Source of the DNA: Pseudobutyrivibrio ruminis AD2017
Lineage (GTDB): Bacteria; Bacillota; Clostridia; Lachnospirales; Lachnospiraceae
Length of the DNA: 64,000 bases
NCBI RefSeq assembly: GCF_000424305.1
Contig: NZ_AUJQ01000005.1
Coordinates: 1-64,000 of the forward strand
Direction: 5' to 3'
The position numbers and the translations under genes are program-made. Numbering within the stretch: the first letter of the stretch is position 1; each line of letters begins with the position of its first letter. Positions 1 to 64,000 of this stretch are shown in pieces. Below the pieces are notes generated by a model. The model was not told the origin of the DNA and did no database searches. It worked only from the letters and a program-made list of their open reading frames with translations.

Positions 1-1
1 A

Positions 2-238
2 GAATACATGGAAGCATGTGAAGACATAAGACACACTGAGGGAATGAAAGAATTATATTCCCATAGAAAAGAAACCATAGAAAGAATATTTGGAACAGCT
101 AAAGAGAATCATGGTTTCAGATATACACAGATGTATGGCAAGGCGCGCATGAGAATGAAGGTTGCGCTTACTTTTGCATGTATGAATTTAAAGAAGCTTG
201 CAAAAATACAGCAAGAATGGGAATTGAAAATGGCCTAG
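2..238 (+). CDS. IS1182-like transposase, C-terminal end (cut by window edge)
   Basis: The reading frame is open to the left window edge and stops at 236-238, so only the last ~79 residues are visible. The stretch with SHRKETIERIFG, AKENHGFRYT and a final TFACMNLKKLA matches the C-terminal end of DDE transposases of the IS1182 type, where the third catalytic acidic residue lies in the ...R.ETIE..FG... segment. Whether the element is intact cannot be judged because the body is outside the window. It is followed by two short hairpins that probably mark the end of the insertion sequence or its terminator. The family call is from motif memory only. Confidence 0.8.
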   Translation, partial: EYMEACEDIRHTEGMKELYSHRKETIERIFGTAKENHGFRYTQMYGKARMRMKVALTFACMNLKKLAKIQQEWELKMA

Positions 239-289
239 AAATAGGTCTTTTGAACTAAAAACCAAAAATTAATCTTAGAAAAAAGAAAA

Positions 290-320
290 GGATGCTGCAA
301 AACGGTGTTTTGCAGCATCC
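290..320 (+). terminator. Perfect hairpin downstream of the transposase
   Basis: GGATGCTGCAAAAC (290-303) and GTTTTGCAGCATCC (307-320) form a perfect 14-bp stem with a 3-nt loop, followed by a weak TCTTTG tail. It may be a transposase terminator or part of the right end of the insertion sequence; the U-tail is poor. Confidence 0.55.
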
Positions 321-338
321 TCTTTGTCTACAGTCTGA

Positions 339-371
339 GCCTTCAGACTTATGTCTGAAGGCTTTTTCTTT
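339..371 (+). terminator. Intrinsic terminator
   Basis: GCCTTCAGAC (339-348), loop TTAT, GTCTGAAGGC (353-362), then TTTTTCTTT. This is a perfect 10-bp stem with a good U-tract, likely ending transcription from the transposase. Confidence 0.75.
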
Positions 372-431
372 ATATATTCAAATGGCTACAATCAGTAACT
401 AGATGAAGAGTCTTCTAAGTGGAAAAATATC

Positions 432-460
432 TTGTGTTATTATGTTTGACTATATATAAT
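432..460 (+). promoter_or_regulatory. Promoter for the 30-aa peptide mRNA
   Basis: TTGTGT (432-437), 17-nt spacer, TATAAT (455-460). The predicted start near 467 leaves a leader of about 35 nt before the small open frame at 502. Found by eye; no transcript data. Confidence 0.6.
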
Positions 461-501
461 GGGCTTTGCCTGGTTGCGTGAGTTTAGGAAGGAACTATGT
501 T

Positions 502-594
502 ATGAATTCGTTAATTCAGGTCGCTCAGCTAGCAGTGAATATTATTCGCTTGCTTTATGAAATCTGGCACGACCATCACGAAAGTGACCGCTAG
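502..594 (+). CDS. 30-residue hydrophobic peptide, candidate type I toxin
   Basis: A 31-codon frame starts at ATG 502 and is preceded by AGGAAGGA (486-493), an 8-nt gap before the start. The peptide begins MNSLIQVAQLAVNIIRLL, an amphipathic or membrane-inserting stretch of ~20 residues, and ends in a charged HDHHESDR tail. The size and layout (hydrophobic segment plus polar tail, own sigma-A promoter, long untranslated 3' part) resemble type I toxins such as TisB, Ldr or ZorO, but there is no sequence identity I can claim. A short RNA starting near 767 carries sequence complementary to the start codon and ribosome site, which supports the toxin-antitoxin idea. It could also be a random small frame. 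Function is inferred. Confidence 0.5.
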   Translation: MNSLIQVAQLAVNIIRLLYEIWHDHHESDR

Positions 595-732
595 TTGATC
601 TAGACTAAAGATGCAGCAGAAGCTCTTGGAAGTGACAGTGTAGCTTGCAAGCTCAAACCGTTCAATTGAGACTACTAGAATCTTATGCAACCGGCAAGTC
701 AGGCACCACAGAAGAGAGTGGAGCTGCATTAT

Positions 733-760
733 TTGACAAAAAACTAAGATGTGCTATTAT
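733..760 (+). promoter_or_regulatory. Strong promoter for short RNA
   Basis: TTGACA (733-738), 16-nt spacer, TATTAT (755-760) with an extended -10 TGC immediately before it. No coding frame follows before the terminator at 830-856, so the product is most likely a non-coding RNA of about 90 nt. Confidence 0.65.
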
Positions 761-766
761 ATCTGT

Positions 767-855
767 AACGAATTCATAGCAAAGGATAAAACCTTTCTAG
801 GAAAGCAGCCTGAACAACTGCGACAGTTTAGCACCCTGCGGGGTGCTTTTTGTTT
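767..855 (+). ncRNA. Candidate antitoxin small RNA
   Basis: The predicted ~90-nt transcript lies between a near-consensus promoter (733-760) and an intrinsic terminator (830-856). The segment at 766-778 is the exact reverse complement of 501-513, which contains the start codon of the small peptide, so all but its first base would lie in a transcript starting at 767. CCTTTCT at 792-798 can pair (with one G-U) with the ribosome site AGGAAGG at 486-492. The RNA could therefore block translation in trans. The boundaries are predicted only. Confidence 0.5.
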
Positions 856-856
856 T
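830..856 (+). terminator. Intrinsic terminator of the short RNA
   Basis: AGCACCC (830-836), loop TGCG, GGGTGCT (841-847), then a U-rich tail TTTTGTTTT. Perfect 7-bp GC-rich stem. Confidence 0.8.
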
Positions 857-969
857 ATATCTATATTGTTTAAATCGCCTTAAATTTTAAGGCTATTTTG
901 TATCATCTCGCTAAAATAGATTGCATAAATGTCCTTAATATTGCATCCTTATCTTAGGAGGGGATATCC

Positions 970-1845
970 ATGAATAAGGAAAAGACAGGATTACTTATAA
1001 AATCTGCACGTCTGCAAAAGGGATATACGCAAACAGAATTAGGGGATATTTTAGGGGTATCAAATAAAGCAATATCACGTTGGGAAAATGGGGACAGTTT
1101 TCCAGATGTTGGTATTCTTGAAGATTTATCTAATTGTCTTGATATCAGTATTGAAGAGCTTGTCAGTGGTGAGCCTGATATTGATAAAGATAAAAGTCTT
1201 ACAGCACTTTTAAGAATAGTAATAATACAGGCAAAGGATTCTATCATAAGAAAACAAGAATTAATAGCTAATATTGTTATCATGCTTATATTGATAATGA
1301 GATTTTATTTTTCATTTCTTTCGAGAAGGGGGTATAACTGGGATTTTAAGCTGGATATGGCACTCTTGATAATCTGTTTCGTGGGAGTGGCATTAAGGAT
1401 TGTGAAGGGCAGAATCATTTGTAGCTATTTAAGATATAAACAATTTTTTATTTTAAATATAATTATATTGCTAATATCCATAGTTAGCATAGTTGTTATG
1501 TATACAGGCTTTATTTATTGGGAGCATATAGTTACTTTTGTTAAACCAGAAAATCTAGGTCCGACACTCTCTAGGGTGTTTGGAATTATTGCATTACTTA
1601 ATATAGGATTATTTGAGTATGAGTGGCTTAAGATAAAAAATACCAGGACGGTATCTTTAATAATGGCTTTCGTTAGTTTAGCTAATGTATTTCTATGCAT
1701 CTCTTACAGAGAGTTGATGGGCTCAGTATTAACCATAGATTATGCAGTGCAATCAATAGGAGTTATAACTACTTCAATTATAATATCCACCATAGCAGCA
1801 ATCACTGTTGAAATGTTTTTGAAGGAATATGTCAATAAACAGTGA
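970..1845 (+). CDS. XRE-family regulator with membrane domain
   Basis: Residues 8-63 form a helix-turn-helix of the XRE/Cro type (QTELGDILGVSNKAISRWE), the usual DNA-binding head of 'helix-turn-helix transcriptional regulator' proteins in Clostridia. After a short linker come about six hydrophobic segments (near 98-118, 129-146, 158-184, 200-216, 226-246, 261-283), so the protein is probably a membrane-tethered regulator. Start at ATG 970 is supported by AGGAGGGG just upstream. The ligand and targets are unknown. It stands alone: the promoter region lies downstream of the short RNA terminator and the next gene has its own ribosome site. Confidence 0.8.
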   Translation: MNKEKTGLLIKSARLQKGYTQTELGDILGVSNKAISRWENGDSFPDVGILEDLSNCLDISIEELVSGEPDIDKDKSLTALLRIVIIQAKDSIIRKQELIANIVIMLILIMRFYFSFLSRRGYNWDFKLDMALLIICFVGVALRIVKGRIICSYLRYKQFFILNIIILLISIVSIVVMYTGFIYWEHIVTFVKPENLGPTLSRVFGIIALLNIGLFEYEWLKIKNTRTVSLIMAFVSLANVFLCISYRELMGSVLTIDYAVQSIGVITTSIIISTIAAITVEMFLKEYVNKQ

Positions 1846-1933
1846 AATGTGATGTTTTCTGCTCAGAAATATGGTATAAGGTATTTATAGGTATTTTTAC
1901 CATTACTGGCGTAAAAGTAAAAGGAGGTCGGGG

Positions 1934-2305
1934 ATGAAATTTTATGTATGTAGCGTATGTGGCAACTTTGTTAGCATGATTAAGGAATCGGGGGCTCCTA
2001 TGACATGCTGTGGACAGAAGATGAAGGAATTAGTTCCTGGAACATCTGATGGAGCGGTAGAGAAGCATGTACCTGTATTCAAAGTTGAAGGCAACAAAGT
2101 TACAGTTACAGTTGGTTCTGTAGAGCATCCAATGGCACCAGAGCATTACATTGAGTGGATTGCTATTGAGACTGCACAGGGGGCTCAGCGCAAGGTGCTT
2201 AATCCTGGGGATAAGCCATGTGCAGAGTTCTTGCTTACTGATGGCGATTCAGTGGTTGGCGTATATGCATATTGCAACCTGCATGGTCTTTGGAAAGCAG
2301 AATAA
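1934..2305 (+). CDS. dfx: Desulfoferrodoxin (superoxide reductase)
   Basis: This 123-residue protein reduces superoxide to hydrogen peroxide in the cytoplasm without making oxygen, a typical defence of strict anaerobes. The N-terminal desulforedoxin-type centre is visible as Cys6, Cys9, Cys25 and Cys26. The catalytic iron site is given by His45 (in EKHVPV), His65 and His71 (in the EHPMAPEHYIEW segment), Cys114 and His117 (CNLHG). With both centres present it is the two-iron (class I) type. ATG at 1934 follows AAGGAGG. It is monocistronic, with a terminator immediately downstream. Confidence 0.95.
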   Translation: MKFYVCSVCGNFVSMIKESGAPMTCCGQKMKELVPGTSDGAVEKHVPVFKVEGNKVTVTVGSVEHPMAPEHYIEWIAIETAQGAQRKVLNPGDKPCAEFLLTDGDSVVGVYAYCNLHGLWKAE

Positions 2306-2317
2306 TTAAAATTATTT

Positions 2318-2346
2318 GGCCTGGCTCAAGCTAGGCCTTTCTTTTT
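2318..2346 (+). terminator. Terminator of dfx
   Basis: GGCCTGGC (2318-2325), loop TCAA, GCTAGGCC (2330-2337), then TTTCTTTTT; one G-U pair in the stem. Confidence 0.85.
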
Positions 2347-2398
2347 GCAGTCTGTTATGGCATAATATTTCCAATTTATTAGGCATGAGGAGAATATT

Positions 2399-2893
2399 AT
2401 GAAAGAAAACATTGTTTTGATTGGAATGCCAGGGGTTGGAAAAAGCACACTGGGAGTTGTACTTGCAAAGGAATTAGGATTTCAGTTTGTTGATGCTGAT
2501 TTGCTTATTCAGGAACGTGAAAATCGTCTTTTAAAGGAGATAATAGCCGAAGATGGAGTAGAAGGCTTCCTTAAGATTGAAAACGACGTTAATGCCTCAA
2601 TAATAGCCGAAAAGACGGTAATTGCTACTGGAGGAAGCGTCATTTACGGAAGTGATGCTATGGAGCATTTGAAGGAAATTGGAACAGTGGTTTATCTTAA
2701 GCTTGATTATGAAACTCTTGATAGCCGATTGGGGAATCTTAAGGGACGTGGCGTAGTTTTAAAGGACGGCCAGACACTTAAGGATTTATATAATGAAAGA
2801 ATTCCTCTCTACGAGAAATATGCCGATGTGATTGTAGACGAGGGTGGTCTGGACCTGGAACAAACCTTGACCCAGGTTTTAAAGCAACTATAA
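2399..2893 (+). CDS. Shikimate-kinase-like P-loop kinase
   Basis: The 164-residue protein has the shikimate kinase fold signature: Walker A GMPGVGKST (9-17), DAD (32-34), ATGGS (76-80), a lid-like GRGVV (116-120) and the RIPLYEKYAD segment near 134-143. In genuine AroK the shikimate is held by an Arg in the F-R-x-x-E motif; here the same place reads GFLKIE (56-61), with Leu58 instead of Arg. The phosphate donor site looks intact, so it may phosphorylate a different small molecule or be an impaired AroK. It is not next to other aromatic-pathway genes. Start ATG 2399 follows GAGGAG. Confidence 0.75.
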   Translation: MKENIVLIGMPGVGKSTLGVVLAKELGFQFVDADLLIQERENRLLKEIIAEDGVEGFLKIENDVNASIIAEKTVIATGGSVIYGSDAMEHLKEIGTVVYLKLDYETLDSRLGNLKGRGVVLKDGQTLKDLYNERIPLYEKYADVIVDEGGLDLEQTLTQVLKQL

Positions 2894-2905
2894 AAGGCCA
2901 TTATA

Positions 2906-3005
2906 AAAGCCATCTAGTAGGTAACAAGCTCAAATATTTCTTAAGCGAAGCTTTCTATGCTGAGCGAAGAAATAATTTGGCTTGTTACCGTAACTAGATG
3001 GCTTT
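2906..3005. repeat. 100-nt long imperfect hairpin between convergent genes
   Basis: Three nested arm pairs: 13 bp (2906-2918 with 2993-3005), 10 bp (2920-2929 with 2980-2989) and 12 bp with one bulge (2931-2942 with 2967-2979), enclosing a 24-nt loop. It sits exactly between two genes transcribed towards each other, so a bidirectional terminator is the simplest reading, but it is longer than usual terminators and could be a miniature inverted-repeat element. Confidence 0.7.
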
Positions 3006-3011
3006 AGTTTA

Positions 3012-3716
3012 TTATCTTTCAGATACTTTCTTGTATCCAGTCTTTACCAGCCACTTCTGGTCAATGACTTTGATTTCATCGCCAAATGCGATGTGAAGTC
3101 TTACAGATGATGGCTGTTTTTCTATTTCTTTTACAGTGCCTTCGCCAAACTTTGGATGAGATACTGTATCTCCGATTTCGTATTTAACCTTTGCGTTTTC
3201 CATGTTCTTATAAGCACGCTGAGTACGGTATGTATCAAGCATCTGTACCTGTGCGTGATTAACGCTAGGACGCTTTAATACTGAATCATAGTCAACCTTC
3301 TTGAGGCTCTGGCCTTCTACATAATAGTCTGAAGGGATGGCGCCAATTAAACTGCAGCAATATTTCCAAGCGCTACCGTGAACACCTGGCTGCCAGGTAT
3401 ATTCATTAGGTATGCTGATGTGTCGTGTCATGTAGTGTGCGTATTCGTGCTTGTAGAGATTAATGCGGTCTGTTTTTGATAATTGCTCATTTAAGCAAAA
3501 GCCGATAAAGAATAATGAGAACTGGAACTGTTCTTCATCATCATAAGATGGTGGAAGATAAGAGCCTAATGCCTTTTCATCCATTCCAAAGGTGATAGGA
3601 ACCTCAGCACCGTGTAAACCAAGCTTGTGGTCTAATACGGAGTAAAGTGCAGTGATTTCTGCTCTAAGCACTGGTTCCTCATCGTGTAACATTTTGAACA
3701 TTTGTTGCTTAGTCAT
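3012..3716 (-). CDS. SprT-like metallopeptidase-fold protein with PcrA-type tail
   Basis: Residues 84-125 contain HEYAH (90-94) and a downstream HG in GVHGSAWK (111-118), the zinc-ligand pattern HExxH...HG of SprT-like proteins. The C-terminal ~50 residues (KYEIGDTVSHPKFGEGTVKEIE) match the Tudor-like tail found at the end of UvrD/PcrA helicases, which binds RNA polymerase or nucleic-acid complexes there. The combination suggests a DNA- or transcription-associated protease-like protein acting in the cytoplasm, but this is inference. ATG at 3716 is preceded (on the minus strand) by AAGGAG. Monocistronic; the 3' end abuts the long hairpin. Confidence 0.7.
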   Translation of the reverse strand: MTKQQMFKMLHDEEPVLRAEITALYSVLDHKLGLHGAEVPITFGMDEKALGSYLPPSYDDEEQFQFSLFFIGFCLNEQLSKTDRINLYKHEYAHYMTRHISIPNEYTWQPGVHGSAWKYCCSLIGAIPSDYYVEGQSLKKVDYDSVLKRPSVNHAQVQMLDTYRTQRAYKNMENAKVKYEIGDTVSHPKFGEGTVKEIEKQPSSVRLHIAFGDEIKVIDQKWLVKTGYKKVSER

Positions 3717-3820
3717 TGTGTCTCCTTAAAAATCGATATAACTTACAAAAAAATAGTATATCAACTGAATTTGATTTTTACAATTAAAGGTGATAATTTT
3801 GTTAATTTTTCTTGATAAGT

Positions 3821-3849
3821 TTGACTTTGAAAATGCCGAATATTAGTAT
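3821..3849 (+). promoter_or_regulatory. Promoter of the secreted-protein operon
   Basis: TTGACT (3821-3826), 17-nt spacer, TAGTAT (3844-3849), about 45 nt upstream of the start codon at 3895. Confidence 0.55.
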
Positions 3850-3894
3850 AAAAATATAAAGGGGAGTGTGACATTAGTTAAGAGGAGTTAAGCT

Positions 3895-5112
3895 ATGAAG
3901 AAAAATTTTGGTGGGATAAAAAAGCTTTTAGCTTTGGCGCTAGTTGCTGTTACAGTGATTAGTGCAGCTGTGCCAACACTTGAGGCAGAAGCAGCAAAAA
4001 AGAAATCATCAGGCTCAACTTATGCAGTTGGTGATGATATAGCTTTTGGACATCTTGATGGCTCAATTTTAAGCTGGACATTGTTATCTTATGATGACAC
4101 TACTAAGACAGCTCTTGTTATATCCAAAAAGGGGCTAAGCTCAAAGTCTATCGTAGATTATAGAAAGGCAATTGAGAATGTATACAAAATAGCAGGAAAA
4201 CCACCTGCTTACGTTAGATGGTCAGAAAACTATTGGAGAGGCTGGCTTAATCAAACCTTCTATAAGAATTGTTTTAATGAAAACGAAAGAGCAAAGATTG
4301 TAAAAACTACACTTACAGCAGAAGCAGCAAAGAGTAGCTTGCAGAACTTTTATCACGACAATACCTTAGATGCATATTACATCGCAAACGGTAAGAAGAA
4401 TCCTATGTTTATGGATATTTATGATTCGCAGACTACAAGCGCAGATTATCTTTTCTTCTTGTCCACAGATGAATATACAACCTATAAGGATACTATAAAA
4501 TATGAGCATGCTTATTGGCCTCTTAGAACTAATGCTTATGATGATCCTGGTCAGGGACTGTTTGTTAATGAGACAACTAAACTGATTGAAAGAAACTATT
4601 ATTATGGTGGAGATTCAATCCGACCAGCAATGTACGTAAAGCTGGGAGAGCCTGAGCAGGATACAGAAGATTCTAGTAGTGATAAGAATTCAACAGCTTC
4701 AAAAAATGAAAACTCTAGTTCTGCTAAGATATCAGCGTCAAAGAGTAGTTCAACAACTGCTTCAAATACTGAAAAAACAACAAAAACAGCAGCAGCTACA
4801 ACTACCAAAAAGTCTACAACAAAAAGCTTTGCTAACAATGGAACAAACATAGGAAACATTACTTTGCCAGATGATGCTTCATATTCATTAAAGCCAGGGG
4901 CAACAGCTCAGGTGGCTTTGGATATGGAATATTTAAATAGCACTGACAAGCAGTATAATGTTACTTACAAATCTTCCGATGCAAATGTTTTTACTGTAGA
5001 TTCCAGCGGAGTAATAACAGCAGTAGCATCAGGTACAGCTAATGTTACTGTGCGCATGAAAAAATCAAATGGCAAGGTTTATACTATGTCTTGCCGAATC
5101 GACGTGACCTAG
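3895..5112 (+). CDS. Secreted protein with DUF6273-like domain and Ig-like (Big2) domain
   Basis: A Sec signal peptide (charged KK, hydrophobic LLALALVAVTVISAAV, likely cleavage after AEA near residue 33) leads into a globular domain at about 44-250 rich in aromatic residues (WRGWLNQTFY, SADYLFFLS, RPAMYVKL). This pattern is that of DUF6273 domains in gut Clostridia. A Ser/Thr/Lys/Asn linker (about 253-320) follows, then a bacterial Ig-like domain of the Big2 type (VTYKSSDANVFTVDSSGVITAVASG pattern, about 335-405). There is no anchor motif, so release into the medium or binding to the wall by the Big2 domain is possible. ATG 3895 follows AGGAG. No enzymatic function is evident. Confidence 0.65.
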   Translation: MKKNFGGIKKLLALALVAVTVISAAVPTLEAEAAKKKSSGSTYAVGDDIAFGHLDGSILSWTLLSYDDTTKTALVISKKGLSSKSIVDYRKAIENVYKIAGKPPAYVRWSENYWRGWLNQTFYKNCFNENERAKIVKTTLTAEAAKSSLQNFYHDNTLDAYYIANGKKNPMFMDIYDSQTTSADYLFFLSTDEYTTYKDTIKYEHAYWPLRTNAYDDPGQGLFVNETTKLIERNYYYGGDSIRPAMYVKLGEPEQDTEDSSSDKNSTASKNENSSSAKISASKSSSTTASNTEKTTKTAAATTTKKSTTKSFANNGTNIGNITLPDDASYSLKPGATAQVALDMEYLNSTDKQYNVTYKSSDANVFTVDSSGVITAVASGTANVTVRMKKSNGKVYTMSCRIDVT

Positions 5113-5121
5113 GAGTAATTT

Positions 5122-5877
5122 GTGACAACTGACAATTATCTACGTAAAACTATAATTATAAATAATGTAAAGGATTTACAGCCTGACTATGCAGAGGGCA
5201 CTTTGGTGCTTACTGAAAGTCAGGCTGTTGTTGATGAGTGCAATTTACGAAATCTCCCTGTGGCAGGCATTGATACTGTGGATGGAACAGGCCTTAATTG
5301 CAGCCAGCTGTTGATAGATGTAGATGAAATAGAAGATGAGGATATGGAGAGAATCTACAGAAGGTGTGCTGGCATACCTTGGACTATCGCATATACGAAT
5401 CGATGCCTTATAAGAGAATACTGCGAGAATGATTTGGATGATTTGTTTGAATTATATGCCATGCCTCACATGACTGATTATATGGAGCCTCTTTTTGAAT
5501 ATGAAGAGGAACGAACCTATGAAAAAAACTATATAGAATACATTTATAAGCTATATGGTTTCGGAATGTGGTTGATTTTCGACAGATTCACAGGTAAATT
5601 AATAGGTAGAGCAGGAATCGAAGTTCGTGACACCTGCGATAAAGAAAATCAGGCGGAGCTAGGATTTGCTATCAGTCCAGACAGATGGAGGCAGGGGCTT
5701 GCATTTGAGGTTTGTTCAAAGATAGTGGAACTAGCAAAGGAGGAATATGGCCTGAGCAGTCTTATTGCAAGATGTGATCCTGATAACGAAGCCAGCAAGG
5801 GACTTTTGGCAAAGCTGGGGTTCACACAGGTTGGCTTTGAAGCTGACGGAGATTGTAGGTTTTTTAGGGAGATTTAA
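5122..5877 (+). CDS. GNAT-family N-acetyltransferase
   Basis: The 251-residue protein starts with GTG at 5122, 9 nt after the previous stop and preceded by AGGAG. The first ~90 residues have no family I recognise; residues ~92-250 are a GNAT domain of the RimJ/RimL kind (IREYCENDLDDLFELY start, LGFAISPDRWRQGLAFEV as the acetyl-CoA loop region, NEASKGLLAKLGF near the end). It transfers an acetyl group from acetyl-CoA to an unknown amine. Short spacing to both neighbours suggests one transcript with the secreted protein, AraC regulator and RNase H. Confidence 0.8.
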   Translation: MTTDNYLRKTIIINNVKDLQPDYAEGTLVLTESQAVVDECNLRNLPVAGIDTVDGTGLNCSQLLIDVDEIEDEDMERIYRRCAGIPWTIAYTNRCLIREYCENDLDDLFELYAMPHMTDYMEPLFEYEEERTYEKNYIEYIYKLYGFGMWLIFDRFTGKLIGRAGIEVRDTCDKENQAELGFAISPDRWRQGLAFEVCSKIVELAKEEYGLSSLIARCDPDNEASKGLLAKLGFTQVGFEADGDCRFFREI

Positions 5878-5879
5878 GA

Positions 5880-6713
5880 ATGGATTTAAAAGATTATCAG
5901 CATGAAGTTATAGTGACTGATGAGGGGCTGCCATTTAAGCTATTTGCCTTTGAAGGGCAGGATGGCGGCTATATTAGAGATAAGCATTGGCATCGCTCTA
6001 TCGAGATTTTTGCTGTTTGGGAAGGAAAGCTGGAATTCACTTTGCATGACAAAAGATTTCCTCTTACAAATGGTGAGTTTGTTATTGTTAACAGCAACGA
6101 GGTGCACAGTATTTTGGCACCAGAACCAAATAGGACTGTAGTTTTACAGATACCTCACGAAACATTTGCAGATTATTTTACAGATGATCAGTTCATCTGG
6201 TTTTCCCATGGAGATAGGGAAACAGACCATAGAGTATTTACTTTGTTACAGGAAATGTACCTCATTTATACAAATGGGGAGGAGGCTAATAAGCTTCAGG
6301 TTCTTTCCCTTTATTACGAAATGCTTTACATCCTTGTAACTAAATATCGTAAGTTTAACGTAAACGAGGAAATCCTCAAGAACAGTAAGCAGCTAAAAAA
6401 GCTTTCAAATATTACAAGATATATGAAGGACCATTACGCTGACAGCCTTACACTTGAATCCATGGCGGCTCAGTTTAATTATTCCCCATCATATCTTTCA
6501 AGAATGTTCCAGAAGCATGCAGGAATTAATTTTAAGGATTACTTGCTGGGCATCAGACTGGAGCATGCTGTAAGAGAATTAGAGGAAACGAGTAACCAGA
6601 TTGTGGATATTGCGCTTGGAAATGGATTCCCAAATTCCAAGGCTTTTTCCAATGCCTTCAGGGATAAGTATGGGGTTTTACCTAGCGAATACAGAAGGAG
6701 CAAAGAGAGTTAA
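5880..6713 (+). CDS. AraC-family regulator with cupin sensor domain
   Basis: The N-terminal ~150 residues form a cupin-like ligand-binding domain (HWHRSIEIFAVWEGKLEF). Two helix-turn-helix motifs occupy about 175-275, with the typical SPSYLSRMFQKHAGINFKDYL and the GFPNSKAFSNAFRDKYGVLPSEYRR ending of AraC/XylS proteins. Likely an activator of carbohydrate or stress genes; no ligand can be deduced. It begins 2 nt after the acetyltransferase stop and its own stop overlaps the next start codon by one base (6713), so translational coupling is likely. Confidence 0.85.
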   Translation: MDLKDYQHEVIVTDEGLPFKLFAFEGQDGGYIRDKHWHRSIEIFAVWEGKLEFTLHDKRFPLTNGEFVIVNSNEVHSILAPEPNRTVVLQIPHETFADYFTDDQFIWFSHGDRETDHRVFTLLQEMYLIYTNGEEANKLQVLSLYYEMLYILVTKYRKFNVNEEILKNSKQLKKLSNITRYMKDHYADSLTLESMAAQFNYSPSYLSRMFQKHAGINFKDYLLGIRLEHAVRELEETSNQIVDIALGNGFPNSKAFSNAFRDKYGVLPSEYRRSKES

Positions 6714-7690
6714 TGGCCAAAAAGGTTTATGCAATAAAGGCAGGCAGAAAGCCTGGAATATATAACACATGGGACGAGGCAAAGGCTCAGGTAGATGGCT
6801 TTAAAGGGGCTATCTACAAGGGCTTTACTTCTATGGAAGAAGCTAAGGCTTTTATGGAAGGCGCCACCACTTCTGCTAGTGGCGCCGCTAAATCCACAGC
6901 TGTTAAAAATGATATAGTTTCATCCAAGGTAGCCTATGAGAATCTTCAGAAGGTTACTGTTGAAGATGGGGGCAAGTTCAATATTATGGACGACACTATC
7001 AAGGAGCAGTGCCTTGATAAGGTGACTCTTGTATCAAAGGCCTTCAAGACAGCCTTCGCAAACCCAGTTGATGTGGAATTAATAAACAGTAACGAGGATG
7101 TACAGACTCTTAAGTCGCGTTATGGATATGATTTTTCAGATATAAATACAAGTGAAAATATCGTCTTCGTTGATGGAGGCGGAGATAAGGTGGGCGCTAA
7201 TTTTGAAAGCACCCGTATTCTTTTTGGAGTTGTTTTTTATGACGCTAGCAAAAATCAATTATCTATGTATCGCTACGCCTTGGAACGTGGCACAGATTTT
7301 GACTGGCTGTTTAGAGCCAGCAACGTAGCTGGAGAAGAGTTGGCTGCATTGTTTGCCATCTATATCGCAAACAGATTAGGCTTAAAGCAGCTTCATATCT
7401 ATCAGGACAACAATCTTCCTGCCAAATACTATTCTGGCGCATTCAAGAAAATCCACAAGCTGGATGATTACATGCTTCAGATTTTCATCAACGCCAGCAT
7501 TCAGTATTTAAAGCAGGGCATGGATATTAATTTCTTGTATGTTCCTTCTGAGCATGCTGCCTACAAGGACAAAGCAAAGGCAGCAAAAGGCAGAAGCGTC
7601 TACGAATCTCAGGACATCCCTAAGGTTCCTTTTGAAATGGCAGAATTCCTAAACGGAGTATCAGACAGACTGGCGGATTACCGCCAGTAA
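6713..7690 (+). CDS. Ribonuclease H with N-terminal viroplasmin (hybrid-binding) domain
   Basis: Residues 1-50 (VYAIKAGRKPGIYNTWDEAK...GAIYKGFTSMEEAKAFM) are the caulimovirus viroplasmin-like domain that binds RNA/DNA hybrids in eukaryotic-type RNase H1. Residues ~150-300 are an RNase H fold: acidic residues at Asp154 (VDGGGD), Glu208/209 (GEELAAL) and Asp232 (YQDN), followed by PSEHAAYKDKAKA. A ~95-residue linker region of unknown role separates the two. The first stretch differs from canonical RNase HI, so activity on R-loops is inferred. The start overlaps the AraC stop. Confidence 0.8.
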   Translation: MAKKVYAIKAGRKPGIYNTWDEAKAQVDGFKGAIYKGFTSMEEAKAFMEGATTSASGAAKSTAVKNDIVSSKVAYENLQKVTVEDGGKFNIMDDTIKEQCLDKVTLVSKAFKTAFANPVDVELINSNEDVQTLKSRYGYDFSDINTSENIVFVDGGGDKVGANFESTRILFGVVFYDASKNQLSMYRYALERGTDFDWLFRASNVAGEELAALFAIYIANRLGLKQLHIYQDNNLPAKYYSGAFKKIHKLDDYMLQIFINASIQYLKQGMDINFLYVPSEHAAYKDKAKAAKGRSVYESQDIPKVPFEMAEFLNGVSDRLADYRQ

Positions 7691-7699
7691 GCCTGGTTT

Positions 7700-8737
7700 T
7701 TATTGTACAGTTCTATTTCCTGCCAATACCTCGTGATAATCCTCAAGGTTCTTTCTAAGAAGGGTTGGGATTTGGAGCTCGTATGGGCAGTGAGTCATGC
7801 ACTTGCCACAGTCAACGCAGTCGTTGATTTTTTCCATTTCGGCCTGCCAGTAGTCGCTTAACCATGAAGCACTAGGGGCGCGGCGAAGCATTAGAGACAT
7901 GCGGTTACACTGGTTGATTTGTATACCAACTGTACATGGCATGCAATATCCGCAGCCTCGACAGAATTCGCCCATAAGCTCTGAGCGTTCTTTATCGATG
8001 AATGCCTTTATTTCATCATCCATTTCTGGAGTGCTATCCATGAATTCTAACCACTCATCTAATTCAGATTCGCGCTGAATTCCCCAGATAGGAACAACTC
8101 CATCAAACTGAGAGACGAAAGCCATAGCAGCCTTTGAATTAGTAATAAGTCCTCCGGCTAAGCCCTTCATGCCGATAAATCCCATGTTGTGTTCGTTACA
8201 AAGCTTGATAAGCTCTATTTCCTTGTCAGTTGCAATGTAGCTCATAGGATATTGTAAGGTCTCGTAAAGACCTGATTCGATAATGTCTCTTGCAACACCC
8301 AGCTTATGAGCAGTGCCTGCAATGTGACGAATCTTGCCCTGGGCTTTGGCTTCAAGCATGCACTCGTACAATCCAGTGCCATCTCCAGGCTTAAAGCATT
8401 CAGGCATCATGTGGAACTGATATATGTCGATGTAATCAGTTTTTAGATTGGTAAGAGAGGTGTCTAAATCCTTCCAAAAATCCTCTGGTGTTTTTGCAGC
8501 AGTCTTTGTGGCGATGATAATATCTTCACGCTTAACATAGCCTGTGCCGAAGGCCTCTCCAAGCTTTATTTCACTGTCAGAATATGCTCTTGCAGTATCA
8601 AAAAATCGCATACCACCGTCGTATGCTTTTCTAAGAATCTTAACCGCCTCATCAACAGATACGCGCTGAATTGGAAGAGCGCCAAATCCGTTCTGAGGAA
8701 CCTTTATGCCAGTACTTCCTAAAATGATTTCCTTCAT
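7700..8737 (-). CDS. Aldo/keto reductase with C-terminal 4Fe-4S ferredoxin domain
   Basis: From MKEIILGSTG onwards the protein is an aldo/keto reductase: Asp/Tyr in FFDTARAYSDSE, Lys in IIATKTAAK and His in IYQFHMM form the catalytic tetrad. The C-terminal part has CRGCGYCMPC and CVDCGKCMTHCP, cysteine clusters for iron-sulfur centres, typical of the anaerobe-type fused reductases. The frame is open further upstream (to 8869), but the start at 8737 has AGGAGG in good position and aligns with the family start, giving 345 residues. It is divergent from the isomerase gene. The substrate is unknown; electrons could come from ferredoxin rather than NADPH. Confidence 0.85.
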   Translation of the reverse strand: MKEIILGSTGIKVPQNGFGALPIQRVSVDEAVKILRKAYDGGMRFFDTARAYSDSEIKLGEAFGTGYVKREDIIIATKTAAKTPEDFWKDLDTSLTNLKTDYIDIYQFHMMPECFKPGDGTGLYECMLEAKAQGKIRHIAGTAHKLGVARDIIESGLYETLQYPMSYIATDKEIELIKLCNEHNMGFIGMKGLAGGLITNSKAAMAFVSQFDGVVPIWGIQRESELDEWLEFMDSTPEMDDEIKAFIDKERSELMGEFCRGCGYCMPCTVGIQINQCNRMSLMLRRAPSASWLSDYWQAEMEKINDCVDCGKCMTHCPYELQIPTLLRKNLEDYHEVLAGNRTVQ

Positions 8738-8897
8738 ATGAAATCCTCCTTTTAAAGATATTATAAGTGAAAGATTGAAATACTCAATGGAAAACTTATT
8801 ATTATTCACAGTCAACAAAGGCGTTGAGTGCACTAAGGGGCAATCGGGGTGGATAAATAATAAAGACAAAAAATTGACATCACATAGTAAAGATTTA

Positions 8898-8969
8898 AAA
8901 GTCTCATAAATATTTTGTTTGATATTATGACATTATCAAATAAAACGTTTATGAGGCTTTATTTTTTGT
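8898..8969 (+). promoter_or_regulatory. 27-bp leader hairpin with U-tract upstream of the isomerase (attenuator-like)
   Basis: Arms 8898-8924 and 8934-8960 pair over 27 positions with only one A-C mismatch and a few G-U pairs around a 9-nt loop (8925-8933). The stem is followed by ATTTTTTG, as in an intrinsic terminator. TTGACA lies at 8874-8879, but no matching -10 is obvious. Because it stands between divergent genes, there is no upstream gene on this strand to terminate; attenuation or a large operator is more likely. The ribosome site of the isomerase follows at about 8989. Confidence 0.6.
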
Positions 8970-9003
8970 AAAAGGAGCCGGTATTTTAAGGAGGGTAATT
9001 AAA

Positions 9004-10488
9004 ATGACAAACATGCCAAATGTAAAAATTGGTGTAGTAGCAGTTTCTCGTGACTGCTTTCCAGAAAGCTTATCAGTAAATAGAAGAAAGGCACTTATCG
9101 AGGCTTATACAAAGAAGTACGGTTCAGAGCACATCTATGAGTGCCCAGTATGTATCGTAGAGAGCGAAATCCACATGGTACAGGCTCTTGAGGATATCAA
9201 GAAAGCTGGATGTAACGCACTTTGCGTATACCTTGGAAACTTTGGTCCAGAAATCTCTGAGACACTTCTTGCTAAGCACTTTGATGGACCTAAGATGTTC
9301 TGTGCAGCAGCTGAGGAGTCAGGCAACAGCTTATTAGATGGCAGAGGAGATGCTTACTGCGGTATGCTTAACGCAAGCTACAACTTACAGCTTCGTAACA
9401 TCAAGGCTTACATACCAGAGTATCCAGTAGGAGATGCTGAGGATTGTGCAGATATGATTCACGATTTCGAGCCAATTGCTCGTGCCGTAATCGCACTTTC
9501 AGACCTTAAGATTATCAGCTTTGGACCACGTCCACTTAACTTCCTTGCTTGCAACGCACCAATCAAGCAGCTTTACAACCTTGGTGTTGAAATCGAGGAG
9601 AACTCAGAACTTGATCTTTTCGAAGCATTCAACAAGCATGAAGGTGATAGCCGTATTCCAGAGGTTGTTGCAGACATGGAGAAGGAGCTTGGCGCTGGTA
9701 ACAAGAAGCCAGAGGTTCTTGCTAAGCTTGCTCAGTACGAGCTTACACTTAAGGATTGGGTAAGAGATCACAAGGGATATCGTAAATACGTAGCAATCGC
9801 TGGCAAGTGCTGGCCTGCATTCCAGACACAGTTTGGTTTTGTTCCTTGCTATGTAAACTCTCGTCTTACAGGTGAAGGAATCCCTGTATCTTGCGAGGTT
9901 GATATCTACGGATGTCTTTCAGAGTTCATCGGTACAGTTGTATCAGAGGATGTTGTTACACTTCTTGATATCAACAACTCAGTACCAAAGGATATGTACA
10001 ACGAGGAAATCAAGGGTAAGACAAACTACACACTTGAGGATACATTCATGGGATTCCACTGCGGAAATACATGCTCTAAGAAGCTTGCATTCTGCGAGAT
10101 GAGAAACCAGAAGATTATGGCTCGTTCACTTCCAGTAGAAGTTACAAACGGAACACTTGAAGGCGATATCGCTCCAGGTGAAATCACATTCTACAGACTT
10201 CAGTCTACAGCTGACAACATCCTTCGTGCTTATATTGCACAGGGCGAGGTTCTTCCAGTTGCAACTAAGTCATTCGGTTCAATCGGTGTATTCGCTATTC
10301 CTGAAATGGGACGCTTCTATCGTCACTGGTTAATCGAGAAGGGATTCCCACATCACGGAGCTGTTGCATTCGGACACTTTGGAAAGGCTCTCTTTGAGGT
10401 ATTCAAGTACATTGGAGTAGAGGTTGATGAAATCGGATACAACCAGCCTGCAGGCGTACGTTACCCTACAGAGAATCCTTGGAGATAA
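9004..10488 (+). CDS. FucI/AraA-family sugar isomerase
   Basis: The 494-residue protein has the L-fucose/L-arabinose isomerase fold: the N-terminal VKIGVVAVSRDCF start, an EPIARAVIALSDLKIISFGPRP region, and a C-terminal metal-site region with GFHCGNTCSKKL. It converts an aldose to a ketose (fucose to fuculose, arabinose to ribulose, or a related pentose). It is followed by a xylulokinase-like kinase and a CUT2 pentose transporter, so a pentose is the likely substrate; no xylA-type xylose isomerase is present in the window. AGGAGGG precedes ATG 9004. Codon use is strongly optimised (many C-ending codons), suggesting high expression. Confidence 0.75.
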   Translation: MTNMPNVKIGVVAVSRDCFPESLSVNRRKALIEAYTKKYGSEHIYECPVCIVESEIHMVQALEDIKKAGCNALCVYLGNFGPEISETLLAKHFDGPKMFCAAAEESGNSLLDGRGDAYCGMLNASYNLQLRNIKAYIPEYPVGDAEDCADMIHDFEPIARAVIALSDLKIISFGPRPLNFLACNAPIKQLYNLGVEIEENSELDLFEAFNKHEGDSRIPEVVADMEKELGAGNKKPEVLAKLAQYELTLKDWVRDHKGYRKYVAIAGKCWPAFQTQFGFVPCYVNSRLTGEGIPVSCEVDIYGCLSEFIGTVVSEDVVTLLDINNSVPKDMYNEEIKGKTNYTLEDTFMGFHCGNTCSKKLAFCEMRNQKIMARSLPVEVTNGTLEGDIAPGEITFYRLQSTADNILRAYIAQGEVLPVATKSFGSIGVFAIPEMGRFYRHWLIEKGFPHHGAVAFGHFGKALFEVFKYIGVEVDEIGYNQPAGVRYPTENPWR

Positions 10489-10494
10489 TTTATG

Positions 10495-10610
10495 GCTTCC
10501 CCTTGAGGGGAAGCTGTCACCGCAGGTGACTGATGAGGTGTTGTAACTATAGGCGCCCCTCATCCACCGCTAGCGCGGTCTCCCTTCCCCCTTAGGGGGA
10601 AGGCTTTTTT
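10495..10610 (+). repeat. Multi-stem palindromic intergenic element with terminator tail
   Basis: Five adjacent inverted pairs: GCTTCCCC/GGGGAAGC (10495-10514), GTCACC/GGTGAC (10516-10530), GATGAGG/CCTCATC (10532-10538 and 10558-10564), CCGC/GCGG (10567-10578) and CCTTCCCCC/GGGGGAAGG (10583-10603) followed by CTTTTTT. The GATGAGG pair closes a branched structure. It lies between the isomerase and kinase genes. Related CCTTCCCC hairpins recur at 33829, 38668 and 60104. Probably a REP-like element also acting as terminator. Confidence 0.7.
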
Positions 10611-10627
10611 ATAAAGGAGAAAATATT

Positions 10628-12085
10628 ATGTATTATATTGGTGTAGATCTTGGTACATCAGCCGTAAAGCTTCTTCTTATGGAAGGCAACGGCGATATCA
10701 AGAAAATCGTTTCAAAAGAATACGCGCTAAGCTTCCCACATCCAGGTTGGTCTGAGCAGAAGCCAGAGGACTGGTGGACTCAGGTAGTAGCTGGTATTAA
10801 GGAGCTTACTTCAGAGGTTGATAAGGCACAGGTTGCCGGTATTTCATTCGGTGGACAGATGCACGGTCTTGTAACACTTGATGCTGATGATAATGTTATC
10901 CGTCCAGCTATCCTTTGGAATGACGGACGTACAGGGAAAGAGACTGAATATCTTAACAACGTAATTGGAAAGGATAAGCTTTCTCAGTACACAGCAAACA
11001 TCGCATTCGCTGGTTTCACAGCTCCAAAGATTCTTTGGATGCAGGAGAACGAGCCAGAACTTTGGGCAAAGGTTGCAAAGATTATGCTTCCTAAGGATTA
11101 CATTGCTTACAAACTTTCTGGAAGCTTCTGTACAGATTATTCAGATGCCAGCGGTATGCTTCTTTTAGATGTTAAGAACCGTTGCTGGAGCAAGGAAATG
11201 ATGGACATCTGCCACGTTTCAGCGGCTCAGCTTCCAAAGCTTTATGAAAGCTACGAAGTAGTAGGAACAATCAAGCCAGAAGTAGCTTCAGAGCTCGGCT
11301 TTACAAATGATGTTAAGATTATCGCAGGTGCTGGCGACAATGCTGCAGCAGCTGTTGGTACTGGTACAGTAGGAGAGGGCAAGTGCAACCTTTCAATCGG
11401 TACATCTGGTACAATCTTCATCTCTAGCAAGAACTTTACAGTAGACCCTGCAAACGCACTTCACTCATTTGACCACGCTGATGGTGGCTATCACCTTATG
11501 GGATGTATGCTTTCAGCTGCATCTTGCAACAAGTGGTGGATGGATGAAATCCTTAAGACTAAGGATTACCCAGCAGAGCAGGCAGGCATCAAGAATCTTG
11601 GTGAGAACCGTGTATTCTACCTTCCATACCTTATGGGAGAGCGTAGCCCACACAACAATCCAGATGCACGTGCTATGTTCATTGGTATGTCTATGGACAC
11701 AACTCGTGAGGATATGACACAGGCTGTTCTTGAAGGTGTTGCTTTCGGTCTTCGTGATTCACTTGAAGTTGCTAGAAGCCAGGGAATTAAGATTGAGCGT
11801 TCTAAGATTTGCGGCGGTGGTGCAAAGAGCCCATTATGGCAGCAGATTATCGCTTCAGTTATGAACCTTAAGCTTGATATCCTTGAAAATGAGGAAGGAC
11901 CAGGACTTGGTGGTGCTATTCTTGCAGCAGTAGGATGCGGAGAGTATGCATCAGTAGAAGAGGCTTGCGAAAAGCTTGTAAAGGTTAAGACTACAGTTGA
12001 GCCTGATCCAGAATTAATTCGTAAATACGAAGAGAGATATCAGGAGTTCAAGAAGCTTTACCCTACAGTAAAGAGCTTATTCTAA
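10628..12085 (+). CDS. xylB: FGGY-family sugar kinase, xylulokinase-like
   Basis: This 485-residue kinase phosphorylates a ketopentose, most likely D-xylulose, feeding the pentose phosphate pathway. FGGY features seen: YYIGVDLGTSAVKLLL (phosphate-1 loop), SFGGQMHGLV, ILWNDGRT, GAGDNAAAAVGTG, and the CGGGAKSPLWQQ segment near residue 395. The length is normal for XylB. AGGAG precedes ATG 10628 by 8 nt. It follows the isomerase across a 139-nt gap filled by a palindromic element with a terminator tail, so the kinase may be partly uncoupled from the isomerase. Ribulokinase is excluded by length and motifs, but L-fuculokinase-like activity cannot be. Confidence 0.85.
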   Translation: MYYIGVDLGTSAVKLLLMEGNGDIKKIVSKEYALSFPHPGWSEQKPEDWWTQVVAGIKELTSEVDKAQVAGISFGGQMHGLVTLDADDNVIRPAILWNDGRTGKETEYLNNVIGKDKLSQYTANIAFAGFTAPKILWMQENEPELWAKVAKIMLPKDYIAYKLSGSFCTDYSDASGMLLLDVKNRCWSKEMMDICHVSAAQLPKLYESYEVVGTIKPEVASELGFTNDVKIIAGAGDNAAAAVGTGTVGEGKCNLSIGTSGTIFISSKNFTVDPANALHSFDHADGGYHLMGCMLSAASCNKWWMDEILKTKDYPAEQAGIKNLGENRVFYLPYLMGERSPHNNPDARAMFIGMSMDTTREDMTQAVLEGVAFGLRDSLEVARSQGIKIERSKICGGGAKSPLWQQIIASVMNLKLDILENEEGPGLGGAILAAVGCGEYASVEEACEKLVKVKTTVEPDPELIRKYEERYQEFKKLYPTVKSLF

Positions 12086-12124
12086 TTTTTAAAGTGTAAA
12101 TTAAAATAGAATTCTAAAATAAAA

Positions 12125-12166
12125 AGGTTCTGTGACCAGAAATAATTGGCCACAGAATCTTTTTTT
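12125..12166 (+). terminator. Terminator of the kinase gene
   Basis: AGGTTCTGTGACC (12125-12137) and GGCCACAGAATCT (12148-12160) pair with two imperfections; TTTTTT follows. Confidence 0.8.
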
Positions 12167-12231
12167 CTAAAGTATCTGAGTGAAAAAGTCAATAGCATAT
12201 TTTTGTTATAGCAATAGCAAAAATATACTAA

Positions 12232-12311
12232 TTGAGCATTTTGGTGATTATCCTCCCCCGAAATGCTCAAATAATCATTTACTAAAACCTTTAAACTCCC
12301 CAAATGATGAT
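12232..12311 (+). other. Two hairpins with C-rich loops (possible small RNA)
   Basis: TTGAGCATTT/AAATGCTCAA (12232-12241, 12261-12270) exposes a loop with CCTCCCCC; ATAATCATTT/AAATGATGAT (12271-12280, 12302-12311, one mismatch) exposes a loop ending CTCCCC. Both loops are complementary to ribosome-binding sites. There is no clear promoter or U-tract. The rest of 12167-12511 is AT-rich with no gene. Confidence 0.35.
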
Positions 12312-12460
12312 TAGGTTACATGAAAATACTCATATAATGTCGCAAAATATTGATAATTGTCTGCTTTTTACAAAATATTCGAAGGAAAATCACTAAGATT
12401 CACAAAAATCAAATAATTTTGTCAATTATATTGACCGAAGCCCACTCATGAATTAATGTG

Positions 12461-12473
12461 TTAACAACGTTAA
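12461..12473. promoter_or_regulatory. Palindrome upstream of the ROK regulator
   Basis: TTAAC-AAC-GTTAA is a perfect palindrome about 40 bp before the start codon and could be the autoregulatory operator. The assignment is inference from position. Confidence 0.35.
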
Positions 12474-12511
12474 GTAATTAACTCTTGAAATACAATTTCT
12501 GGAGAGAAGGT

Positions 12512-13729
12512 ATGGACAAAATAAAAGAGGTAGCGGGGAACAATACAAACGATTTAGTGGAAATGAATCGTTCAGCTATTGTTAGAATACTCCAACAGAC
12601 TGATGGTTGTTCGAGGGCAGATATAGCAAAAATGACCGGTCTTACGCAAGCATCCGTCACAAAAATTGTTGCAGTTCTCATTGAAATGGGAATTGTTTCT
12701 GAAGTGGGATTTGTCAGGGGCAATGGCAATCGTCGGTCCATTGGGCTTAGACTAAATGCAGAAGAGAATCTGGTTATTGGGGTAAAGTTTTCAAGGCACG
12801 TTTTTTCAATAGGGGTTTTTGATATTTGTGGAAAAAATTACACGAAGCAGGAAACAGAATTTGGTTTAGATGAATTTGCAGAAGATGTTTTAGCTGAAAT
12901 GAAAAAACAAATTCATGAACTGCTTAATAAATACAAAAACATTGTTGCAATTGGAATGGCAGTACCTGGGCCTTATTTAAGAAAAGAAGGTCGAATAGCC
13001 ATGGTTACAAGGATGCCAAGCTGGCATGATGTAAATTTTATCGATGAGTTCCAAAACGAATTTGATAAGCCATTTTTTATCGAGCAGGATGCTAATGCGG
13101 GTGCACTTGCTGAATGGTGGTTTGGAAATCATGGAAGACCATTAAATTCACTTACCTACTTCCTTGTGGGAGAGGGGGTTGGTTCAGGGATAGTTGATCA
13201 CGACAGATTGTTGCTTGGAAATTTAGGCATAGCAAGTGAGATAGGACACGTCAGTATAGATGTAAAGGGACCAGCCTGTGAGTGTGGTAACAGAGGCTGT
13301 TTGGAGCTGTATTGTTCAGCCACAGCCATGCTGAAGAAAGCCAAAAAGCTTCTTCCTGAAATTTTTCAGGAGGAAATCACAAATAGATGGGAAGCATGCA
13401 ATAAAGTTTTTATTGCTGCAAAGGAGGGTAATGAAAAAGCTCTCAAATTGGTAGATGAAATAGCTGAGTACATAGGCTACGGATGTGTAACTTTAATTAA
13501 TAGTTATGATCCAGAAATTATTGTCATTGGTGACAGCATTTCACAGGGGGGAAGTCTTCTACTTCCAACAATAAACAGGATTGTGAAGGAGAGGATTTTA
13601 CCAGAAATCAGCAGTAGGGTGCAGATAAAAATATCAGAGCTTACAATCGACCCTACACTTTACGGTGCAGCTGCAATAGCAACTGACAAAATGCTTAGGA
13701 AACCAAGCGAGTATCTAGTTAGAAAATAG
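12512..13729 (+). CDS. ROK-family transcriptional repressor (XylR-like)
   Basis: An N-terminal winged helix (about residues 15-65, SRADIAKMTGLTQASVTKIV) is joined to a ROK sugar-kinase-like domain with GMAVPGPYL, EQDANAGALAEWW, GEGVGSGIV and the zinc-binding CECGNRGCLE. Such proteins repress pentose or hexose genes and release DNA on binding the sugar. ATG 12512 is chosen because GGAGAGAAGG ends just before it; a TTG 27 nt upstream is also in frame. It precedes the ABC transporter genes by 38 nt and likely forms one operon with them, regulating isomerase, kinase and transporter. Confidence 0.85.
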   Translation: MDKIKEVAGNNTNDLVEMNRSAIVRILQQTDGCSRADIAKMTGLTQASVTKIVAVLIEMGIVSEVGFVRGNGNRRSIGLRLNAEENLVIGVKFSRHVFSIGVFDICGKNYTKQETEFGLDEFAEDVLAEMKKQIHELLNKYKNIVAIGMAVPGPYLRKEGRIAMVTRMPSWHDVNFIDEFQNEFDKPFFIEQDANAGALAEWWFGNHGRPLNSLTYFLVGEGVGSGIVDHDRLLLGNLGIASEIGHVSIDVKGPACECGNRGCLELYCSATAMLKKAKKLLPEIFQEEITNRWEACNKVFIAAKEGNEKALKLVDEIAEYIGYGCVTLINSYDPEIIVIGDSISQGGSLLLPTINRIVKERILPEISSRVQIKISELTIDPTLYGAAAIATDKMLRKPSEYLVRK

Positions 13730-13767
13730 AGCTTGTTTTAGGTAATAAAAGGGAGGAAGTATTAACT

Positions 13768-15306
13768 ATGGAAGGCAATTCTTATATCCTTCAGATGCAG
13801 GGGATTACAAAAGAATTTCCAGGTGTACGAGCGTTGGATGATGTAAATCTCAATGTTCACACAGGCTCCATTCACGCGATATGCGGAGAAAACGGAGCAG
13901 GAAAATCCACGCTGATGAAGGTTCTGTCAGGTGTTTACCCATATGGTACCTACGATGGGCAAATCATATATATGGGCCAGGAAATGAAATTCAAAAACAT
14001 CAAAGAATCCGAAAATGCAGGCATTGCAATCATTCATCAGGAATTGACAATGATTCCTGAGCTCTCAATTACTGAGAACATTTTTATGGGAAATGAAATT
14101 ACTCATAAGGGATTGATTGACTGGGCAGAGGAGAGATCTAGAACAAGTGAAATCCTCAAAAAAGTTGGACTTACAATTAACCCGGATACATTAATCAAGC
14201 ACCTTGGTGTAGGGCAACAGCAGTTGGTAGAAATTGCAAAGGCCTTATCAAAAAACGTAAAGCTTTTGATTTTGGATGAGCCAACATCAGCATTGAATGA
14301 AGCAGATTCAGCAAATCTATTAGAGTTGATGAAGGGGCTAAGAGATAAGGGAATCACATGTATTATGATTTCCCACAAATTAAACGAAATAGCAGAGGTA
14401 TCTGATGCGGTAACAGTTATTCGTGACGGACACACAGTGGAAAGCTATGATGTGGAAGCCGGCAAGGTTGACGAGGATCAAATCATAAAATCCATGGTTG
14501 GTCGTTCAATCGAAAATAGATATCCAGAACACACACCAAAGATTGGTGATGTTATTTTTGAAGTAGATAACTGGTGTATCGAGGACCCTGAGGTGGCTGG
14601 CAGAATGGTTTGCAAGAATGCAAGCTTTAACGTAAGAGCTGGTGAAATCGTTGGATTTGCAGGCCTTATGGGTGCAGGCAGAACCGAGCTAATGCGTTCT
14701 ATTTTTGGAAGAAATTATGGGATTTATAAAAGCGGAGATGTAAAAATAAAGGGACGTAAGGTGAAGCTTACCTCTGTTGAGCAGGCAATAAAAAACGGAA
14801 TTGCATATGTTCCTGAGGATAGAAAAAATCTAGGTCTTAATCTGCTGGATTCCATCCGAAAAACTGTTGTTTCAGCTGACTTAGACAAGATTACAAGAAG
14901 TGGTCTTTTAAGCCTGGATATGGAGCAGTCAGCAGCGGAGGAATATAGACAATCACTTAAGATAAAGACTTCAAGTATTGATGTTGGAGTAACCACTCTT
15001 TCAGGTGGAAATCAGCAGAAGGTAGTCCTTTCAAAATGGATGTTTACCGAGCCTGATATTCTGATTTTGGATGAGCCTACACGAGGAATTGACGTAGGAG
15101 CAAAATACGAAATCTACAAGCTTATTCATCAGCTGGCTGATCAGGGAAAAGCGGTAATTCTAGTATCTTCAGAGCTTCCAGAGCTACTTGGAATGGCAGA
15201 TAGAATTTACACACTTTTCGAGGGAGCAATCACAGGTGAGATGATGAGCTATGAAGCAAATCAGGAAAGCTTGATGAAGAAAATGACAATCACATCAAAC
15301 ACATAA
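13768..15306 (+). CDS. mmsA: CUT2 sugar ABC transporter, double ATPase (MmsA/GguA-like)
   Basis: A 512-residue protein with two nucleotide-binding domains, energising pentose/monosaccharide import. The first has Walker A GENGAGKST, the atypical signature LGVGQQQLVEIAK and Walker B LLILDEPTSAL. The second has a degenerate Walker A (GLMGAGRTE), LSGGNQQKVVLSKW and ILILDEPTRGID. This asymmetry is normal for RbsA/XylG/MmsA proteins, where only some sites hydrolyse ATP. The sequence resembles the 'multiple monosaccharide' subgroup (EGNSYILQMQGITKEFPGVRALDD). Operon with ROK gene and permease. Confidence 0.9.
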   Translation: MEGNSYILQMQGITKEFPGVRALDDVNLNVHTGSIHAICGENGAGKSTLMKVLSGVYPYGTYDGQIIYMGQEMKFKNIKESENAGIAIIHQELTMIPELSITENIFMGNEITHKGLIDWAEERSRTSEILKKVGLTINPDTLIKHLGVGQQQLVEIAKALSKNVKLLILDEPTSALNEADSANLLELMKGLRDKGITCIMISHKLNEIAEVSDAVTVIRDGHTVESYDVEAGKVDEDQIIKSMVGRSIENRYPEHTPKIGDVIFEVDNWCIEDPEVAGRMVCKNASFNVRAGEIVGFAGLMGAGRTELMRSIFGRNYGIYKSGDVKIKGRKVKLTSVEQAIKNGIAYVPEDRKNLGLNLLDSIRKTVVSADLDKITRSGLLSLDMEQSAAEEYRQSLKIKTSSIDVGVTTLSGGNQQKVVLSKWMFTEPDILILDEPTRGIDVGAKYEIYKLIHQLADQGKAVILVSSELPELLGMADRIYTLFEGAITGEMMSYEANQESLMKKMTITSNT

Positions 15307-15357
15307 CTACGTACAAAAGACACGATAGTTTGATATTTTGAAAGGAAGGATAGATTT

Positions 15358-16560
15358 ATGAAATATATAAAACAGGTATTAGGCGGAGATCTTCGCCAAT
15401 ACACAATGGTAGTTGCGTTAGGCTTATTGATACTTATTTTTAATGTAATATCAGATGGAAGAATGCTTACATCATCAAACTTCCAGAATCTTTTATCTGG
15501 TAACGCATACGTCCTTGTGCTTGCACTTGGAATGCTTATGGTAATCGTAATTGGTCAAATTGATTTGTCAGTTGGTTCTGTGGCGGGCTTCGCCGGAATG
15601 GTAATGGCACTGGTGGCAAAAAACTATAATGTACCTTGGTGGGTAGCGGTTCTTATTGCTCTTGCTATTGGTATTTTAGCTGGTGCTTGGCATGGTTTCT
15701 TCCTGTCACAGCTTGGAATACCAGGCTTCATCACAACACTTGGTGGCATGATGATTTTCCGCGGCGGAGTTATTTGGATTTCACGTTCAATCTCAGTTCC
15801 AGCTCCAGAAGAGCTTAAATGGTTCGGCGCTGGTTACTTACCAGAATGGGGACCTACATTTACAGGAATGAACAATTCTACACTCCTTCTTGGAATTATT
15901 GGCATTGTATGCTATGCAGTAGCACAGATTCGTAAATACAATAGCTCAAAGAATAGTGCCGTAGGTGCAACCCCACTTTGGGCAGTAGTCACAAGAATCG
16001 TTCTTATGACAGTACTTATCGGATATTTTACATACCTTTTTGGTTCAGGAAGAGTAGGAACATCATTCCCTGTACCAGGACTTATCCTTTTACTATTAAC
16101 AATTATTTACCACATCATTACACAGCGTACAAAGTTTGGTCGACACGTATATGCGGTTGGAGGTAACAAGGCTGCAGCAGCTTTATCTGGTGTAAATGTA
16201 AAGAGAACATATTTCCTTACAATGATGAACATGTCATTCCTTGCAGCAGTTGCAGGTATCCTTTTCGTAGGACGTTCAACAGCAGCAGGCCCTGCAGATG
16301 GTACTTCATGGGAGATGGATGCTATCGCTTCTGTATTCATCGGTGGTGCAGCAGTATCAGGTGGTGTAGGTACAATTCTTGCTACTATCGTTGGTGGTAT
16401 GGTAATGGCAGTACTTAACAACGGACTTATGCTTATGGGTGTTGGTGCCGATAAGACACAGGTTATTAAGGGCTTCGTACTTCTTGCAGCAGTAGCATTT
16501 GATGTATATAACAAAAAGACTGGGAAGAGTTCTATCATAGGTAGAATTCTTTCAAAATAA
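15358..16560 (+). CDS. mmsB: CUT2 sugar ABC transporter permease (MmsB/GguB-like)
   Basis: A hydrophobic 400-residue integral membrane protein with about ten transmembrane segments. The BPD_transp_2 family features seen are ALGMLMVIVIGQIDLSVGSVAGF, GIPGFITTLGGMMIFRG and AVGGNKAAAALSGVN. It forms the sugar channel with the double ATPase encoded 51 nt upstream and receives sugar from the lipoprotein encoded 22 nt downstream. The length of ~400 fits GguB/MmsB rather than RbsC (~320). AAGGAAGG precedes ATG 15358. Confidence 0.9.
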   Translation: MKYIKQVLGGDLRQYTMVVALGLLILIFNVISDGRMLTSSNFQNLLSGNAYVLVLALGMLMVIVIGQIDLSVGSVAGFAGMVMALVAKNYNVPWWVAVLIALAIGILAGAWHGFFLSQLGIPGFITTLGGMMIFRGGVIWISRSISVPAPEELKWFGAGYLPEWGPTFTGMNNSTLLLGIIGIVCYAVAQIRKYNSSKNSAVGATPLWAVVTRIVLMTVLIGYFTYLFGSGRVGTSFPVPGLILLLLTIIYHIITQRTKFGRHVYAVGGNKAAAALSGVNVKRTYFLTMMNMSFLAAVAGILFVGRSTAAGPADGTSWEMDAIASVFIGGAAVSGGVGTILATIVGGMVMAVLNNGLMLMGVGADKTQVIKGFVLLAAVAFDVYNKKTGKSSIIGRILSK

Positions 16561-16582
16561 AAAAATTAGGAGGATGTATTTT

Positions 16583-17722
16583 ATGAAAAGGAGAACACTT
16601 TTATCTATGGCAATGGTAGCAACAATGGCGCTTGCTACATTCACCGGATGTGGGGGAAGTAGAGAGGGGGCTGCATCAGATACAGCAACCGAGACTACAG
16701 AAACAGCTGAAACAACAGAGGCTACAGCAGAGGAGTCTTTCCCAGGCTTTGATGATGGAGCAACAATCGGTGTTTCTCTTCCATGGCTTGGTACTCAGAA
16801 CTGGAAAGAGGCTGAGGAAATGTTTACAGCTCAGCTTGAGGAGGCAGGCTATAAGCCAATCGTTCAGGCGGCAGATCAGAAGGTTACTCAGCAGCAGCAG
16901 CAGATTGAGTCTATGATTGAAAACGGCGCAAAGGTTATCGTTGTAGGACCTGTTGATGGTTCACAGCTTGGTGCAGTACTTGAGCAGGCTAAGGAAGCTG
17001 GCGTATACGTAATCGGCTATGATCGTCTTCTTGAAAACACATCAGGTGTTGATGGTGTAGTACAATTTGGTTCTGTTAAGACTGGTGAGCTTCAGGCTCA
17101 GGCTCTTTTACAGGGTCTTGAGGAGAAGAAGGGTGAGCCTCCATACAACATCGAACTTTTCGGTGGTGGCCCTGCTGATCCTAACGCTCCAAACTTCTTC
17201 ACAGGTGCTATGTCAGTATTACAGCCAAAGATTGATGACGGAACACTTGTAGTTGTTTCTGGTCAGACAGATTTCACACAGTGTGCAACTGTTGATTGGG
17301 ACAATGCTAAGGCACAGTCAAGAATGGATTCACTTCTTGCAGGTAACTACTCAGACAAGGAAATCGATGGTGTTCTTTCACCTAACGATGGTATCGCTCG
17401 TGCAATCATCACATCTTGCGAGAACGCTGGCCAGGATATTCCTGTAGTATCTGGTCTTGATGCTGAGAACGAGTCAGTTGAGTGGGTATGGTCAGGTCGT
17501 CAGTATTCTACAGTTGCAAAGCCAACTCAGGATCTTGTAGCTAAGACAATCGAAATCATCGATTCTCTTAAGGCTGGCAATGGTATGCCTGCAACAGATG
17601 TAGAAGTAGACAACGGTGTTAAGAATGTTCGTGTATACGAATTACCACCTGTAGTTGTTACAAAAGACAACGCAAAGGAAGTATTTGCTAACGACCCTTC
17701 AAGATTAGAGCTTTTGAAATAA
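16583..17722 (+). CDS. chvE: Monosaccharide-binding lipoprotein (ChvE-like)
   Basis: A type II signal peptide (MKRRTLLSMAMVATMALATFTGC) places a lipid-modified Cys near residue 23; a Thr/Glu-rich tether follows. The mature part is a periplasmic-binding-protein type 1 fold (IGVSLPWLGTQNWKEAEEMF, AKVIVVGPVDGSQLG, SPNDGIARAII) of the ChvE/XylF group, which captures arabinose, galactose, xylose or similar sugars. The ATG at 16583 is 9 nt after AGGAGG; an ATG at 16574 touches the ribosome site and is unlikely. High-expression codon use matches its role as the most abundant transporter subunit. Confidence 0.9.
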   Translation: MKRRTLLSMAMVATMALATFTGCGGSREGAASDTATETTETAETTEATAEESFPGFDDGATIGVSLPWLGTQNWKEAEEMFTAQLEEAGYKPIVQAADQKVTQQQQQIESMIENGAKVIVVGPVDGSQLGAVLEQAKEAGVYVIGYDRLLENTSGVDGVVQFGSVKTGELQAQALLQGLEEKKGEPPYNIELFGGGPADPNAPNFFTGAMSVLQPKIDDGTLVVVSGQTDFTQCATVDWDNAKAQSRMDSLLAGNYSDKEIDGVLSPNDGIARAIITSCENAGQDIPVVSGLDAENESVEWVWSGRQYSTVAKPTQDLVAKTIEIIDSLKAGNGMPATDVEVDNGVKNVRVYELPPVVVTKDNAKEVFANDPSRLELLK

Positions 17723-17744
17723 TATATTTTAGGTTATCATTTAT

Positions 17745-17779
17745 GGGCAGGATTTCTATAGTCCTGCCCTTTATCTTTT
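17745..17779 (+). terminator. Terminator of the sugar transporter operon
   Basis: GGGCAGGA (17745-17752), TCCTGCCC (17762-17769), then TTTATCTTTTA. Confidence 0.85.
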
Positions 17780-17800
17780 ACGGCAGAAAATGGAGATGGC

Positions 17801-18601
17801 ATGAATTACAAAATAGTATTTAGTGATATTGATGGAACACTTTTAAACAGCAAACACAGGATGTCGGAAAACACTGAAAATGCTATTAAGCATTTGAAGC
17901 GTCATGGCATTCCTTTTGTCATAGTGACGGCAAGAGGACCATCTGGAGTTTATCCTATTTTTCGAAGATATAATTTTGTGGCTCCTATCATTTGCTACAG
18001 TGGCGCACTGATTTTGGGTGAGGATGGGAAAATTATTTTTTCGAAAGGTATCAGCAAATCTACTGTTTCAAGCCTGATAAAGGTTATCACGGAAGAGGGC
18101 TGGGATTGCACTTGGAATGTGTATACCATGAATGATTGGATTGTAAATGACAAATCTGATGAAAGAGTCATCAATGAGGAAAATATCGTTGAGGTTCAGT
18201 CTACAAAAGGCACCGTGGATGATATTCCAAATGGTATGGAAATTGGTAAGTTCCTTTGTATGTGCAACCCGGAGGAGATTGATGAAATCGAAGCAGTGCT
18301 GAAGAAAAAGTATCCATCACTTTCCATTGTTAAATCATCAGATATTCTTCTTGAGGTGATGGAGAGGGGCGTAAATAAAGGCATGGCAGTAGAGTTATTC
18401 TGTAATCGATTAGAAATTGATAAAAAGGATGCAGTTGCCTTTGGAGACCATTATAACGATGCTGAGATGTTAAAAACTGTTGGAATACCATTTCTTATGG
18501 AAAATGCACCAGAAGATATGAAAGCGGATTTTAACATGACTTCAAGCAATGATGAAGAAGGTGTTTTTCGAGCGTTAAAAAAGATAGGGTTACTAGATTA
18601 A
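17801..18601 (+). CDS. Cof-type HAD phosphatase
   Basis: 266 residues with HAD motif I FSDIDGTLLNS, motif II IVTARGPSG, a C2B cap and motif IV GDHYNDAEML, characteristic of the Cof/YidA group that dephosphorylates sugar phosphates or flavin/PLP-type metabolites in the cytoplasm. The start codon 17801 sits close after the transporter terminator, and GGAGATGGC lies upstream. It may relieve sugar-phosphate stress next to the sugar operon, which is inference from position. Confidence 0.85.
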   Translation: MNYKIVFSDIDGTLLNSKHRMSENTENAIKHLKRHGIPFVIVTARGPSGVYPIFRRYNFVAPIICYSGALILGEDGKIIFSKGISKSTVSSLIKVITEEGWDCTWNVYTMNDWIVNDKSDERVINEENIVEVQSTKGTVDDIPNGMEIGKFLCMCNPEEIDEIEAVLKKKYPSLSIVKSSDILLEVMERGVNKGMAVELFCNRLEIDKKDAVAFGDHYNDAEMLKTVGIPFLMENAPEDMKADFNMTSSNDEEGVFRALKKIGLLD

Positions 18602-18645
18602 TTCAGCACTGGTGGTAAATATACACAACAAATATATAATTTTCG

Positions 18646-18674
18646 TTGATACTTTTGTGCAAAACTATTAGAAT
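18646..18674 (+). promoter_or_regulatory. Promoter of glgCD
   Basis: TTGATA (18646-18651), 17-nt spacer, TAGAAT (18669-18674), ~50 nt before ATG 18724. Confidence 0.55.
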
Positions 18675-18723
18675 AATAAGTAAGAGAAAGTAATGTTATA
18701 TTCTGATGAGGGAGGAATAATAT

Positions 18724-19863
18724 ATGGCTCAGACCAGTATGCTTGCTATGATTTTGGCAGGTGGCCGTGGCAGTCGTCTACATGACTTGACCAATAAAGT
18801 GGCTAAGCCTGCAGTTTCTTACGGCGGAAAATACCGCATCATTGATTTTCCACTTAGTAATTGCGCCAATTCAGGCGTAGATATTGTAGGTGTTCTTACA
18901 CAGTACGAGTCTGTTCTTTTGAACAGCTATGTTGCTGCTGGAGGTAGATGGGGACTTGATACAAAGGACAGTGGCGTATTCGTATTAACACCTCGTGAGA
19001 AGGCAGATTCAGGACTGGATGTTTATAGAGGAACAGCTGATGCTATTTCCCAAAACATCGATTTTGTAGATGCCTATGACCCAGAGTATATTTTGATTCT
19101 TTCTGGTGATCACATTTACAAAATGAATTACGACAAAATGCTGACCTATCATAAGGAGCAGGGAGCCGATGCGACAATTGCTGTTCGTGGTGTGCCTATG
19201 AAGGAGGCAAGCAGATTCGGTATTATGAATACTGATGGAAATGGCCGTATTATTGAGTTTGAAGAAAAACCTGCAAAGCCAAAGAGCAATTTGGCATCAA
19301 TGGGAATTTATATATTTACATGGAAGACACTTAGAAAGCTTCTTGTAGATGATATGAAAAATCCAGATTCTGACCACGATTTTGGTAAGGATATAATTCC
19401 TACTATGCTTGATGGTGGCAAGAAGCTTTGCGCTTATGAGTTCTCTGGCTATTGGAAGGATGTAGGAACCATAGATTCCCTTTGGGAAGCTAATATGGAT
19501 CTTTTGGACAGTGATAATGAGCTGGATCTTGATGACACATCATGGAAGATTTACACAGAGGATACAGGAATAACACCACAGTATATTGCAAGCACTGCAA
19601 AGATTGATGGCGCATATATTAATCAGGGTGCAGCAGTAGGTGGAACGGTACAACGTTCTGTTATATTTACCAATTGCAAAATTGCTCCGGGAGCAAAGGT
19701 TATCGATTCTGTTTTGATGCCAGGTGCAATTGTTGAAGAGGGGGCAGTTGTTACACGAGCTCTTGTGGCGGAAAATGTTCGTATCGGAAAGAATGCCAAG
19801 GTAGGAGAAAAGAAGAGTGAAGAAATCCTTCTTGTTGCAAAAAATGTAAAGGGGGAGGATTAA
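18724..19863 (+). CDS. glgC: Glucose-1-phosphate adenylyltransferase, catalytic subunit
   Basis: Makes ADP-glucose from glucose-1-phosphate and ATP, the committed step of glycogen synthesis. Seen: [15 protein letters not shown] nucleotide loop, [28 protein letters not shown], and [12 protein letters not shown] left-handed beta-helix of hexapeptide type occupies the C-terminal ~100 residues. Length 379 is normal for the short Firmicute GlgC. AGGAGG precedes ATG 18724. It forms an operon with glgD, which begins 3 nt after the stop. Confidence 0.95.
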
Positions 19864-19866
19864 GCT

Positions 19867-20985
19867 ATGGCAAATAAAGCATTTGGTGTAATCAATTCGG
19901 CACCTAATTATATTAGAGTTGAAGGCCTTCACGATTATCGTCCTATAGGCGCCTTCACATTTATTGGTAGATTTCGCGTTATCGATTTTCCACTTTCTAA
20001 TATGAGTAACAGTGGTATAAATCGTATACACGTATATTTGAATAGTAGACCACGCTCACTTGTAGAGCATATTGGTTCAGGTCGTCATTACAATATCAAT
20101 TCAAAACGTGGCAATCTGCAACTGCTTTTCACACAACAAAATGGAGCAAATTCCATTTATAATACTGACATTACAGCGTATATGGAAAACCTGGAGCAGA
20201 TTGAACGTATGCCTCAGGATTATGTGATAGTAGCACCAAGCTATATGGTCTACAAGCAAAATTATCAGCAGCTTTTGGATGATCACGTGGCTGCAGGAAA
20301 TGACATTACACTTCTTTATCACAAGGTTGATCAGGCCAAGGAATATTATAGAGGCTGCAATGTGGTGGAGCTAAACAAGCAAAAGGGTGTTGAAAGCCTT
20401 GCAAGAAATATGGGCACAGCCAAAGAAAAAAATATAAGCATGGATACCTATGTTATGAAAAAGGATTTATTCATTGCTTTGATTAAGAAGGCTAAGAGAG
20501 AATCCAGTGCCTATTCATTTGCAGATATCGTATCATTATCCTGCGATACTTTGGACATTCGTGGCTATCAGCATAAGGGATTTTTTGCAGCAATTACCAG
20601 TCTGGATGATTTCTATAGAGCAAATATGGAGCTTTTGGATTATGGTACTGCAATGGATTTCTTTAAGCAGGACTGGCCATTCTACACAAAGACTACAGAT
20701 GCCTGCCCTACACATTATCATCCAGGTGGAAAGGTTACAAATTCCATGGTATGTAATGCCGCTTCAATAGAAGGTATAGTTGAAAATTCAATCATCGGCC
20801 GCCACGTTCATATAGGAAAGGGAGCGATAGTAAAGAATTCGATTATTCTTTCTTATGCAGACATCTCCGATGGAACCTATATCGAAAATGCGGTAATTGA
20901 TAAGTGGGTGAAGGTGAAGAATGTGAAGAAGATTGTATCTGACTCCGTAACCCCAGCCTACATCAAGCGAAATGATGTACTGTAA
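19867..20985 (+). CDS. glgD: Glucose-1-phosphate adenylyltransferase regulatory subunit GlgD
   Basis: A 372-residue paralogue of GlgC in which the N-terminal GGRGSRL catalytic loop is replaced by INSAPNYIRVEGLHDYRPIGA, the hallmark of GlgD. It pairs with GlgC to raise activity in Firmicutes. The nucleotidyltransferase-like domain and a C-terminal hexapeptide helix (ENSIIGRHVHIGKGAIVKNSII) are visible. The start ATG 19867 is preceded by GGGGGAGG inside the glgC end. Confidence 0.93.
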   Translation: MANKAFGVINSAPNYIRVEGLHDYRPIGAFTFIGRFRVIDFPLSNMSNSGINRIHVYLNSRPRSLVEHIGSGRHYNINSKRGNLQLLFTQQNGANSIYNTDITAYMENLEQIERMPQDYVIVAPSYMVYKQNYQQLLDDHVAAGNDITLLYHKVDQAKEYYRGCNVVELNKQKGVESLARNMGTAKEKNISMDTYVMKKDLFIALIKKAKRESSAYSFADIVSLSCDTLDIRGYQHKGFFAAITSLDDFYRANMELLDYGTAMDFFKQDWPFYTKTTDACPTHYHPGGKVTNSMVCNAASIEGIVENSIIGRHVHIGKGAIVKNSIILSYADISDGTYIENAVIDKWVKVKNVKKIVSDSVTPAYIKRNDVL

Positions 20986-20994
20986 ATAAAAAAT

Positions 20995-21054
20995 ACCCAT
21001 AGGATTATGATGAATGATATGTACTCAAAATCCTATGGGTTAATTTTATTTTTG
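20995..21054. terminator. Bidirectional terminator after glgD
   Basis: ACCCATAGGATT (20995-21006) and AATCCTATGGGT (21029-21040) form a perfect 12-bp stem; T-rich on both sides (AAAAAAT before, TAATTTTATTTTT after), serving glgD and the convergent amidase-like gene. Confidence 0.8.
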
Positions 21055-21058
21055 TGAT

Positions 21059-21742
21059 TTATTTTTGTGAGAAATAACTTTCGATTCCATCAGCGATGCC
21101 TTTTGCTAATACAGTATCGTTGTCATCATCTGCATCCTCATCGGCTATTTCAATCTTTGTTGTAGGAATTCCACACCAGTTTATTACAGCTTCATCATCA
21201 GATTCTACAACCTTGCTTTTTTCGATTTTTGCATTCTGTGTTACAGAACCAAGGATTGCATCGGAGAGAAGGCGTCCGTTTTTATAATTTCCGTAGTTGT
21301 ATGGATTATCTTCTGACTGACATACAACATTTAATCCGTCCTTTTCCCTTCCTGAAATCACAACCATAATATCCGCATCAGAAGTATTGGCAATCATTGC
21401 CCTTTCGCTGTTGCTAATATCTACATTGTTTTTATCTCTTGTAAGTATAACTGTATAGCCTCGGTCTGCAAGGATTACCCCTACCTTTTGGGCTATCTGC
21501 AGGTTGGAAGCATAGTCTGTTTCCTCTGAAACCTCAGGAACCGTTTTAAATGCCCCAGGGCCGATAGGCTCTTTTCTATTGTTGGCCTTTTCCTGCCCAC
21601 TTGGATCTATTACTATCACCTTTGAAGCGTTGTCGTTTTTTTCTGCTTGTTTAGCCTGAACGGTGATGTTAGGACTTATCATAGCAAACAGGAGTATTAA
21701 TACAATGCTTTTACTCAGGTTCTTGATTATGTTGTTTTTCAT
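21059..21742 (-). CDS. Secreted amidase_3-like protein lacking zinc ligands
   Basis: A signal peptide (KSIVLILLFAMISPNITVQA) precedes a domain with the N-acetylmuramoyl-L-alanine amidase (amidase_3) layout: VIVIDPSGQ near 43-50, ILADRGYTVILTRD, SERAMIANTSDADIMVVISGRE, and IPTTKIEIA near the end. In active enzymes these are DPGHGG and SIHAN, with the His residues binding zinc; here the positions read DPSGQ (47-50) and ISGRE (129-133), so both His are absent. It is probably a non-catalytic wall-binding or regulatory relative. 227 residues; the start follows AGGGAGTG on the minus strand. Confidence 0.65.
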   Translation of the reverse strand: MKNNIIKNLSKSIVLILLFAMISPNITVQAKQAEKNDNASKVIVIDPSGQEKANNRKEPIGPGAFKTVPEVSEETDYASNLQIAQKVGVILADRGYTVILTRDKNNVDISNSERAMIANTSDADIMVVISGREKDGLNVVCQSEDNPYNYGNYKNGRLLSDAILGSVTQNAKIEKSKVVESDDEAVINWCGIPTTKIEIADEDADDDNDTVLAKGIADGIESYFSQK

Positions 21743-21861
21743 TTGTAAATCACACTCCCTTCTATGTTATTTTGATAATTATATTATCGGATAATTGTGT
21801 GAAAAAAGAATGTAGTTTCAGATAAAATTACGATAAAAAATGATTTTTTTTAATATAAGTG

Positions 21862-21952
21862 TTGACTTCCTACGACAGTCGTAGTATATTTACTTCATCA
21901 GATGAAGTACTACGACAGACATAGTATGACAGACATAGTACGACAGACAATG
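21862..21952 (+). promoter_or_regulatory. PadR promoter with palindromes and triple direct repeat
   Basis: -35 TTGACT (21862-21867) and -10 TATATT (21885-21890) are 17 nt apart, and the spacer is almost filled by a perfect palindrome CTACGAC-A-GTCGTAG (21870-21884). A second palindrome ACTTCATC-A-GATGAAGT follows (21892-21908). Three tandem 14-bp copies of TAYGACAGACATAG type follow at 21911, 21925 and 21939. Clear operator for autoregulation by the PadR protein encoded next. Confidence 0.8.
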
Positions 21953-21968
21953 TAAATAAGGAGGAAAT

Positions 21969-22307
21969 ATGGGTGAGATTAGTAGTGATGTAATCCGCGG
22001 CTACAACGACACCATGATTCTTAGCATTCTTCGAAAGGAACCTTCATATGGATATGAGATTTCAAAGGAAATCAAAACTATCACCGATGGGAAATATGTA
22101 ATAAAGGAAACCACACTTTATTCAGCCTTTACCAGAATGGAAAAGAACGGATACATTGAATCATTCGTAGCCAGTCAGGATTTAGAGGGAAACGGTAAAA
22201 AGCGTACCTATTATCGCATTACAGATGCCGGAAGGGATTTTTACAAAGACAAATGCGCTGAATGGGAGCTAACCAAAGATGTAGTTGAAAAATTTATTAC
22301 TAAATAG
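21969..22307 (+). CDS. PadR-family transcriptional regulator
   Basis: 112 residues with the PadR winged helix: MILSILRKEPSYGYEISKEI, ETTLYSAFTRMEKNGYIES and KKRTYYRITDAGRDFY. PadR repressors control membrane or stress operons, often encoded directly downstream as here (DUF1700-like and DUF4097-like proteins). AAGGAGG precedes ATG 21969, and an elaborate repeat-rich operator lies upstream. It is probably a repressor of its own operon that responds to an unknown envelope or drug signal. Confidence 0.9.
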   Translation: MGEISSDVIRGYNDTMILSILRKEPSYGYEISKEIKTITDGKYVIKETTLYSAFTRMEKNGYIESFVASQDLEGNGKKRTYYRITDAGRDFYKDKCAEWELTKDVVEKFITK

Positions 22308-22330
22308 CTTTTAGCAAAGAGGAGAAAACT

Positions 22331-23305
22331 ATGGAAACAATTAAGAATTATCTGGATGCAATGTTTGCAAATATGCCAAACACTCCTGAGGTTAAGAAGG
22401 CAAAGGCTGAGCTTCTTACAATGATGGAGGATAAATACAACGAACTTATTGCAGAAGGTGAGACAGAGAACAGTGCAGTAGGAACAGTCATTTCTGAGTT
22501 TGGTAATTTAGATGAGATTGCTGATGATTTAGGTCTTACAAAGGAAGTGGAAGAAACTAAAGAAAGAGTTAGCGAAAAGCCACGTCGTTTCGTAAGCATG
22601 GATGAAGTTAAAAACTATCTGAACGAAGAACGCAAAAGTGGATTACTTATAGGAATTGGCGTAATGCTTTGCATAATGTGCGTGATACCACCTATTTTAG
22701 CAAATGGAATTCCTGGAATGCTTTTAAGCCACTCGGCTGAAAGCATCAGTGTCATTGGAATGTTCTCTATGCTTGCAATAGCAATTGCCTTATTCGTTTT
22801 CACAGGTATTAACAGCAACGATTGGAAATTCCTTAAGAAGGAGCTTTGTCAGGTGGATATGGCTACAGCTCAGATGGTAAAGGATAGAAAGCGTAGCTAC
22901 AAATCAACACATGCTTTGCTTATGACTATCGGCGTAGTTTTATGTGTTCTTTGCTGGTTACCATGTGCCATCATCGAAATTGATTTTGTTGCAGCCTTCA
23001 TTTTCCTTTTTGTTGGAATCGGCGTATTTCTATTTATATATAGCAGCTCAGTTATGGGCAGCTTCGATACAATCCTTAAGCTTAACGATGAAAAGACCAT
23101 CAGCGGCAGCTATGGCAAGGAGGATGATATCGTGTATGTAAACAAAACAGCTACAATAATAATGGAAGTTTATTGGACTACAGTTACATGCATCTACCTT
23201 ATGGTAAGCTTTGTGACATTTGACTGGGGAAGAACCTGGATTATATGGATTATAGGCGCTATTATTCATCATATTCTTAAGATTGCACTTGCAAAGGAGG
23301 ATTAG
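22331..23305 (+). CDS. DUF1700/HAAS-type membrane protein of the PadR operon
   Basis: Residues 1-75 (NYLDAMFANMPNTPEVKKAKAELLTMMEDKYNELIAEG...AVGTVISEFGNLDEIADDLG) match the alpha-helical HAAS/permease-prefix domain that accompanies PadR regulators. The rest has about six transmembrane segments. The role is unknown; with the PadR regulator and a beta-repeat protein it forms a conserved three-gene envelope module. Starts 23 nt after padR with GAGGAG. Confidence 0.75.
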   Translation: METIKNYLDAMFANMPNTPEVKKAKAELLTMMEDKYNELIAEGETENSAVGTVISEFGNLDEIADDLGLTKEVEETKERVSEKPRRFVSMDEVKNYLNEERKSGLLIGIGVMLCIMCVIPPILANGIPGMLLSHSAESISVIGMFSMLAIAIALFVFTGINSNDWKFLKKELCQVDMATAQMVKDRKRSYKSTHALLMTIGVVLCVLCWLPCAIIEIDFVAAFIFLFVGIGVFLFIYSSSVMGSFDTILKLNDEKTISGSYGKEDDIVYVNKTATIIMEVYWTTVTCIYLMVSFVTFDWGRTWIIWIIGAIIHHILKIALAKED

Positions 23306-23309
23306 AGCT

Positions 23310-24104
23310 ATGGAAAATAAAAACTGGGGAAAGAAATACATGCTGGTCCTTTGGACAATCACTCTTGTGGTTATCGTATGTGGCCTGGCATATAATCTGG
23401 GTGGATTTGGTTTTCATTATCTATCTGCAACCAATGTAGGAGAATACGAGGATTTTGATTATTCTGGTGAAGAGTTTTCATCCATCGAAGTAAATGTTGA
23501 TGCGGCAGACCTGGATATTAGATATGGCGATACATATATGGTATCAACTAACATTCCTAAGAAGTATCAGCCTGTTATTAATGTAAAAGATGGTAAATTG
23601 GAAATTCAGCAGAAGAAATTGAATCATTCAATTAATTCCTTCAAATCATTAAAAGAAGAATGTAGTATAGAAATTACCATTCCAACAGGAACCAAGCTTG
23701 AAGATGTTGATATCGTAGTTGATGCTGGTGATATTGATATCGAAACAATTAAGGGCAAGAGCATTTCTATTTCTGCAGATGCAGGTGATATTGATTTGAA
23801 AAATGTTGAGTTTGAATCAACAACTGTGGATGCAGATGCAGGTGATATTGAAACTAAGGATAGCAAGCTAGGTAAGCTTAAAATCGAAGCAGATCTAGGT
23901 GATATTGATGCAGACAAAACTGATTTCGATTATGGCAAAATAACTGCTGATATGGGAGATATTTCTATTGATGGTGCTTTCAACAGATTGGAAGCATGCT
24001 GTGACCTTGGAAGTATCAATATCACAACCCCTAACCCAGATTATGACAACATGGACTTAGACGTTTCATTAGGTTCTATTTCCGTTAACGGAAAGAAATG
24101 GTAA
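23310..24104 (+). CDS. DUF4097-type beta-repeat membrane-anchored protein
   Basis: One N-terminal transmembrane helix (MLVLWTITLVVIVCGLAYNL) leads to an extracytoplasmic beta-strand domain made of repeating DAGDIDIE-like units (about residues 130-250), the pattern of the DUF4097 adhesin-like family. ATG 23310 is chosen because AAGGAGG precedes it; an in-frame ATG at 23283 lies inside the upstream gene. The function is unknown; it likely works with the upstream membrane protein at the envelope. Confidence 0.8.
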   Translation: MENKNWGKKYMLVLWTITLVVIVCGLAYNLGGFGFHYLSATNVGEYEDFDYSGEEFSSIEVNVDAADLDIRYGDTYMVSTNIPKKYQPVINVKDGKLEIQQKKLNHSINSFKSLKEECSIEITIPTGTKLEDVDIVVDAGDIDIETIKGKSISISADAGDIDLKNVEFESTTVDADAGDIETKDSKLGKLKIEADLGDIDADKTDFDYGKITADMGDISIDGAFNRLEACCDLGSINITTPNPDYDNMDLDVSLGSISVNGKKW

Positions 24105-24126
24105 GTAAAATCAAATACGAAAAATA

Positions 24127-24171
24127 AAAACTAGTCGTAGGCTTGAGAGCGTAACGGCTAGTTTTCTTGTT
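24127..24171 (+). terminator. Terminator of the PadR operon
   Basis: AAAACTAG (24127-24134) and CTAGTTTT (24158-24165), with CGT/ACG extending the stem, then CTTGTTT. AT-rich on both sides, so possibly bidirectional with the convergent gene. Confidence 0.75.
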
Positions 24172-24179
24172 TATATTGG

Positions 24180-24824
24180 TTATCTTAATTCCGAATATCC
24201 GAAGGAATTTACAATGGCATCAATTGGTGTACCCGCTTTGCACAAAGGACATTCATGTAATGGGTATGACTGGTAGTTTGGAATGTCATCCTCGTGGAAA
24301 ACTGCTGTAATTGGAATGCCATCTATTTCTCTGACAGCAGAGAAGATTGCGCAAGCTCCACTTATCTTGGCACCATAATATCTTACACATTCTGCAAGAC
24401 TTTCAACAGTACGACCAGTACTTAATGAACCAAATAGAAGAAGCACATTCTTGTCTCTTACAGTAAGCTGCATGTTGTCGCGGAAAATATTCTGGCCGCT
24501 GGATGCAAGCTCTGGAGCAGTTACATAAATAGTTTTGTGCTGATTGTAATTGGCAACACCAGCTTTTGTAAGCTCCTGTGCTAAAAATGTGCCTACAACC
24601 TCCATTCCATCTGCACATACAATTGTGTCTACAGGCGTCTGAACTGAATAGTGCATTGCAAGCAACTGCGCTACGCCTTGAGCTTCATTACATCTGGTTT
24701 TCATTGTGCCGATTTCCATATAGTTTGTGATATGGGAATGATTTGTTGCAAAATGGCCAGGGATGATTTTTAAAGCGACGTCAGAATTCAGCGGTGCAGG
24801 AATTTTAGTATAGTCTTTTAACAT
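24180..24824 (-). CDS. Phosphoribosyltransferase-fold protein (orotate PRTase-like)
   Basis: A 214-residue protein with the type I PRTase layout: VDTIVCADGMEVVG, and VLLLFGSLSTGRTVESLAE in the place of the PRPP loop. In active enzymes the loop begins with two acidic residues (DD before V/I-x-T-T/S-G); here they read FG, which would weaken ribose binding. A C-terminal HECPLCKAGTP carries a CxxC pair. It may be a regulatory or modified PRTase rather than PyrE. Monocistronic, convergent with the PadR operon. Confidence 0.7.
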   Translation of the reverse strand: MLKDYTKIPAPLNSDVALKIIPGHFATNHSHITNYMEIGTMKTRCNEAQGVAQLLAMHYSVQTPVDTIVCADGMEVVGTFLAQELTKAGVANYNQHKTIYVTAPELASSGQNIFRDNMQLTVRDKNVLLLFGSLSTGRTVESLAECVRYYGAKISGACAIFSAVREIDGIPITAVFHEDDIPNYQSYPLHECPLCKAGTPIDAIVNSFGYSELR

Positions 24825-24983
24825 GATAAACCCCTTTCTTGATTAGTCATCTTAAAATAGATTCCTATTTTTATATTCCTATTTTAGTAGAAAATAGTCA
24901 AAAATAATACTACAAAATAAAAATAAAACCATAATAAACAGAAAATTCACAGAATAGTCACTAAAGTCGCTTTATTTTATTGA

Positions 24984-25355
24984 TTTACCTGTGATAAGTT
25001 TTATGATGGTAGTGGATGGTTTCCAGATTTAAATGAATATGATGCTACTACAAGAGGCTGGTATCAAAATGGTGATGGACAAACAGCGATTGTTCTTGGA
25101 CCACCATCTTTAGATTTAACAACAGTTGCTGATATGATTGATAAGATTGGTAGTGTAGATGAAATTGCAACATCTATGGCTGCTATTTCTCAACAGCAAT
25201 CAGCTAGCACAGAAGAGGTTAGTGCTACAGCGGCTAGCCTTGCCGAGGGCGCAGAGCAGGTTGCTGAAAACTCTCGTGGTGTTGATAACAGTGCTACAGT
25301 TGTATCTGAATCTTCTGTTAAGATTGAAGATTTGATTAATATCTTCCAAGTTTAA
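24984..25355 (+). pseudogene. Remnant of a methyl-accepting chemotaxis protein
   Basis: In one frame from 24984 to the stop at 25353-25355 the translation first reads as a dCache sensor fragment (GSGWFPDLNEYDATTRGWYQNGDG) and then jumps into the C-terminal end of a chemoreceptor (ISQQQSASTEEVSATAASLAEG, ending IEDLINIFQV). Transmembrane segments, HAMP and most of the signalling helix are missing and there is a stop codon directly upstream (24981-24983), so it is a deletion remnant. A short product from ATG 25134 could theoretically be made but has no ribosome site. Confidence 0.8.
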
Positions 25356-25401
25356 TTACATAGATTTTACATAAGCCATGTATTCTTCCGTAAAAGGTAT
25401 A

Positions 25402-25520
25402 GATTCTTGTTTTTCATCAGAAAAACATGAATCGTAAATACCATGAAAATAGATTTATCTATTTTCATGTCCTGCAAAGCAGGATTCTTGCTGACAATTT
25501 CATTGTTGAGTCAGCAAGAA
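25402..25520 (+). promoter_or_regulatory. Four consecutive hairpins upstream of the response regulator
   Basis: 25402-25433 (14-bp arms, one mismatch, ATCA loop), 25442-25469 (13-bp perfect arms, TT loop), 25470-25484 (TCCTGC/GCAGGA) and 25485-25520 (11-bp perfect arms). The last three are directly adjacent. No U-tract follows; the ribosome site AAGGAGG is at 25541. Likely a structured 5' leader. Confidence 0.6.
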
Positions 25521-25552
25521 GTTATGTTAATATTATTAAAAAGGAGGAATAC

Positions 25553-26221
25553 ATGGCTTTAATTTATGTAATTGAAGATGATGCAAGCATCAGAGAAATA
25601 GAAGAATATGCATTGAAGAATGCGGGCTTTGAAGTAAAAGCCTTCGAAAAGGCAACACCATTTTTTGATAAGCTTGAAGAAATCTTGCCTGATTTGATTA
25701 TATTAGACGTGATGCTTCCTGATGAAAATGGAATTGATATAGTAAAACAGCTACGAAACAGCAGTTTTACAAGAGACATCCCTGTCATAATGGTGACTGC
25801 AAAAACAAGCGAACTTGATTTAGTTAAGGGGCTTGAAAACGGGGCAGATGATTACGTGAAAAAGCCTTTTTCAGTAATGGAGCTTATATCACGAGTTAAG
25901 GCATTACTTCGAAGAACCTTAGATGATGATGTGAAAAAGCTGGAATTAGATGGTCTTGTTATTGATAAAGAACGTCACGAGGTAAAGATTGATGATAATC
26001 TGATCGAGCTCACCTTCAAGGAATATGAGCTATTGTATTACCTGACAATCAATAAAGGTATCGTTCTTAGACGTGACCAGATAATGGAGCGAATCTGGGG
26101 CATAGATTACGAAGGTGAATCCAGAACATTGGATATGCATATCAAAACGTTGCGTCATAAGCTAGGAGAATTTGGTGGAAGAATCCGTACAGTAAGAAAT
26201 GTGGGGTACGTGATTGAATAA
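25553..26221 (+). CDS. OmpR/PhoB-family response regulator (orphan)
   Basis: 222 residues: a receiver domain with acidic pocket EDD (8-10), phosphoacceptor Asp52 (LIILDVMLPDENG) and the Lys of VKKPFS, then an OmpR-type winged helix (LTFKEYELLYYLTINKG ... SRTLDMHIKTLRHKLG). No histidine kinase lies beside it, so the partner is elsewhere. ATG 25553 has AAGGAGG at 25541-25547; the frame extends upstream through the hairpin region but without a ribosome site. Targets unknown; the next gene is the alpha-amylase, separated by a strong terminator. Confidence 0.9.
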   Translation: MALIYVIEDDASIREIEEYALKNAGFEVKAFEKATPFFDKLEEILPDLIILDVMLPDENGIDIVKQLRNSSFTRDIPVIMVTAKTSELDLVKGLENGADDYVKKPFSVMELISRVKALLRRTLDDDVKKLELDGLVIDKERHEVKIDDNLIELTFKEYELLYYLTINKGIVLRRDQIMERIWGIDYEGESRTLDMHIKTLRHKLGEFGGRIRTVRNVGYVIE

Positions 26222-26259
26222 GAAAAAAATAATATATTATTGCTTTTGATTAGAAACTG

Positions 26260-26276
26260 TTGCGCAGGGTTGCGCA
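26260..26276 (+). promoter_or_regulatory. Direct repeat of TTGCGCA boxes
   Basis: TTGCGCA at 26260-26266 and 26270-26276, three bases apart. The same heptamer forms a palindrome upstream of the amylase (26396-26413), so it may be an auxiliary operator. Confidence 0.35.
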
Positions 26277-26308
26277 CTGGATAAATCGCGAACATTCAAA
26301 ATATGACA

Positions 26309-26350
26309 AAATAATGCTAGAGTTTTTTATTGACTCTAGCATTATTTTTG
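26309..26350 (+). terminator. Terminator of the response-regulator gene
   Basis: AAATAATGCTAGAGT (26309-26323) and ACTCTAGCATTATTT (26333-26347) form a perfect 15-bp stem with a TTT tail. Confidence 0.85.
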
Positions 26351-26395
26351 CTTATATTTGAATTGTTGGTATGTAAAATATCAATAAATATGCTG

Positions 26396-26413
26396 TGCGC
26401 AACTAATTGCGCA
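26396..26413. promoter_or_regulatory. Palindromic operator upstream of the alpha-amylase
   Basis: TGCGCAA-CTAA-TTGCGCA is a perfect 7-4-7 palindrome just downstream of a possible promoter (TTGTTG 26363-26368, TAAATA 26385-26390). The shape fits a LacI/MalR-type repressor site, but the protein is not in the window. Confidence 0.5.
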
Positions 26414-26464
26414 TTATTAATTTCAACCAGGCTTCTGTACCTGGGAAATGGGAGGTTAAATTAA

Positions 26465-29400
26465 ATGAAGAAAATGGGAGAGTGGGCGAAGCGCGTAGCT
26501 TCGGTCGGACTTAGTCTCGCATTACTCTTAGGTTCAACCAACCTAGGATTGGCAGCGGCTAATGTCAAAGATTTAAACACAGTTCATGCGGCTTCTGCAG
26601 TCAGCAGAGAGTCAATCCATGATGGAACAATCTTACATGCTTTTGCATGGAACTTTAACACAATTAAAGAGAACATTCCTGATATTGCAGCAGCAGGCTA
26701 CACAGCTGTTCAGACATCACCTATCAATGAGTGCTTGTCTACAGAACCAGGCCTTACATTGTTTAGCGACACAGGAAAATGGTATTACCACTATCAGCCT
26801 ACAGACTGGGTAATCGGCAACTATCAGCTTGGAACCAGAGATGAATTCAAGGCTATGTGTGATGAGGCTGAAAAGTATGGCATCGGTATTATCGTTGATA
26901 TCGACCCTAACCATACAACACCTGTATTTGACGAGATTAGTGATGGATTGCTTAACGCTGTTGGCGGTAAGGATAATCTTTATCACATCAACGGTGCTGA
27001 TACATCAAGAGCTATGAATTATTCAGACCGTGTATCAACAACCTACGACCCAATGGGTGGTCTTCCAGATGTTGATACAGAAAGTGATGCTTTCCAGAAG
27101 TATTTCTACGAGTTCTTACAGGACTGTATAGCTTGTGGTGCTGATGGATTCAGAATCGATACTGCAAAGCATATTGCACTTCCAGATGACGGTGTTCCAG
27201 CAGAATATGCAGGACAGGAGGATAGAAATGATTTCTATCCAAACATGAAGAGCTACATAGATGAGTATGCATCTAAGGATTATGCAGATTTGTTTGTGTA
27301 CGGCGAGGTACTCCAGGGTGATACAGCCCGCCTTGCAGCCTACCAAGATATGCTTGGCGGCACAACAGCCAGCGACTACGGTTCAGCTCTTAGAACTGCA
27401 ATTTCAAGCGGTAACGTTGCAACAAAGAAGCTTGAAGGCTACAAGATTTCTGATGATGTAAAGGGTGATGTAACCTATACAGCAGATCCTAACAAGCTGG
27501 TTACCTGGGTAGAATCTCACGACAATTACATCAATGACAAATCTTATAATTCAGTAGATGACACAGATGTTATCCTTGCATGGTCTATCATCGCTGCAAG
27601 AAAGGATGGTACACCATTATTCTTCAGCAGACCAATGGGAAGCTCTAAGGACAACCCATGGGGCGAGAATGTTCTTGGTGCAGCAGGTAGTGACATCTAC
27701 AAGGATCCACAGGTTGTTGCAGTAAACAAATTCAGAACTGCAATGGCAGGAGAATCAGAGAACCTTGTTAACCCAGCAGGGGACAACTCAGTTCTTATGA
27801 TTGAAAGAGGAACAAAGGGCGTTGTTATTGTAAATGCATCAGATGCACAGTTTAACCTTGAGGAGAAAACAAATCTTGCAGATGGCAATTATCTTGATTC
27901 TGTAGAGGGTCGTGATGGATTATTTATCGTATCAGATGGAGTTATAACTGGTAAGGTGCCAGCTCAGTCAGTGGTTGTTTTGGACAAGCAGGCTGAGGGA
28001 GACTATTCCACGCTATCCTTCTTCAACTCAAGAGAATGGGACAATGTCAGCGCTATTTGCGATGGTGTTAATTATCCTTGCGATAATACTGGCGATGGTT
28101 GGTGGAAGGTTACAATCCCACAAGCAAGCTTCAAAATAACATTTACAGACGGAAATGAAACATCAAATGAATTTAGCATCACACCAGAAACAGGAAAATA
28201 TGTTACTGGCGAAAACGGAAAAATCTATTCCTCTAAGAAGGAAGCAGAGGACGATTTAGGAGTAATCACAAAATCGGTTTACTTCTTCAACACAAAGGAA
28301 TGGAAGACAGTATATGCCTACGCCTGGTATGAGGATGGCAAGCAGGTATATGGCGGCTGGCCAGGACTTGCAGCTAAAAACGAAGGCGGCTACTGGTACA
28401 GAGCAGACGTAAAGATGATGACAGACAAGTCATTTAGCATCATCTTCAACAACGGTAACGGCACACAGACAGAAAATATCGACATGAGCGATATGTCTAA
28501 GAACTACATCGCATTAAGCGAGGAGCAGCCAGGTGGAAACCTTAAGGTAGAAAGATTTGCATCAAAGGACGAGGCATCAGAGGCACTTGGTATTTACGGT
28601 GACAAGACTACAGTTTATTTCTACAACACACGTGGCTGGGAAAAGGTTGGTGTGTACACATGGGGTGCAGCAGACCTTGGAGAATGGCCTGGAAAAGAAG
28701 CTGAAAACATTGGTAACAACTGGTGGAAATTAACCATCGACAGTGCACCAGGTTCAGACTTCAATATCATCTTCAATGATTTTGGCGGTGGCTCTCAGAC
28801 AGGAAATCTTTTAGTAGATAGCATCTCAAAGGTTTATTTCTGGGGCAACAACAAATACTCATCTAAGGCAGAGGCAGAAAAGGCTGCCTACGACTTTGAG
28901 CATTCAGAGGGTGAGACTATTGAAGAAAAAGACGGAAACACATTAGTTTATTTCTATGATGAAAATGCATGGTCTGATGTGTATGTATATGCATGGGGCG
29001 GTAACTATAACAACTGCATCGGCGATTGGCCTGGAACAAAGATGACACGCCTTGGTGGCGGCTGGTATGCAGCAAACGTACCTAACGAAGCGATTGACAA
29101 CACTGATTTACATTTAATCTTTAATGATGGTAACGGCACACAGCTTCCTGACAATGTAATGGAAGGCAGAAGCAAGCTTTTCTTCACATCTGGTACAACA
29201 GCTGGTTTTGACTCAAAGAGTGCTGTAGAGGAATATCTTGGAAAGGAAAAGCCTTCGCAGCCAGAAGAACCAACAGAGCCAGAGGCGAAGCCTATTGATG
29301 AAGAGCCTGCAGTAGCTGACGGATACACAAGACTTTACACAAAGGTTGATGCAACTAATACAGATGATGTGTACATGTACGCATGGCTTAAAAAGGATGA

Positions 29401-30361
29401 TGGCACATCAGGTGGCGAACCATTTGAGGGATGGCCAGGTAAGAAGATGATGCATATCGGAAACGGCTGGCATGCAATCGATATCGAAAACAAGTATCTT
29501 ACAGGATATGTTGATGCAGAGGTTGAGGATATCGTTAAGGATAATGCTGATGTTGATGCTATCGTTGAGGACAATGCGGCTGGTTCAGAGGAAGTAGTTA
29601 CAGAAGAGTTAGTTACAGACGAGTTAGTCACAGACGAAGCTGTTGAGGATGAGGCAGCCAGCGCTGAGGAAACAGATGTTATTTCAGTTATCACTAATGT
29701 AATTGATGTTCTTACAAGTGCATTCAAGCCAATAACAGCTAGTGCTAAGGAAACAGTAAGAATCCCAGTAGAGATTCAGTATATTGTTCATAATAACAAT
29801 GGTCAGCAGAATGAAGCACCTGTAGTTACAACAGTTCGCCCTAGCGATGAGGAGCTTGGCAAGGCAGTTGCACCAGCTCCAGCACCAGCACCAGCTCCAG
29901 CGCCTTCAGTAACACCTTCACAGCCTAGCGCTTCCGGCTCTACACCTTCAGCTAGCCCATCACAGAGTGGGGCTCAGAATGTTGTGACTCCAAAGACAGA
30001 AGTAGCTGTAGTAGAACCACAGGTACCACTTGCAGGCGCAGTAAAATCTGCAGATGCAACTATAAAGAAGGTTGCTAAATCTACAAAGAAGGTTGCAGCA
30101 GAGGATAAAGAGGAGACTGTAGAAGATACTACTGAAGATACAGCAGAGACAACTGAGGAAGCTGCTGACGATGAGACAACAGAAGAGCAGACAACTGAGG
30201 AAACAGCTTCTGAGGATGAGGCTCCTGCAGAAATCGCAGAAGAGGAAGCACCAAAGGCTGCCGAGAATTCTGCATTCCCAGTAGCACCAGTTGCAGTAGT
30301 GGTTGTTGTAATCGTTGCAGCAGTAGGCGCAAGATTATTTATTAAGCGTAAACGTTTCTAA
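26465..30361 (+). CDS. Surface-anchored GH13 alpha-amylase with five CBM26-like modules
   Basis: A 1298-residue extracellular starch hydrolase. A signal peptide (~1-31, ending LGLAAA) is followed by the GH13 barrel with conserved regions DIDPNH (~144), GFRIDTAKH (~228, Asp nucleophile), VYGEVLQ (~280, acid/base Glu) and WVESHDN (~350). Five repeated starch-binding modules of the CBM26 type follow, each with an aromatic start such as VYFYNTRGWEKV and a GWPG turn (about 517, 604, 716, 827, 956). Then come an acidic region with VTEELVTDELVTDE repeats, a PAPAPAP linker, a Glu/Thr-rich segment and a C-terminal membrane helix (VAVVVVVIVAAVGARLF) with a KRKRF tail. It therefore stays on the cell surface. 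GGGAGG precedes ATG 26465. Confidence 0.95.
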   Translation: MKKMGEWAKRVASVGLSLALLLGSTNLGLAAANVKDLNTVHAASAVSRESIHDGTILHAFAWNFNTIKENIPDIAAAGYTAVQTSPINECLSTEPGLTLFSDTGKWYYHYQPTDWVIGNYQLGTRDEFKAMCDEAEKYGIGIIVDIDPNHTTPVFDEISDGLLNAVGGKDNLYHINGADTSRAMNYSDRVSTTYDPMGGLPDVDTESDAFQKYFYEFLQDCIACGADGFRIDTAKHIALPDDGVPAEYAGQEDRNDFYPNMKSYIDEYASKDYADLFVYGEVLQGDTARLAAYQDMLGGTTASDYGSALRTAISSGNVATKKLEGYKISDDVKGDVTYTADPNKLVTWVESHDNYINDKSYNSVDDTDVILAWSIIAARKDGTPLFFSRPMGSSKDNPWGENVLGAAGSDIYKDPQVVAVNKFRTAMAGESENLVNPAGDNSVLMIERGTKGVVIVNASDAQFNLEEKTNLADGNYLDSVEGRDGLFIVSDGVITGKVPAQSVVVLDKQAEGDYSTLSFFNSREWDNVSAICDGVNYPCDNTGDGWWKVTIPQASFKITFTDGNETSNEFSITPETGKYVTGENGKIYSSKKEAEDDLGVITKSVYFFNTKEWKTVYAYAWYEDGKQVYGGWPGLAAKNEGGYWYRADVKMMTDKSFSIIFNNGNGTQTENIDMSDMSKNYIALSEEQPGGNLKVERFASKDEASEALGIYGDKTTVYFYNTRGWEKVGVYTWGAADLGEWPGKEAENIGNNWWKLTIDSAPGSDFNIIFNDFGGGSQTGNLLVDSISKVYFWGNNKYSSKAEAEKAAYDFEHSEGETIEEKDGNTLVYFYDENAWSDVYVYAWGGNYNNCIGDWPGTKMTRLGGGWYAANVPNEAIDNTDLHLIFNDGNGTQLPDNVMEGRSKLFFTSGTTAGFDSKSAVEEYLGKEKPSQPEEPTEPEAKPIDEEPAVADGYTRLYTKVDATNTDDVYMYAWLKKDDGTSGGEPFEGWPGKKMMHIGNGWHAIDIENKYLTGYVDAEVEDIVKDNADVDAIVEDNAAGSEEVVTEELVTDELVTDEAVEDEAASAEETDVISVITNVIDVLTSAFKPITASAKETVRIPVEIQYIVHNNNGQQNEAPVVTTVRPSDEELGKAVAPAPAPAPAPAPSVTPSQPSASGSTPSASPSQSGAQNVVTPKTEVAVVEPQVPLAGAVKSADATIKKVAKSTKKVAAEDKEETVEDTTEDTAETTEEAADDETTEEQTTEETASEDEAPAEIAEEEAPKAAENSAFPVAPVAVVVVVIVAAVGARLFIKRKRF

Positions 30362-30381
30362 CTATAATAGATTTAACCCGA

Positions 30382-30430
30382 AAAGATCACTTTCGCTATC
30401 GGTATTAGGTAGCGAAGGTGGTCTTTTTAG
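30382..30430 (+). terminator. Terminator of the alpha-amylase
   Basis: AAAGATCACTTTCGCTA (30382-30398) pairs with TAGCGAAGGTGGTCTTT (30410-30426) with two G-U pairs; TTTTT follows. Confidence 0.85.
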
Positions 30431-30444
30431 TTTTAAATGGCCTT

Positions 30445-30810
30445 GTTAAGTTTTATTTAGCGGTTTTGAAATTACACTTAACTGTAAATGGCCAGATTGT
30501 TAAGTGAATCTAGGAAAAAATGATTTTCACTTAAAATTGGATAATCGTGTTAAGTGGCATAAAGATTTTTTAGAAAAAACTTAACTTTATACTTCTAAAT
30601 TTTTAATGACTTAAGTGAAATATGAATTTGCAGAAAAAAACTTATACTATCGTAAAGAGTAGTTAAGTGAATATTTGTAAAACTAAAATAAACTTAAATT
30701 AACCTAAAAATATTTAATGAAAATTAAGTTTATTTATTTTTTTCTCATATTCACTTAACAGCATCTTACGATTTTAAGTGAAAATAATAAATTCCCATTT
30801 TAAACTTAAC
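30445..30810. repeat. Array of 14 GTTAAGTGAA-type boxes in alternating orientation
   Basis: The non-coding gap 30431-30939 holds 14 copies (13 good, one degenerate) of a ~10-bp box, consensus GTTAAGTGAA. Centre TTAA positions are 30446, 30478, 30500, 30531, 30550, 30581, 30611, 30642 (TTAT), 30663, 30694, 30724, 30755, 30774 and 30806. Orientation alternates strictly +,-,+,-. Each forward box and the following reverse box are 31-32 bp apart in all seven pairs; the gaps between pairs are 19-22 or 30 bp. The spacer sequences are AT-rich and not conserved. No coding frame, promoter or cas gene is associated. Confidence 0.85.
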
Positions 30811-30939
30811 TACCAATTCACCACATCATAAATAATGTGAATTTAGTCCTCATATTATGCTTAAAACAACCGAGTCACTTGTCTGAGACAGCTGTAAATG
30901 ATAAAGTCATAACGTAAATACTAAAAGAGGATGCGAAAT

Positions 30940-31599
30940 ATGGAAAAGAAAAACATAAAAGCAGTGCTATTTGACATGGATGGCACGCTTACAGATACAG
31001 AAAAATTCTATCAGAAGGCCTGGCCTGAGACTTTGGCTCACTTCGGCTACGAAATGACTCCTGAAAAGCCCTTAGAGCTTCGCTCCCTCGGCCGCCCATT
31101 TGCTGTGGAAAAGTTTAAGGAATGGTACGGCGAAGATTTTGATTATTGGGCAGTCAGAGAGTATCGCAAGGCGATGGTAGAGGAAATCCTTAAGGAAACT
31201 GGGATTCCCCTTAAGCCAGGTGCTAAAGAAACATTGAAATGGCTTAGAGACCATGATGTTTTCATTTCTCTTGTTACAGCTAACGATAGAGAACGTGCCA
31301 ACAGATATCTTAAAAAGATAGGTCTATTTGAATATTTTAATGCAGTTGTTTGTGCTGATATGGTTGAAAAGGGCAAGCCTGCACCAGACATCTACGCCTA
31401 CGCCTGTGAGACTCTTGGAATAGCTCCAGATGAAACCTACGCAGTAGAAGATTCTCCAAATGGCTGTATGAGTGCCTACGGCGCCGGCTGTAATGTAATT
31501 ATGATTCCTGATTTAACCGAGCCAGATGAGGAGCTCAAAAAGATATTATATGCAAGACTGGATTGCTTGATGGATATCTGCAAACTGTTTGAAGAATAG
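30940..31599 (+). CDS. HAD-superfamily phosphatase (beta-phosphoglucomutase/PGMB-like)
   Basis: 219 residues with motif I LFDMDGTLTDTE, an alpha-helical cap, motif II SLVTANDR, a motif III Lys in EKGKPAPDIY and motif IV VEDSPNGCMSA. This is the subfamily of PGMB, phosphoglycolate phosphatase and GS1-type hydrolases; its location next to amylase fits sugar-phosphate chemistry but the substrate is unknown. ATG 30940 is 9 nt after AGAGG; an in-frame ATG at 30931 directly abuts the ribosome site. Confidence 0.88.
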   Translation: MEKKNIKAVLFDMDGTLTDTEKFYQKAWPETLAHFGYEMTPEKPLELRSLGRPFAVEKFKEWYGEDFDYWAVREYRKAMVEEILKETGIPLKPGAKETLKWLRDHDVFISLVTANDRERANRYLKKIGLFEYFNAVVCADMVEKGKPAPDIYAYACETLGIAPDETYAVEDSPNGCMSAYGAGCNVIMIPDLTEPDEELKKILYARLDCLMDICKLFEE

Positions 31600-31749
31600 G
31601 AATTATAGTGAATTGTTAACATAAAGTATGTTGATTTCTTCTCAAAATCTGATAATTTGATGAATTATATGTGAAATATCTTCTTTTGACCTAAAAATGT
31701 GATAAATTTCAATATATATGAAACTGTTTATAGTTGGGAAGGAGTCAGC

Positions 31750-32844
31750 ATGCAAATATCAATAGGAACTTCAATGAAAGCTGATTGCGCTCAGGCAGTA
31801 GCAGAAGCAATCGCTAAAGTAAATAACCCAAATCTATTAGTCTTATTATGCGCTTACGAACATCTAAAGGAAGCATCTGAAATTATTTCAGAAAAGTTCA
31901 AGGGCGTTCCACTTATTGGCACCAGCACAACTTCATATTACGAATCGGAATCATCAGATAGAAGAATGCTTGTAATGTGCTTTGGAAGTGATGTTGCTGC
32001 AGAGGTTGGCATCATTCGTAATCTTTCAACTGCACCAATTGCTGACATTGCTTCTATGGAAGAAAAGGTTTCCAAAATTCAGGCTGGTGACAGCAATACA
32101 ATCTGCTTGGAATTTTGTACAAATGATGAGGAGCGTTTGGTAACAACCATGAACGTAGCATTAGAGCGTGCAAGAATTCCTGTTGTTGGTGGAACTATTT
32201 TTGGTTACCCAGCAGGAGCTACAGGCTATGCAATGCTTGATGGTGTTCTTTATCCAGACGCATGTTGTTATGCTCTTATCAAAAATAAATCCGGAAAGAT
32301 TAGAACATATTCAGAGAATATCTTTGGACCAATGGAATGCGGTAGGACACATATTGCAACTAAGGTTAATCTTGCAAATAAGGAGCTAATTTCATTGGAT
32401 GGAAGACCTGCAGCTGATGTTTATTGTGAAGATGCAGGTGTTAGCCGTTCAGAGCTTGTTGATAACGTCTTAGTCAGCCCACTTGGTCGTGTAATTGGTG
32501 ATGAAATCTTCATCAGTAGCCCTTATGCCATTGGTAACAATGGTTCGCTTATCAGCTACAAGAAGATTAATGAGAATGACACTATTGAGATTCTTGAGCT
32601 TAAGGATTACGAGGCTATCGGCGATGAAACCAGACGTCAGATTCGAGACGAAAACGGAAAGATTTCTTTCATATTCTCTGTAAATTGTATTTATAGACAT
32701 TTGTTATTTAACCAGAGAAACTACATGACTGACTTCCTTACAGCCATGAAGAGCGTTGGTCCTCATGTAGGAATTGTTGGTGGTGGTGAGCAGTACAAGA
32801 AACAGCATGTAAATCAGACAATGGTTTGCGCCGTTTTTGAATAG
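31750..32844 (+). CDS. FIST-domain sensory protein
   Basis: 364 residues with the FIST N domain ([18 protein letters not shown] ... [17 protein letters not shown]) and FIST C domain, a predicted small-ligand sensor found alone or fused in bacterial signalling. It is followed after 17 nt by a soluble chemoreceptor, an arrangement suggesting a two-part sensor in which FIST reports to the methyl-accepting protein. AAGGAG precedes ATG 31750. The ligand is unknown (amino acids have been proposed for the family). Confidence 0.85.
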
Positions 32845-32861
32845 AATTGCAGGAGGTCAGT

Positions 32862-33821
32862 ATGGGACTTTTTAGTAGAAAGAAAAAAGAGGAAGAGGTT
32901 GTTGAGGTTAAGAATACGCCTGAGAAGATGGTGGATATTAAATCTCGCATGAAAGCTATTAAGGAGGTTGGTCGATTCTCCATCGAACAGAAGGATAAGC
33001 TTCAGGAAGAGGAGGCCAATACTATTAATGGTATCGAAACTATCAGAGAATCCTTTGCAGTTGTTGAGGATAAATACGGATCAATCTCTGAGTCGGTAGC
33101 AAATTTCCAAAATGAGTTTAAGACCATCGAGGAAATTACACAGGCCTTTGATGAAATTGTTAAAAAGCTGGTTCAGACCGCTGACGATTCTCATAACGGA
33201 ATGGAAAACGTTGACCGAAGCTCTAGTGCAGTTTCAGATACTATTGCAGAGGTTGAAAAGGTTTTCGAAGCCTTCCAGGCAAGCTTTGATGAAATCAGAG
33301 ATAAGGTTGAACAGATTGGTGGCTTCGCAAAGCAGACTAACCTTCTTGCATTAAATGCATCTATCGAGGCTGCTCGTGCTGGTGAGGCAGGTCGAGGCTT
33401 CGCGGTTGTTGCTGACGAAGTAACAAATCTTTCAACAGAGATTCAGAGCGTTGTAACATCTATTTTTGAAAGCATGCAGGCTTTGGATGAAAACAATAAT
33501 CGTCTGGTTGAATCCGTTGACCATACCAAGGAAGCTATCGAGGCTTCTCACGAAAAGGTTGTTGAGACACAGGAGGTTGTAGGCCAGATTAAGACTGTTG
33601 CTGATGAGGTTACTGATCAGAGCGTTCAGATGGGTGAGGTATTTAGAAACTGTGAGAGCTCTATCAACAGCATTTCTGATAATATTGAGGATTCCCGTGG
33701 ATACTTCGATAATGTAACAAATGATATTGAGGATATTAAGGTTAAGATTACCAAGAAGGGATTCATGTTTGAGGATATGAACAACGTACTTGAACAGATT
33801 GATCCATTAACAAATCTCTAA
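32862..33821 (+). CDS. Cytoplasmic methyl-accepting chemotaxis protein
   Basis: 319 residues without any transmembrane segment: a charged start ([13 protein letters not shown]), long coiled coils and the hairpin tip of chemoreceptors ([36 protein letters not shown] at about 150-185). It would signal to CheA/CheW in the cytoplasm. No sensor domain of its own is present; the upstream FIST protein is the likely input. ATG 32862 follows AGGAGG. Confidence 0.9.
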
Positions 33822-33828
33822 AAAATAG

Positions 33829-33858
33829 GCTTCCCCCAATAAGGGGGAAGCTGTTTTT
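33829..33858. terminator. Bidirectional terminator, GCTTCCCCC hairpin
   Basis: GCTTCCCCC (33829-33837), loop AATAA, GGGGGAAGC (33843-33851), then TGTTTTT; flanked by AAAAATA on the left. Separates convergent genes; same hairpin family as 10495 and 60104. Confidence 0.85.
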
Positions 33859-34939
33859 ATTCTAGGCGTATATCGCCATCTTTTACCCAACCAAGCTTTA
33901 CAGCCACCATATTGAATAGTGGGCATAGCACTGCTGGAAGTACGAAGCAAATAAGGATAAGTCCCAGCCAATCCATTGCAGTGATTGCTGATTTTGTGCC
34001 GGCTGCAATATCATTTACCCAGCCAGTGTAAACACCAATCTGACCAACAAGTCCGCAGGTACCCATGCCTGATGAAACAGCAGCGCCGTTCATTTCCATC
34101 TTAAATATGCAGGTGGCAATAGGACCTGTTATTGCAGAACAAAGGATAGGAGAAATCCAGATTCGAGGATTCTTGATAATGTTTGGCATTTGAAGCATTG
34201 AAGTTCCAATGCCCTGTGAAACTAGTCCGCCCCATTTATTTTCCTTAAAGCTCATCACGGCAAATCCTACCATCTGTGCGCAACAGCCTGCTACAGCAGC
34301 GCCACCGGCAAGCCCGGTAAGTGAAAGGGCTGCGCAAATTGCGGCAGAAGAAATAGGAAGAGTAAGAGCGATTCCTACGATAACTGAAACAAGGATACCC
34401 ATGATAAATGGCTGCTTTGTTGTAGCCCACATGATAAGTGTTCCTACAGAGCTTGCAGCTTTTCCAAGTGCTGGAGCCCACCAAGCGGAAAGGGCAATAC
34501 CAACGCCGATTGTAACAAGTGGAGTAACAAGAATATCAATCTTTGTCTCCTTAGAAACAGCTTTGCCAACTTCTGCAGAAATGATTGCTACAAAAAGAAC
34601 GGCAAGAGGGCCACCTGCGCCGCCAAGTGCATTAGACGCAAAGCCTACAGTGATAAGTGAAAACAGTACAAGTGGTGGGGCCTGAAGAGCATAGCCGATG
34701 GCAACTGCCATGGCTGGGCCACTCATTGCAGTAGCAAGACCTCCAACTGTGTAATCAACACCTGCTACAGTAGCTACAGGTACTGTCAAAAATCCAATTC
34801 CAAATTGAGTTCCTATTGTATTAATGATTGTTCCAATAAGAAGTGAGCAGAATAATCCTTGCGCCATGGCGCCAAGGGCATCAATGAGATAACGCTTCAC
34901 TGAAATTTCGATGTTTTTTTTCTTTAAAAATTCTTTCAT
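33857..34939 (-). CDS. PTS EIIC-like membrane transporter (PTS_EIIC_2 family)
   Basis: A 360-residue integral membrane protein with about ten hydrophobic segments, Gly/Ala-rich loops (GGLATAMSGPAMAVAIGYA, LGGAGGPLAVLFVAI, SSGMGTCGLVGQIGVY) and no fused EIIA/EIIB parts. It resembles the sugar-specific IIC-like family in Firmicutes whose members occur without other PTS genes, so its cargo and energy source are uncertain. Start ATG 34939 follows GGAGAAG on the minus strand. Confidence 0.75.
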   Translation of the reverse strand: MKEFLKKKNIEISVKRYLIDALGAMAQGLFCSLLIGTIINTIGTQFGIGFLTVPVATVAGVDYTVGGLATAMSGPAMAVAIGYALQAPPLVLFSLITVGFASNALGGAGGPLAVLFVAIISAEVGKAVSKETKIDILVTPLVTIGVGIALSAWWAPALGKAASSVGTLIMWATTKQPFIMGILVSVIVGIALTLPISSAAICAALSLTGLAGGAAVAGCCAQMVGFAVMSFKENKWGGLVSQGIGTSMLQMPNIIKNPRIWISPILCSAITGPIATCIFKMEMNGAAVSSGMGTCGLVGQIGVYTGWVNDIAAGTKSAITAMDWLGLILICFVLPAVLCPLFNMVAVKLGWVKDGDIRLE

Positions 34940-35038
34940 ACATCTTCTCCTTTTATAGTTGATAACAAATGTATTATAATTGATTTAATCGTGCCGCAAA
35001 AGATTAATTGGCCGATTTATGTAATGATAGGAGGCAAT

Positions 35039-35215
35039 ATGAATTTTCCTAAGGACCCAGTGATGCTTTTGTCTGTTGTAAATACCGCACTTCGTGATTA
35101 CTACAGCAGCTTTGATGCATTGGTTGAGGATAATGAAGTAGATGGTGATGAGATAATTGCAAAGCTTGCAATGATTGATTACCACTACGATCCAGAAAAG
35201 AATAAATTTAAGTAG
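35039..35215 (+). CDS. Small DUF4250-like protein
   Basis: 58 residues, soluble and acidic (NFPKDPVMLLSVVNTALRDYY...FDALVEDNEVD). It resembles the DUF4250 family of short Firmicute proteins, function unknown. Start chosen at ATG 35039 because ATAGGAGG precedes it. It ends 9 nt before capA and is probably co-transcribed. Confidence 0.75.
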   Translation: MNFPKDPVMLLSVVNTALRDYYSSFDALVEDNEVDGDEIIAKLAMIDYHYDPEKNKFK

Positions 35216-35224
35216 AGGGGGAAT

Positions 35225-36355
35225 ATGAAAAAGTTTTTTAAAGTACTGATAAATACTATGTTAATCGCAGTGCTAGTGTGCGCTGCGGGGTGGTATTTTG
35301 TAGGGGATGACATTTTTGAAAAAGCTCTTGGCAACAAGAAGCAGGTTGCAGCCCAGCCACAGGATACTATCGTAGAAAAGGAAGTGGTTGCAGAATCTGA
35401 GCCTGCAGTGGAACCAGCACCAGCCCAGACCACTACAAATATCGTATTTACAGGTGACGTTGAAATCAGTGAGTATGTCCAATCTGCTTATAATGCAAAA
35501 GGGATAGACGGCGTGGCATCTGCAGATGTTCAGTCGCTGCTTCGGGATTCTACATTTACAATGATAAATAATGAATTCTGCTATTCTGAAAGAGGGCAGA
35601 AGGCTCCTGATAAGCAGTATACATTTAGGGTGAATCCAAGCTATGTAAGTATTTTAGGGGATTTGGGTGTAGATATTGCAGGTCTTGCTAACAATCATGT
35701 GCTTGATTTTGGTCACGATGCCCTTACAGATACCTTCACCACCTTAGAGGGTGCAGGTATTGATTATACTGGTGCAGGAAACAGCTTAGAGGACGCCAGC
35801 AAGCTGATTGTTAAGACTGATGATATGGGTCGCACCTATGGTTTCCTTGCTGCCAGCCATGTTATTCCTGTTGGAAGTTGGAATGTACTTAATTCCCAGC
35901 CGGGAGAATTCTGTTTTTATGATGAAACAGATTTGTTAAATGCTATTACAGCAGCCCGTTCACAGGTGGATTATCTATTCGTTATGGTTCACTGGGGTGT
36001 GGAGCATACAACAGAGCTTACTGACTACCAGGCAAATGACGGCCACAAGATGATAGATGCTGGCGCTGATGCAGTTATCGGCATGCATAGCCACTGCCTG
36101 CAACCAGTGGAGATGTACAACGGCAAGCCTATTTTTTACAGCCTTGGCAACTTCATCTTTAATCAGTCCATCAAATCAGGTGGCGGCGGAGCAGTGCAGT
36201 TTAGTGTTGATGAAAACGGCGCCGTAACCTACCGCATCATTCCAATAACTGCAAGTAATGCATGCACTTCAGTAGACCCAAGCGGCTACAGCTATGTTGA
36301 AAGCATTTCTAGCAATGTATCAGTGGATGCAAACGGAGTTATCAGTCAAAAATAA
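35225..36355 (+). CDS. CapA-family protein (metallophosphatase fold)
   Basis: An N-terminal signal anchor (VLINTMLIAVLVCAAGWYFV) and a Pro/Glu/Ala tether are followed by the CapA/PgsA domain: VFTGDVEIS, NNEFC, ADIAGLANNHVLDFG, LFVMVHWGVEH and IGMHSHCLQP motifs. CapA proteins take part in poly-gamma-glutamate export or act as surface metallophosphatases; there are no capBC neighbours, so the latter or an unknown role is likely. 376 residues, extracytoplasmic. ATG 35225 follows GAGGGGG. Confidence 0.85.
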   Translation: MKKFFKVLINTMLIAVLVCAAGWYFVGDDIFEKALGNKKQVAAQPQDTIVEKEVVAESEPAVEPAPAQTTTNIVFTGDVEISEYVQSAYNAKGIDGVASADVQSLLRDSTFTMINNEFCYSERGQKAPDKQYTFRVNPSYVSILGDLGVDIAGLANNHVLDFGHDALTDTFTTLEGAGIDYTGAGNSLEDASKLIVKTDDMGRTYGFLAASHVIPVGSWNVLNSQPGEFCFYDETDLLNAITAARSQVDYLFVMVHWGVEHTTELTDYQANDGHKMIDAGADAVIGMHSHCLQPVEMYNGKPIFYSLGNFIFNQSIKSGGGGAVQFSVDENGAVTYRIIPITASNACTSVDPSGYSYVESISSNVSVDANGVISQK

Positions 36356-36359
36356 AAAT

Positions 36360-36389
36360 GCACTCAGGGCAACCTGAGTGCTATTTTTA
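36360..36389. terminator. Bidirectional terminator between capA and fliB
   Basis: GCACTCAGG (36360-36368), loop GCAA, CCTGAGTGC (36373-36381), then TATTTTTA; AAAAAT on the other side. Confidence 0.85.
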
Positions 36390-37436
36390 TAATTCATCTT
36401 CAAAATACTCTATAAGTGCATTTACATTCAAATCAGAATGCTCTACCTCTCGTGAATATAGGTAGATGGTTTTTGCAAGCTCCTGGCTACTTGCGGCATC
36501 TAACATCATCAGCCAGCGGGTGCTTTGAACTGCAATCATGGTGCGGGCGTAGATTTGACCATCGTAGACTGCACCACAGAAGTAGGTATAAAGCAGGCAT
36601 TCTAGAAGCTTTTCAAATAGGAATTCTTTTTCAGCTGCTGGATACATGGTAGCCTTCCAGGTGGTGAAGCTTTCTTTACGGGCAATCCAAAAAGCTTTGG
36701 CTTCTTTAATAGAATCTCGCCATGATTCCTCTAAAACTTCCATTTCGATTAGGGCATCAAAGCCCTTGATGCAATTATCTAAAGATAGCATAGCGCTGGT
36801 GCCTGTAGTTTCAAAGGTGTCATCAGCAGTTACATCATCCATCTCAAAAATATCGCCCTCATCATAAAGCTCCTGCAATTCTAAGGCCATGCAGGCAATA
36901 ATATTCATTCGCTCCTGCAGTGGAAGAGTAGTTTCCTTTGCAAGCGCAAACATTTTATCTCTTGCATATTCTAGTTTGTCATAAAGCATGAAGTCAAAAT
37001 CATCGAACTCATCTGGATTATCTTCAATATCATCCTCAGTCTCTGATATCGTAAATACGAAATCAGGCTCCATAATCATTCTTGTAACCTCTGGGCATGA
37101 AAGGGAAAGTGAATATTCCCTGATATCTAGGAACTCCTCAATATGTCTAGGAAACATTTTGCATGTATTACAAAGATAATCTTCACCAATAGTAGACTGT
37201 AAATCGCATAGACCAGTTTCATTTAACATGGCGCATCGAGTGTTATTTTGCTTGAAGCATTCCTCATTGTAATCTATGGAAGCCTTCAGTCTATCCGAAA
37301 AATTCCCGGAAGTATTCGTGTATTTATTAATACTGTCCTCATCAATCACAATCTGCCAGCCAATGCAGCAGCTCTTCGGACATTTATCAGCTATGCACTT
37401 AAACTCATCGTATCCCGTTTGTTTTCTATAAAGCAT
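36387..37436 (-). CDS. FliB-like protein (flagellin lysine N-methylase family)
   Basis: 349 residues beginning LYRKQTGYDEFKCIADKCPKSCCIGW, the cysteine-rich signature of the FliB family, with further Cys in CAMLNETGLCDLQ, YLCNTCKMFPR and SLSCPE. These cysteines likely hold a metal centre. FliB methylates lysines of flagellin in Salmonella; homologues are common in Clostridia, where the target is often unproven. No flagellar genes are nearby. ATG 37436 is preceded by AGAGG on the minus strand. Confidence 0.8.
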   Translation of the reverse strand: MLYRKQTGYDEFKCIADKCPKSCCIGWQIVIDEDSINKYTNTSGNFSDRLKASIDYNEECFKQNNTRCAMLNETGLCDLQSTIGEDYLCNTCKMFPRHIEEFLDIREYSLSLSCPEVTRMIMEPDFVFTISETEDDIEDNPDEFDDFDFMLYDKLEYARDKMFALAKETTLPLQERMNIIACMALELQELYDEGDIFEMDDVTADDTFETTGTSAMLSLDNCIKGFDALIEMEVLEESWRDSIKEAKAFWIARKESFTTWKATMYPAAEKEFLFEKLLECLLYTYFCGAVYDGQIYARTMIAVQSTRWLMMLDAASSQELAKTIYLYSREVEHSDLNVNALIEYFEDEL

Positions 37437-37668
37437 AATAACCTCTTCAATCTATTTTCTAAAAGGCATTATAACACGAATTTTGGGTGTGTAATAATTG
37501 ACAAATAATTAACAAAAATACAAAAAGGTACAAAATTAAAAACATTGCAGAAAACCACTATTTTTTCATAAAAAAGTAGTATCATATCAAGTGGTTTTGA
37601 AAAACTAACACCTTGGTTTTACTTGAGGTTAAAATATTACTTTTAAAGAAAGAAAAGAGGAATTAAAA

Positions 37669-38652
37669 ATGGCAGGATTTGGAGCATTAATCGACATCCT
37701 AAAGAAGGATCCTAAGAAAATCGTATTCACAGAGGGTACAGATCACAGAATTATCGAGGCATCTAGCCGTCTTCTTGGTTCTGATTTCTTACAGCCAATT
37801 CTTATTGGTAAGGAAGAGGAAGTAAAGGCAGCAGCCGAGGATGCTGGTTTTAACATTCGTGGTGCAGTTATTATTGATCCAGATAACTACGATAGATTCG
37901 ACGAGATGTGCGAGCTTTTCTGTGAGCTTAGAAAGTCAAAGGGCGTTACAATGGAGCAGGCAAAGGCTACATGTAAGCAGGCTAACTACTTCGGTACAAT
38001 GCTTGTAAAGATGGGCGTTGCAGATGCACTTTTAGGTGGTGCTACATACTCAACAGCTGATACAGTTCGTCCAGCTCTTCAGGTTATTAAGACAAAGCCA
38101 GGCAACAGCATCGTATCTTCATGCTTCATCATGGTTCGTAACTCAGCTACAGGTGATAGAGAAGTACTTGCAATGGGTGACTGCGCTATTAACATTAAGC
38201 CAAACGCTGATGAGCTTGCTGAAATCGCAGGCGAGACAGCAGAGTGTGCTAAGATTTTTGGCATTGATCCTAAGATCGCTATGCTTTCTTACTCAACACT
38301 TGGTTCTGGAAAGGGCGAGGATGTTGATAAGATGCGTGAAGCTACAGCAAAGGCTAAGGAGAAGTATCCTACACTTGATATCGAAGGCGAGCTTCAGTTC
38401 GATGCAGCTGTTTCTCCACGTGTTGCAAAGACAAAGTGCCCAGATTCAACAGTAGCTGGACATGCTAACACATTCATCTTCCCAGATATCAATGCTGGTA
38501 ACATCGGATATAAGATTGCACAGCGTCTTGGTGGTTTTGATGCTTATGGCCCAATCCTTCTTGGACTTAACGCACCAATCAACGACTTATCTCGTGGTTG
38601 CAATGCACAGGAAGTATACTCAATGGCTATTATTACAGCCGCTCTTGCTTAA
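37669..38652 (+). CDS. pta: Phosphate acetyltransferase
   Basis: 327 residues; converts acetyl-CoA and phosphate to acetyl phosphate. Seen: FTEGTDHRIIEAS near the N-terminus, GGATYSTADTVRPALQVI, SSCFIMVRN, SYSTLGSGKGEDVDK and FPDINAGNIGYKIAQRLGG. It is the short single-domain form typical of Clostridia. Codon use is strongly optimised (high expression). Acetate kinase is not adjacent: the following gene is recJ. The 230-bp leader upstream is AT-rich with inverted repeats but I cannot assign a promoter with confidence. Confidence 0.95.
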   Translation: MAGFGALIDILKKDPKKIVFTEGTDHRIIEASSRLLGSDFLQPILIGKEEEVKAAAEDAGFNIRGAVIIDPDNYDRFDEMCELFCELRKSKGVTMEQAKATCKQANYFGTMLVKMGVADALLGGATYSTADTVRPALQVIKTKPGNSIVSSCFIMVRNSATGDREVLAMGDCAINIKPNADELAEIAGETAECAKIFGIDPKIAMLSYSTLGSGKGEDVDKMREATAKAKEKYPTLDIEGELQFDAAVSPRVAKTKCPDSTVAGHANTFIFPDINAGNIGYKIAQRLGGFDAYGPILLGLNAPINDLSRGCNAQEVYSMAIITAALA

Positions 38653-38667
38653 TATGCATAAATGAGA

Positions 38668-38697
38668 AACCTTCCCCGAAAGGGGGAGGTTATTTTA
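38668..38697 (+). terminator. Terminator of pta
   Basis: AACCTTCCCC (38668-38677), loop GAAA, GGGGGAGGTT (38682-38691), one G-U pair, then ATTTTA. Confidence 0.75.
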
Positions 38698-38714
38698 GAT
38701 TTTGGAGATAATTT

Positions 38715-40481
38715 ATGAGTAAATGGATGTTACAACGCAAAGCCGCGGATTACGCTACACTTAGCGCAAAGCTTAAGGTGGACCCAGTTATTGTGCGCCT
38801 TATGGTTAACCGCGGGCTTACAACATATGAGGAGATGGAGGAATATCTTCATCCTACATTGAATAATCTACCTGACCCACATTTGTTTGCAGATATGGAC
38901 GAAGCCTGCGAGCTTTTGATGGAAGCAATTGATGAGGGGCAAAAGATTCGCGTAGTTGGAGATTATGATGTGGATGGAATTATGTCTACCTACATCCTTA
39001 CAACAGCCCTAAGAGAGGTTGGGGCAGATGTGGACTACGCTGTTCCACACAGAATGATAGATGGCTACGGCATCAATCCTGACATGGTTCAGGCTGCATA
39101 TGATGAGGGTGTTAATTTTATTATCACCTGCGATAATGGTATAGCTGCATCACCAGCAATTGACCTTGCGAAGGAGCTTGGCATGACCTTTGTGGTAACA
39201 GACCATCACGAGGTCCCATTTGAATTAGCAGAGGATGGTGTTACCAAAATCCAGATGCTTCCAAATGCTGATGCAGTAGTTGATCCAAAAAGAGATGATT
39301 GTAATTATCCATTCAAAGGTATCTGCGGTGCCCAGGTTGCATGGAAGCTTGTAGATGTCCTTTATGAATTCCTTGGAATAGAAAAGGAAAAGGCAGATGC
39401 ATTTTTGCAGTTTGCCAGCATTGCCACTGTTTGTGATGTAATGGAGCTGAAGGGCGAAAACAGAACCACCGTTTATCACGGAATAAAGGCAATCGAAAGA
39501 ACAGATAATATCGGTTTAAATGCTATCCTTGCAAGAACAGAATTAAAGGATAAGCCTTTAAGCTGTTATCACTTAGGCTTTATCATTGGACCATGTCTTA
39601 ATGCCAGTGGACGACTTGATACAGCAGGAAGAGCAATCGAACTATTGATGGAAGAGGATAAGGCAAAGGCACTTGCTATGGCTAACGAGCTGGTAGAGCT
39701 TAACAGTCAGCGCAAGAATATGACTCAAACCGGCATAGATAAGGCTATGGAACAGATAGAAACAACAGATTTAATAAATGATAGAGTGCTTGTGATCTAC
39801 ATTCCAGAATTACACGAAAGCTTGGCTGGAATAGTTGCAGGCCGAATCAGAGAAACCTACAACAAGCCAGTTCTTGTAATCACTGACGCGGAAGAAGGTG
39901 CCAAGGGCAGCGGACGTTCCATCCCTGCATACAACATGTTCGAAGAGCTTACAGCTGTAAAGGATGTGTTTACTAAATTTGGTGGTCATCCTATGGCTGC
40001 AGGCGTTTCTCTTCCAAAGGAAAAGATAGATGAATTAAGAACCAGACTTAATCAAAACTGCACTCTTACAGAAGATGACATGCAGGAGATTATCAAAATC
40101 GACTGCGATATGCCGCTTTCTTATATAACAGATGAATTGATAGATAGTATAGATTTGCTGGCGCCTTTTGGCACAGGAAATAACAAGCCGTTGTTTGCAC
40201 TGAAAAATATTCCTATTCTTAAAATGGCATACATGGGAAAGGAAGGTCAGTATCTTAGAATGACAGTGCAGACTGAAAATGGCGGCACTATGACAGCCCT
40301 GATGTTTAGAGGGGTGGAAGAGTTTGAGAAAACTGTAATAGAAAAATATGGTGAAGCAGCTTGGCAAGCCCTGTTTTCTGGAAACTCAAGAGGTGTTAAG
40401 ATGGACATTGTGTACGAACCATCTATAAATGAATTTAGAGGAAATCGCAGTGTTCAAATATTTATTGAGAACTTTAAATAG
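38715..40481 (+). CDS. recJ: Single-stranded-DNA-specific exonuclease RecJ
   Basis: 588 residues with the DHH phosphoesterase motifs: VVGDYDVDGIMSTYIL (~80), ITCDNGIAA (~137), VVTDHHEVP (~160), CGAQVAWKL and the DHHA1 segment SLAGIVAGRIRETYNKPVLVI plus KGSGRSIPAYNM and KFGGHPMAAG. It degrades single-stranded DNA 5' to 3' in recombination and mismatch repair using manganese. The C-terminal OB-like domain is present. ATG 38715 follows TGGAGA, 17 nt after the pta terminator. Confidence 0.93.
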   Translation: MSKWMLQRKAADYATLSAKLKVDPVIVRLMVNRGLTTYEEMEEYLHPTLNNLPDPHLFADMDEACELLMEAIDEGQKIRVVGDYDVDGIMSTYILTTALREVGADVDYAVPHRMIDGYGINPDMVQAAYDEGVNFIITCDNGIAASPAIDLAKELGMTFVVTDHHEVPFELAEDGVTKIQMLPNADAVVDPKRDDCNYPFKGICGAQVAWKLVDVLYEFLGIEKEKADAFLQFASIATVCDVMELKGENRTTVYHGIKAIERTDNIGLNAILARTELKDKPLSCYHLGFIIGPCLNASGRLDTAGRAIELLMEEDKAKALAMANELVELNSQRKNMTQTGIDKAMEQIETTDLINDRVLVIYIPELHESLAGIVAGRIRETYNKPVLVITDAEEGAKGSGRSIPAYNMFEELTAVKDVFTKFGGHPMAAGVSLPKEKIDELRTRLNQNCTLTEDDMQEIIKIDCDMPLSYITDELIDSIDLLAPFGTGNNKPLFALKNIPILKMAYMGKEGQYLRMTVQTENGGTMTALMFRGVEEFEKTVIEKYGEAAWQALFSGNSRGVKMDIVYEPSINEFRGNRSVQIFIENFK

Positions 40482-40559
40482 TAAAGTATTTTAATTGAAT
40501 ATACCCGATAAATCATATAAAATAAACTAGTATATTTATGTAGAAAGAGGGGCAGAAAT

Positions 40560-41504
40560 ATGGAAAATCAAGAGGTTTACACCTTTAATTCGAAAGATGG
40601 ACATTCTTTAATTCACTGCAGAAAATGGTTGCCGGAAGGAGCGCCTGTTGCAGTAGTACAGCTTGTACACGGAATGGTTGAATATATAGAAAGATATGAT
40701 GAGTTTGCAAGATTCCTTACATCTAAGGGATTTGTTGTAGTTGGTCACGATCACATCGGTCATGGTCAGTCAGTCACAAGCCTTGAAGAATTAGGCGTTA
40801 TGACAGGAAAGCATCCAGCAGATTTTATGGTAGAGGATATTTACACTCACTATGCACTTACTAAGAAGTCATATCCTAATTTACCATATTTCATTCTTGG
40901 TCATTCAATGGGCTCATACATGCTTCGTAAGTTCTTAGCTGATAAGACAGCTTACTTAGATGAACTCACAGGTGCTATTATTATGGGTACTGGTCAGGAA
41001 TCTGCTGCCACATGTAATGCAGGTCTTGCAGTAATTGCAATCCTTTCTCTTTTCAGAGGAAAGAAGTATCGTAGCACTTTTGTACAGAGCATGTCTTACA
41101 GCAAGCCATACAAGAGATATGATTGCTATGGTAAGGATTATGGTAACTCATGGTTATCAAAAAACACTAGAAGCGTTGAAAAGTATTATCACGATCCTTA
41201 CTGTACATTCTTGTTTACTTTAAATGCATATAAGGCACTTGCCGAGGGTACAAAATATGCATGCTCAAAGGTTTGCGTTGGCAAGGTAAGAAAGAGCTTA
41301 CCAGTATTATTTGTATCAGGTGATGCAGATCCAGTAGGTAACCTTGGTGAAGGCACTACAGCAGCATACGATTCATTTAAGGCTGCTGGAATCAAGGATG
41401 TATCCCTTAAGCTTTACAAGGGTGACAGACACGAAATTTTAAATGAGTTAGATAGAGAACAGGTTTTCCAGGATATCTATCAGTGGATTGAAGCACATAA
41501 GTAA
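40560..41504 (+). CDS. Alpha/beta hydrolase (lysophospholipase/monoacylglycerol lipase-like)
   Basis: 314 residues: oxyanion region VVQLVHGMVEYIERYDEFA, DHIGHGQS, nucleophile GHSMGS (Ser ~117), an acid in SGDADPVG and His in KGDRHEILNE complete a Ser-Asp-His triad of the Hydrolase_4 family. Likely hydrolyses acylglycerols or short esters. AGAGGGGC precedes ATG 40560. It probably leads a four-gene transcript with the membrane protein, methyltransferase and hslO. Confidence 0.88.
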   Translation: MENQEVYTFNSKDGHSLIHCRKWLPEGAPVAVVQLVHGMVEYIERYDEFARFLTSKGFVVVGHDHIGHGQSVTSLEELGVMTGKHPADFMVEDIYTHYALTKKSYPNLPYFILGHSMGSYMLRKFLADKTAYLDELTGAIIMGTGQESAATCNAGLAVIAILSLFRGKKYRSTFVQSMSYSKPYKRYDCYGKDYGNSWLSKNTRSVEKYYHDPYCTFLFTLNAYKALAEGTKYACSKVCVGKVRKSLPVLFVSGDADPVGNLGEGTTAAYDSFKAAGIKDVSLKLYKGDRHEILNELDREQVFQDIYQWIEAHK

Positions 41505-41514
41505 TGGAGCAATT

Positions 41515-42558
41515 ATGGATTCTTTGGAGCATTTAATTACAAGGTCAATAAAGACATATTATAAAAGCAAGCTATATGCTCCTATTATCTTCTTAGTGAT
41601 TTTGCTTGTCCTTGGAATCATATTCCCGGTAAAGGAGCTAATCCTTCCAAAGATGTACGAGCCGGAGCAGGTAAGTCTTTACGATATGTATAATTCCAAG
41701 GAAAATTTCGCAAGATTTAATCTGCACAATCTTTATTTCACAGGCTACACCAACAAATGGCTGGATAGAACCAGGGGCTATTACTACTACACAATGATAA
41801 ATTCAGAATGTGTAGTGGTTTTGCTTGATCCTGAATCATGTGAACAGGGTACACCAATCATTGATAAAATCTCCATTAAAGGAGAAATCATTTATGATTC
41901 AGCCGCTACCAGAACACTGCTTACTAATCTGGCTAACGATCTAAACTGGAATGAAAATGGAATACTTTCTACAGTATCTTCATATTCTATTTCAGAACCA
42001 GATGCAACTGGAGCAGCAGCTGAGACTTTTGAATTTTTCTATCTTTTATTGGGATTATATAGCATAGTATCAATTATCATTTATGGTTTGTATATTGCAT
42101 TTCCAGTATTATCATTGCCTGTTCAAAAGACAAGGGCGTACGGAAAGCCATCAGCCATATTGGCGGAGGCAGAAGAAGAGCTTGCAACACTTCCACAGCT
42201 TGCAACAGAGGATATGTTCATCACTGAGCATTATTTCATCGAAACCAGTAGTTATGGTGTTGCTATTGTACCAATTGATGCTATAATTTGGATTTATAAG
42301 TATTCCACCATGCACACATTTCTATGGCATCATTTTTCAATTACATACACACTTTATATTACAGCAGGCAAACGTCATTACATTAAATGCCCTAAGAATA
42401 TAAAGAGTGATATTGATGGTATTATGGACTACCTATCTGAAGCAAATCATGATATATTAGTAGGGTTCTCAGAGGAGAATCGTCTAAAGGTGGAAGAGAT
42501 TCAGAACGATTTTGATATAGTTAGAAAGATAACAGGCTTTTTATCTAAGAGGGTTTAA
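41515..42558 (+). CDS. Two-helix membrane protein of unknown function
   Basis: 347 residues. A hydrophobic helix near 21-38 (APIIFLVILLVLGIIF) and another near 168-195 (FFYLLLGLYSIVSIIIYGLY) flank a ~125-residue extracytoplasmic part; the C-terminal ~150 residues are cytoplasmic, with ATEDMFITEHYFIE and AIVPIDAIIWIYKY suggesting a PH-like beta domain. Similar proteins occur in Lachnospiraceae but I do not know a function. ATG 41515 is preferred over 41488 because TGGAG precedes it and the latter lies within the upstream gene. The stop is directly followed by the methyltransferase start. Confidence 0.7.
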   Translation: MDSLEHLITRSIKTYYKSKLYAPIIFLVILLVLGIIFPVKELILPKMYEPEQVSLYDMYNSKENFARFNLHNLYFTGYTNKWLDRTRGYYYYTMINSECVVVLLDPESCEQGTPIIDKISIKGEIIYDSAATRTLLTNLANDLNWNENGILSTVSSYSISEPDATGAAAETFEFFYLLLGLYSIVSIIIYGLYIAFPVLSLPVQKTRAYGKPSAILAEAEEELATLPQLATEDMFITEHYFIETSSYGVAIVPIDAIIWIYKYSTMHTFLWHHFSITYTLYITAGKRHYIKCPKNIKSDIDGIMDYLSEANHDILVGFSEENRLKVEEIQNDFDIVRKITGFLSKRV

Positions 42559-43302
42559 ATGGAAGCTTATACAGGCTTTGCTCCAGTCTATGATATGTAT
42601 ATGGACAACATTCCATATGACGACTGGGCAGACAACATAAAAAATATTTTTCAAAAATATAATATGCCAATGGAAATAGTCTGCGACTTAGGCTGCGGTA
42701 CTGGTCAGATGACCAGACGTCTTAAGAAAATGGGCTATGATATGATTGGTATAGATATATCATATGACATGCTGATGGAGGCAATGACTATGGAGGATTC
42801 CGATGGAATCCTTTATCTATGTCAGGATATGAAGGAGTTTGAACTATACGGTACTGTAGGCGCAGTAGTTAGTGTATGTGATAGCATCAATTATCTTAAG
42901 GATACTGATGAGCTCCTTACAGTTTGTAAGCTTGTAAACAACTACCTTGACCCAAAGGGCTTGTTTGTTTTTGATGTTAAAACAGAGCATTATTATAAGA
43001 AGCTTGGAAACAGCACGATTGCAGAAAATCGTGAAGAGGGTAGCTTTATATGGGAAAATGATTACAACGAAGCTGCACGTGATAATTATTATTATCTAAC
43101 CATCTATGATATGAACGAAGAAGGAACCTTCGATAGATACGAAGAGGAGCATCTTCAGCATGCATTCACAGCTGATGAAATTAAAGCTTCCATAGAAAAA
43201 AGTGGGTTACAGCTTCTAGAGGTGCTTGATGTTTCTACCATGAAACCACCAACAGAAGACAGTGATAGATTGTATTTTATAGCAAGAGAGGTAATTAAGT
43301 AA
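42559..43302 (+). CDS. SAM-dependent class I methyltransferase
   Basis: 247 residues with motif I VCDLGCGTGQMTRRL (~42-56), acidic GIDISYDML and a post-motif LYLCQDMKEF, typical of the UbiE/BioC-like Methyltransf_25 group. The N-terminal YTGFAPVYDMYM is common to small-molecule methyltransferases. The substrate is unknown. The start codon abuts the previous stop and the stop overlaps the hslO start by one base, indicating translational coupling. Confidence 0.88.
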   Translation: MEAYTGFAPVYDMYMDNIPYDDWADNIKNIFQKYNMPMEIVCDLGCGTGQMTRRLKKMGYDMIGIDISYDMLMEAMTMEDSDGILYLCQDMKEFELYGTVGAVVSVCDSINYLKDTDELLTVCKLVNNYLDPKGLFVFDVKTEHYYKKLGNSTIAENREEGSFIWENDYNEAARDNYYYLTIYDMNEEGTFDRYEEEHLQHAFTADEIKASIEKSGLQLLEVLDVSTMKPPTEDSDRLYFIAREVIK

Positions 43303-44171
43303 TGAGTGATTATATTGTTAGAGGAACAGCCGCAAACGATTCAATCAGAGCTTTTGCAATCACTAGCCATGACATGGTAGAAGAGGCAAGACAGCGTCAT
43401 AATACATCACCTATTGTTACAGCAGCACTTGGAAGAATGCTTTCAGCAGGTTCCATGATGGGCGTAATGTTAAAGGGTGACGATGACCTTGTAACTCTCC
43501 AGATCCAGGGAAGTGGCCCACTAAAGGGAATTACAGTTACAGCCAATAGCAAGGGTGAAGTTAAGGGATTTCCTAATGTAGCAGTGGTAGATTTACCACC
43601 AAAGAATGGTAAGCTTGACGTAGGCGGCGCTATAGATCTTGGTATCATGAGAGTTATCAAGGATATGGGCTTAAAGGAGCCTTATGTTGGAACAGTAGAG
43701 CTTCAGACAGGTGAAATCGCTGAGGATTTAACATATTACTATGCTGTTTCAGAGCAGATTCCATCATCAGTAGGACTGGGTGTTCTTATGAATAAGGATA
43801 ACACTGTTAATTGTGCAGGTGGATTCATTATCCAGCTTATGCCATTTACTCCAGAGAAAGTAATCGAAAAGATTGAAGAAAACCTTAAGACACTTCCATC
43901 TGTTACGGAGATGCTTTCAAGCGGTAAGACACCAGAGCAGATGCTTGAGACAGTTCTTGCTGGTCTTGATTTGCAGTTCATGGAAACATATCCTGTAGGA
44001 TTTAAGTGTGACTGTTCTAGAGATAGAGTTGTTAAGAGCCTTGCATCTCTTGGCAAAGAAGATATGGATGAAATCATTGCTGATGGCAAGCCAGTAGAGG
44101 TAAAATGCCAGTTCTGTAATGAGGCATACGAATTTTCCATCGAGGATTTAAAGACTTTTAGGAGGAAATAG
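43302..44171 (+). CDS. hslO: Hsp33 redox-regulated chaperone
   Basis: 289 residues. Hsp33 becomes an active holdase when oxidised: the C-terminal zinc centre is visible as CDC (in FKCDCSRD) and CQFC, four cysteines that bind Zn in the reduced state. N-terminal segments MSDYIVRGTAANDSIRAFA and LGRMLSAGSMMGVMLKGDDDL match the family. Length is normal. It overlaps the methyltransferase stop by 1 nt and is followed by a large terminator. Confidence 0.95.
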   Translation: MSDYIVRGTAANDSIRAFAITSHDMVEEARQRHNTSPIVTAALGRMLSAGSMMGVMLKGDDDLVTLQIQGSGPLKGITVTANSKGEVKGFPNVAVVDLPPKNGKLDVGGAIDLGIMRVIKDMGLKEPYVGTVELQTGEIAEDLTYYYAVSEQIPSSVGLGVLMNKDNTVNCAGGFIIQLMPFTPEKVIEKIEENLKTLPSVTEMLSSGKTPEQMLETVLAGLDLQFMETYPVGFKCDCSRDRVVKSLASLGKEDMDEIIADGKPVEVKCQFCNEAYEFSIEDLKTFRRK

Positions 44172-44179
44172 TCAAATAA

Positions 44180-44254
44180 ACTCCGTTTATAGCAAAAAAG
44201 TTTAGTTGTTTTTAATTTTAATTATCTTGTAAACTAGGAAACGGAGTTATTGTA
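44180..44254 (+). terminator. Long two-part terminator after hslO
   Basis: Outer arms AACTCCGTTT (44180-44189) and AAACGGAGTT (44240-44249) enclose inner arms AGTTTA/TAAACT (44200-44205, 44231-44236). Only a weak U-tail follows (ATTGTAT). Confidence 0.6.
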
Positions 44255-44281
44255 TATACAAATATATAGAAGGTAACCTTA

Positions 44282-45982
44282 ATGAAAAAGCGTAAAAAGA
44301 ATAAGTTTAAATCATATAGACTAAACAGGTCTACGGTTCTTAAAGGCGGCATTATCTGCGCCGCAGTTTTAATTGTATATCTTGCAGGTAGTTTGTTCTT
44401 TAGTAATCATTTTTACATGAGAAGTAAGGTAAATGGTGTTGGAGCATCATTCCTTAATGCCGAAAGTACATACAATAAAATCGTTAAAAATGCAGATAAA
44501 TATACTATTTCCTTCAAGGATGCTGACGGTAAGGTAGTTAACGAAGTAAACTCCAGCGATTTAGGAGTAGCCGTTAATTACGATGCCTCACAGGTTCAGG
44601 ATATTCTTGATAAGCAGACAGGTTTCAACTGGATTGGTCGTTTAATTATTCCAGCTGAATATTATACAGCTACAGGAAATGCATACGATGAAGCTAAGGT
44701 AAGAGCTGTTGCTGAGAGTCTTGACTTCAGCAATCAGAAATCTACTAAGGAATCTGAGGATGCTTATATCAAATTTGATGGTGATAAATTCGTTATAGTT
44801 GATGAAGTTTACGGTGACAGAATCGACACAGAGGGTGTAGAGGAAGCTATCGTTTATGCGGTAGAAAACCTTCAGAGAGTTATCAACATTGCTGATGGTT
44901 CTTGCTACAACAAGCCTGATGTTAAGGCTGATGATGATAACATCAAGAAAGCTGTTGCTAAGCTTAATGATTACATGGATATAGATATCCATTATGATTT
45001 AGGCGAGGGCATCACAGAAGATATTCCAAAGGAAGTAAAAGCTTCATTCTTTAACTGGGATGATAAATACAAAGTATTCTTTGAGAGAGATTCTATTGGT
45101 GAATATGTCAACGCTATGGGTGATAAGTACAACACCTATGGTAAGAAAAAGGAATTCACTACAACTGATGGAGAAGAAATCACAGTTCCTGCAGGTTCTT
45201 TTGGTTGGAGAATTGCATACGATGGTGAAATAGATGCCATTATCGCAGATTTTAAAGCCGGTAAAGATGTTACTCGTGATTTTACATATTTATATTATGG
45301 AACAAGCCACGGTGAACATGATTATGGCAATTCCTATGTAGAAGTTAATCTTTCAAAGCAGCATGTTTATGTATACAAGGACGGAGAAATGGTCTTTGAT
45401 ACAGACTGCGTATCAGGTAAGATCGTAGGAAATCATGGCACACATACAGGTGTGTACCCTATAGCTTACAAGCAGACAGAGGCAACCCTTAAGGGTGACA
45501 ATTATGAATCTCACGTTCATTTCTGGATGCCATTTAACATGGGCGAAGGTTTACATGATGCTACATGGCGCTCAAAGTTCGGCGGAAATATTTATAGAAC
45601 AAGCGGAAGCCATGGCTGTGTTAACTTACCATTATCATCAGCTGAAAAGATATATAATATTGTTGAAGCTGGATGGCCAGTTATTGTATTCTACACAGGT
45701 GATACTGAGGCAGAAAATTATAAGCTTCAGAATCCTCAGCTTAATGTAATAGATTTAATCACAAAGATTGGACCTGTAACAGCACTTGAGCAGGAGGCTT
45801 CTATTGCAGAGGCAAGAGCTCAGTACGAGGCACTTACAGAAGAACAAAAAGCGTTAGTTACAAACTATCAGGATCTTGTTAACGCAGAACTTACACTTCA
45901 GGTATTAAAGCAGCAGGCTGTTGATGCAGGAGCTGCAGCAGGTGAAGTAGCACCTGCAGATGGAACAGTTGTGACACCATAG
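44282..45982 (+). CDS. L,D-transpeptidase (YkuD) with peptidoglycan-binding domain
   Basis: 566 residues. One N-terminal membrane helix (GGIICAAVLIVYLAGSLFF) is followed by a PG_binding_4-like region (~60-350, with 'FLNAESTYNKIVKNADKYT'), then the YkuD catalytic domain with HGTHTGVYPI and SGSHGCVNLP (catalytic Cys446). It forms 3-3 cross-links or anchors proteins in the cell wall, outside the membrane. The C-terminal ~70 residues (EQEASIAEARAQYEALTEEQKALV) are a helical extension of unknown role. Monocistronic after the long hairpin. Confidence 0.9.
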   Translation: MKKRKKNKFKSYRLNRSTVLKGGIICAAVLIVYLAGSLFFSNHFYMRSKVNGVGASFLNAESTYNKIVKNADKYTISFKDADGKVVNEVNSSDLGVAVNYDASQVQDILDKQTGFNWIGRLIIPAEYYTATGNAYDEAKVRAVAESLDFSNQKSTKESEDAYIKFDGDKFVIVDEVYGDRIDTEGVEEAIVYAVENLQRVINIADGSCYNKPDVKADDDNIKKAVAKLNDYMDIDIHYDLGEGITEDIPKEVKASFFNWDDKYKVFFERDSIGEYVNAMGDKYNTYGKKKEFTTTDGEEITVPAGSFGWRIAYDGEIDAIIADFKAGKDVTRDFTYLYYGTSHGEHDYGNSYVEVNLSKQHVYVYKDGEMVFDTDCVSGKIVGNHGTHTGVYPIAYKQTEATLKGDNYESHVHFWMPFNMGEGLHDATWRSKFGGNIYRTSGSHGCVNLPLSSAEKIYNIVEAGWPVIVFYTGDTEAENYKLQNPQLNVIDLITKIGPVTALEQEASIAEARAQYEALTEEQKALVTNYQDLVNAELTLQVLKQQAVDAGAAAGEVAPADGTVVTP

Positions 45983-46006
45983 TTTCTTTTTAAATGTGAG
46001 GCAAAT

Positions 46007-47068
46007 ATGACTAGTTGGAAAGAAAACGTTCGAGAAGTAGTACCTTACACACCAGGCGAGCAGCCTAAAACAAAAGTAATAAAGCTTAATACTAATGAAA
46101 ATCCATACCCACCAAGTCCTTTGGTGGGTAAAGCTATTTCTGATGTAAAGCTTGATGCCCTTAGGAAATATCCAGATCCTAATTGCAGTAATCTTATTTC
46201 TGCAATCGCAGATTATCATGGCGTTGATAAAGAAAATGTTTTTGTAGGAGTTGGCTCAGATGATGTTTTGGCAATGAGCTTTCTTACATTTTTCAATTCT
46301 AATAAGCCAGTATTTTTTCCAGATATTACATATTCATTTTATGATGTATGGGCAGATTTATTTCGAATTCCATACGAAAAAAAGAGTTTGGATGAGACGT
46401 TTAAAATCAAACCAGAGGATTATGATGAACCTTGTGGCGGCATAGTTATTCCAAATCCTAATGCTCCTACTGGAATTGCAGAACCTGTTTCATTTTTTGA
46501 AAACATTGTAAAAAAGCATCCAGAATGCATCGTTATCATTGATGAGGCATATGTTGATTTTGGCTCAATGTCATGCATAGATTTGGTTCGTAAATACGAT
46601 AATCTGTTAGTGGTTCGTACATTTTCAAAATCAAGAGCCATGGCTGGTAATCGTATAGGATATGCCATTGGTGATAAAGAGCTCATCAAATATCTGTCTG
46701 ATTGCAAGTTTTCTTTTAATTCCTATACTATGGATACCATTACACTTGCGGCAGGAGTTGCATCAATCCAGGATGATAGCTATTTTAAGGAAAAACTTGA
46801 AGCAGTTATCAACACAAGAGAATGGACTAAGAAACAGCTTTCCACACTGGGCTTTACTTACCCAGATTCAAAGAGCAATTTTATTTTTGCAAAACACGAA
46901 TCAGTTGAAGCTTCTTATATTTTTGAGGAGCTTAAAAAGGCGGGAATATATGTAAGATATTTTTCAAAGCCTGAACGTATTTCAAACTATCTGCGTATCA
47001 GCATTGGAACAGATGAAGAGATGCAGGTGTTTATAGATGAATTAAGTAAGATAATAAAAGGAGTTTAG
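46007..47068 (+). CDS. hisC: Histidinol-phosphate aminotransferase
   Basis: 353 residues of the fold type I PLP family: LNTNENPYPPSPLV substrate loop, VGVGSDDVL, IPNPNAPTGI, IDEAYVDFG and the PLP lysine Lys208 in RTFSKSRAMAGNRIGYA. It makes L-histidinol phosphate (reverse to glutamate transamination) in histidine synthesis. No other his genes are close, so aromatic or other specificity is possible. GAGG precedes ATG 46007. Confidence 0.85.
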   Translation: MTSWKENVREVVPYTPGEQPKTKVIKLNTNENPYPPSPLVGKAISDVKLDALRKYPDPNCSNLISAIADYHGVDKENVFVGVGSDDVLAMSFLTFFNSNKPVFFPDITYSFYDVWADLFRIPYEKKSLDETFKIKPEDYDEPCGGIVIPNPNAPTGIAEPVSFFENIVKKHPECIVIIDEAYVDFGSMSCIDLVRKYDNLLVVRTFSKSRAMAGNRIGYAIGDKELIKYLSDCKFSFNSYTMDTITLAAGVASIQDDSYFKEKLEAVINTREWTKKQLSTLGFTYPDSKSNFIFAKHESVEASYIFEELKKAGIYVRYFSKPERISNYLRISIGTDEEMQVFIDELSKIIKGV

Positions 47069-47073
47069 TTTTA

Positions 47074-47544
47074 ATGATTAATTATTTAATAGTATTTTTT
47101 ATTTCCATGGTACCGTTGATTGAGCTTAGAGGTGCAATTCCTTATGCAGTTGCTAACAACATGCCACTTCTTCAGAGCTATATCATTGCAATTATAGGTA
47201 ACATGATTCCTATGCCAATCATTTTCTTCTTCGCAAGAAGAGTTCTTGAGTGGGGAAAGGATAAGCCAGTTATCGGAGGATTCTTTACATTCTGTCTCGA
47301 AAAAGGACACAAGGGTGGTGAGAAACTTAAGGAAAAGGCTGGTAATGGACTTTACGTTGCATTATTCTTATTTGTAGGTATTCCAGTTCCTGGAACAGGT
47401 GCATGGACAGGTACACTTGCTGCATCTATCCTTGATATGGATTTCAAAAAGAGTGTTAAGGCTACAATGGCAGGTATTGTACTTGCTGGTGTTATTATGG
47501 GCGCTGGAACAAAAATCATTATGTTTATCGCTAGCTTATTTTAA
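47074..47544 (+). CDS. Small multidrug-export-family membrane protein (COG2426)
   Basis: 156 residues with four hydrophobic segments and the family marks VPLIELRGAIPYAV, GNMIPMPIIFFFARR and GIPVPGTGAWTGTLAASIL. The family (Sm_multidrug_ex) is named for proposed export but has no proven substrate. It follows hisC by 5 nt with AAGGAG, so it is in the same transcript. Confidence 0.85.
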   Translation: MINYLIVFFISMVPLIELRGAIPYAVANNMPLLQSYIIAIIGNMIPMPIIFFFARRVLEWGKDKPVIGGFFTFCLEKGHKGGEKLKEKAGNGLYVALFLFVGIPVPGTGAWTGTLAASILDMDFKKSVKATMAGIVLAGVIMGAGTKIIMFIASLF

Positions 47545-47556
47545 AAGGTGTTGAAT

Positions 47557-47742
47557 ATGGATACAGTTAATATGATAATTAACGTAATAGCCATAATGGC
47601 TGGTCTTACTATTTATATTGGCATTAGCAATACCAAATGGGGTAAGGATCATCAACAATATCAGTATGCCATAATGCTTGGTGCGATTCTTTTGGCAGTC
47701 TTAATAGGAGGTTTTATTAGATGGCTAATAGTAGTAAGGTAA
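47557..47742 (+). CDS. Small two-helix membrane protein
   Basis: 61 residues from ATG 47557 (AAAAGG 8 nt upstream; an in-frame GTG at 47548 overlaps the ribosome site). Two hydrophobic helices (MIINVIAIMAGLTIYIGIS and YAIMLGAILLAVLIGGFIRWLIVV). Function unknown. Its 3' end overlaps the next gene by 22 nt in another frame. Confidence 0.65.
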   Translation: MDTVNMIINVIAIMAGLTIYIGISNTKWGKDHQQYQYAIMLGAILLAVLIGGFIRWLIVVR

Positions 47743-47927
47743 AAAAATCTAGTGGAACAGCCTGCGAGTACTGTAATAACTTCGTTTGGGATGAAGAAGA
47801 CGAACAGTATTATTGCGAGATGGACATGGATGAAGACGATTACGTTAGGCTGGTAACAGGACATTATAAGGAATGTCCATACTTTGTAGATGGCGATGAA
47901 TACAAGGTAGTACGCCACCAAAATTAA
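47721..47927 (+). CDS. Small cysteine-containing protein, DUF6472-like
   Basis: 68 residues with CEYCNNFVWDEEDEQYYCEMDMDEDD and HYKECPYF: a CxxC pair plus two more Cys that probably bind zinc, in a very acidic context. It resembles the DUF6472 family of Lachnospiraceae, function unknown. The ribosome site (AGGAGG at 47706-47711) lies within the preceding gene, supporting the overlapping start at 47721. Confidence 0.8.
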   Translation: MANSSKVKKSSGTACEYCNNFVWDEEDEQYYCEMDMDEDDYVRLVTGHYKECPYFVDGDEYKVVRHQN

Positions 47928-48014
47928 AAAACGAAAAAAATTCGAAATTTATAGATTATTTATAACAATTTGTGGTAGTATATTTATGTTAGAAAAAAGT
48001 AGGAGGAAAAAAGG

Positions 48015-49652
48015 GTGATTAAGAAAAAAGCATCAAGGGTATGCAAAACACTTGCAGCAGTATTTCTTGCTGTATGTATGACATTGTCAGTTCCAGCTAC
48101 TGCAAATGCTGCGGGAGCGCAAGGAATTGATGTTTCAAAGTATCAGGGAGCTATTAATTGGGCAGCAGTTGCTCAGTCAGGTGTTTCCTATACATTTATT
48201 AAAGTAGGAAGCACAAAGAGTGGTATTGATCCATACTTCGCAGCTAACGTTCAGGGAGCACAGGCTGCAGGTATTCGTACAGGTGTCTATATTTATTCTT
48301 ATGCAACAAGCGTAGAGGCAGCAGCACAGGAAGCAGCATTAGTTCTTCAGTGGATTGAGCCATATAACATTAACTTCCCAGTTGCATTTGATATTGAGGA
48401 TAAAACACAGAAGGGATTGGATCCAAATACATGTACAGCAATGGCTAACACATTCTGTAGCATTATTTCACAGGCTGGTTACACTCCAATTCTTTACACA
48501 TATACAAACTTTTATAAAACACATTTCACATCAGCACTTGCTTATGATAAATGGATTGCACAGTATGCAGATCATAACGACATTCCAGGCTGGGCTATCT
48601 GGCAGTATTCTTCAGGTGGAGCAGTAGCAGGTGTAAACGGAAGAGTTGATATGAACATTGCAGCTAAGGATTACACAGCTTACATTCCACAGCTTGGTTT
48701 ACTTGATCTTGGCGCAGGAAACATATTCTTCTTTAACAATTTCCGTAGACAGTTTGGTTGGATAGATATTGCAGGTACTAAGTATCACACAGATCCAGCT
48801 ACTGGTATTGTTACTTATGGTTGGTTCGCTGATCCTACAGGAACATATTATTTTGCTCCAAAGACAGCAAATGCTGTAGTAGGACTTAACACAATCGATA
48901 AGGGTATCTATTACTTCAATGAGGCTGCACAGCTTCAGACAGGATGGATTGAATTAGGTGGTAACACATTCTTATTTAATCCAGCAGAAAACGGCAAGCT
49001 TTATACAGGATGGTTTGCTGATCCAGCAACAGGTACACGTTACTTAGATACAACAGATGGTCACATGGTTAAGGGACTTGTTGTTATCGACAAGGATATC
49101 TACTACTTCAACGACCAGGGCTACTTACAGACAGGTTGGGTTGATGTAAATGGAATCACATACTTATTTAACCCAACAGACAATGGTAAGCTTTACAAGG
49201 GTTGGTGGACAGATGCTACTGGCACATACTACTTAGACCCTAAGGATGCTCATAAGACAACAGGACTTGCAGCAATCGACGGAAACGTTTATTACTTCAA
49301 CGAAGCAGGACAGATGCAGATTGGTGCATACGTTGTTAACGGCAATACATATTTCTTCGGACCAGATGGAAAGATGCAGACAGGCTTCCAGCAGGTTGGA
49401 AATAACCCATTCTACTTTGCAGACAACGGTGCAATGGTAAAGGGTGTATTCCAGGCTAAGGACGGAAACATCTACTACGCAGATGATAAGACAGGTATCA
49501 TAATCCGAAATCAGGTTATGCAGGTAGGCGCTCAGCAGTATTTATTTGGCGCAGACGGAAAGCTTGTTAAGAATCAGGTAGTACAGGTTGGAAACATGTT
49601 ATATCAGACAAACGAAACCGGTGTTGTTACTGCGCAGGCACCTGCGCAGTAA
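48015..49652 (+). CDS. Secreted GH25 lysozyme with cell-wall-binding repeats
   Basis: 545 residues. GTG start at 48015 follows AGGAGG; the signal peptide ends TANA-AGAQG. The GH25 muramidase domain (~36-225) shows GIDVSKYQGAINW and the catalytic acid stretch PVAFDIEDK. About nine Trp/Tyr/Gly-rich cell-wall-binding repeats follow (for example GWIELGGNTFLFNP, GLAAIDGNVYYFNEAGQMQ). Unlike the neighbours, the 3' end overlaps the convergent ECF gene by 54 nt. Acts outside the cell on peptidoglycan, for turnover or competition. Confidence 0.93.
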   Translation: MIKKKASRVCKTLAAVFLAVCMTLSVPATANAAGAQGIDVSKYQGAINWAAVAQSGVSYTFIKVGSTKSGIDPYFAANVQGAQAAGIRTGVYIYSYATSVEAAAQEAALVLQWIEPYNINFPVAFDIEDKTQKGLDPNTCTAMANTFCSIISQAGYTPILYTYTNFYKTHFTSALAYDKWIAQYADHNDIPGWAIWQYSSGGAVAGVNGRVDMNIAAKDYTAYIPQLGLLDLGAGNIFFFNNFRRQFGWIDIAGTKYHTDPATGIVTYGWFADPTGTYYFAPKTANAVVGLNTIDKGIYYFNEAAQLQTGWIELGGNTFLFNPAENGKLYTGWFADPATGTRYLDTTDGHMVKGLVVIDKDIYYFNDQGYLQTGWVDVNGITYLFNPTDNGKLYKGWWTDATGTYYLDPKDAHKTTGLAAIDGNVYYFNEAGQMQIGAYVVNGNTYFFGPDGKMQTGFQQVGNNPFYFADNGAMVKGVFQAKDGNIYYADDKTGIIIRNQVMQVGAQQYLFGADGKLVKNQVVQVGNMLYQTNETGVVTAQAPAQ

Positions 49653-50195
49653 GGGGTACAAAACAGAGGATATAATCACTCCGAATATACCCTGAATGAT
49701 GTTTGGAATGATTCCAGCAAGGGATGCAATAACACCTGCAGAAAGGGTAACATCATTTAAAACCGAAAGCATAAATATTTCAAAAACAAAATAACCAAAA
49801 ACCATGACAGCCTCACCAGCTACTCCACTAATGATTAGTGCTGGTAGGGCTGTTTTTGTATGTATATGTTTTGCAATAGGCTTGCAAATGAAATAGGCTG
49901 TAATGGCTGTAAGTGCCTTAATAATAAATGTGGCTGGAACATAAATAAAATACCCACCAATCAAATCCGAAAGAGCTGAACCAAACCCAGCAGCCAAGGC
50001 TCCCCATAATGGCCCGAGTAGTAAGCCTGATAGTAATACAAATCCATCCCCAGGATGTATGTAGCCGTTGGTAGGTGTTGGTATTTTGATAATCATTGTA
50101 CCGACGCAAGTAAGTGCAGCAAACAATGCAGCTATAATTGTTTTTCGGGTGGTGTCCGTTTTTAATCTGTTTGCAGTTAAAGTAGTATCATTCAT
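49599..50195 (-). CDS. ECF transporter substrate-binding (S) component
   Basis: 198 residues with about six membrane segments and the features of the S-component family: KTIIAALFAALTCVGTMIIKIP, GYIHPGDGFVLLSGLLLGPLWGALAAGFGSALSDLIGGY, and NIIQGIFGVIISSVLYP. It binds a vitamin-like substrate and would use shared EcfAAT encoded elsewhere. It is divergent from a MocR-like regulator; such pairs often handle vitamin B6, so pyridoxine is a guess. AGGAGG precedes the start at 50195. The last 18 codons, including the stop, run antisense to the lysozyme end. Confidence 0.85.
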   Translation of the reverse strand: MNDTTLTANRLKTDTTRKTIIAALFAALTCVGTMIIKIPTPTNGYIHPGDGFVLLSGLLLGPLWGALAAGFGSALSDLIGGYFIYVPATFIIKALTAITAYFICKPIAKHIHTKTALPALIISGVAGEAVMVFGYFVFEIFMLSVLNDVTLSAGVIASLAGIIPNIIQGIFGVIISSVLYPLLRRCLRSNNTGFVCLI

Positions 50196-50322
50196 TAGCT
50201 GGTCCTCCTCGTTAAGTGGAATTTGAAAAAGCGCTATTTCTTTTTTTATATGTTGAAGCTATAATAGCACTAAGCTGTAACTAAAAAAATGCGCAAATGT
50301 TGCAATAAAAAAGGGGACAGAT

Positions 50323-51606
50323 ATGAAGGTATATGAACAGGTTTATAGTTTTTATGTAAAGCAAATAGAGGATAGTAGTCTGAAGGCAGGGGACAGGATG
50401 CCATCCATCAGGGAGTCGGAACGTACTTTAAATGTAAGCAGAACCTCCATAGAAACAGCGTATCTACAGCTGGCAGCAGATGGATACATTTATTCAGTGG
50501 AGAAGGTTGGATATTTCGTATCTGACATGGTTGCCAGATTGGAAGATAAAAAAACTCAGGTCGCAATAGGAAATGCTCGAGAATCAAAAAAAGAATACAC
50601 CTATGACCTGGCAGTTATCGGCGAGGATAAAACTGTGTCTTGTCTACAGCTGTGGAGACGCTATATGAAATCTGCACTTAGGCAGGAGGAAAGACTGCTT
50701 AATTATCCTAATAATCAAGGTGAGGAGGATTTGCGCCAAGAGATAGCAGCATATGTTAGAAAAACAAGAAATATCATTTGTAGTGCAGATGATATTGTTA
50801 TTGGGGCGGGCTTTCAAAGTCTATTATCACTTCTTATTTCCCTTATTCCAGGTGAGAAAACCATATCATTTCCAACAAAGAATTTTGCTGATGGCGCCAC
50901 CATATTTAAGAACGCGGGTTATGAAGTAAACTACAGAAATAAAGAATGTCACGTTATTTATGTTACACCTTCTTATATGACAAAATGGGGCGAGGTCATG
51001 ACCATGAAACGACGTCATGAGCTAATAGACCATGCCAGGGTTAACAATCATCTTATCATTGAGGATGATTATCAGAATGAATTTGTATTTTCAAATAAAG
51101 CGACTCCAAGTCTGTATGCCATGACAGGAGGGGAGAATATTGCCTTCTTAGGATCATTTTCAAGAGTCCTATTGCCAAGTGTTAGAATAAGCTTTTTGAT
51201 TTTGCCTAAGGGTGTGCGAAAAGAATACGATGGAATAAAGCATCTATATAATCAGACTGCATCCATTGCAGAGCAGATTGCATTAGCCTCCTTCTTACGT
51301 GACGGTCATCTTAACAGGCATATTAAAAAGATGAGACGCTTATATGAAGAAAAACGTAAGCTGATGTACAACGGACTAAAAAGAGCTTTTGATAAGGATG
51401 CCAGTATTTTTATGGGTGAGAGCGGAATGGAAATCGGGGTGAAGCTTTCAGGAAAACATTTGGCAGACAAATTAAAGAAAAGTGATGTGCGTGTAAACAT
51501 AGTAGATTCCGGGTCAGATACGGCCTTGTTTTTGGTTTCATGTAGTAGGATTGACATAGATGATATAAGCCTTGCAATAGATAAATTAAATTATGGTTTA
51601 CAATAA
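50323..51606 (+). CDS. MocR-type GntR regulator lacking the PLP lysine
   Basis: 427 residues: GntR winged helix (1-75, LKAGDRMPSIRESERTLNVSRTSIETAY) plus an aminotransferase-like domain (LIIEDDYQNEF at ~245-255). In MocR proteins PLP is bound by Lys in S-F-S-K-x-L; here it reads LGSFSRVLLPS with Arg281. A YVTPSYMTKWGE segment also replaces the usual PTG loop. It may sense a different ligand. Divergent from the ECF component, so it probably controls that gene. ATG 50323 lies behind GGGGAC, a weak ribosome site. Confidence 0.82.
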   Translation: MKVYEQVYSFYVKQIEDSSLKAGDRMPSIRESERTLNVSRTSIETAYLQLAADGYIYSVEKVGYFVSDMVARLEDKKTQVAIGNARESKKEYTYDLAVIGEDKTVSCLQLWRRYMKSALRQEERLLNYPNNQGEEDLRQEIAAYVRKTRNIICSADDIVIGAGFQSLLSLLISLIPGEKTISFPTKNFADGATIFKNAGYEVNYRNKECHVIYVTPSYMTKWGEVMTMKRRHELIDHARVNNHLIIEDDYQNEFVFSNKATPSLYAMTGGENIAFLGSFSRVLLPSVRISFLILPKGVRKEYDGIKHLYNQTASIAEQIALASFLRDGHLNRHIKKMRRLYEEKRKLMYNGLKRAFDKDASIFMGESGMEIGVKLSGKHLADKLKKSDVRVNIVDSGSDTALFLVSCSRIDIDDISLAIDKLNYGLQ

Positions 51607-51669
51607 CGCTTTAGTATGCTAAAGTATACGTATGACAATTTAGTACATTATCACGCTAAAGTGTTTTTA
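51605..51669 (+). terminator. Terminator after the MocR-like gene
   Basis: AACGCTTTAG (51605-51614) and CTAAAGTGTT (51656-51665), one G-U pair, followed by TTTAG; an inner palindrome CTTTAGTATGCTAAAG overlaps the left arm. Confidence 0.6.
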
Positions 51670-51703
51670 GAACTGTAAACAATGATTTAAAGGAGATTCT
51701 ACT

Positions 51704-52483
51704 ATGAAAAAAAGAATATTAGCAGTAATGCTCACAGGAATTATGATGCTTTCAATGGTTGCTTGTGGTTCTGAAGAAAGCGATTTGGAATACATCAAAA
51801 ATAAGGGCACACTTACAGTTGGTATTACAGATTTTGCACCAATGGATTACAAGGATGATAACGGCGATTGGATTGGCTATGATGCTGATTTAGCTAAGAA
51901 GGTAGCTGAATCTCTCGGTGTAGAGGTTGAATTTGTTGAAATCGATTGGGACAACAAAATCTTAGAACTTCAGAACAAATCAATTGATGTGGTTTGGAAC
52001 GGCATGACACTTACACCTGAGGTTACAAACGCAATGGCATGCACAAATGCATATCTTAACAACGCTCAGGTTGTAGTAGTAAATAAGGATATGGCTGATT
52101 CGGTAACAGATGTTGATTCCGCTAAGGAACTTAGCTTTGCAGTTGAATCTGGTTCAGCCGGTGAGGCAGCCGCAGAAGAAAATGGTTTCAATTATGTAGC
52201 TGTAAAATCTCAGGCAGATGCAGTAATGGAGGTTTCAGCTGGCACATCAGATGCTTGCATAATCGACCTTCTTATGGCAGGTGCAATGGTAGGCGAGGGA
52301 ACCAGCTACGAGAATCTTACACACACTGTTGAGCTTACAACAGAAGAATATGGAATCGGATGTAGAAAGGGTTCCGACTTAGCTGAATACATCAATAAGG
52401 AGCTTAAGGCTCTTTATGATGATGGCACAATGGAAGAAATTGCAAACACCTATGGTGTGCAGGATGCAATCGTAAAACTATAA
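51704..52483 (+). CDS. Polar amino-acid ABC transporter binding lipoprotein
   Basis: 259 residues with a lipoprotein signal (LSMVAC), then the SBP_bac_3 fold: GTLTVGITDFAPMDYKDDNGDWIGYDADLAKKVAESLGVEVEFV and IDVVWNGMTLTPEV. It binds a polar amino acid outside the membrane and hands it to the permease encoded next. AAGGAG precedes ATG 51704. First gene of a binding protein-permease-ATPase operon. Confidence 0.9.
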   Translation: MKKRILAVMLTGIMMLSMVACGSEESDLEYIKNKGTLTVGITDFAPMDYKDDNGDWIGYDADLAKKVAESLGVEVEFVEIDWDNKILELQNKSIDVVWNGMTLTPEVTNAMACTNAYLNNAQVVVVNKDMADSVTDVDSAKELSFAVESGSAGEAAAEENGFNYVAVKSQADAVMEVSAGTSDACIIDLLMAGAMVGEGTSYENLTHTVELTTEEYGIGCRKGSDLAEYINKELKALYDDGTMEEIANTYGVQDAIVKL

Positions 52484-52504
52484 AATAACAATTAAGGAAA
52501 TATT

Positions 52505-53161
52505 ATGTTTGCGAATGTAACATTATCACTTTTAGAGGGTTTCTTAGGAACCCTCAAATTGTTTTCATTAACTTTATTATTTTCATTACCACTTGGGCTT
52601 ATTATTAGCTTTGGCTCTATGAATAAAAATCTGGTGGTTAGATTACCAATCAGATTTATCATATGGGTGGTTAGAGGGACGCCACTGATGCTACAGCTAT
52701 TAATAATATTTTACGGACCTGGAATCTTTTTGGGAGTAAATCTTTGGGGTGCAGGAGATAGTGGGCGATTTACAGCAGCGCTTGTTGCTTTTGTAATTAA
52801 TTATGCCTGCTATTTCAGCGAAATTTATAGGGGTGGAATTCAATCAATACCAAAGGGTCAATATGAAGCGGCTGCGGTTCTTGGATTATCAAAGAGCCAA
52901 ACCTTCTTCAAAATTGTACTTTTACAGGTAGTCAAAAAAATCGTTCCTCCTATTTCAAACGAGGTAATAACACTGGTAAAGGATACTTCTCTTGCCAGAG
53001 TTATTGCCTTCTATGAAATAATTTGGGAAGGTGAAAGATTTATTAAAAGTGCAGGAATAATTTGGCCATTGTTTTATACAGGAGCTTTCTATTTATTATT
53101 TAGCGGATTGCTTACATTGTTATTTGGTTATATCGAAAAGAAACTGGAGTATTTCAGATAA
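52505..53161 (+). CDS. Polar amino-acid ABC transporter permease
   Basis: 218 residues, five hydrophobic segments and the His/Glu/Gln permease EAA-type loop YEAAAVLGLSKSQTFFKIVL. The N-terminal GFLGTLKLFSLTLLFSLPLGLIISF is typical of the HisM/ArtQ family. Forms the membrane channel as a homodimer with the ATPase encoded 29 nt later. AAGGAAATATT precedes the start. Confidence 0.9.
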   Translation: MFANVTLSLLEGFLGTLKLFSLTLLFSLPLGLIISFGSMNKNLVVRLPIRFIIWVVRGTPLMLQLLIIFYGPGIFLGVNLWGAGDSGRFTAALVAFVINYACYFSEIYRGGIQSIPKGQYEAAAVLGLSKSQTFFKIVLLQVVKKIVPPISNEVITLVKDTSLARVIAFYEIIWEGERFIKSAGIIWPLFYTGAFYLLFSGLLTLLFGYIEKKLEYFR

Positions 53162-53190
53162 TCGATTAATGAATTTTGAGTGAGAACATT

Positions 53191-53946
53191 ATGTCAATTT
53201 TAGAAGTACATGAGATTAGAAAAAAATTTGATAAAGAAGAGATACTAAAGGGCATATCATTTAGTATGGAAAGGGGACAGACTCTTTCCATAATTGGAAG
53301 TTCTGGTTCAGGTAAGACCACCTTGCTTAGATGCTTGAATTTCCTGGAGGTACCTGACGAAGGAAGTATCACAGTAAATGGTGACGTACTATTTTTTGCA
53401 AACTATTCCAGTCTGAAGGAAGAGGAGATTAGAAAGAACCGTCATCATTTTGGAATGGTTTTTCAGCAGTTTAATCTGTTTCCACAGTATACTGCTTTGG
53501 AAAATGTCATCCTTGCACCTAAGCTTGCAGCCAAATCCAAGGATGAAATAGATGAAATTACAGAAAATGGTAAAGAGCTGCTCAGAAAGATGGGACTTGA
53601 GGATAGAATGACAAACTATCCACATCAGCTATCAGGAGGCCAGCAGCAAAGAGTGGCTATTGCAAGAGCACTGGCGTTAAAGCCTGACATACTTTGCTTT
53701 GATGAGCCAACATCGGCCTTGGACCCAGAGCTTACAGGCGAAGTACTTAAGGTAATAAAGGAGTTGGCCGATCAGAAGACAACAATGATTATAGTAACTC
53801 ACGAAATCAGCTTTGCCAGAGATGTTTCAGATGAAATTATATTTATGGATGGAGGAGTAATCGCAGAACAGGGGACACCATCTCAGGTGATAGATAATCC
53901 TTCAAATGAGAGGACAAAGCAGTTTTTGGCAAACTATCTTAAATAG
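53191..53946 (+). CDS. Polar amino-acid ABC transporter ATPase
   Basis: 251 residues: Walker A GSSGSGKTT (~34-42), Q-loop MVFQQFNLFPQYT, signature LSGGQQQRVAIARAL, Walker B ILCFDEPTSALD and switch His THEISFA. This is the GlnQ/HisP class. ATG 53191 is preceded by GAGTGAG; a TTG at 53176 is also in frame but has no ribosome site. Last gene of the amino-acid ABC operon, 20 nt before putP. Confidence 0.92.
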   Translation: MSILEVHEIRKKFDKEEILKGISFSMERGQTLSIIGSSGSGKTTLLRCLNFLEVPDEGSITVNGDVLFFANYSSLKEEEIRKNRHHFGMVFQQFNLFPQYTALENVILAPKLAAKSKDEIDEITENGKELLRKMGLEDRMTNYPHQLSGGQQQRVAIARALALKPDILCFDEPTSALDPELTGEVLKVIKELADQKTTMIIVTHEISFARDVSDEIIFMDGGVIAEQGTPSQVIDNPSNERTKQFLANYLK

Positions 53947-53966
53947 CATAATGAAGGGAGATTGAA

Positions 53967-55478
53967 ATGGCAACACTAGGAATCGTAATTGCAATTGTGG
54001 TTTATTTAGCAGGCTTGCTTATTATGGGTGCTACCTTTGCTAAAGAAAATCATACAGTTGGTGACTATTACTTAGGTGGAAGAAAGCTTGGACCATTTGT
54101 TACAGCAATGAGTGCAGAGGCATCAGATATGTCTTCGTGGCTTTTGATGGGGCTGCCTGGTATCGCATATGCCAGTGGAATTTGCGATGTTTTTTGGACA
54201 GCCTTAGGCCTTGGAATCGGAACCTATATGAACTGGTTGATAGTAGCAAAAAGGCTTAGAAGATATTCGGAAAAGAATAATTCAGTTACCATTCCGGATT
54301 TCTTTGAGCACAGATTTAGAGACAAAAGCCACGCACTACTTTTAATATCATCACTGATTATCGTGGTATTTTTCATACCTTATGTTGGCTCTGGTTTTGC
54401 CGCATGTGGTAAGCTGTTTTCTTCTCTTTTTGGATTAGATTACACAGTTGCAATGATTGCATCTGCAGCTGTTATCATCGGCTATACCGCTACAGGCGGA
54501 TTTATGGCTGCATCAGTTACGGATTTTGTTCAGTCAATCATTATGACAATAGCACTTATTGCAGTAGTTTGCTTCGGACTTTCCAGTGTTGGTGGAATAG
54601 ATGTAGTTAGCAACTTTGCCACATCCATAGACGGATATATCAGCCTGTTAGCTACCCATGATTTTGCTACAGGAAGCCGTGTATCCTACGGTGGAATAAT
54701 CACCATCATTTCGACAATGGCATGGGGTCTTGGATATTTTGGTATGCCACATATCCTCCTTAGATTCATGGCTATCGAAGACCCAGAAAAGATTAAGCTT
54801 AGCCGTAGAATATCAACTGTTTGGGTATTTATCGCAATGGGCGTTGCAATCTTCATCGGTGTAATGGCTCATACCATGGTAAATGTAGGCGTTCTTGATG
54901 AGCTTGCAGATTCAGAAAGAGCAATCGTAATCATCGCTCAGACTCTTGCAGAGCACAGCTTTGCAGCGTCACTACTAGCGGGTGTAATACTTGCAGGTAT
55001 TTTGGCATGTACCATGTCTACCTGTGATTCGCAGATGCTAGCAGCATCTTCATCTGTATCTGAAAATATCTTGCATGAGACACTTGGAATTGAGCTTTCA
55101 GAGCATATGCAGATGGTAATGGCAAGAATTGTCCTTATCGTTATTGCTGCAATCGGAATCATTATTGCAAGAGACCCTAACAGTTCAGTGTTTGGTATCG
55201 TATCATTTGCCTGGGCAGGCTTTGGTGCAGCTTTTGGTCCGATTATGCTGCTTGCTTTGTTTTGGAAGAGAGCTAATCGCTATGGAGCAATTGTAGGTAT
55301 GCTTGGCGGAGGCATTATGATTTTTTTATGGAAGTTCATGATTAAACCACTTGGTGGAATATTTGGAATCTACGAGCTTCTTCCAGGCTTCATTGTTGGA
55401 TTATTGCTATGCGTAGTGGTAAGCCTTTTGACACCTGCTCCAGAGAAGGAGATAGTAGAAGAGTTCGAATCCATCTAA
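53967..55478 (+). CDS. putP: Sodium/proline symporter
   Basis: 503 residues with about 13 transmembrane segments of the sodium:solute symporter family: YYLGGRKLGPFVTAMSAEASDMSSWLLMGLPG (sodium-site region), FFIPYVGSGFAACGKLF, and ILACTMSTCDSQMLAASSS. This pattern is PutP rather than PanF. It imports proline with sodium. GAAGGGAG precedes ATG 53967. It sits just after the amino-acid ABC genes and may be co-transcribed with them. Confidence 0.9.
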   Translation: MATLGIVIAIVVYLAGLLIMGATFAKENHTVGDYYLGGRKLGPFVTAMSAEASDMSSWLLMGLPGIAYASGICDVFWTALGLGIGTYMNWLIVAKRLRRYSEKNNSVTIPDFFEHRFRDKSHALLLISSLIIVVFFIPYVGSGFAACGKLFSSLFGLDYTVAMIASAAVIIGYTATGGFMAASVTDFVQSIIMTIALIAVVCFGLSSVGGIDVVSNFATSIDGYISLLATHDFATGSRVSYGGIITIISTMAWGLGYFGMPHILLRFMAIEDPEKIKLSRRISTVWVFIAMGVAIFIGVMAHTMVNVGVLDELADSERAIVIIAQTLAEHSFAASLLAGVILAGILACTMSTCDSQMLAASSSVSENILHETLGIELSEHMQMVMARIVLIVIAAIGIIIARDPNSSVFGIVSFAWAGFGAAFGPIMLLALFWKRANRYGAIVGMLGGGIMIFLWKFMIKPLGGIFGIYELLPGFIVGLLLCVVVSLLTPAPEKEIVEEFESI

Positions 55479-55505
55479 CAAATTGAGAATAAATATCAAC
55501 AAGAC

Positions 55506-55554
55506 AAAATATCACCTATAACCTATTGACTAAGTAGGTTATAGGTGATATTTT
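55506..55554 (+). promoter_or_regulatory. nifS promoter inside a 20-bp perfect inverted repeat
   Basis: Arms 55506-55525 and 55535-55554 are perfect reverse complements around a 9-nt loop. TTGACT (55526-55531) forms the loop start and TATTTT (55549-55554) the end of the right arm, 17 nt apart, so the repeat also holds a promoter. The box AAGTAGGTTAT (55532-55542) is shared with the rrf2 and SGNH promoters. A TTTCTTTTA tail means it could also terminate putP. Confidence 0.65.
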
Positions 55555-55612
55555 CTTTTACATAGTCAGTTGGTAGGTGAAACCAACGATAATGTGAAAG
55601 GAAGGAATAAGA

Positions 55613-56818
55613 ATGTTTGTATATGCAGATAATGCGGCAACAACAGCCGTTAGTCAAAAGGTAGTGGATGCAATGCTTCCATATTTTACAGAAGTATATG
55701 GTAATCCATCTAGTTTATATTCAGTTGGCCAGAAGGCAAAAGAAGTTTTAGAAGAGGCCCGAGAAAGAGTTGCAAAGGTGTTAGGTGCAAAGCCTAGAGA
55801 AATATATTTCACATCAGGTGGTAGTGAGGCTGATAATCAGGCCATCATTTCTGCAGCAAGAGCGGGAGCTAAAAAGGGTAAAAAGCATATCATATCTTCT
55901 AAGTTCGAGCATCACGCAGTGCTTCATACACTTGAGGCTCTTGAGAAGGAAGGCTTTGAGATTACACTTGTTGATGTTCATTCTAATGGTGTGGTTGATC
56001 CTAAGGAGATTGAGGATGCCATCCGTGAGGATACAGCGCTCGTAACAATTATGTATGCAAATAACGAAATCGGAACTATCCAGCCAATCGCTGAGATAGG
56101 TAAGATTTGTCGTGAGAAGAATGTATGGTTCCACACAGATGCAGTTCAGGCAATCAGCCATGTGCACATCAATGTGGAGGAGCAGAATATAGATATGCTT
56201 TCAATATCTGCTCACAAATTCCATGGTCCTAAGGGTGTCGGTGTGCTCTATGCCAAGGGAGGTATCTCACTTACAAACATAATTAACGGTGGTGCCCAGG
56301 AAAGAGGCAAGCGTGCAGGTACAGAAAATCTTGCAGGTATCGTAGGCCTTACGGTTGCTCTTGAGGATGCGGTAGCCCACATCGATGAAAATAATGAAAA
56401 GCTTTCTAAGCTTCAGGATAGATTAATTGAAGGTCTTTCAAAGATTCCTTATTCTGAATTGAATGGAGATAGACATGCAAGAGTTACATCTAATGTAAAC
56501 TTCTGCTTTGAGGGTATCGAGGGAGAATCCCTTCTTTTATTATTAGATGACAAGGGCGTGGCTGTGTCATCAGGTTCGGCCTGTACATCAGGTTCACTTG
56601 ATCCTAGCCATGTGCTTCTTGCAATTGGCAGACCTCACGAGGTAGCTCACGGCTCACTCAGAATATCTCTTGGAGAGGACGCTACTGAGGAGCAGGTTGA
56701 TTATATCGTAAATGCGGTAACAGAGGTTGTGGAGTATCTTCGTAGTTTTTCACCTTTCTGGGGTGATCTTGTAAGTGGAAAGCGCCCACACGTATTTGAG
56801 GAACACAGTGTAGCCTAA
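55613..56818 (+). CDS. nifS: Cysteine desulfurase (NifS/IscS type)
   Basis: 401 residues of PLP-dependent class V aminotransferase fold. Lys202 ([12 protein letters not shown]) binds PLP and Cys324 ([18 protein letters not shown]) carries the persulfide. It removes sulfur from cysteine and gives it to the scaffold protein NifU encoded next. N-terminal [23 protein letters not shown] is typical. AAGGAAGG precedes ATG 55613. The promoter carries an Rrf2-type box. Confidence 0.95.
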
Positions 56819-56847
56819 TTAATGAGAGTAATTGGAGGAATACAAAA

Positions 56848-57285
56848 ATGGCATTATATAGCGAAAAGGTCATGGACCATTTTAGAAACCCTAGAAATGT
56901 AGGAGTTATAGAAGACGCAGATGGAGTGGGCGAAGTAGGTAACCCAGTGTGCGGCGATATCATGAAAATCTATCTTAAGATAAATGATGAGCAGATAATT
57001 GATGATGTTAAATTTGAAACCTTTGGTTGCGGCAGTGCCATCGCATCATCTTCAATGGCAACAGAGCTTATTAAGGGTAAGCCACTAGATGAGGCACTTC
57101 AGCTTACAAATAAGGCTGTAACAGAGGCACTTGATGGACTTCCACCACACAAGCTTCATTGTTCAGTGCTTGCAGAGGAGGCAATCAAATCTGCTGTTAA
57201 AAACTATTATGACAATAACGGTATCGAATACGACCCAGCCGATTTCCCAGAGGAGCACGACTGCGAAGCCTGCCACACACATTAA
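56848..57285 (+). CDS. nifU: Iron-sulfur scaffold protein NifU/IscU-like
   Basis: 145 residues: YSEKVMDHFRNPRNVG, then Cys in GNPVCGDIMKIYLKI, FGCGSAIASSSMATELIKG and HCSVLAEEAI, the three cluster-ligand cysteines of IscU/NifU N-domain. A C-terminal EHDCEACHTH tail adds a CxxC. It assembles Fe-S clusters with NifS sulfur. GGAGGA precedes ATG 56848, 30 nt after nifS, so it is in the same operon. Confidence 0.95.
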   Translation: MALYSEKVMDHFRNPRNVGVIEDADGVGEVGNPVCGDIMKIYLKINDEQIIDDVKFETFGCGSAIASSSMATELIKGKPLDEALQLTNKAVTEALDGLPPHKLHCSVLAEEAIKSAVKNYYDNNGIEYDPADFPEEHDCEACHTH

Positions 57286-57350
57286 TTTGCCAAAAGCAGA
57301 GCCATGGTTTACAATAGTTTCTTTAGAGGAAATTGAAGGGAAACTATTTA

Positions 57351-58661
57351 ATGAGTAACACAAACCAGCAACCAAAACCAAATGCTAAGGCACTTCTTCC
57401 TATAGCATTGTTTTTAATATTGTATTTAGGTAATGGAATTTATTTCCAGTACATATCACCGATTGAGGGGCAGATGGGATTTTACGTAGTCTCAGTAGTT
57501 CTGTCCTTCACTTTTGCCCTTATTCTGGCGTTCATGCAAAACAGGGGTAAGAGCTTTGAGGAAAAGATTCATATATGTGCGGAGGGCATAGGAGATGACA
57601 ATATTGTCACTATGCTCTTCATATTTATTTTAGCAGGTGCCTTTAGCGGTGTAGCAGGAGAAGCAGGCGGTGCATCCTCTACAGCAAATCTACTGCTTAG
57701 TGTTATTCCAGGCCGATTTGCAATCCCAGGCTTGTTTATAATCTCATGTCTTATTTCAATGGCAATGGGAACAAGCGTAGGTACCATATCTGTGCTTGCG
57801 CCAATAGCATGTGCTGTAGCTAAAAACGGACACATCAGCTTGGCATTTTGTGTTGGAGTTGTCGTAGGTGGTGCTATGTTTGGAGATAATCTTTCATTTA
57901 TTTCAGACACCACTATTGCAGCCACAAAGACTCAGGGCATCGCCATGAAGGATAAATTTCAGGCTAATTTAAAGCTGGCTCTTCCGTCGGCGATTATTAC
58001 TTTAGCAATCCTGATAGTCTGTTCCTTTAAAACAGAAGTAACAGCAATAGGAAATTTTGATTATAATATCCTTCAGGCACTCCCTTATTTCATTGTACTT
58101 GTACTATCAGTACTTAGCATAAACGTCTTCAAGGTACTGCTTTTGGGCTGTTTCATGTTTATAGTTGTTGGAATGCTTACCGGCTCGCTTACCTATGTTT
58201 CTGGGCTATCTTCGATGGGAACAGGAATTGCAGGTATGTTTGAGACAATGATAGTAACAATCCTTGTGGCATCTGTTGCATCTCTTATTAGAGAACATGG
58301 TGGATTTGAAGCGATATTACAGTTGATTAGAAATAAGGCAGGCAATAAAAGAGGTGGAATGCTTGGCATCGCCTTCCTGACCATGTTTATGGATCTTGCC
58401 ACTGCTAATAACACTGTTGCAATTGTAATTGCAGCACCAATCGCTAAACAAATAAGTGAAGAATACAGCGTGGAGCCGAAGAAGACAGCGTCACTGCTTG
58501 ATACATGCTCATGCATAATGCAAGGAATCATCCCTTATGGTGCACAGCTTCTTGTGGCAGCCAACATTGCAAAAATAGCCAGTTTTTCACTTATTCCTTG
58601 GTTGATATATCCATTTGTTTTGATAATATTTGTGGGAATTTCGATTTTCAGAGAGAAATAA
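57351..58661 (+). CDS. NhaC-family sodium/proton antiporter
   Basis: 436 residues, about 11 membrane segments. Family marks: TMLFIFILAGAFSGVAGEAGGASSTANLLLS, SMAMGTSVGTISVLAPIA, MFGDNLSFISDTTIAATKTQG and MDLATANNTVAIVIAAPIAKQIS. It likely exchanges sodium for protons. ATG 57351 follows GAAGGG; an in-frame TTG at 57333 is not supported. It is 66 nt after nifU and may be co-transcribed, though functionally unrelated. Confidence 0.88.
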   Translation: MSNTNQQPKPNAKALLPIALFLILYLGNGIYFQYISPIEGQMGFYVVSVVLSFTFALILAFMQNRGKSFEEKIHICAEGIGDDNIVTMLFIFILAGAFSGVAGEAGGASSTANLLLSVIPGRFAIPGLFIISCLISMAMGTSVGTISVLAPIACAVAKNGHISLAFCVGVVVGGAMFGDNLSFISDTTIAATKTQGIAMKDKFQANLKLALPSAIITLAILIVCSFKTEVTAIGNFDYNILQALPYFIVLVLSVLSINVFKVLLLGCFMFIVVGMLTGSLTYVSGLSSMGTGIAGMFETMIVTILVASVASLIREHGGFEAILQLIRNKAGNKRGGMLGIAFLTMFMDLATANNTVAIVIAAPIAKQISEEYSVEPKKTASLLDTCSCIMQGIIPYGAQLLVAANIAKIASFSLIPWLIYPFVLIIFVGISIFREK

Positions 58662-58665
58662 AAAT

Positions 58666-58704
58666 TAGCCAGTTATTAATAGATTTAATAGCTGGCTATT
58701 ATAT
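58666..58704 (+). terminator. Terminator of nhaC
   Basis: TAGCCAGTTATT (58666-58677) and AATAGCTGGCTA (58687-58698), one G-U pair, then TTATATT. Confidence 0.7.
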
Positions 58705-58712
58705 TAAACCAC

Positions 58713-58779
58713 TTGCAGCTATACTTCTACAGAGTTATAATAAAGCTATACTTCTACAGAAGTATAGCTTTATTTTTTG
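58713..58779 (+). promoter_or_regulatory. Promoter and repeated operator of the toxin-antitoxin pair
   Basis: TTGCAG (58713-58718), 17-nt spacer, TATAAT (58736-58741). The 17-bp AGCTATACTTCTACAGA occurs in the spacer (58717-58733) and again just downstream (58744-58760). The second copy lies in a 14-bp hairpin (arms 58742-58755 and 58758-58771) followed by ATTTTTT, so it may attenuate transcription into the toxin gene. Confidence 0.7.
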
Positions 58780-58796
58780 AAAGCAAGGTGATTTAA

Positions 58797-59450
58797 TTGA
58801 GCAAATTAGTTTTATATCATGGCTCGGACAAAATAATAAGTTCCCCTAAGTTTGGGTATGGAAAGCCCTTCAATGATTATGGGCAGGGCTTTTATTGCAC
58901 TAAGCATATAGACCTGGCCAAGGAATGGGCAGTAGAAGCTGAGAGAGACGGTTTTGTTAATGTATATGAAATAGATGATAAGGGGCTTAAGATTCTAAAT
59001 CTTAATGATGAAAAGTATTCAATTTTGCATTGGATTACACTGCTGATTGAGCATAGAACCTTTAGTATCAACAGCCCACTGGCAAGGGATGGTATTGGCT
59101 TTTTGCAGCGAAACTATCATATAGATATAGATGAATATGATGCAATAATAGGTTATAGGGCAGATGATTCATATTTTTCATTTGCCAGAGCCTTTTTGGC
59201 AAATACTATTAGCATTGAACAGTTGGAAGAAGCTATGCACCTTGGTGAATTGGGACAACAGTTCTTTATAAAGAGTGAAAAGGCTTTTTCAAAGCTTAAG
59301 TTTATAGAGGCAAAACAAGTGGATTGCGCGGAGTATTATCCTAAGAAGTCTGCTAGGGACAACAAAGCCAGGGAAAGCTATAATACTATTGCTGATGCAA
59401 TGGATAAAAAAGGAACATATCTTATTGATCTTGTAAGAAAGGAGCAGTAG
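58797..59450 (+). CDS. DUF3990-like ADP-ribosyltransferase-fold protein (toxin candidate)
   Basis: 217 residues; TTG start 58797 with AAGGTGAT upstream. The N-terminal LVLYHGSDKIISSPKFGYGK followed by NDYGQGFYCTKHIDLAKEWA matches the DUF3990 family, whose H-G and G-Q/F-G-F-Y-x-T pattern resembles ADP-ribosyltransferases of the ART clan. The following gene, 1 nt later, encodes an XRE protein, which suggests a toxin-antitoxin pair. The target is unknown. No close neighbours of the same type are visible. Confidence 0.75.
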   Translation: MSKLVLYHGSDKIISSPKFGYGKPFNDYGQGFYCTKHIDLAKEWAVEAERDGFVNVYEIDDKGLKILNLNDEKYSILHWITLLIEHRTFSINSPLARDGIGFLQRNYHIDIDEYDAIIGYRADDSYFSFARAFLANTISIEQLEEAMHLGELGQQFFIKSEKAFSKLKFIEAKQVDCAEYYPKKSARDNKARESYNTIADAMDKKGTYLIDLVRKEQ

Positions 59451-59451
59451 A

Positions 59452-60084
59452 ATGGTTCATCCTTATAAAGAAATTTATCTTAGTGATGCTATGGCAAATT
59501 TAGCAGAAGCATTTCAGACTGCAGCTCATGATTACAAGTTCAGTCTAGATTTTTTTATGAGCCTGTTCATCGTTTCAGGAATAGCAGCACAGTTTGAAGT
59601 GGGAAATCCCAAATACATAGTTGGAAAATCTGGGGCGGAGCTTACTCAGGAGATAGTCCTTAGAACAAATGCTACAGAACTAAGGCAGATTGATACATCA
59701 TTTAAAGCACCTAAAGCGGATTATTGGACAGGTTGGGTGTTAGCATATTATCAGTGGTACTCGGCCAAGAGCTTCAAGGAAATACAAAGCATTATTACCC
59801 CAGAGGAATTAATGGAGAAGTACAATCCATATCATGAAATGGATGAAATGCAGATAGTAGAATATATTAATTCCAAAGTCGACAAAGCAAGAGCGGTAAG
59901 CAGGCTTCAGATGTATCGAAAATACTTTGAAATGTCTCAAAGTGAGCTTGCCAAGGAAGCAGATGTTAATTTGCGCACATTGCAGCAGTATGAAATAGGG
60001 GCCAAGGATATAGGCAAAGCCTCGGTGGCTACACTTGAATCTTTATGTAAGGTCTTGAAATGTGACGTAAAGGATTTATTATAG
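59452..60084 (+). CDS. XRE-domain protein (antitoxin candidate)
   Basis: 210 residues. The N-terminal ~130 residues (AEAFQTAAHDYKFSLDFFMSLF) are helical and may bind the upstream protein; the C-terminal ~65 residues are a helix-turn-helix (YRKYFEMSQSELAKEADVNLRTLQQYEIGAKDIGKAS). This order with the DNA-binding part last is common in antitoxins of ART-type toxins. It probably represses the operon through the repeated box in the promoter. Start ATG 59453 or GTG-type 59452 is uncertain by a base position only in annotation; AAGGAGC precedes it. Confidence 0.7.
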   Translation: MVHPYKEIYLSDAMANLAEAFQTAAHDYKFSLDFFMSLFIVSGIAAQFEVGNPKYIVGKSGAELTQEIVLRTNATELRQIDTSFKAPKADYWTGWVLAYYQWYSAKSFKEIQSIITPEELMEKYNPYHEMDEMQIVEYINSKVDKARAVSRLQMYRKYFEMSQSELAKEADVNLRTLQQYEIGAKDIGKASVATLESLCKVLKCDVKDLL

Positions 60085-60103
60085 TTAATATGATATAAAA
60101 AAA

Positions 60104-60136
60104 GCCTTCCCCATGAGGGGAAGGTGGCCTAAGGCC
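60104..60136. terminator. CCTTCCCC hairpin with small second palindrome
   Basis: GCCTTCCCC (60104-60112), loop ATGA, GGGGAAGGT (60117-60125), then GGCCT-A-AGGCC (60126-60136). AAAAAAA upstream gives a U-tract for the minus strand. Separates convergent genes and belongs to the same hairpin family as 10495 and 33829. Confidence 0.75.
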
Positions 60137-60151
60137 GTATAAGCTGTATTT

Positions 60152-60766
60152 TTATTTAATCTTCTTACATACATAATTAATGCAGATACCACCAACTGAA
60201 TTTCCAGCAGTGATAACCAGTAGCTTAATTATCGCATTTACGGAATAATTAAATGCCATGTTGTAATAGAACATATCTGCAACACAGTGCTCTGTGCCTG
60301 CAAGAATAAATCCCATAACACCAAGGAATATTCCTAAGTATTTGCCAAGCTCATGGCTGTTATTCTTAAATTCATCTACTGCAATAAAAATAAAAATGTT
60401 GCATAAGATTCCAAGTAAGAACAGGCTCAAGTATGAGTCTCCATTTTTAACTTCACAAAGAGCTGTGGCCTTTTCAGCAACGGCTGCTCCAACTCTAGTA
60501 CCTCTTATCATAAGAGCAAGTATCAATGTTCCGATAAAATTTCCAACCCAAATAGATATCATATCAAGTATAGTAGGGCCGCCCTTATCAATAGTGTAGC
60601 AAACCTTACCAGTGAAAAGATTAAAGCCGAAGGTAAGTACTACGAAAAGTCCAACAGAAAACAGTGCGGAACCAATCACCTTATTATCTAACGATAAATA
60701 AATGAGTCCACCAAGGCCGATAGTGAAACCAGCCATAATAGATTTTACAAAAGCTTTGTTAGTCAT
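60152..60766 (-). CDS. Formate/nitrite transporter (FNT) family channel
   Basis: 204 residues, about six membrane helices. Seen: AGFTIGLGGLIYLSL, FNLFTGKVCYTID and GTEHCVADMFYYNMAF, which match FNT motifs (N-L-F-T, H-x-x-A-D). It is shorter than FocA (~285) at the C-terminus. The substrate could be formate or nitrite. ATG 60766 is favoured (GGAG 8-10 nt upstream on the minus strand); an ATG at 60772 is closer to that site. Confidence 0.82.
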   Translation of the reverse strand: MTNKAFVKSIMAGFTIGLGGLIYLSLDNKVIGSALFSVGLFVVLTFGFNLFTGKVCYTIDKGGPTILDMISIWVGNFIGTLILALMIRGTRVGAAVAEKATALCEVKNGDSYLSLFLLGILCNIFIFIAVDEFKNNSHELGKYLGIFLGVMGFILAGTEHCVADMFYYNMAFNYSVNAIIKLLVITAGNSVGGICINYVCKKIK

Positions 60767-60931
60767 ATACATTTCTCCTTTATCGGCAATATTATATGTA
60801 TTTTTTTACTTAAAAGCAACGAAGTACAATAGGTATTTGACAAAATACAAAAAAGAAAATAATATGTTATAGCCTATTATTTAGATGGGTGTAAAAGGAT
60901 GAGCTGTTTTTTGTTAAAAAATGAGGAGTTT

Positions 60932-62098
60932 ATGAAGGAAATATCATATAAAGAGCTTATGGAGCTCAGTAAAGATTCATATATATTAGTTGATACCAGA
61001 AATGAGGGAAGCCTTAAATATGGAATGATTCCAGGGGCAGTTAGCATCACTCATGAACTGTTTGAGACAGATTTAGAGGGTGTCTGCAATCGTCTGGACA
61101 AATCAAAGCAGATAATACTTTATTGCACCAGAGGTGTGGTTTCGGTTGAGGATGCTGCTGTTTTATCAGAGCAGGGATTTGATGCGGTAAGCCTTAAGGG
61201 CGGTTATAATAGTTATCTTTCAGCTATGATGGAGGCTCAGGATAATGAGGCAGAAGATGAGCTTAGAGAAAAGACTGCTGAGATAGAAAAGAGCATCAGA
61301 AAGAAATTCCATAAGACATTGTTTTCTCCATTTGCAAGAGCTTGCAAGCAGTACGAGCTTATAAAGGAAGGTGACCATATCGCCGTATGTATTTCAGGTG
61401 GTAAGGATTCCATGCTGATGGCTAAGCTATTTCAGGAGATTAAGAGACATCAGAAGGTTAATTTTGATCTTACTTTTCTTGTAATGGATCCTGGCTACAG
61501 TGAGGTTAACCGCAAGCTTATTGAAAGTAATGCCAAGCTAATGGGTATCCCAATTGTAATATATGAAAGCGATATTTTTGATGCTGTGGATACAGTAGAT
61601 AAGAATCCTTGCTACTTGTGTGCCAGAATGCGCCGTGGTCATCTTTATTTCAAGGCTAAGGAGCTTGGCTGCAACAAGATAGCACTTGGCCACCACTATG
61701 ATGATGTTATAGAAACTATTCTGATGGGCATGCTTTATGGCGCCCAGATACAGACAATGATGCCTAAGCTTCATTCTACTAATTTTGAAGGCATGGAGCT
61801 AATCAGACCACTGTATCTTATCAGACAGGATGATATCATTGCATGGCAAAGATACAACGGCTTACACTTCCTACAGTGTGCCTGTCATTTCACCGAGACC
61901 TGTGACAGCTGTTCTGTAGATGGAACCAGTGCATCAAAGCGTCTCGAAACAAGAAACTTAATTGCAGAGCTTAAGAAGGTAAATCCTTATGTGGAATCAA
62001 ACATTTTCCGCAGTGTTGAAAATGTAAATCTTGCCACAGTAATTGCTTACAAACAGGATGGTGTAAAGCATCATTTCTTAGATGATTATGATAACTAA
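60932..62098 (+). CDS. Rhodanese-TtcA-like fusion (sulfur-transfer ATPase)
   Basis: 388 residues. Residues 1-100 are a rhodanese domain with persulfide Cys65 (IILYCTRGV). The rest is an ATP-pyrophosphatase of the TtcA/TilS group: SGGKDS (155-160), CYLC (227-230) and GHHYDD, with later Cys in CACHFTETCDSC. The fusion links a sulfur carrier to a tRNA-thiolation-like enzyme. Start at 60932 has GAGGAG 3 nt upstream; the frame is open to ATG 60899, whose ribosome site touches it. Stop overlaps the convergent rrf2 stop by 4 nt. Confidence 0.88.
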   Translation: MKEISYKELMELSKDSYILVDTRNEGSLKYGMIPGAVSITHELFETDLEGVCNRLDKSKQIILYCTRGVVSVEDAAVLSEQGFDAVSLKGGYNSYLSAMMEAQDNEAEDELREKTAEIEKSIRKKFHKTLFSPFARACKQYELIKEGDHIAVCISGGKDSMLMAKLFQEIKRHQKVNFDLTFLVMDPGYSEVNRKLIESNAKLMGIPIVIYESDIFDAVDTVDKNPCYLCARMRRGHLYFKAKELGCNKIALGHHYDDVIETILMGMLYGAQIQTMMPKLHSTNFEGMELIRPLYLIRQDDIIAWQRYNGLHFLQCACHFTETCDSCSVDGTSASKRLETRNLIAELKKVNPYVESNIFRSVENVNLATVIAYKQDGVKHHFLDDYDN

Positions 62099-62496
62099 CT
62101 GTTAACTAAATCGCTGAGCTTCTTGCCATAGAAGAAGTCTCTTTCAAGTAGATAAAATTCAGTCCACATTGGGAGTGTCTTGCATACTCCCTCGCGAGGG
62201 CAGTCTTTCGCACCGTCAGCCAGACATGCTACAGGTGCGAGGCTGCCCTCTAATAACTCTATAATCTCTCCAACGGAATACTCTTCCGGCTTTCTTGTAA
62301 GCTTGTAGCCGCCGCCCTTACCGCTGACACCAGCAACTAGGCCGCCTTTAACAAGTTCCTTAACAATAATCTCTAAATACTTCTTTGAAATATCCTGACG
62401 CTCTGCAATATCCTTAAGAGGAATATAAGCCTCAGAATGCTGCTGCGCCAAATCTATCATAACGCGTAGTGCGTATCTTCCTTTTGTACTAAACAT
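62095..62496 (-). CDS. Rrf2-family regulator with three cysteines (IscR-like)
   Basis: 133 residues: STKGRYALRVMIDLAQ winged helix, ISKKYLEIIVKELVKGGLV, GKGGGYKLTRKPEEYSVGEII and three Cys (91, 99, 105) in the place where IscR/NsrR bind a Fe-S cluster. It would sense cluster status and control Fe-S genes. A box of type AAGTAGGTAAT occurs in its own promoter (62533), at nifS and at 63431. Start 62496 is preceded by GGAGG on the minus strand. Confidence 0.9.
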   Translation of the reverse strand: MFSTKGRYALRVMIDLAQQHSEAYIPLKDIAERQDISKKYLEIIVKELVKGGLVAGVSGKGGGYKLTRKPEEYSVGEIIELLEGSLAPVACLADGAKDCPREGVCKTLPMWTEFYLLERDFFYGKKLSDLVNS

Positions 62497-62518
62497 AATC
62501 GTAACCTCCTATTACCAT

Positions 62519-62570
62519 ATTTTACGATAGGTAAGTAGGTAATTGCAAGACTCTACAGTTTTTTTAATAT
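62519..62570. promoter_or_regulatory. Divergent promoters of rrf2 and the C_GCAxxG gene with Rrf2 box
   Basis: The palindromic TTGCAA (62543-62548) can serve as -35 in both directions: TAATAT (62565-62570) on the plus strand, and TAAAAT (62524-62519) on the minus strand. The box AAGTAGGTAAT (62533-62543) lies in the minus-strand spacer and just ahead of the plus-strand promoter. Confidence 0.5.
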
Positions 62571-62617
62571 TAATGGTAATATAGAAAAAATAACTTAGCA
62601 AAAGGAGATATAAGGAA

Positions 62618-63013
62618 ATGACAATAGAAGAAAGAGCTGACTTGGCAGCTAATTTAAAGGCAACAGGCCAGTGCAACTGCACACAGTCTGTACTAAAGGC
62701 ATTTGAAGATAAGATTGATATTGCTCCAGAGGAGCTTTCAAAGCTTGCAGCTGGCTTCGCAGCAGGCATGGGTTGTATGGAAAGCACCTGCGGTGCCCTT
62801 ATCGGCGCTGTAATGACAGCCGGTATGATTACAGAAGGAAAAGGCACCCCTAGATACTCAAAGGAAATGGTAAGCAAGTTCAATGACAGATGTGGCGCCA
62901 CAATCTGCAAGGATTTAAAAGGAATCTCCACAGGCCAGGTACTTTGCGAATGCCCTGAGTGTGTACGTAATGCAGTGCTTGCGTTGGGCGAGACTTTGGC
63001 AGTAGAAGATTAA
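62618..63013 (+). CDS. C_GCAxxG_C_C family cysteine-rich protein
   Basis: 131 residues with CNCTQSVL, GMGCMESTCGALIGAVM and later C...C (RCGATICKDL, CECPECV). The pattern C, G-C-x-x-x-x-C-G-A-x-x-G, C, C is the redox/iron-sulfur associated family annotated C_GCAxxG_C_C. It is divergent from the Rrf2 regulator and may be one of its targets. AAAGGAG precedes ATG 62618. The function is unknown. Confidence 0.88.
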   Translation: MTIEERADLAANLKATGQCNCTQSVLKAFEDKIDIAPEELSKLAAGFAAGMGCMESTCGALIGAVMTAGMITEGKGTPRYSKEMVSKFNDRCGATICKDLKGISTGQVLCECPECVRNAVLALGETLAVED

Positions 63014-63364
63014 GCTTTAAAACTCCCAGGCAACCAAAGGCATCTAATAAATTGGTTCATGTGGTGTTTATTATCGGAGGATTACATTAAATACTAAAGA
63101 AAATAGATTATTTCCGTATTAAATAGAAGATGATTACATGAATAATTGTGATATTGCATATTATATGGTAATTATTCAATGTGCCTTCATAGTGTAATAC
63201 CCATGTATTGCATGAGTGAGTAGAAGTTATGCCACACTCCTTGTAAAGCCTACGGAAATATCCTAAGATTATATAAAACTTATGTAATTTTTAGAAAACC
63301 AAAGCTTCATAGAGTTTAAATCTTAAATAAAGTGACAAAGAAAACTATTAAAATTTCAAGTAAC
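63014..63364. other. Intergenic region without recognisable gene
   Basis: About 350 bp, AT-rich, with frequent stops in all frames. I see no RNA gene, repeat or mobile element in it. It may contain the degraded end of a former gene, but nothing identifies it. Confidence 0.4.
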
Positions 63365-63408
63365 AATAGCCAGCTATAAATCAATTTGATAGCTGGCTAT
63401 TATTTTTT
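63365..63408 (+). terminator. Terminator-like hairpin before the SGNH gene
   Basis: AATAGCCAGCTAT (63365-63377) and ATAGCTGGCTATT (63389-63401) form a perfect 13-bp stem followed by ATTTTTT. The arm resembles that after nhaC (58687-58698). Confidence 0.75.
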
Positions 63409-63424
63409 ACAATTATAAAGCCTA

Positions 63425-63453
63425 TTGACCTAGTAGGTAATAAGAATTAATAT
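63425..63453 (+). promoter_or_regulatory. Promoter of the SGNH gene with Rrf2-type box
   Basis: TTGACC (63425-63430), 17-nt spacer, TAATAT (63448-63453). TAGTAGGTAAT (63431-63441) lies immediately after the -35, as in the nifS promoter. Confidence 0.6.
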
Positions 63454-63485
63454 ATGTCACATAATAACAAGAAAGGAGGTACCAC

Positions 63486-64000
63486 ATGAAAAACATCTTA
63501 TGTTTTGGGGATTCAAATACATACGGGCTACGTCCAGATAATGGTGATAGATATGCCAGAGATGTCAGATGGACAGGGATTCTTTCCAAGAGGCTTGGCG
63601 ATAAAGATTACAGAATCGTTGAAGAAGGCTTATGTGGAAGAACTACTGTTTTTGAAGATAGCACACGTATTGGTAGGAATGGCTCTCTTTACTTGCCGGT
63701 TTTTTTGGAGTCACATTATCCAATTGATACAGTAGTACTGATGCTTGGAACTAACGATTGTAAATCAATTTATAATGCTTCCTCTACAGTGATTGGCAGA
63801 GGAATAGAAATCCTTCTTAAACAAATTAGAGCGTATAAAAAAGACATGGACATCATCTTAATATCACCTATTCATCTAGGCGAAAAAGTATGGATGAAAA
63901 AGTACGATCCAGAGTTTAATGAAAATTCAGTGGTTACCTCCAAGGAGTTGAAGGCAGTATTTAAAAAGCTTGCGGAGGAATATGATTGTAAGTTTTTGGC
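63486..64000 (+). CDS. SGNH/GDSL hydrolase, cut by right window edge
   Basis: Frame from ATG 63486 (GAAAGGAGG upstream) is open to the end of the window (171 codons visible). Block I GDSNTYGL has the catalytic Ser, block III GTNDC the conserved Asn, and the C-terminal His block lies beyond the edge. This is the arylesterase-like branch that deacetylates or de-esterifies sugars and lipids. No signal peptide, so cytoplasmic. Control by the Rrf2-type box is inference. Confidence 0.88.
   Translation, partial: MKNILCFGDSNTYGLRPDNGDRYARDVRWTGILSKRLGDKDYRIVEEGLCGRTTVFEDSTRIGRNGSLYLPVFLESHYPIDTVVLMLGTNDCKSIYNASSTVIGRGIEILLKQIRAYKKDMDIILISPIHLGEKVWMKKYDPEFNENSVVTSKELKAVFKKLAEEYDCKFL

Follow-up and report, generated by a model that had tools for sequence, protein, structure and literature searches.

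What is a row of short boxes, strictly alternating in orientation, doing in the gap between an amylase-like gene and a HAD-like hydrolase gene of Pseudobutyrivibrio ruminis? The gap (30362-30930) lies in a stretch of 64,000 nucleotides from strain AD2017, which we call the window, and it holds 14 boxes, GTTAAGTGAA or variants of it. A sequence-only reading of the window had listed 14 TTAA centres in this gap, and all of them proved exact. We also reproduced every value of its spacings, together with the alternation: the distances from forward to reverse boxes are 32, 31, 31, 31, 31, 31 and 32 bp, and the linkers from reverse to forward boxes are 22, 19, 30, 21, 30 and 19 bp. A single box, at 30642, is degenerate. 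The features of the region are listed here by their positions in the window, with a strand where one applies (the array and its parts have none).

26465..30361, + strand: upstream neighbour, an amylase-like protein of 1298 aa, named by reading its translation
30382..30429, + strand: terminator-like stem-loop and T run after the amylase-like gene, outside the array, from reading the sequence
30445..30810: whole array, about 370 bp; in an alignment of 25 arrays conservation ends approximately at the outer boxes
30445..30482: inverted pair 1, boxes 30446 (+) and 30478 (-), spacing 32
30499..30535: inverted pair 2, boxes 30500 (+) and 30531 (-), spacing 31
30549..30585: inverted pair 3, boxes 30550 (+) and 30581 (-), spacing 31
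30610..30646: inverted pair 4, boxes 30611 (+) and 30642 (-), the reverse box degenerate (ACTTAT)
30662..30698: inverted pair 5, boxes 30663 (+) and 30694 (-), spacing 31
30699..30722: linker between pairs 5 and 6, 30 bp from TTAA to TTAA; its core, similar to CTAAAA-N2-ATTTAA, is seen again in many copies, as read from the consensus
30723..30759: inverted pair 6, boxes 30724 (+) and 30755 (-), spacing 31
30773..30810: inverted pair 7, boxes 30774 (+) and 30806 (-), spacing 32
30931..31599, + strand: downstream neighbour, a HAD-like hydrolase of 222 aa, named by reading its translation

Further downstream of the HAD gene (31699-33821) come a FIST-like sensor gene and then a methyl-accepting-chemotaxis-like gene, both read from their translations.

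Might such boxes be no more numerous than in shuffled sequence, as the sequence-only reading had asked of its own claim? They are far more numerous. Shuffling positions 30362-30930 500 times with dinucleotides preserved gave 0.02 exact TTAAG-N24-26-CTTAA pairs on average and never more than 1, whereas the gap contains 6. It likewise contains 7 boxes matching GTTAAGTGAA at 9 or more of its 10 positions, against a mean of 0.09 and a maximum of 2 in the same shuffles.

Copies in the genome and in the genus

The genome of the window is a draft of 2.91 Mb in 21 contigs. In it we counted matches to TTAAGTG-N20-23-ACTTAA, where a symmetric pair scores once per strand: 54 were forward and 46 reverse, while the reversed control gave 1 of each. 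At least 13 arrays have five or more pairs when one mismatch is allowed, and there is a remnant besides (L011); the number 13 is a lower bound, since more degraded arrays would escape the threshold. When the full 31-bp pair is searched with up to three mismatches, 41 of the 42 forward matches fall in arrays or in the remnant, and the control gives 3. The arrays sit between predicted genes, and an ORF that starts with GTG reaches or overlaps the edge of two of them (L022 and L023). In another genome, G011, two arrays that look very similar by eye (L105:1811-2198 and 2910-3290) lie 1.1 kb apart and flank a 193-aa ORF; also by eye, a short sequence just beyond the outer boxes is common to both.

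We surveyed 61 genomes for arrays of the kind found in the window (type A). At least seven pattern matches, both strands summed, were found in 11 of the 29 genomes of the Pseudobutyrivibrio group, one of which (G001) is counted as a carrier at seven matches by count alone. The remaining 18 have at most two matches each, and type A arrays are thus dispensable within the genus. None of the 32 genomes of other genera carries arrays; they have at most three matches, which is within the range of the reversed control. Counting genome-wide, as the sequence-only reading had suggested, hence finds the boxes, 31-bp spacing included, again and again in this genome and in others of the genus. In a collection of named genomes the exact symmetric pair occurs in 42 stretches, a count that may omit the records nearest to the window: 21 of these stretches have at least five pairs and are all Pseudobutyrivibrio by title, and the other 21, from other organisms, have one pair each. 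Viral contigs contain single pairs only, in 3 and 18 stretches, and none matches the pattern of the type B arrays described below. A blastn search of phage and plasmid collections with the window array found nothing. Given these searches we rejected a phage or plasmid origin. Among the matches listed from the open-licence literature we found no description of such arrays, including by box string or together with Pseudobutyrivibrio; ten-base box strings do occur there, and among the matches listed none concerns such repeats.

The site of the window array is a case of its own. The HAD gene is present in 24 genomes and the array lies upstream of it only in the genome of the window. The sequence-only reading had named relatives with the same gap and no boxes as evidence against selection for the array, and, taken to the letter, such relatives exist, the array being found in 1 of the 24 genomes with the HAD gene. 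Yet none of the four near relatives that we read has the gap at full length and merely empty of boxes; theirs is shortened: G023, G014 and G025 have a short box-free gap upstream of the HAD gene, and G018 retains one box and the far flank. The G018 site reads as a probable deletion scar. By eye, and with edges that are rearranged, we noticed no target duplication at the window locus relative to these four genomes. At other sites, too, arrays seem to have been lost or to have collapsed (L011, L118). Individual arrays are thus transient, because the window copy is absent from that gap in 23 of the 24 genomes: single arrays come and go and the set persists. On a tree of the HAD protein from the 24 genomes, 10 of which bear arrays, the array label changes 4 times, against 8.1 for shuffled labels, only 4 of the 21 inner branches of this tree being well supported.

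Layout of the arrays and conservation of the boxes

The sequence-only reading had placed the boxes near whole numbers of helical turns, facing about the same side of the DNA. The phasing was confirmed and the period had to be revised: in the window array the resultant is 0.874 at a repeat of about 10.24 bp and only 0.171 at 10.5 bp. In a set of 24 arrays from 22 sites (L012 and L121 share one site, as do L020 and L062), pooling gives a phase score of 0.733 at 10.26 bp. The maximum in 400 simulations, where pair spacing was kept and linkers were drawn freely from 10 to 41 bp, is 0.270. Even the lowest score of a single array (L017) is 0.634. In this set the forward-to-reverse spacing is 31-33 bp in 140 of 143 cases and the reverse-to-forward linkers are 9-11, 19-22, 30-32 or 40 bp in 116 of 119, these classes corresponding to about one, two, three and four helical turns. 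Neighbouring exact boxes alternate in 262 of 280 cases, i.e. not in all. Naturally, the arrays are related copies and common descent is partly behind the shared spacing. The boxes lie on one common face of the DNA, with a repeat of about 10.26 bp; a repeat below 10.5 bp would fit DNA that is wrapped or slightly overwound.

The layout of the pairs is itself shared. When 25 arrays spanning 355-368 bp are aligned in one orientation, orthologues included, pairs start at about 0, 53, 104, 165 (or 174), 217, 278 and 328; other arrays are shorter, with 5 or 6 pairs. The alternative position of pair 4 is a displacement by about one helical turn, which turns linkers of 30 and 21 bp into linkers of 40 and 11 bp. 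One array (L019, the call of which also included a stray pair further away) has eight pairs, with linkers of 21, 19, 30, 21, 30, 19 and 21 bp. Because these linkers are mirror-symmetric, the common seven-pair form looks like a symmetric eight-pair design minus one end pair.

How do the boxes fare over evolutionary time relative to the sequence between them? We grouped arrays by site with masked-flank BLAST and found that species can share an array site even where the identity of the flanks is down to 72-87% (four deeper pairs). We took the 6-bp cores of all boxes exact in one or the other array and set them against the spacers in 37 comparisons between orthologues, over 14 sites. The cores were the more identical part every time, with a one-way p<0.01 in 29 comparisons; these comparisons are not independent and some involve truncated or composite arrays. 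Arrays that hardly differ, and one truncated array, account for most of the 8 weak contrasts. With the first array as reference, and with the core and spacer identities in both directions in brackets, cores and spacers agree at 86/86 and 165/280 positions in L012/L121 (0.88 and 0.48; two-direction counts drop where one array is longer, as here), at 82/84 and 205/281 in L062/L112 (0.99 and 0.73), at 82/84 and 176/268 in L107/L116 (0.93 and 0.64), and at 83/90 and 147/275 in L017/L124 (0.93 and 0.54). Spacers are dissimilar within one array, yet inherited between orthologous arrays. The further expectation that the 31-bp spacing would be kept in relatives despite spacer divergence was borne out: the spacing recurs across the genus and the cores outlast the spacers. 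The gap at uvrB has clusters of at least 8 boxes in 9 of 28 genomes, and there is a tenth genome (G018) in which the array is on another contig end (L119). A CRISPR array was rejected on the grounds that box orientation alternates and that spacers are inherited between orthologous arrays.

Most boxes have one of two forms, TTAAGTGAA or TTAAGTTTATT, and the forms do not covary within a pair (counts 71, 36, 24 and 6, with 3 pairs of other forms set aside; odds ratio 0.49, p 0.18). This matters for the possibility that the array is a structured non-coding RNA with seven hairpins. Each pair could indeed make a stem, and the folds of the single strands outdo those of 100 shuffled sequences (z -4.4 and -5.4), but inverted boxes alone would be expected to yield such values. 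RNA stems need matching forms within a pair and the forms do not match, which disfavours hairpins. Nor does Rfam, at its gathering score, have any match within an array in the 18 loci scanned; in the window stretch it has only far sub-threshold matches, one of which is inside the array. We thus consider RNA hairpins extremely unlikely.

Type B arrays and shared gaps

The uvrB gap does not always contain the same code. A different but related array occupies it in G006 and G027. In G011 it holds a diverged form, and G019, a near relative of G011, has a type A array there. In these type B arrays TTAAGTG is paired with CGCACT, and the box takes the form TAAG(T/C)G. The type B pattern occurs in 6 of the 29 genomes, the single matches in G001 and G009 being doubtful. 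The grammar is that of type A: among the 20 loci that we analysed, from G025, G018 and G006, the forward-to-reverse spacing is 31-33 in 82 of 88 cases and the linkers are 9-11 or 19-22 bp in 74 of 77. The pooled repeat is 10.36 bp, a value obtained from related copies and with no null comparison.

Seven of the 20 type B loci share their gap, with both flanks matching, with a type A array of another species. They are found at uvrB (L207), at flagellin (L193, L204), between ABC permeases (L194, L205) and at an SDR gene (L195, L203), and in three of them (L193, L194, L205) type A pairs are also present. Another locus (L209) shares one flank with a type A site, two (L196, L206) lie in a neighbouring gap near asnS, and the remaining 10 matched no type A site among the loci compared. 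At the shared gaps position looks more lasting than code. Possibly there was no replacement of the code and these are two mobile families with a common preference for the same gaps.

Composite arrays, with type B units followed by type A units, occur in one gap between ABC permease genes (L121:1884-2529 and L205:2092-2585). In G004 the array upstream of uvrB (L150:367-811) is a further variant, with the box GAGTTAAGTTG, and several tandem copies of a different repeat lie downstream of it.

Known systems and a putative chromosomal scaffold

What do the arrays serve? The sequence-only reading had offered a partition site, a nucleoid-organising site and a dense regulator array as options. In the last of these a transcription factor on the boxes would control the flanking genes. 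Arrays do lie in gene gaps, and several are upstream of genes (uvrB, asnS and the copper ATPase region, names given by reading). However, the neighbours of the arrays in the genome of the window, named from their translations, include flagellin, uvrB, asparaginyl-tRNA synthetase, two ABC permeases, a copper ATPase region, thiC and others, and there is nothing evidently common among their functions. Gene orientations are mixed too: by reading, and with small ORFs ignored, genes are co-directional around 9 of the 13 arrays, convergent around 2 and divergent around 2. If the boxes were operators one might look for an isolated pair marking an autoregulated gene, and we found none in this genome, where one weak match lies outside the arrays. 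Among the three options regulation is thus disfavoured by the unrelated neighbours, and we regard dense operators as improbable.

A second alternative is that the arrays are non-autonomous mobile repeats resembling MITEs, their boxes binding a transposase encoded elsewhere, and that they are copied into gaps and slowly decay there. Like MITEs, the arrays are short, dispersed, gene-free and sharp-ended. Their distribution among species is patchy, and the gaps of near relatives can lack them. Two copies 1.1 kb apart in G011 look very similar, and type B copies at different places are 66-83% identical. Yet several species have an array in one and the same gap although the flanks have diverged, conservation being confined to the boxes, internal ones included, and this is unlike MITEs. 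Comparing one locus by eye showed no target duplication, the window array lacks blastn matches in the phage and plasmid collections, and viral contigs have only single pairs. Of near-identical copies, such as MITEs would leave at unrelated sites, we saw the one local pair of G011, judged by eye; the copies in the genome of the window are diverged in the alignment. Our test for transposases covered the Y1 family only. We find a MITE-like origin rather unlikely, and it is the rival to which we give most weight.

The Y1 family is relevant to a third alternative, repeats of the REP/BIME type, spread by a REP-associated transposase and bound by general DNA proteins. According to excerpts of the published descriptions, BIME, REP and REPIN elements are dispersed in gene gaps as alternating, regularly spaced units with reported protein binding (PMC2817692, PMC8049555). 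The arrays resemble them in gene-gap dispersal and regular spacing, and their alternating orientation and location recall BIMEs as excerpted (PMC2817692). But REP-type units are hairpins, and the arrays consist of boxes of 10-12 bp that make none, GTTAAGTGAA being palindromic only in its TTAA. They also have a fixed layout of 7-8 helically phased pairs, and about 13 copies, where those elements number over 100. Furthermore, Y1_Tnp is found in 10 of the 29 genomes but in only 2 of the 11 type A carriers (G006 and G023); PF01797 has no match in the other 9, drafts that include the genome of the window, and one match in each of these two. REP or REPIN elements were rejected for the missing transposase and the non-palindromic box, and we deem this alternative very improbable.

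Arrays of boxes do make up plasmid centromeres, such as sopC of F. In the excerpts at hand, parS of pSM19035 consists of many short boxes in mixed orientation that make one partition complex, with 7-10 consecutive heptads overlapping the promoters of par genes (PMC9499535). The arrays share the many short boxes in mixed orientation with parS as so described, but their boxes are mostly 19-32 bp apart, and they are chromosomal and present at a dozen places. With no consecutive 7-bp heptads in the arrays, and no par genes read among the genes flanking them in the genome of the window, parS of this type was rejected. Chromosomal parS sites bound by ParB resemble the arrays in being specific sites dispersed on one chromosome, yet each is a 16-bp palindrome. 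We looked for the chromosomal site TGTTTCACGTGAAACA in six genomes and found two exact copies in every one, whether or not it carries arrays; these copies lie apart from the arrays. ParB_N is found in 28 of the 29 genomes, in 1-5 copies each, and these numbers do not track the arrays. A ParABS centromere was therefore rejected as well. The STAR elements of staphylococci are interspersed and intergenic like the arrays, but the excerpt describes direct repeats and mentions neither inverted pairs nor phasing, both of which the arrays have (PMC3532100).

The data fit a selected cis-acting protein-binding scaffold better than RNA, CRISPR, standard parS or REP-type repeats. A putative scaffold of this kind, which the sequence-only reading had favoured, is well supported, because box cores are conserved over spacers in place, linkers are phased and box forms do not covary; a MITE-like origin is still its rival. 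Since the neighbours are unrelated and isolated operators are lacking, we infer that chromosome structure rather than local transcription would be served. We give about even chances to the reading that the window array belongs to a set of scaffolds dispersed over the chromosome for a putative DNA-binding protein, scaffolds that act on the chromosome rather than on the adjacent genes.

How might such a scaffold work? In the full form 14-16 half-sites would make 7-8 inverted pairs, all facing the same side of the helix. A putative dimeric protein would occupy each pair, and adjacent dimers would join along one face, bending or wrapping the DNA into one large nucleoprotein body. Several of these bodies per chromosome might then condense, bridge or anchor it, in the manner of a centromere-like or nucleoid-organising site. 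The position would be kept while the protein-DNA code changes by lineage, as is suggested by type B arrays in some type A gaps. One might speculate further that the arrays are secondary centromere-like loci distributed over the chromosome, with positions inherited across species and a code replaced by lineage, from type A to type B, tracking a fast-evolving binder. We hold this extension to be doubtful. If it were true, it would be a bacterial counterpart of centromere-code turnover, played out on a helically phased scaffold.

The organisation of bacterial chromosomes is generally ascribed for the most part to motifs that occur singly and dispersed, or to proteins that bind broadly. If one genus keeps a large array, phased exactly, at many chromosomal positions, this would argue for a new architectural protein, and a swap of box code in the same gaps would be a natural experiment on the joint change of a protein and its DNA code. 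Should the arrays turn out to be BIME-like or partition-like after all, they would be less novel.

The location of arrays along the chromosome can be followed in the one near-closed genome, G011, with positions taken by hand, and they hint at a possible, weak bias towards the origin. On its contig C1, of 2702 kb, arrays lie at about 97, 254, 653, 658, 927-928, 1029 (diverged) and 1743 kb; parS is at 809864-809980, and 4 of the 7 array sites lie within about 220 kb of it.
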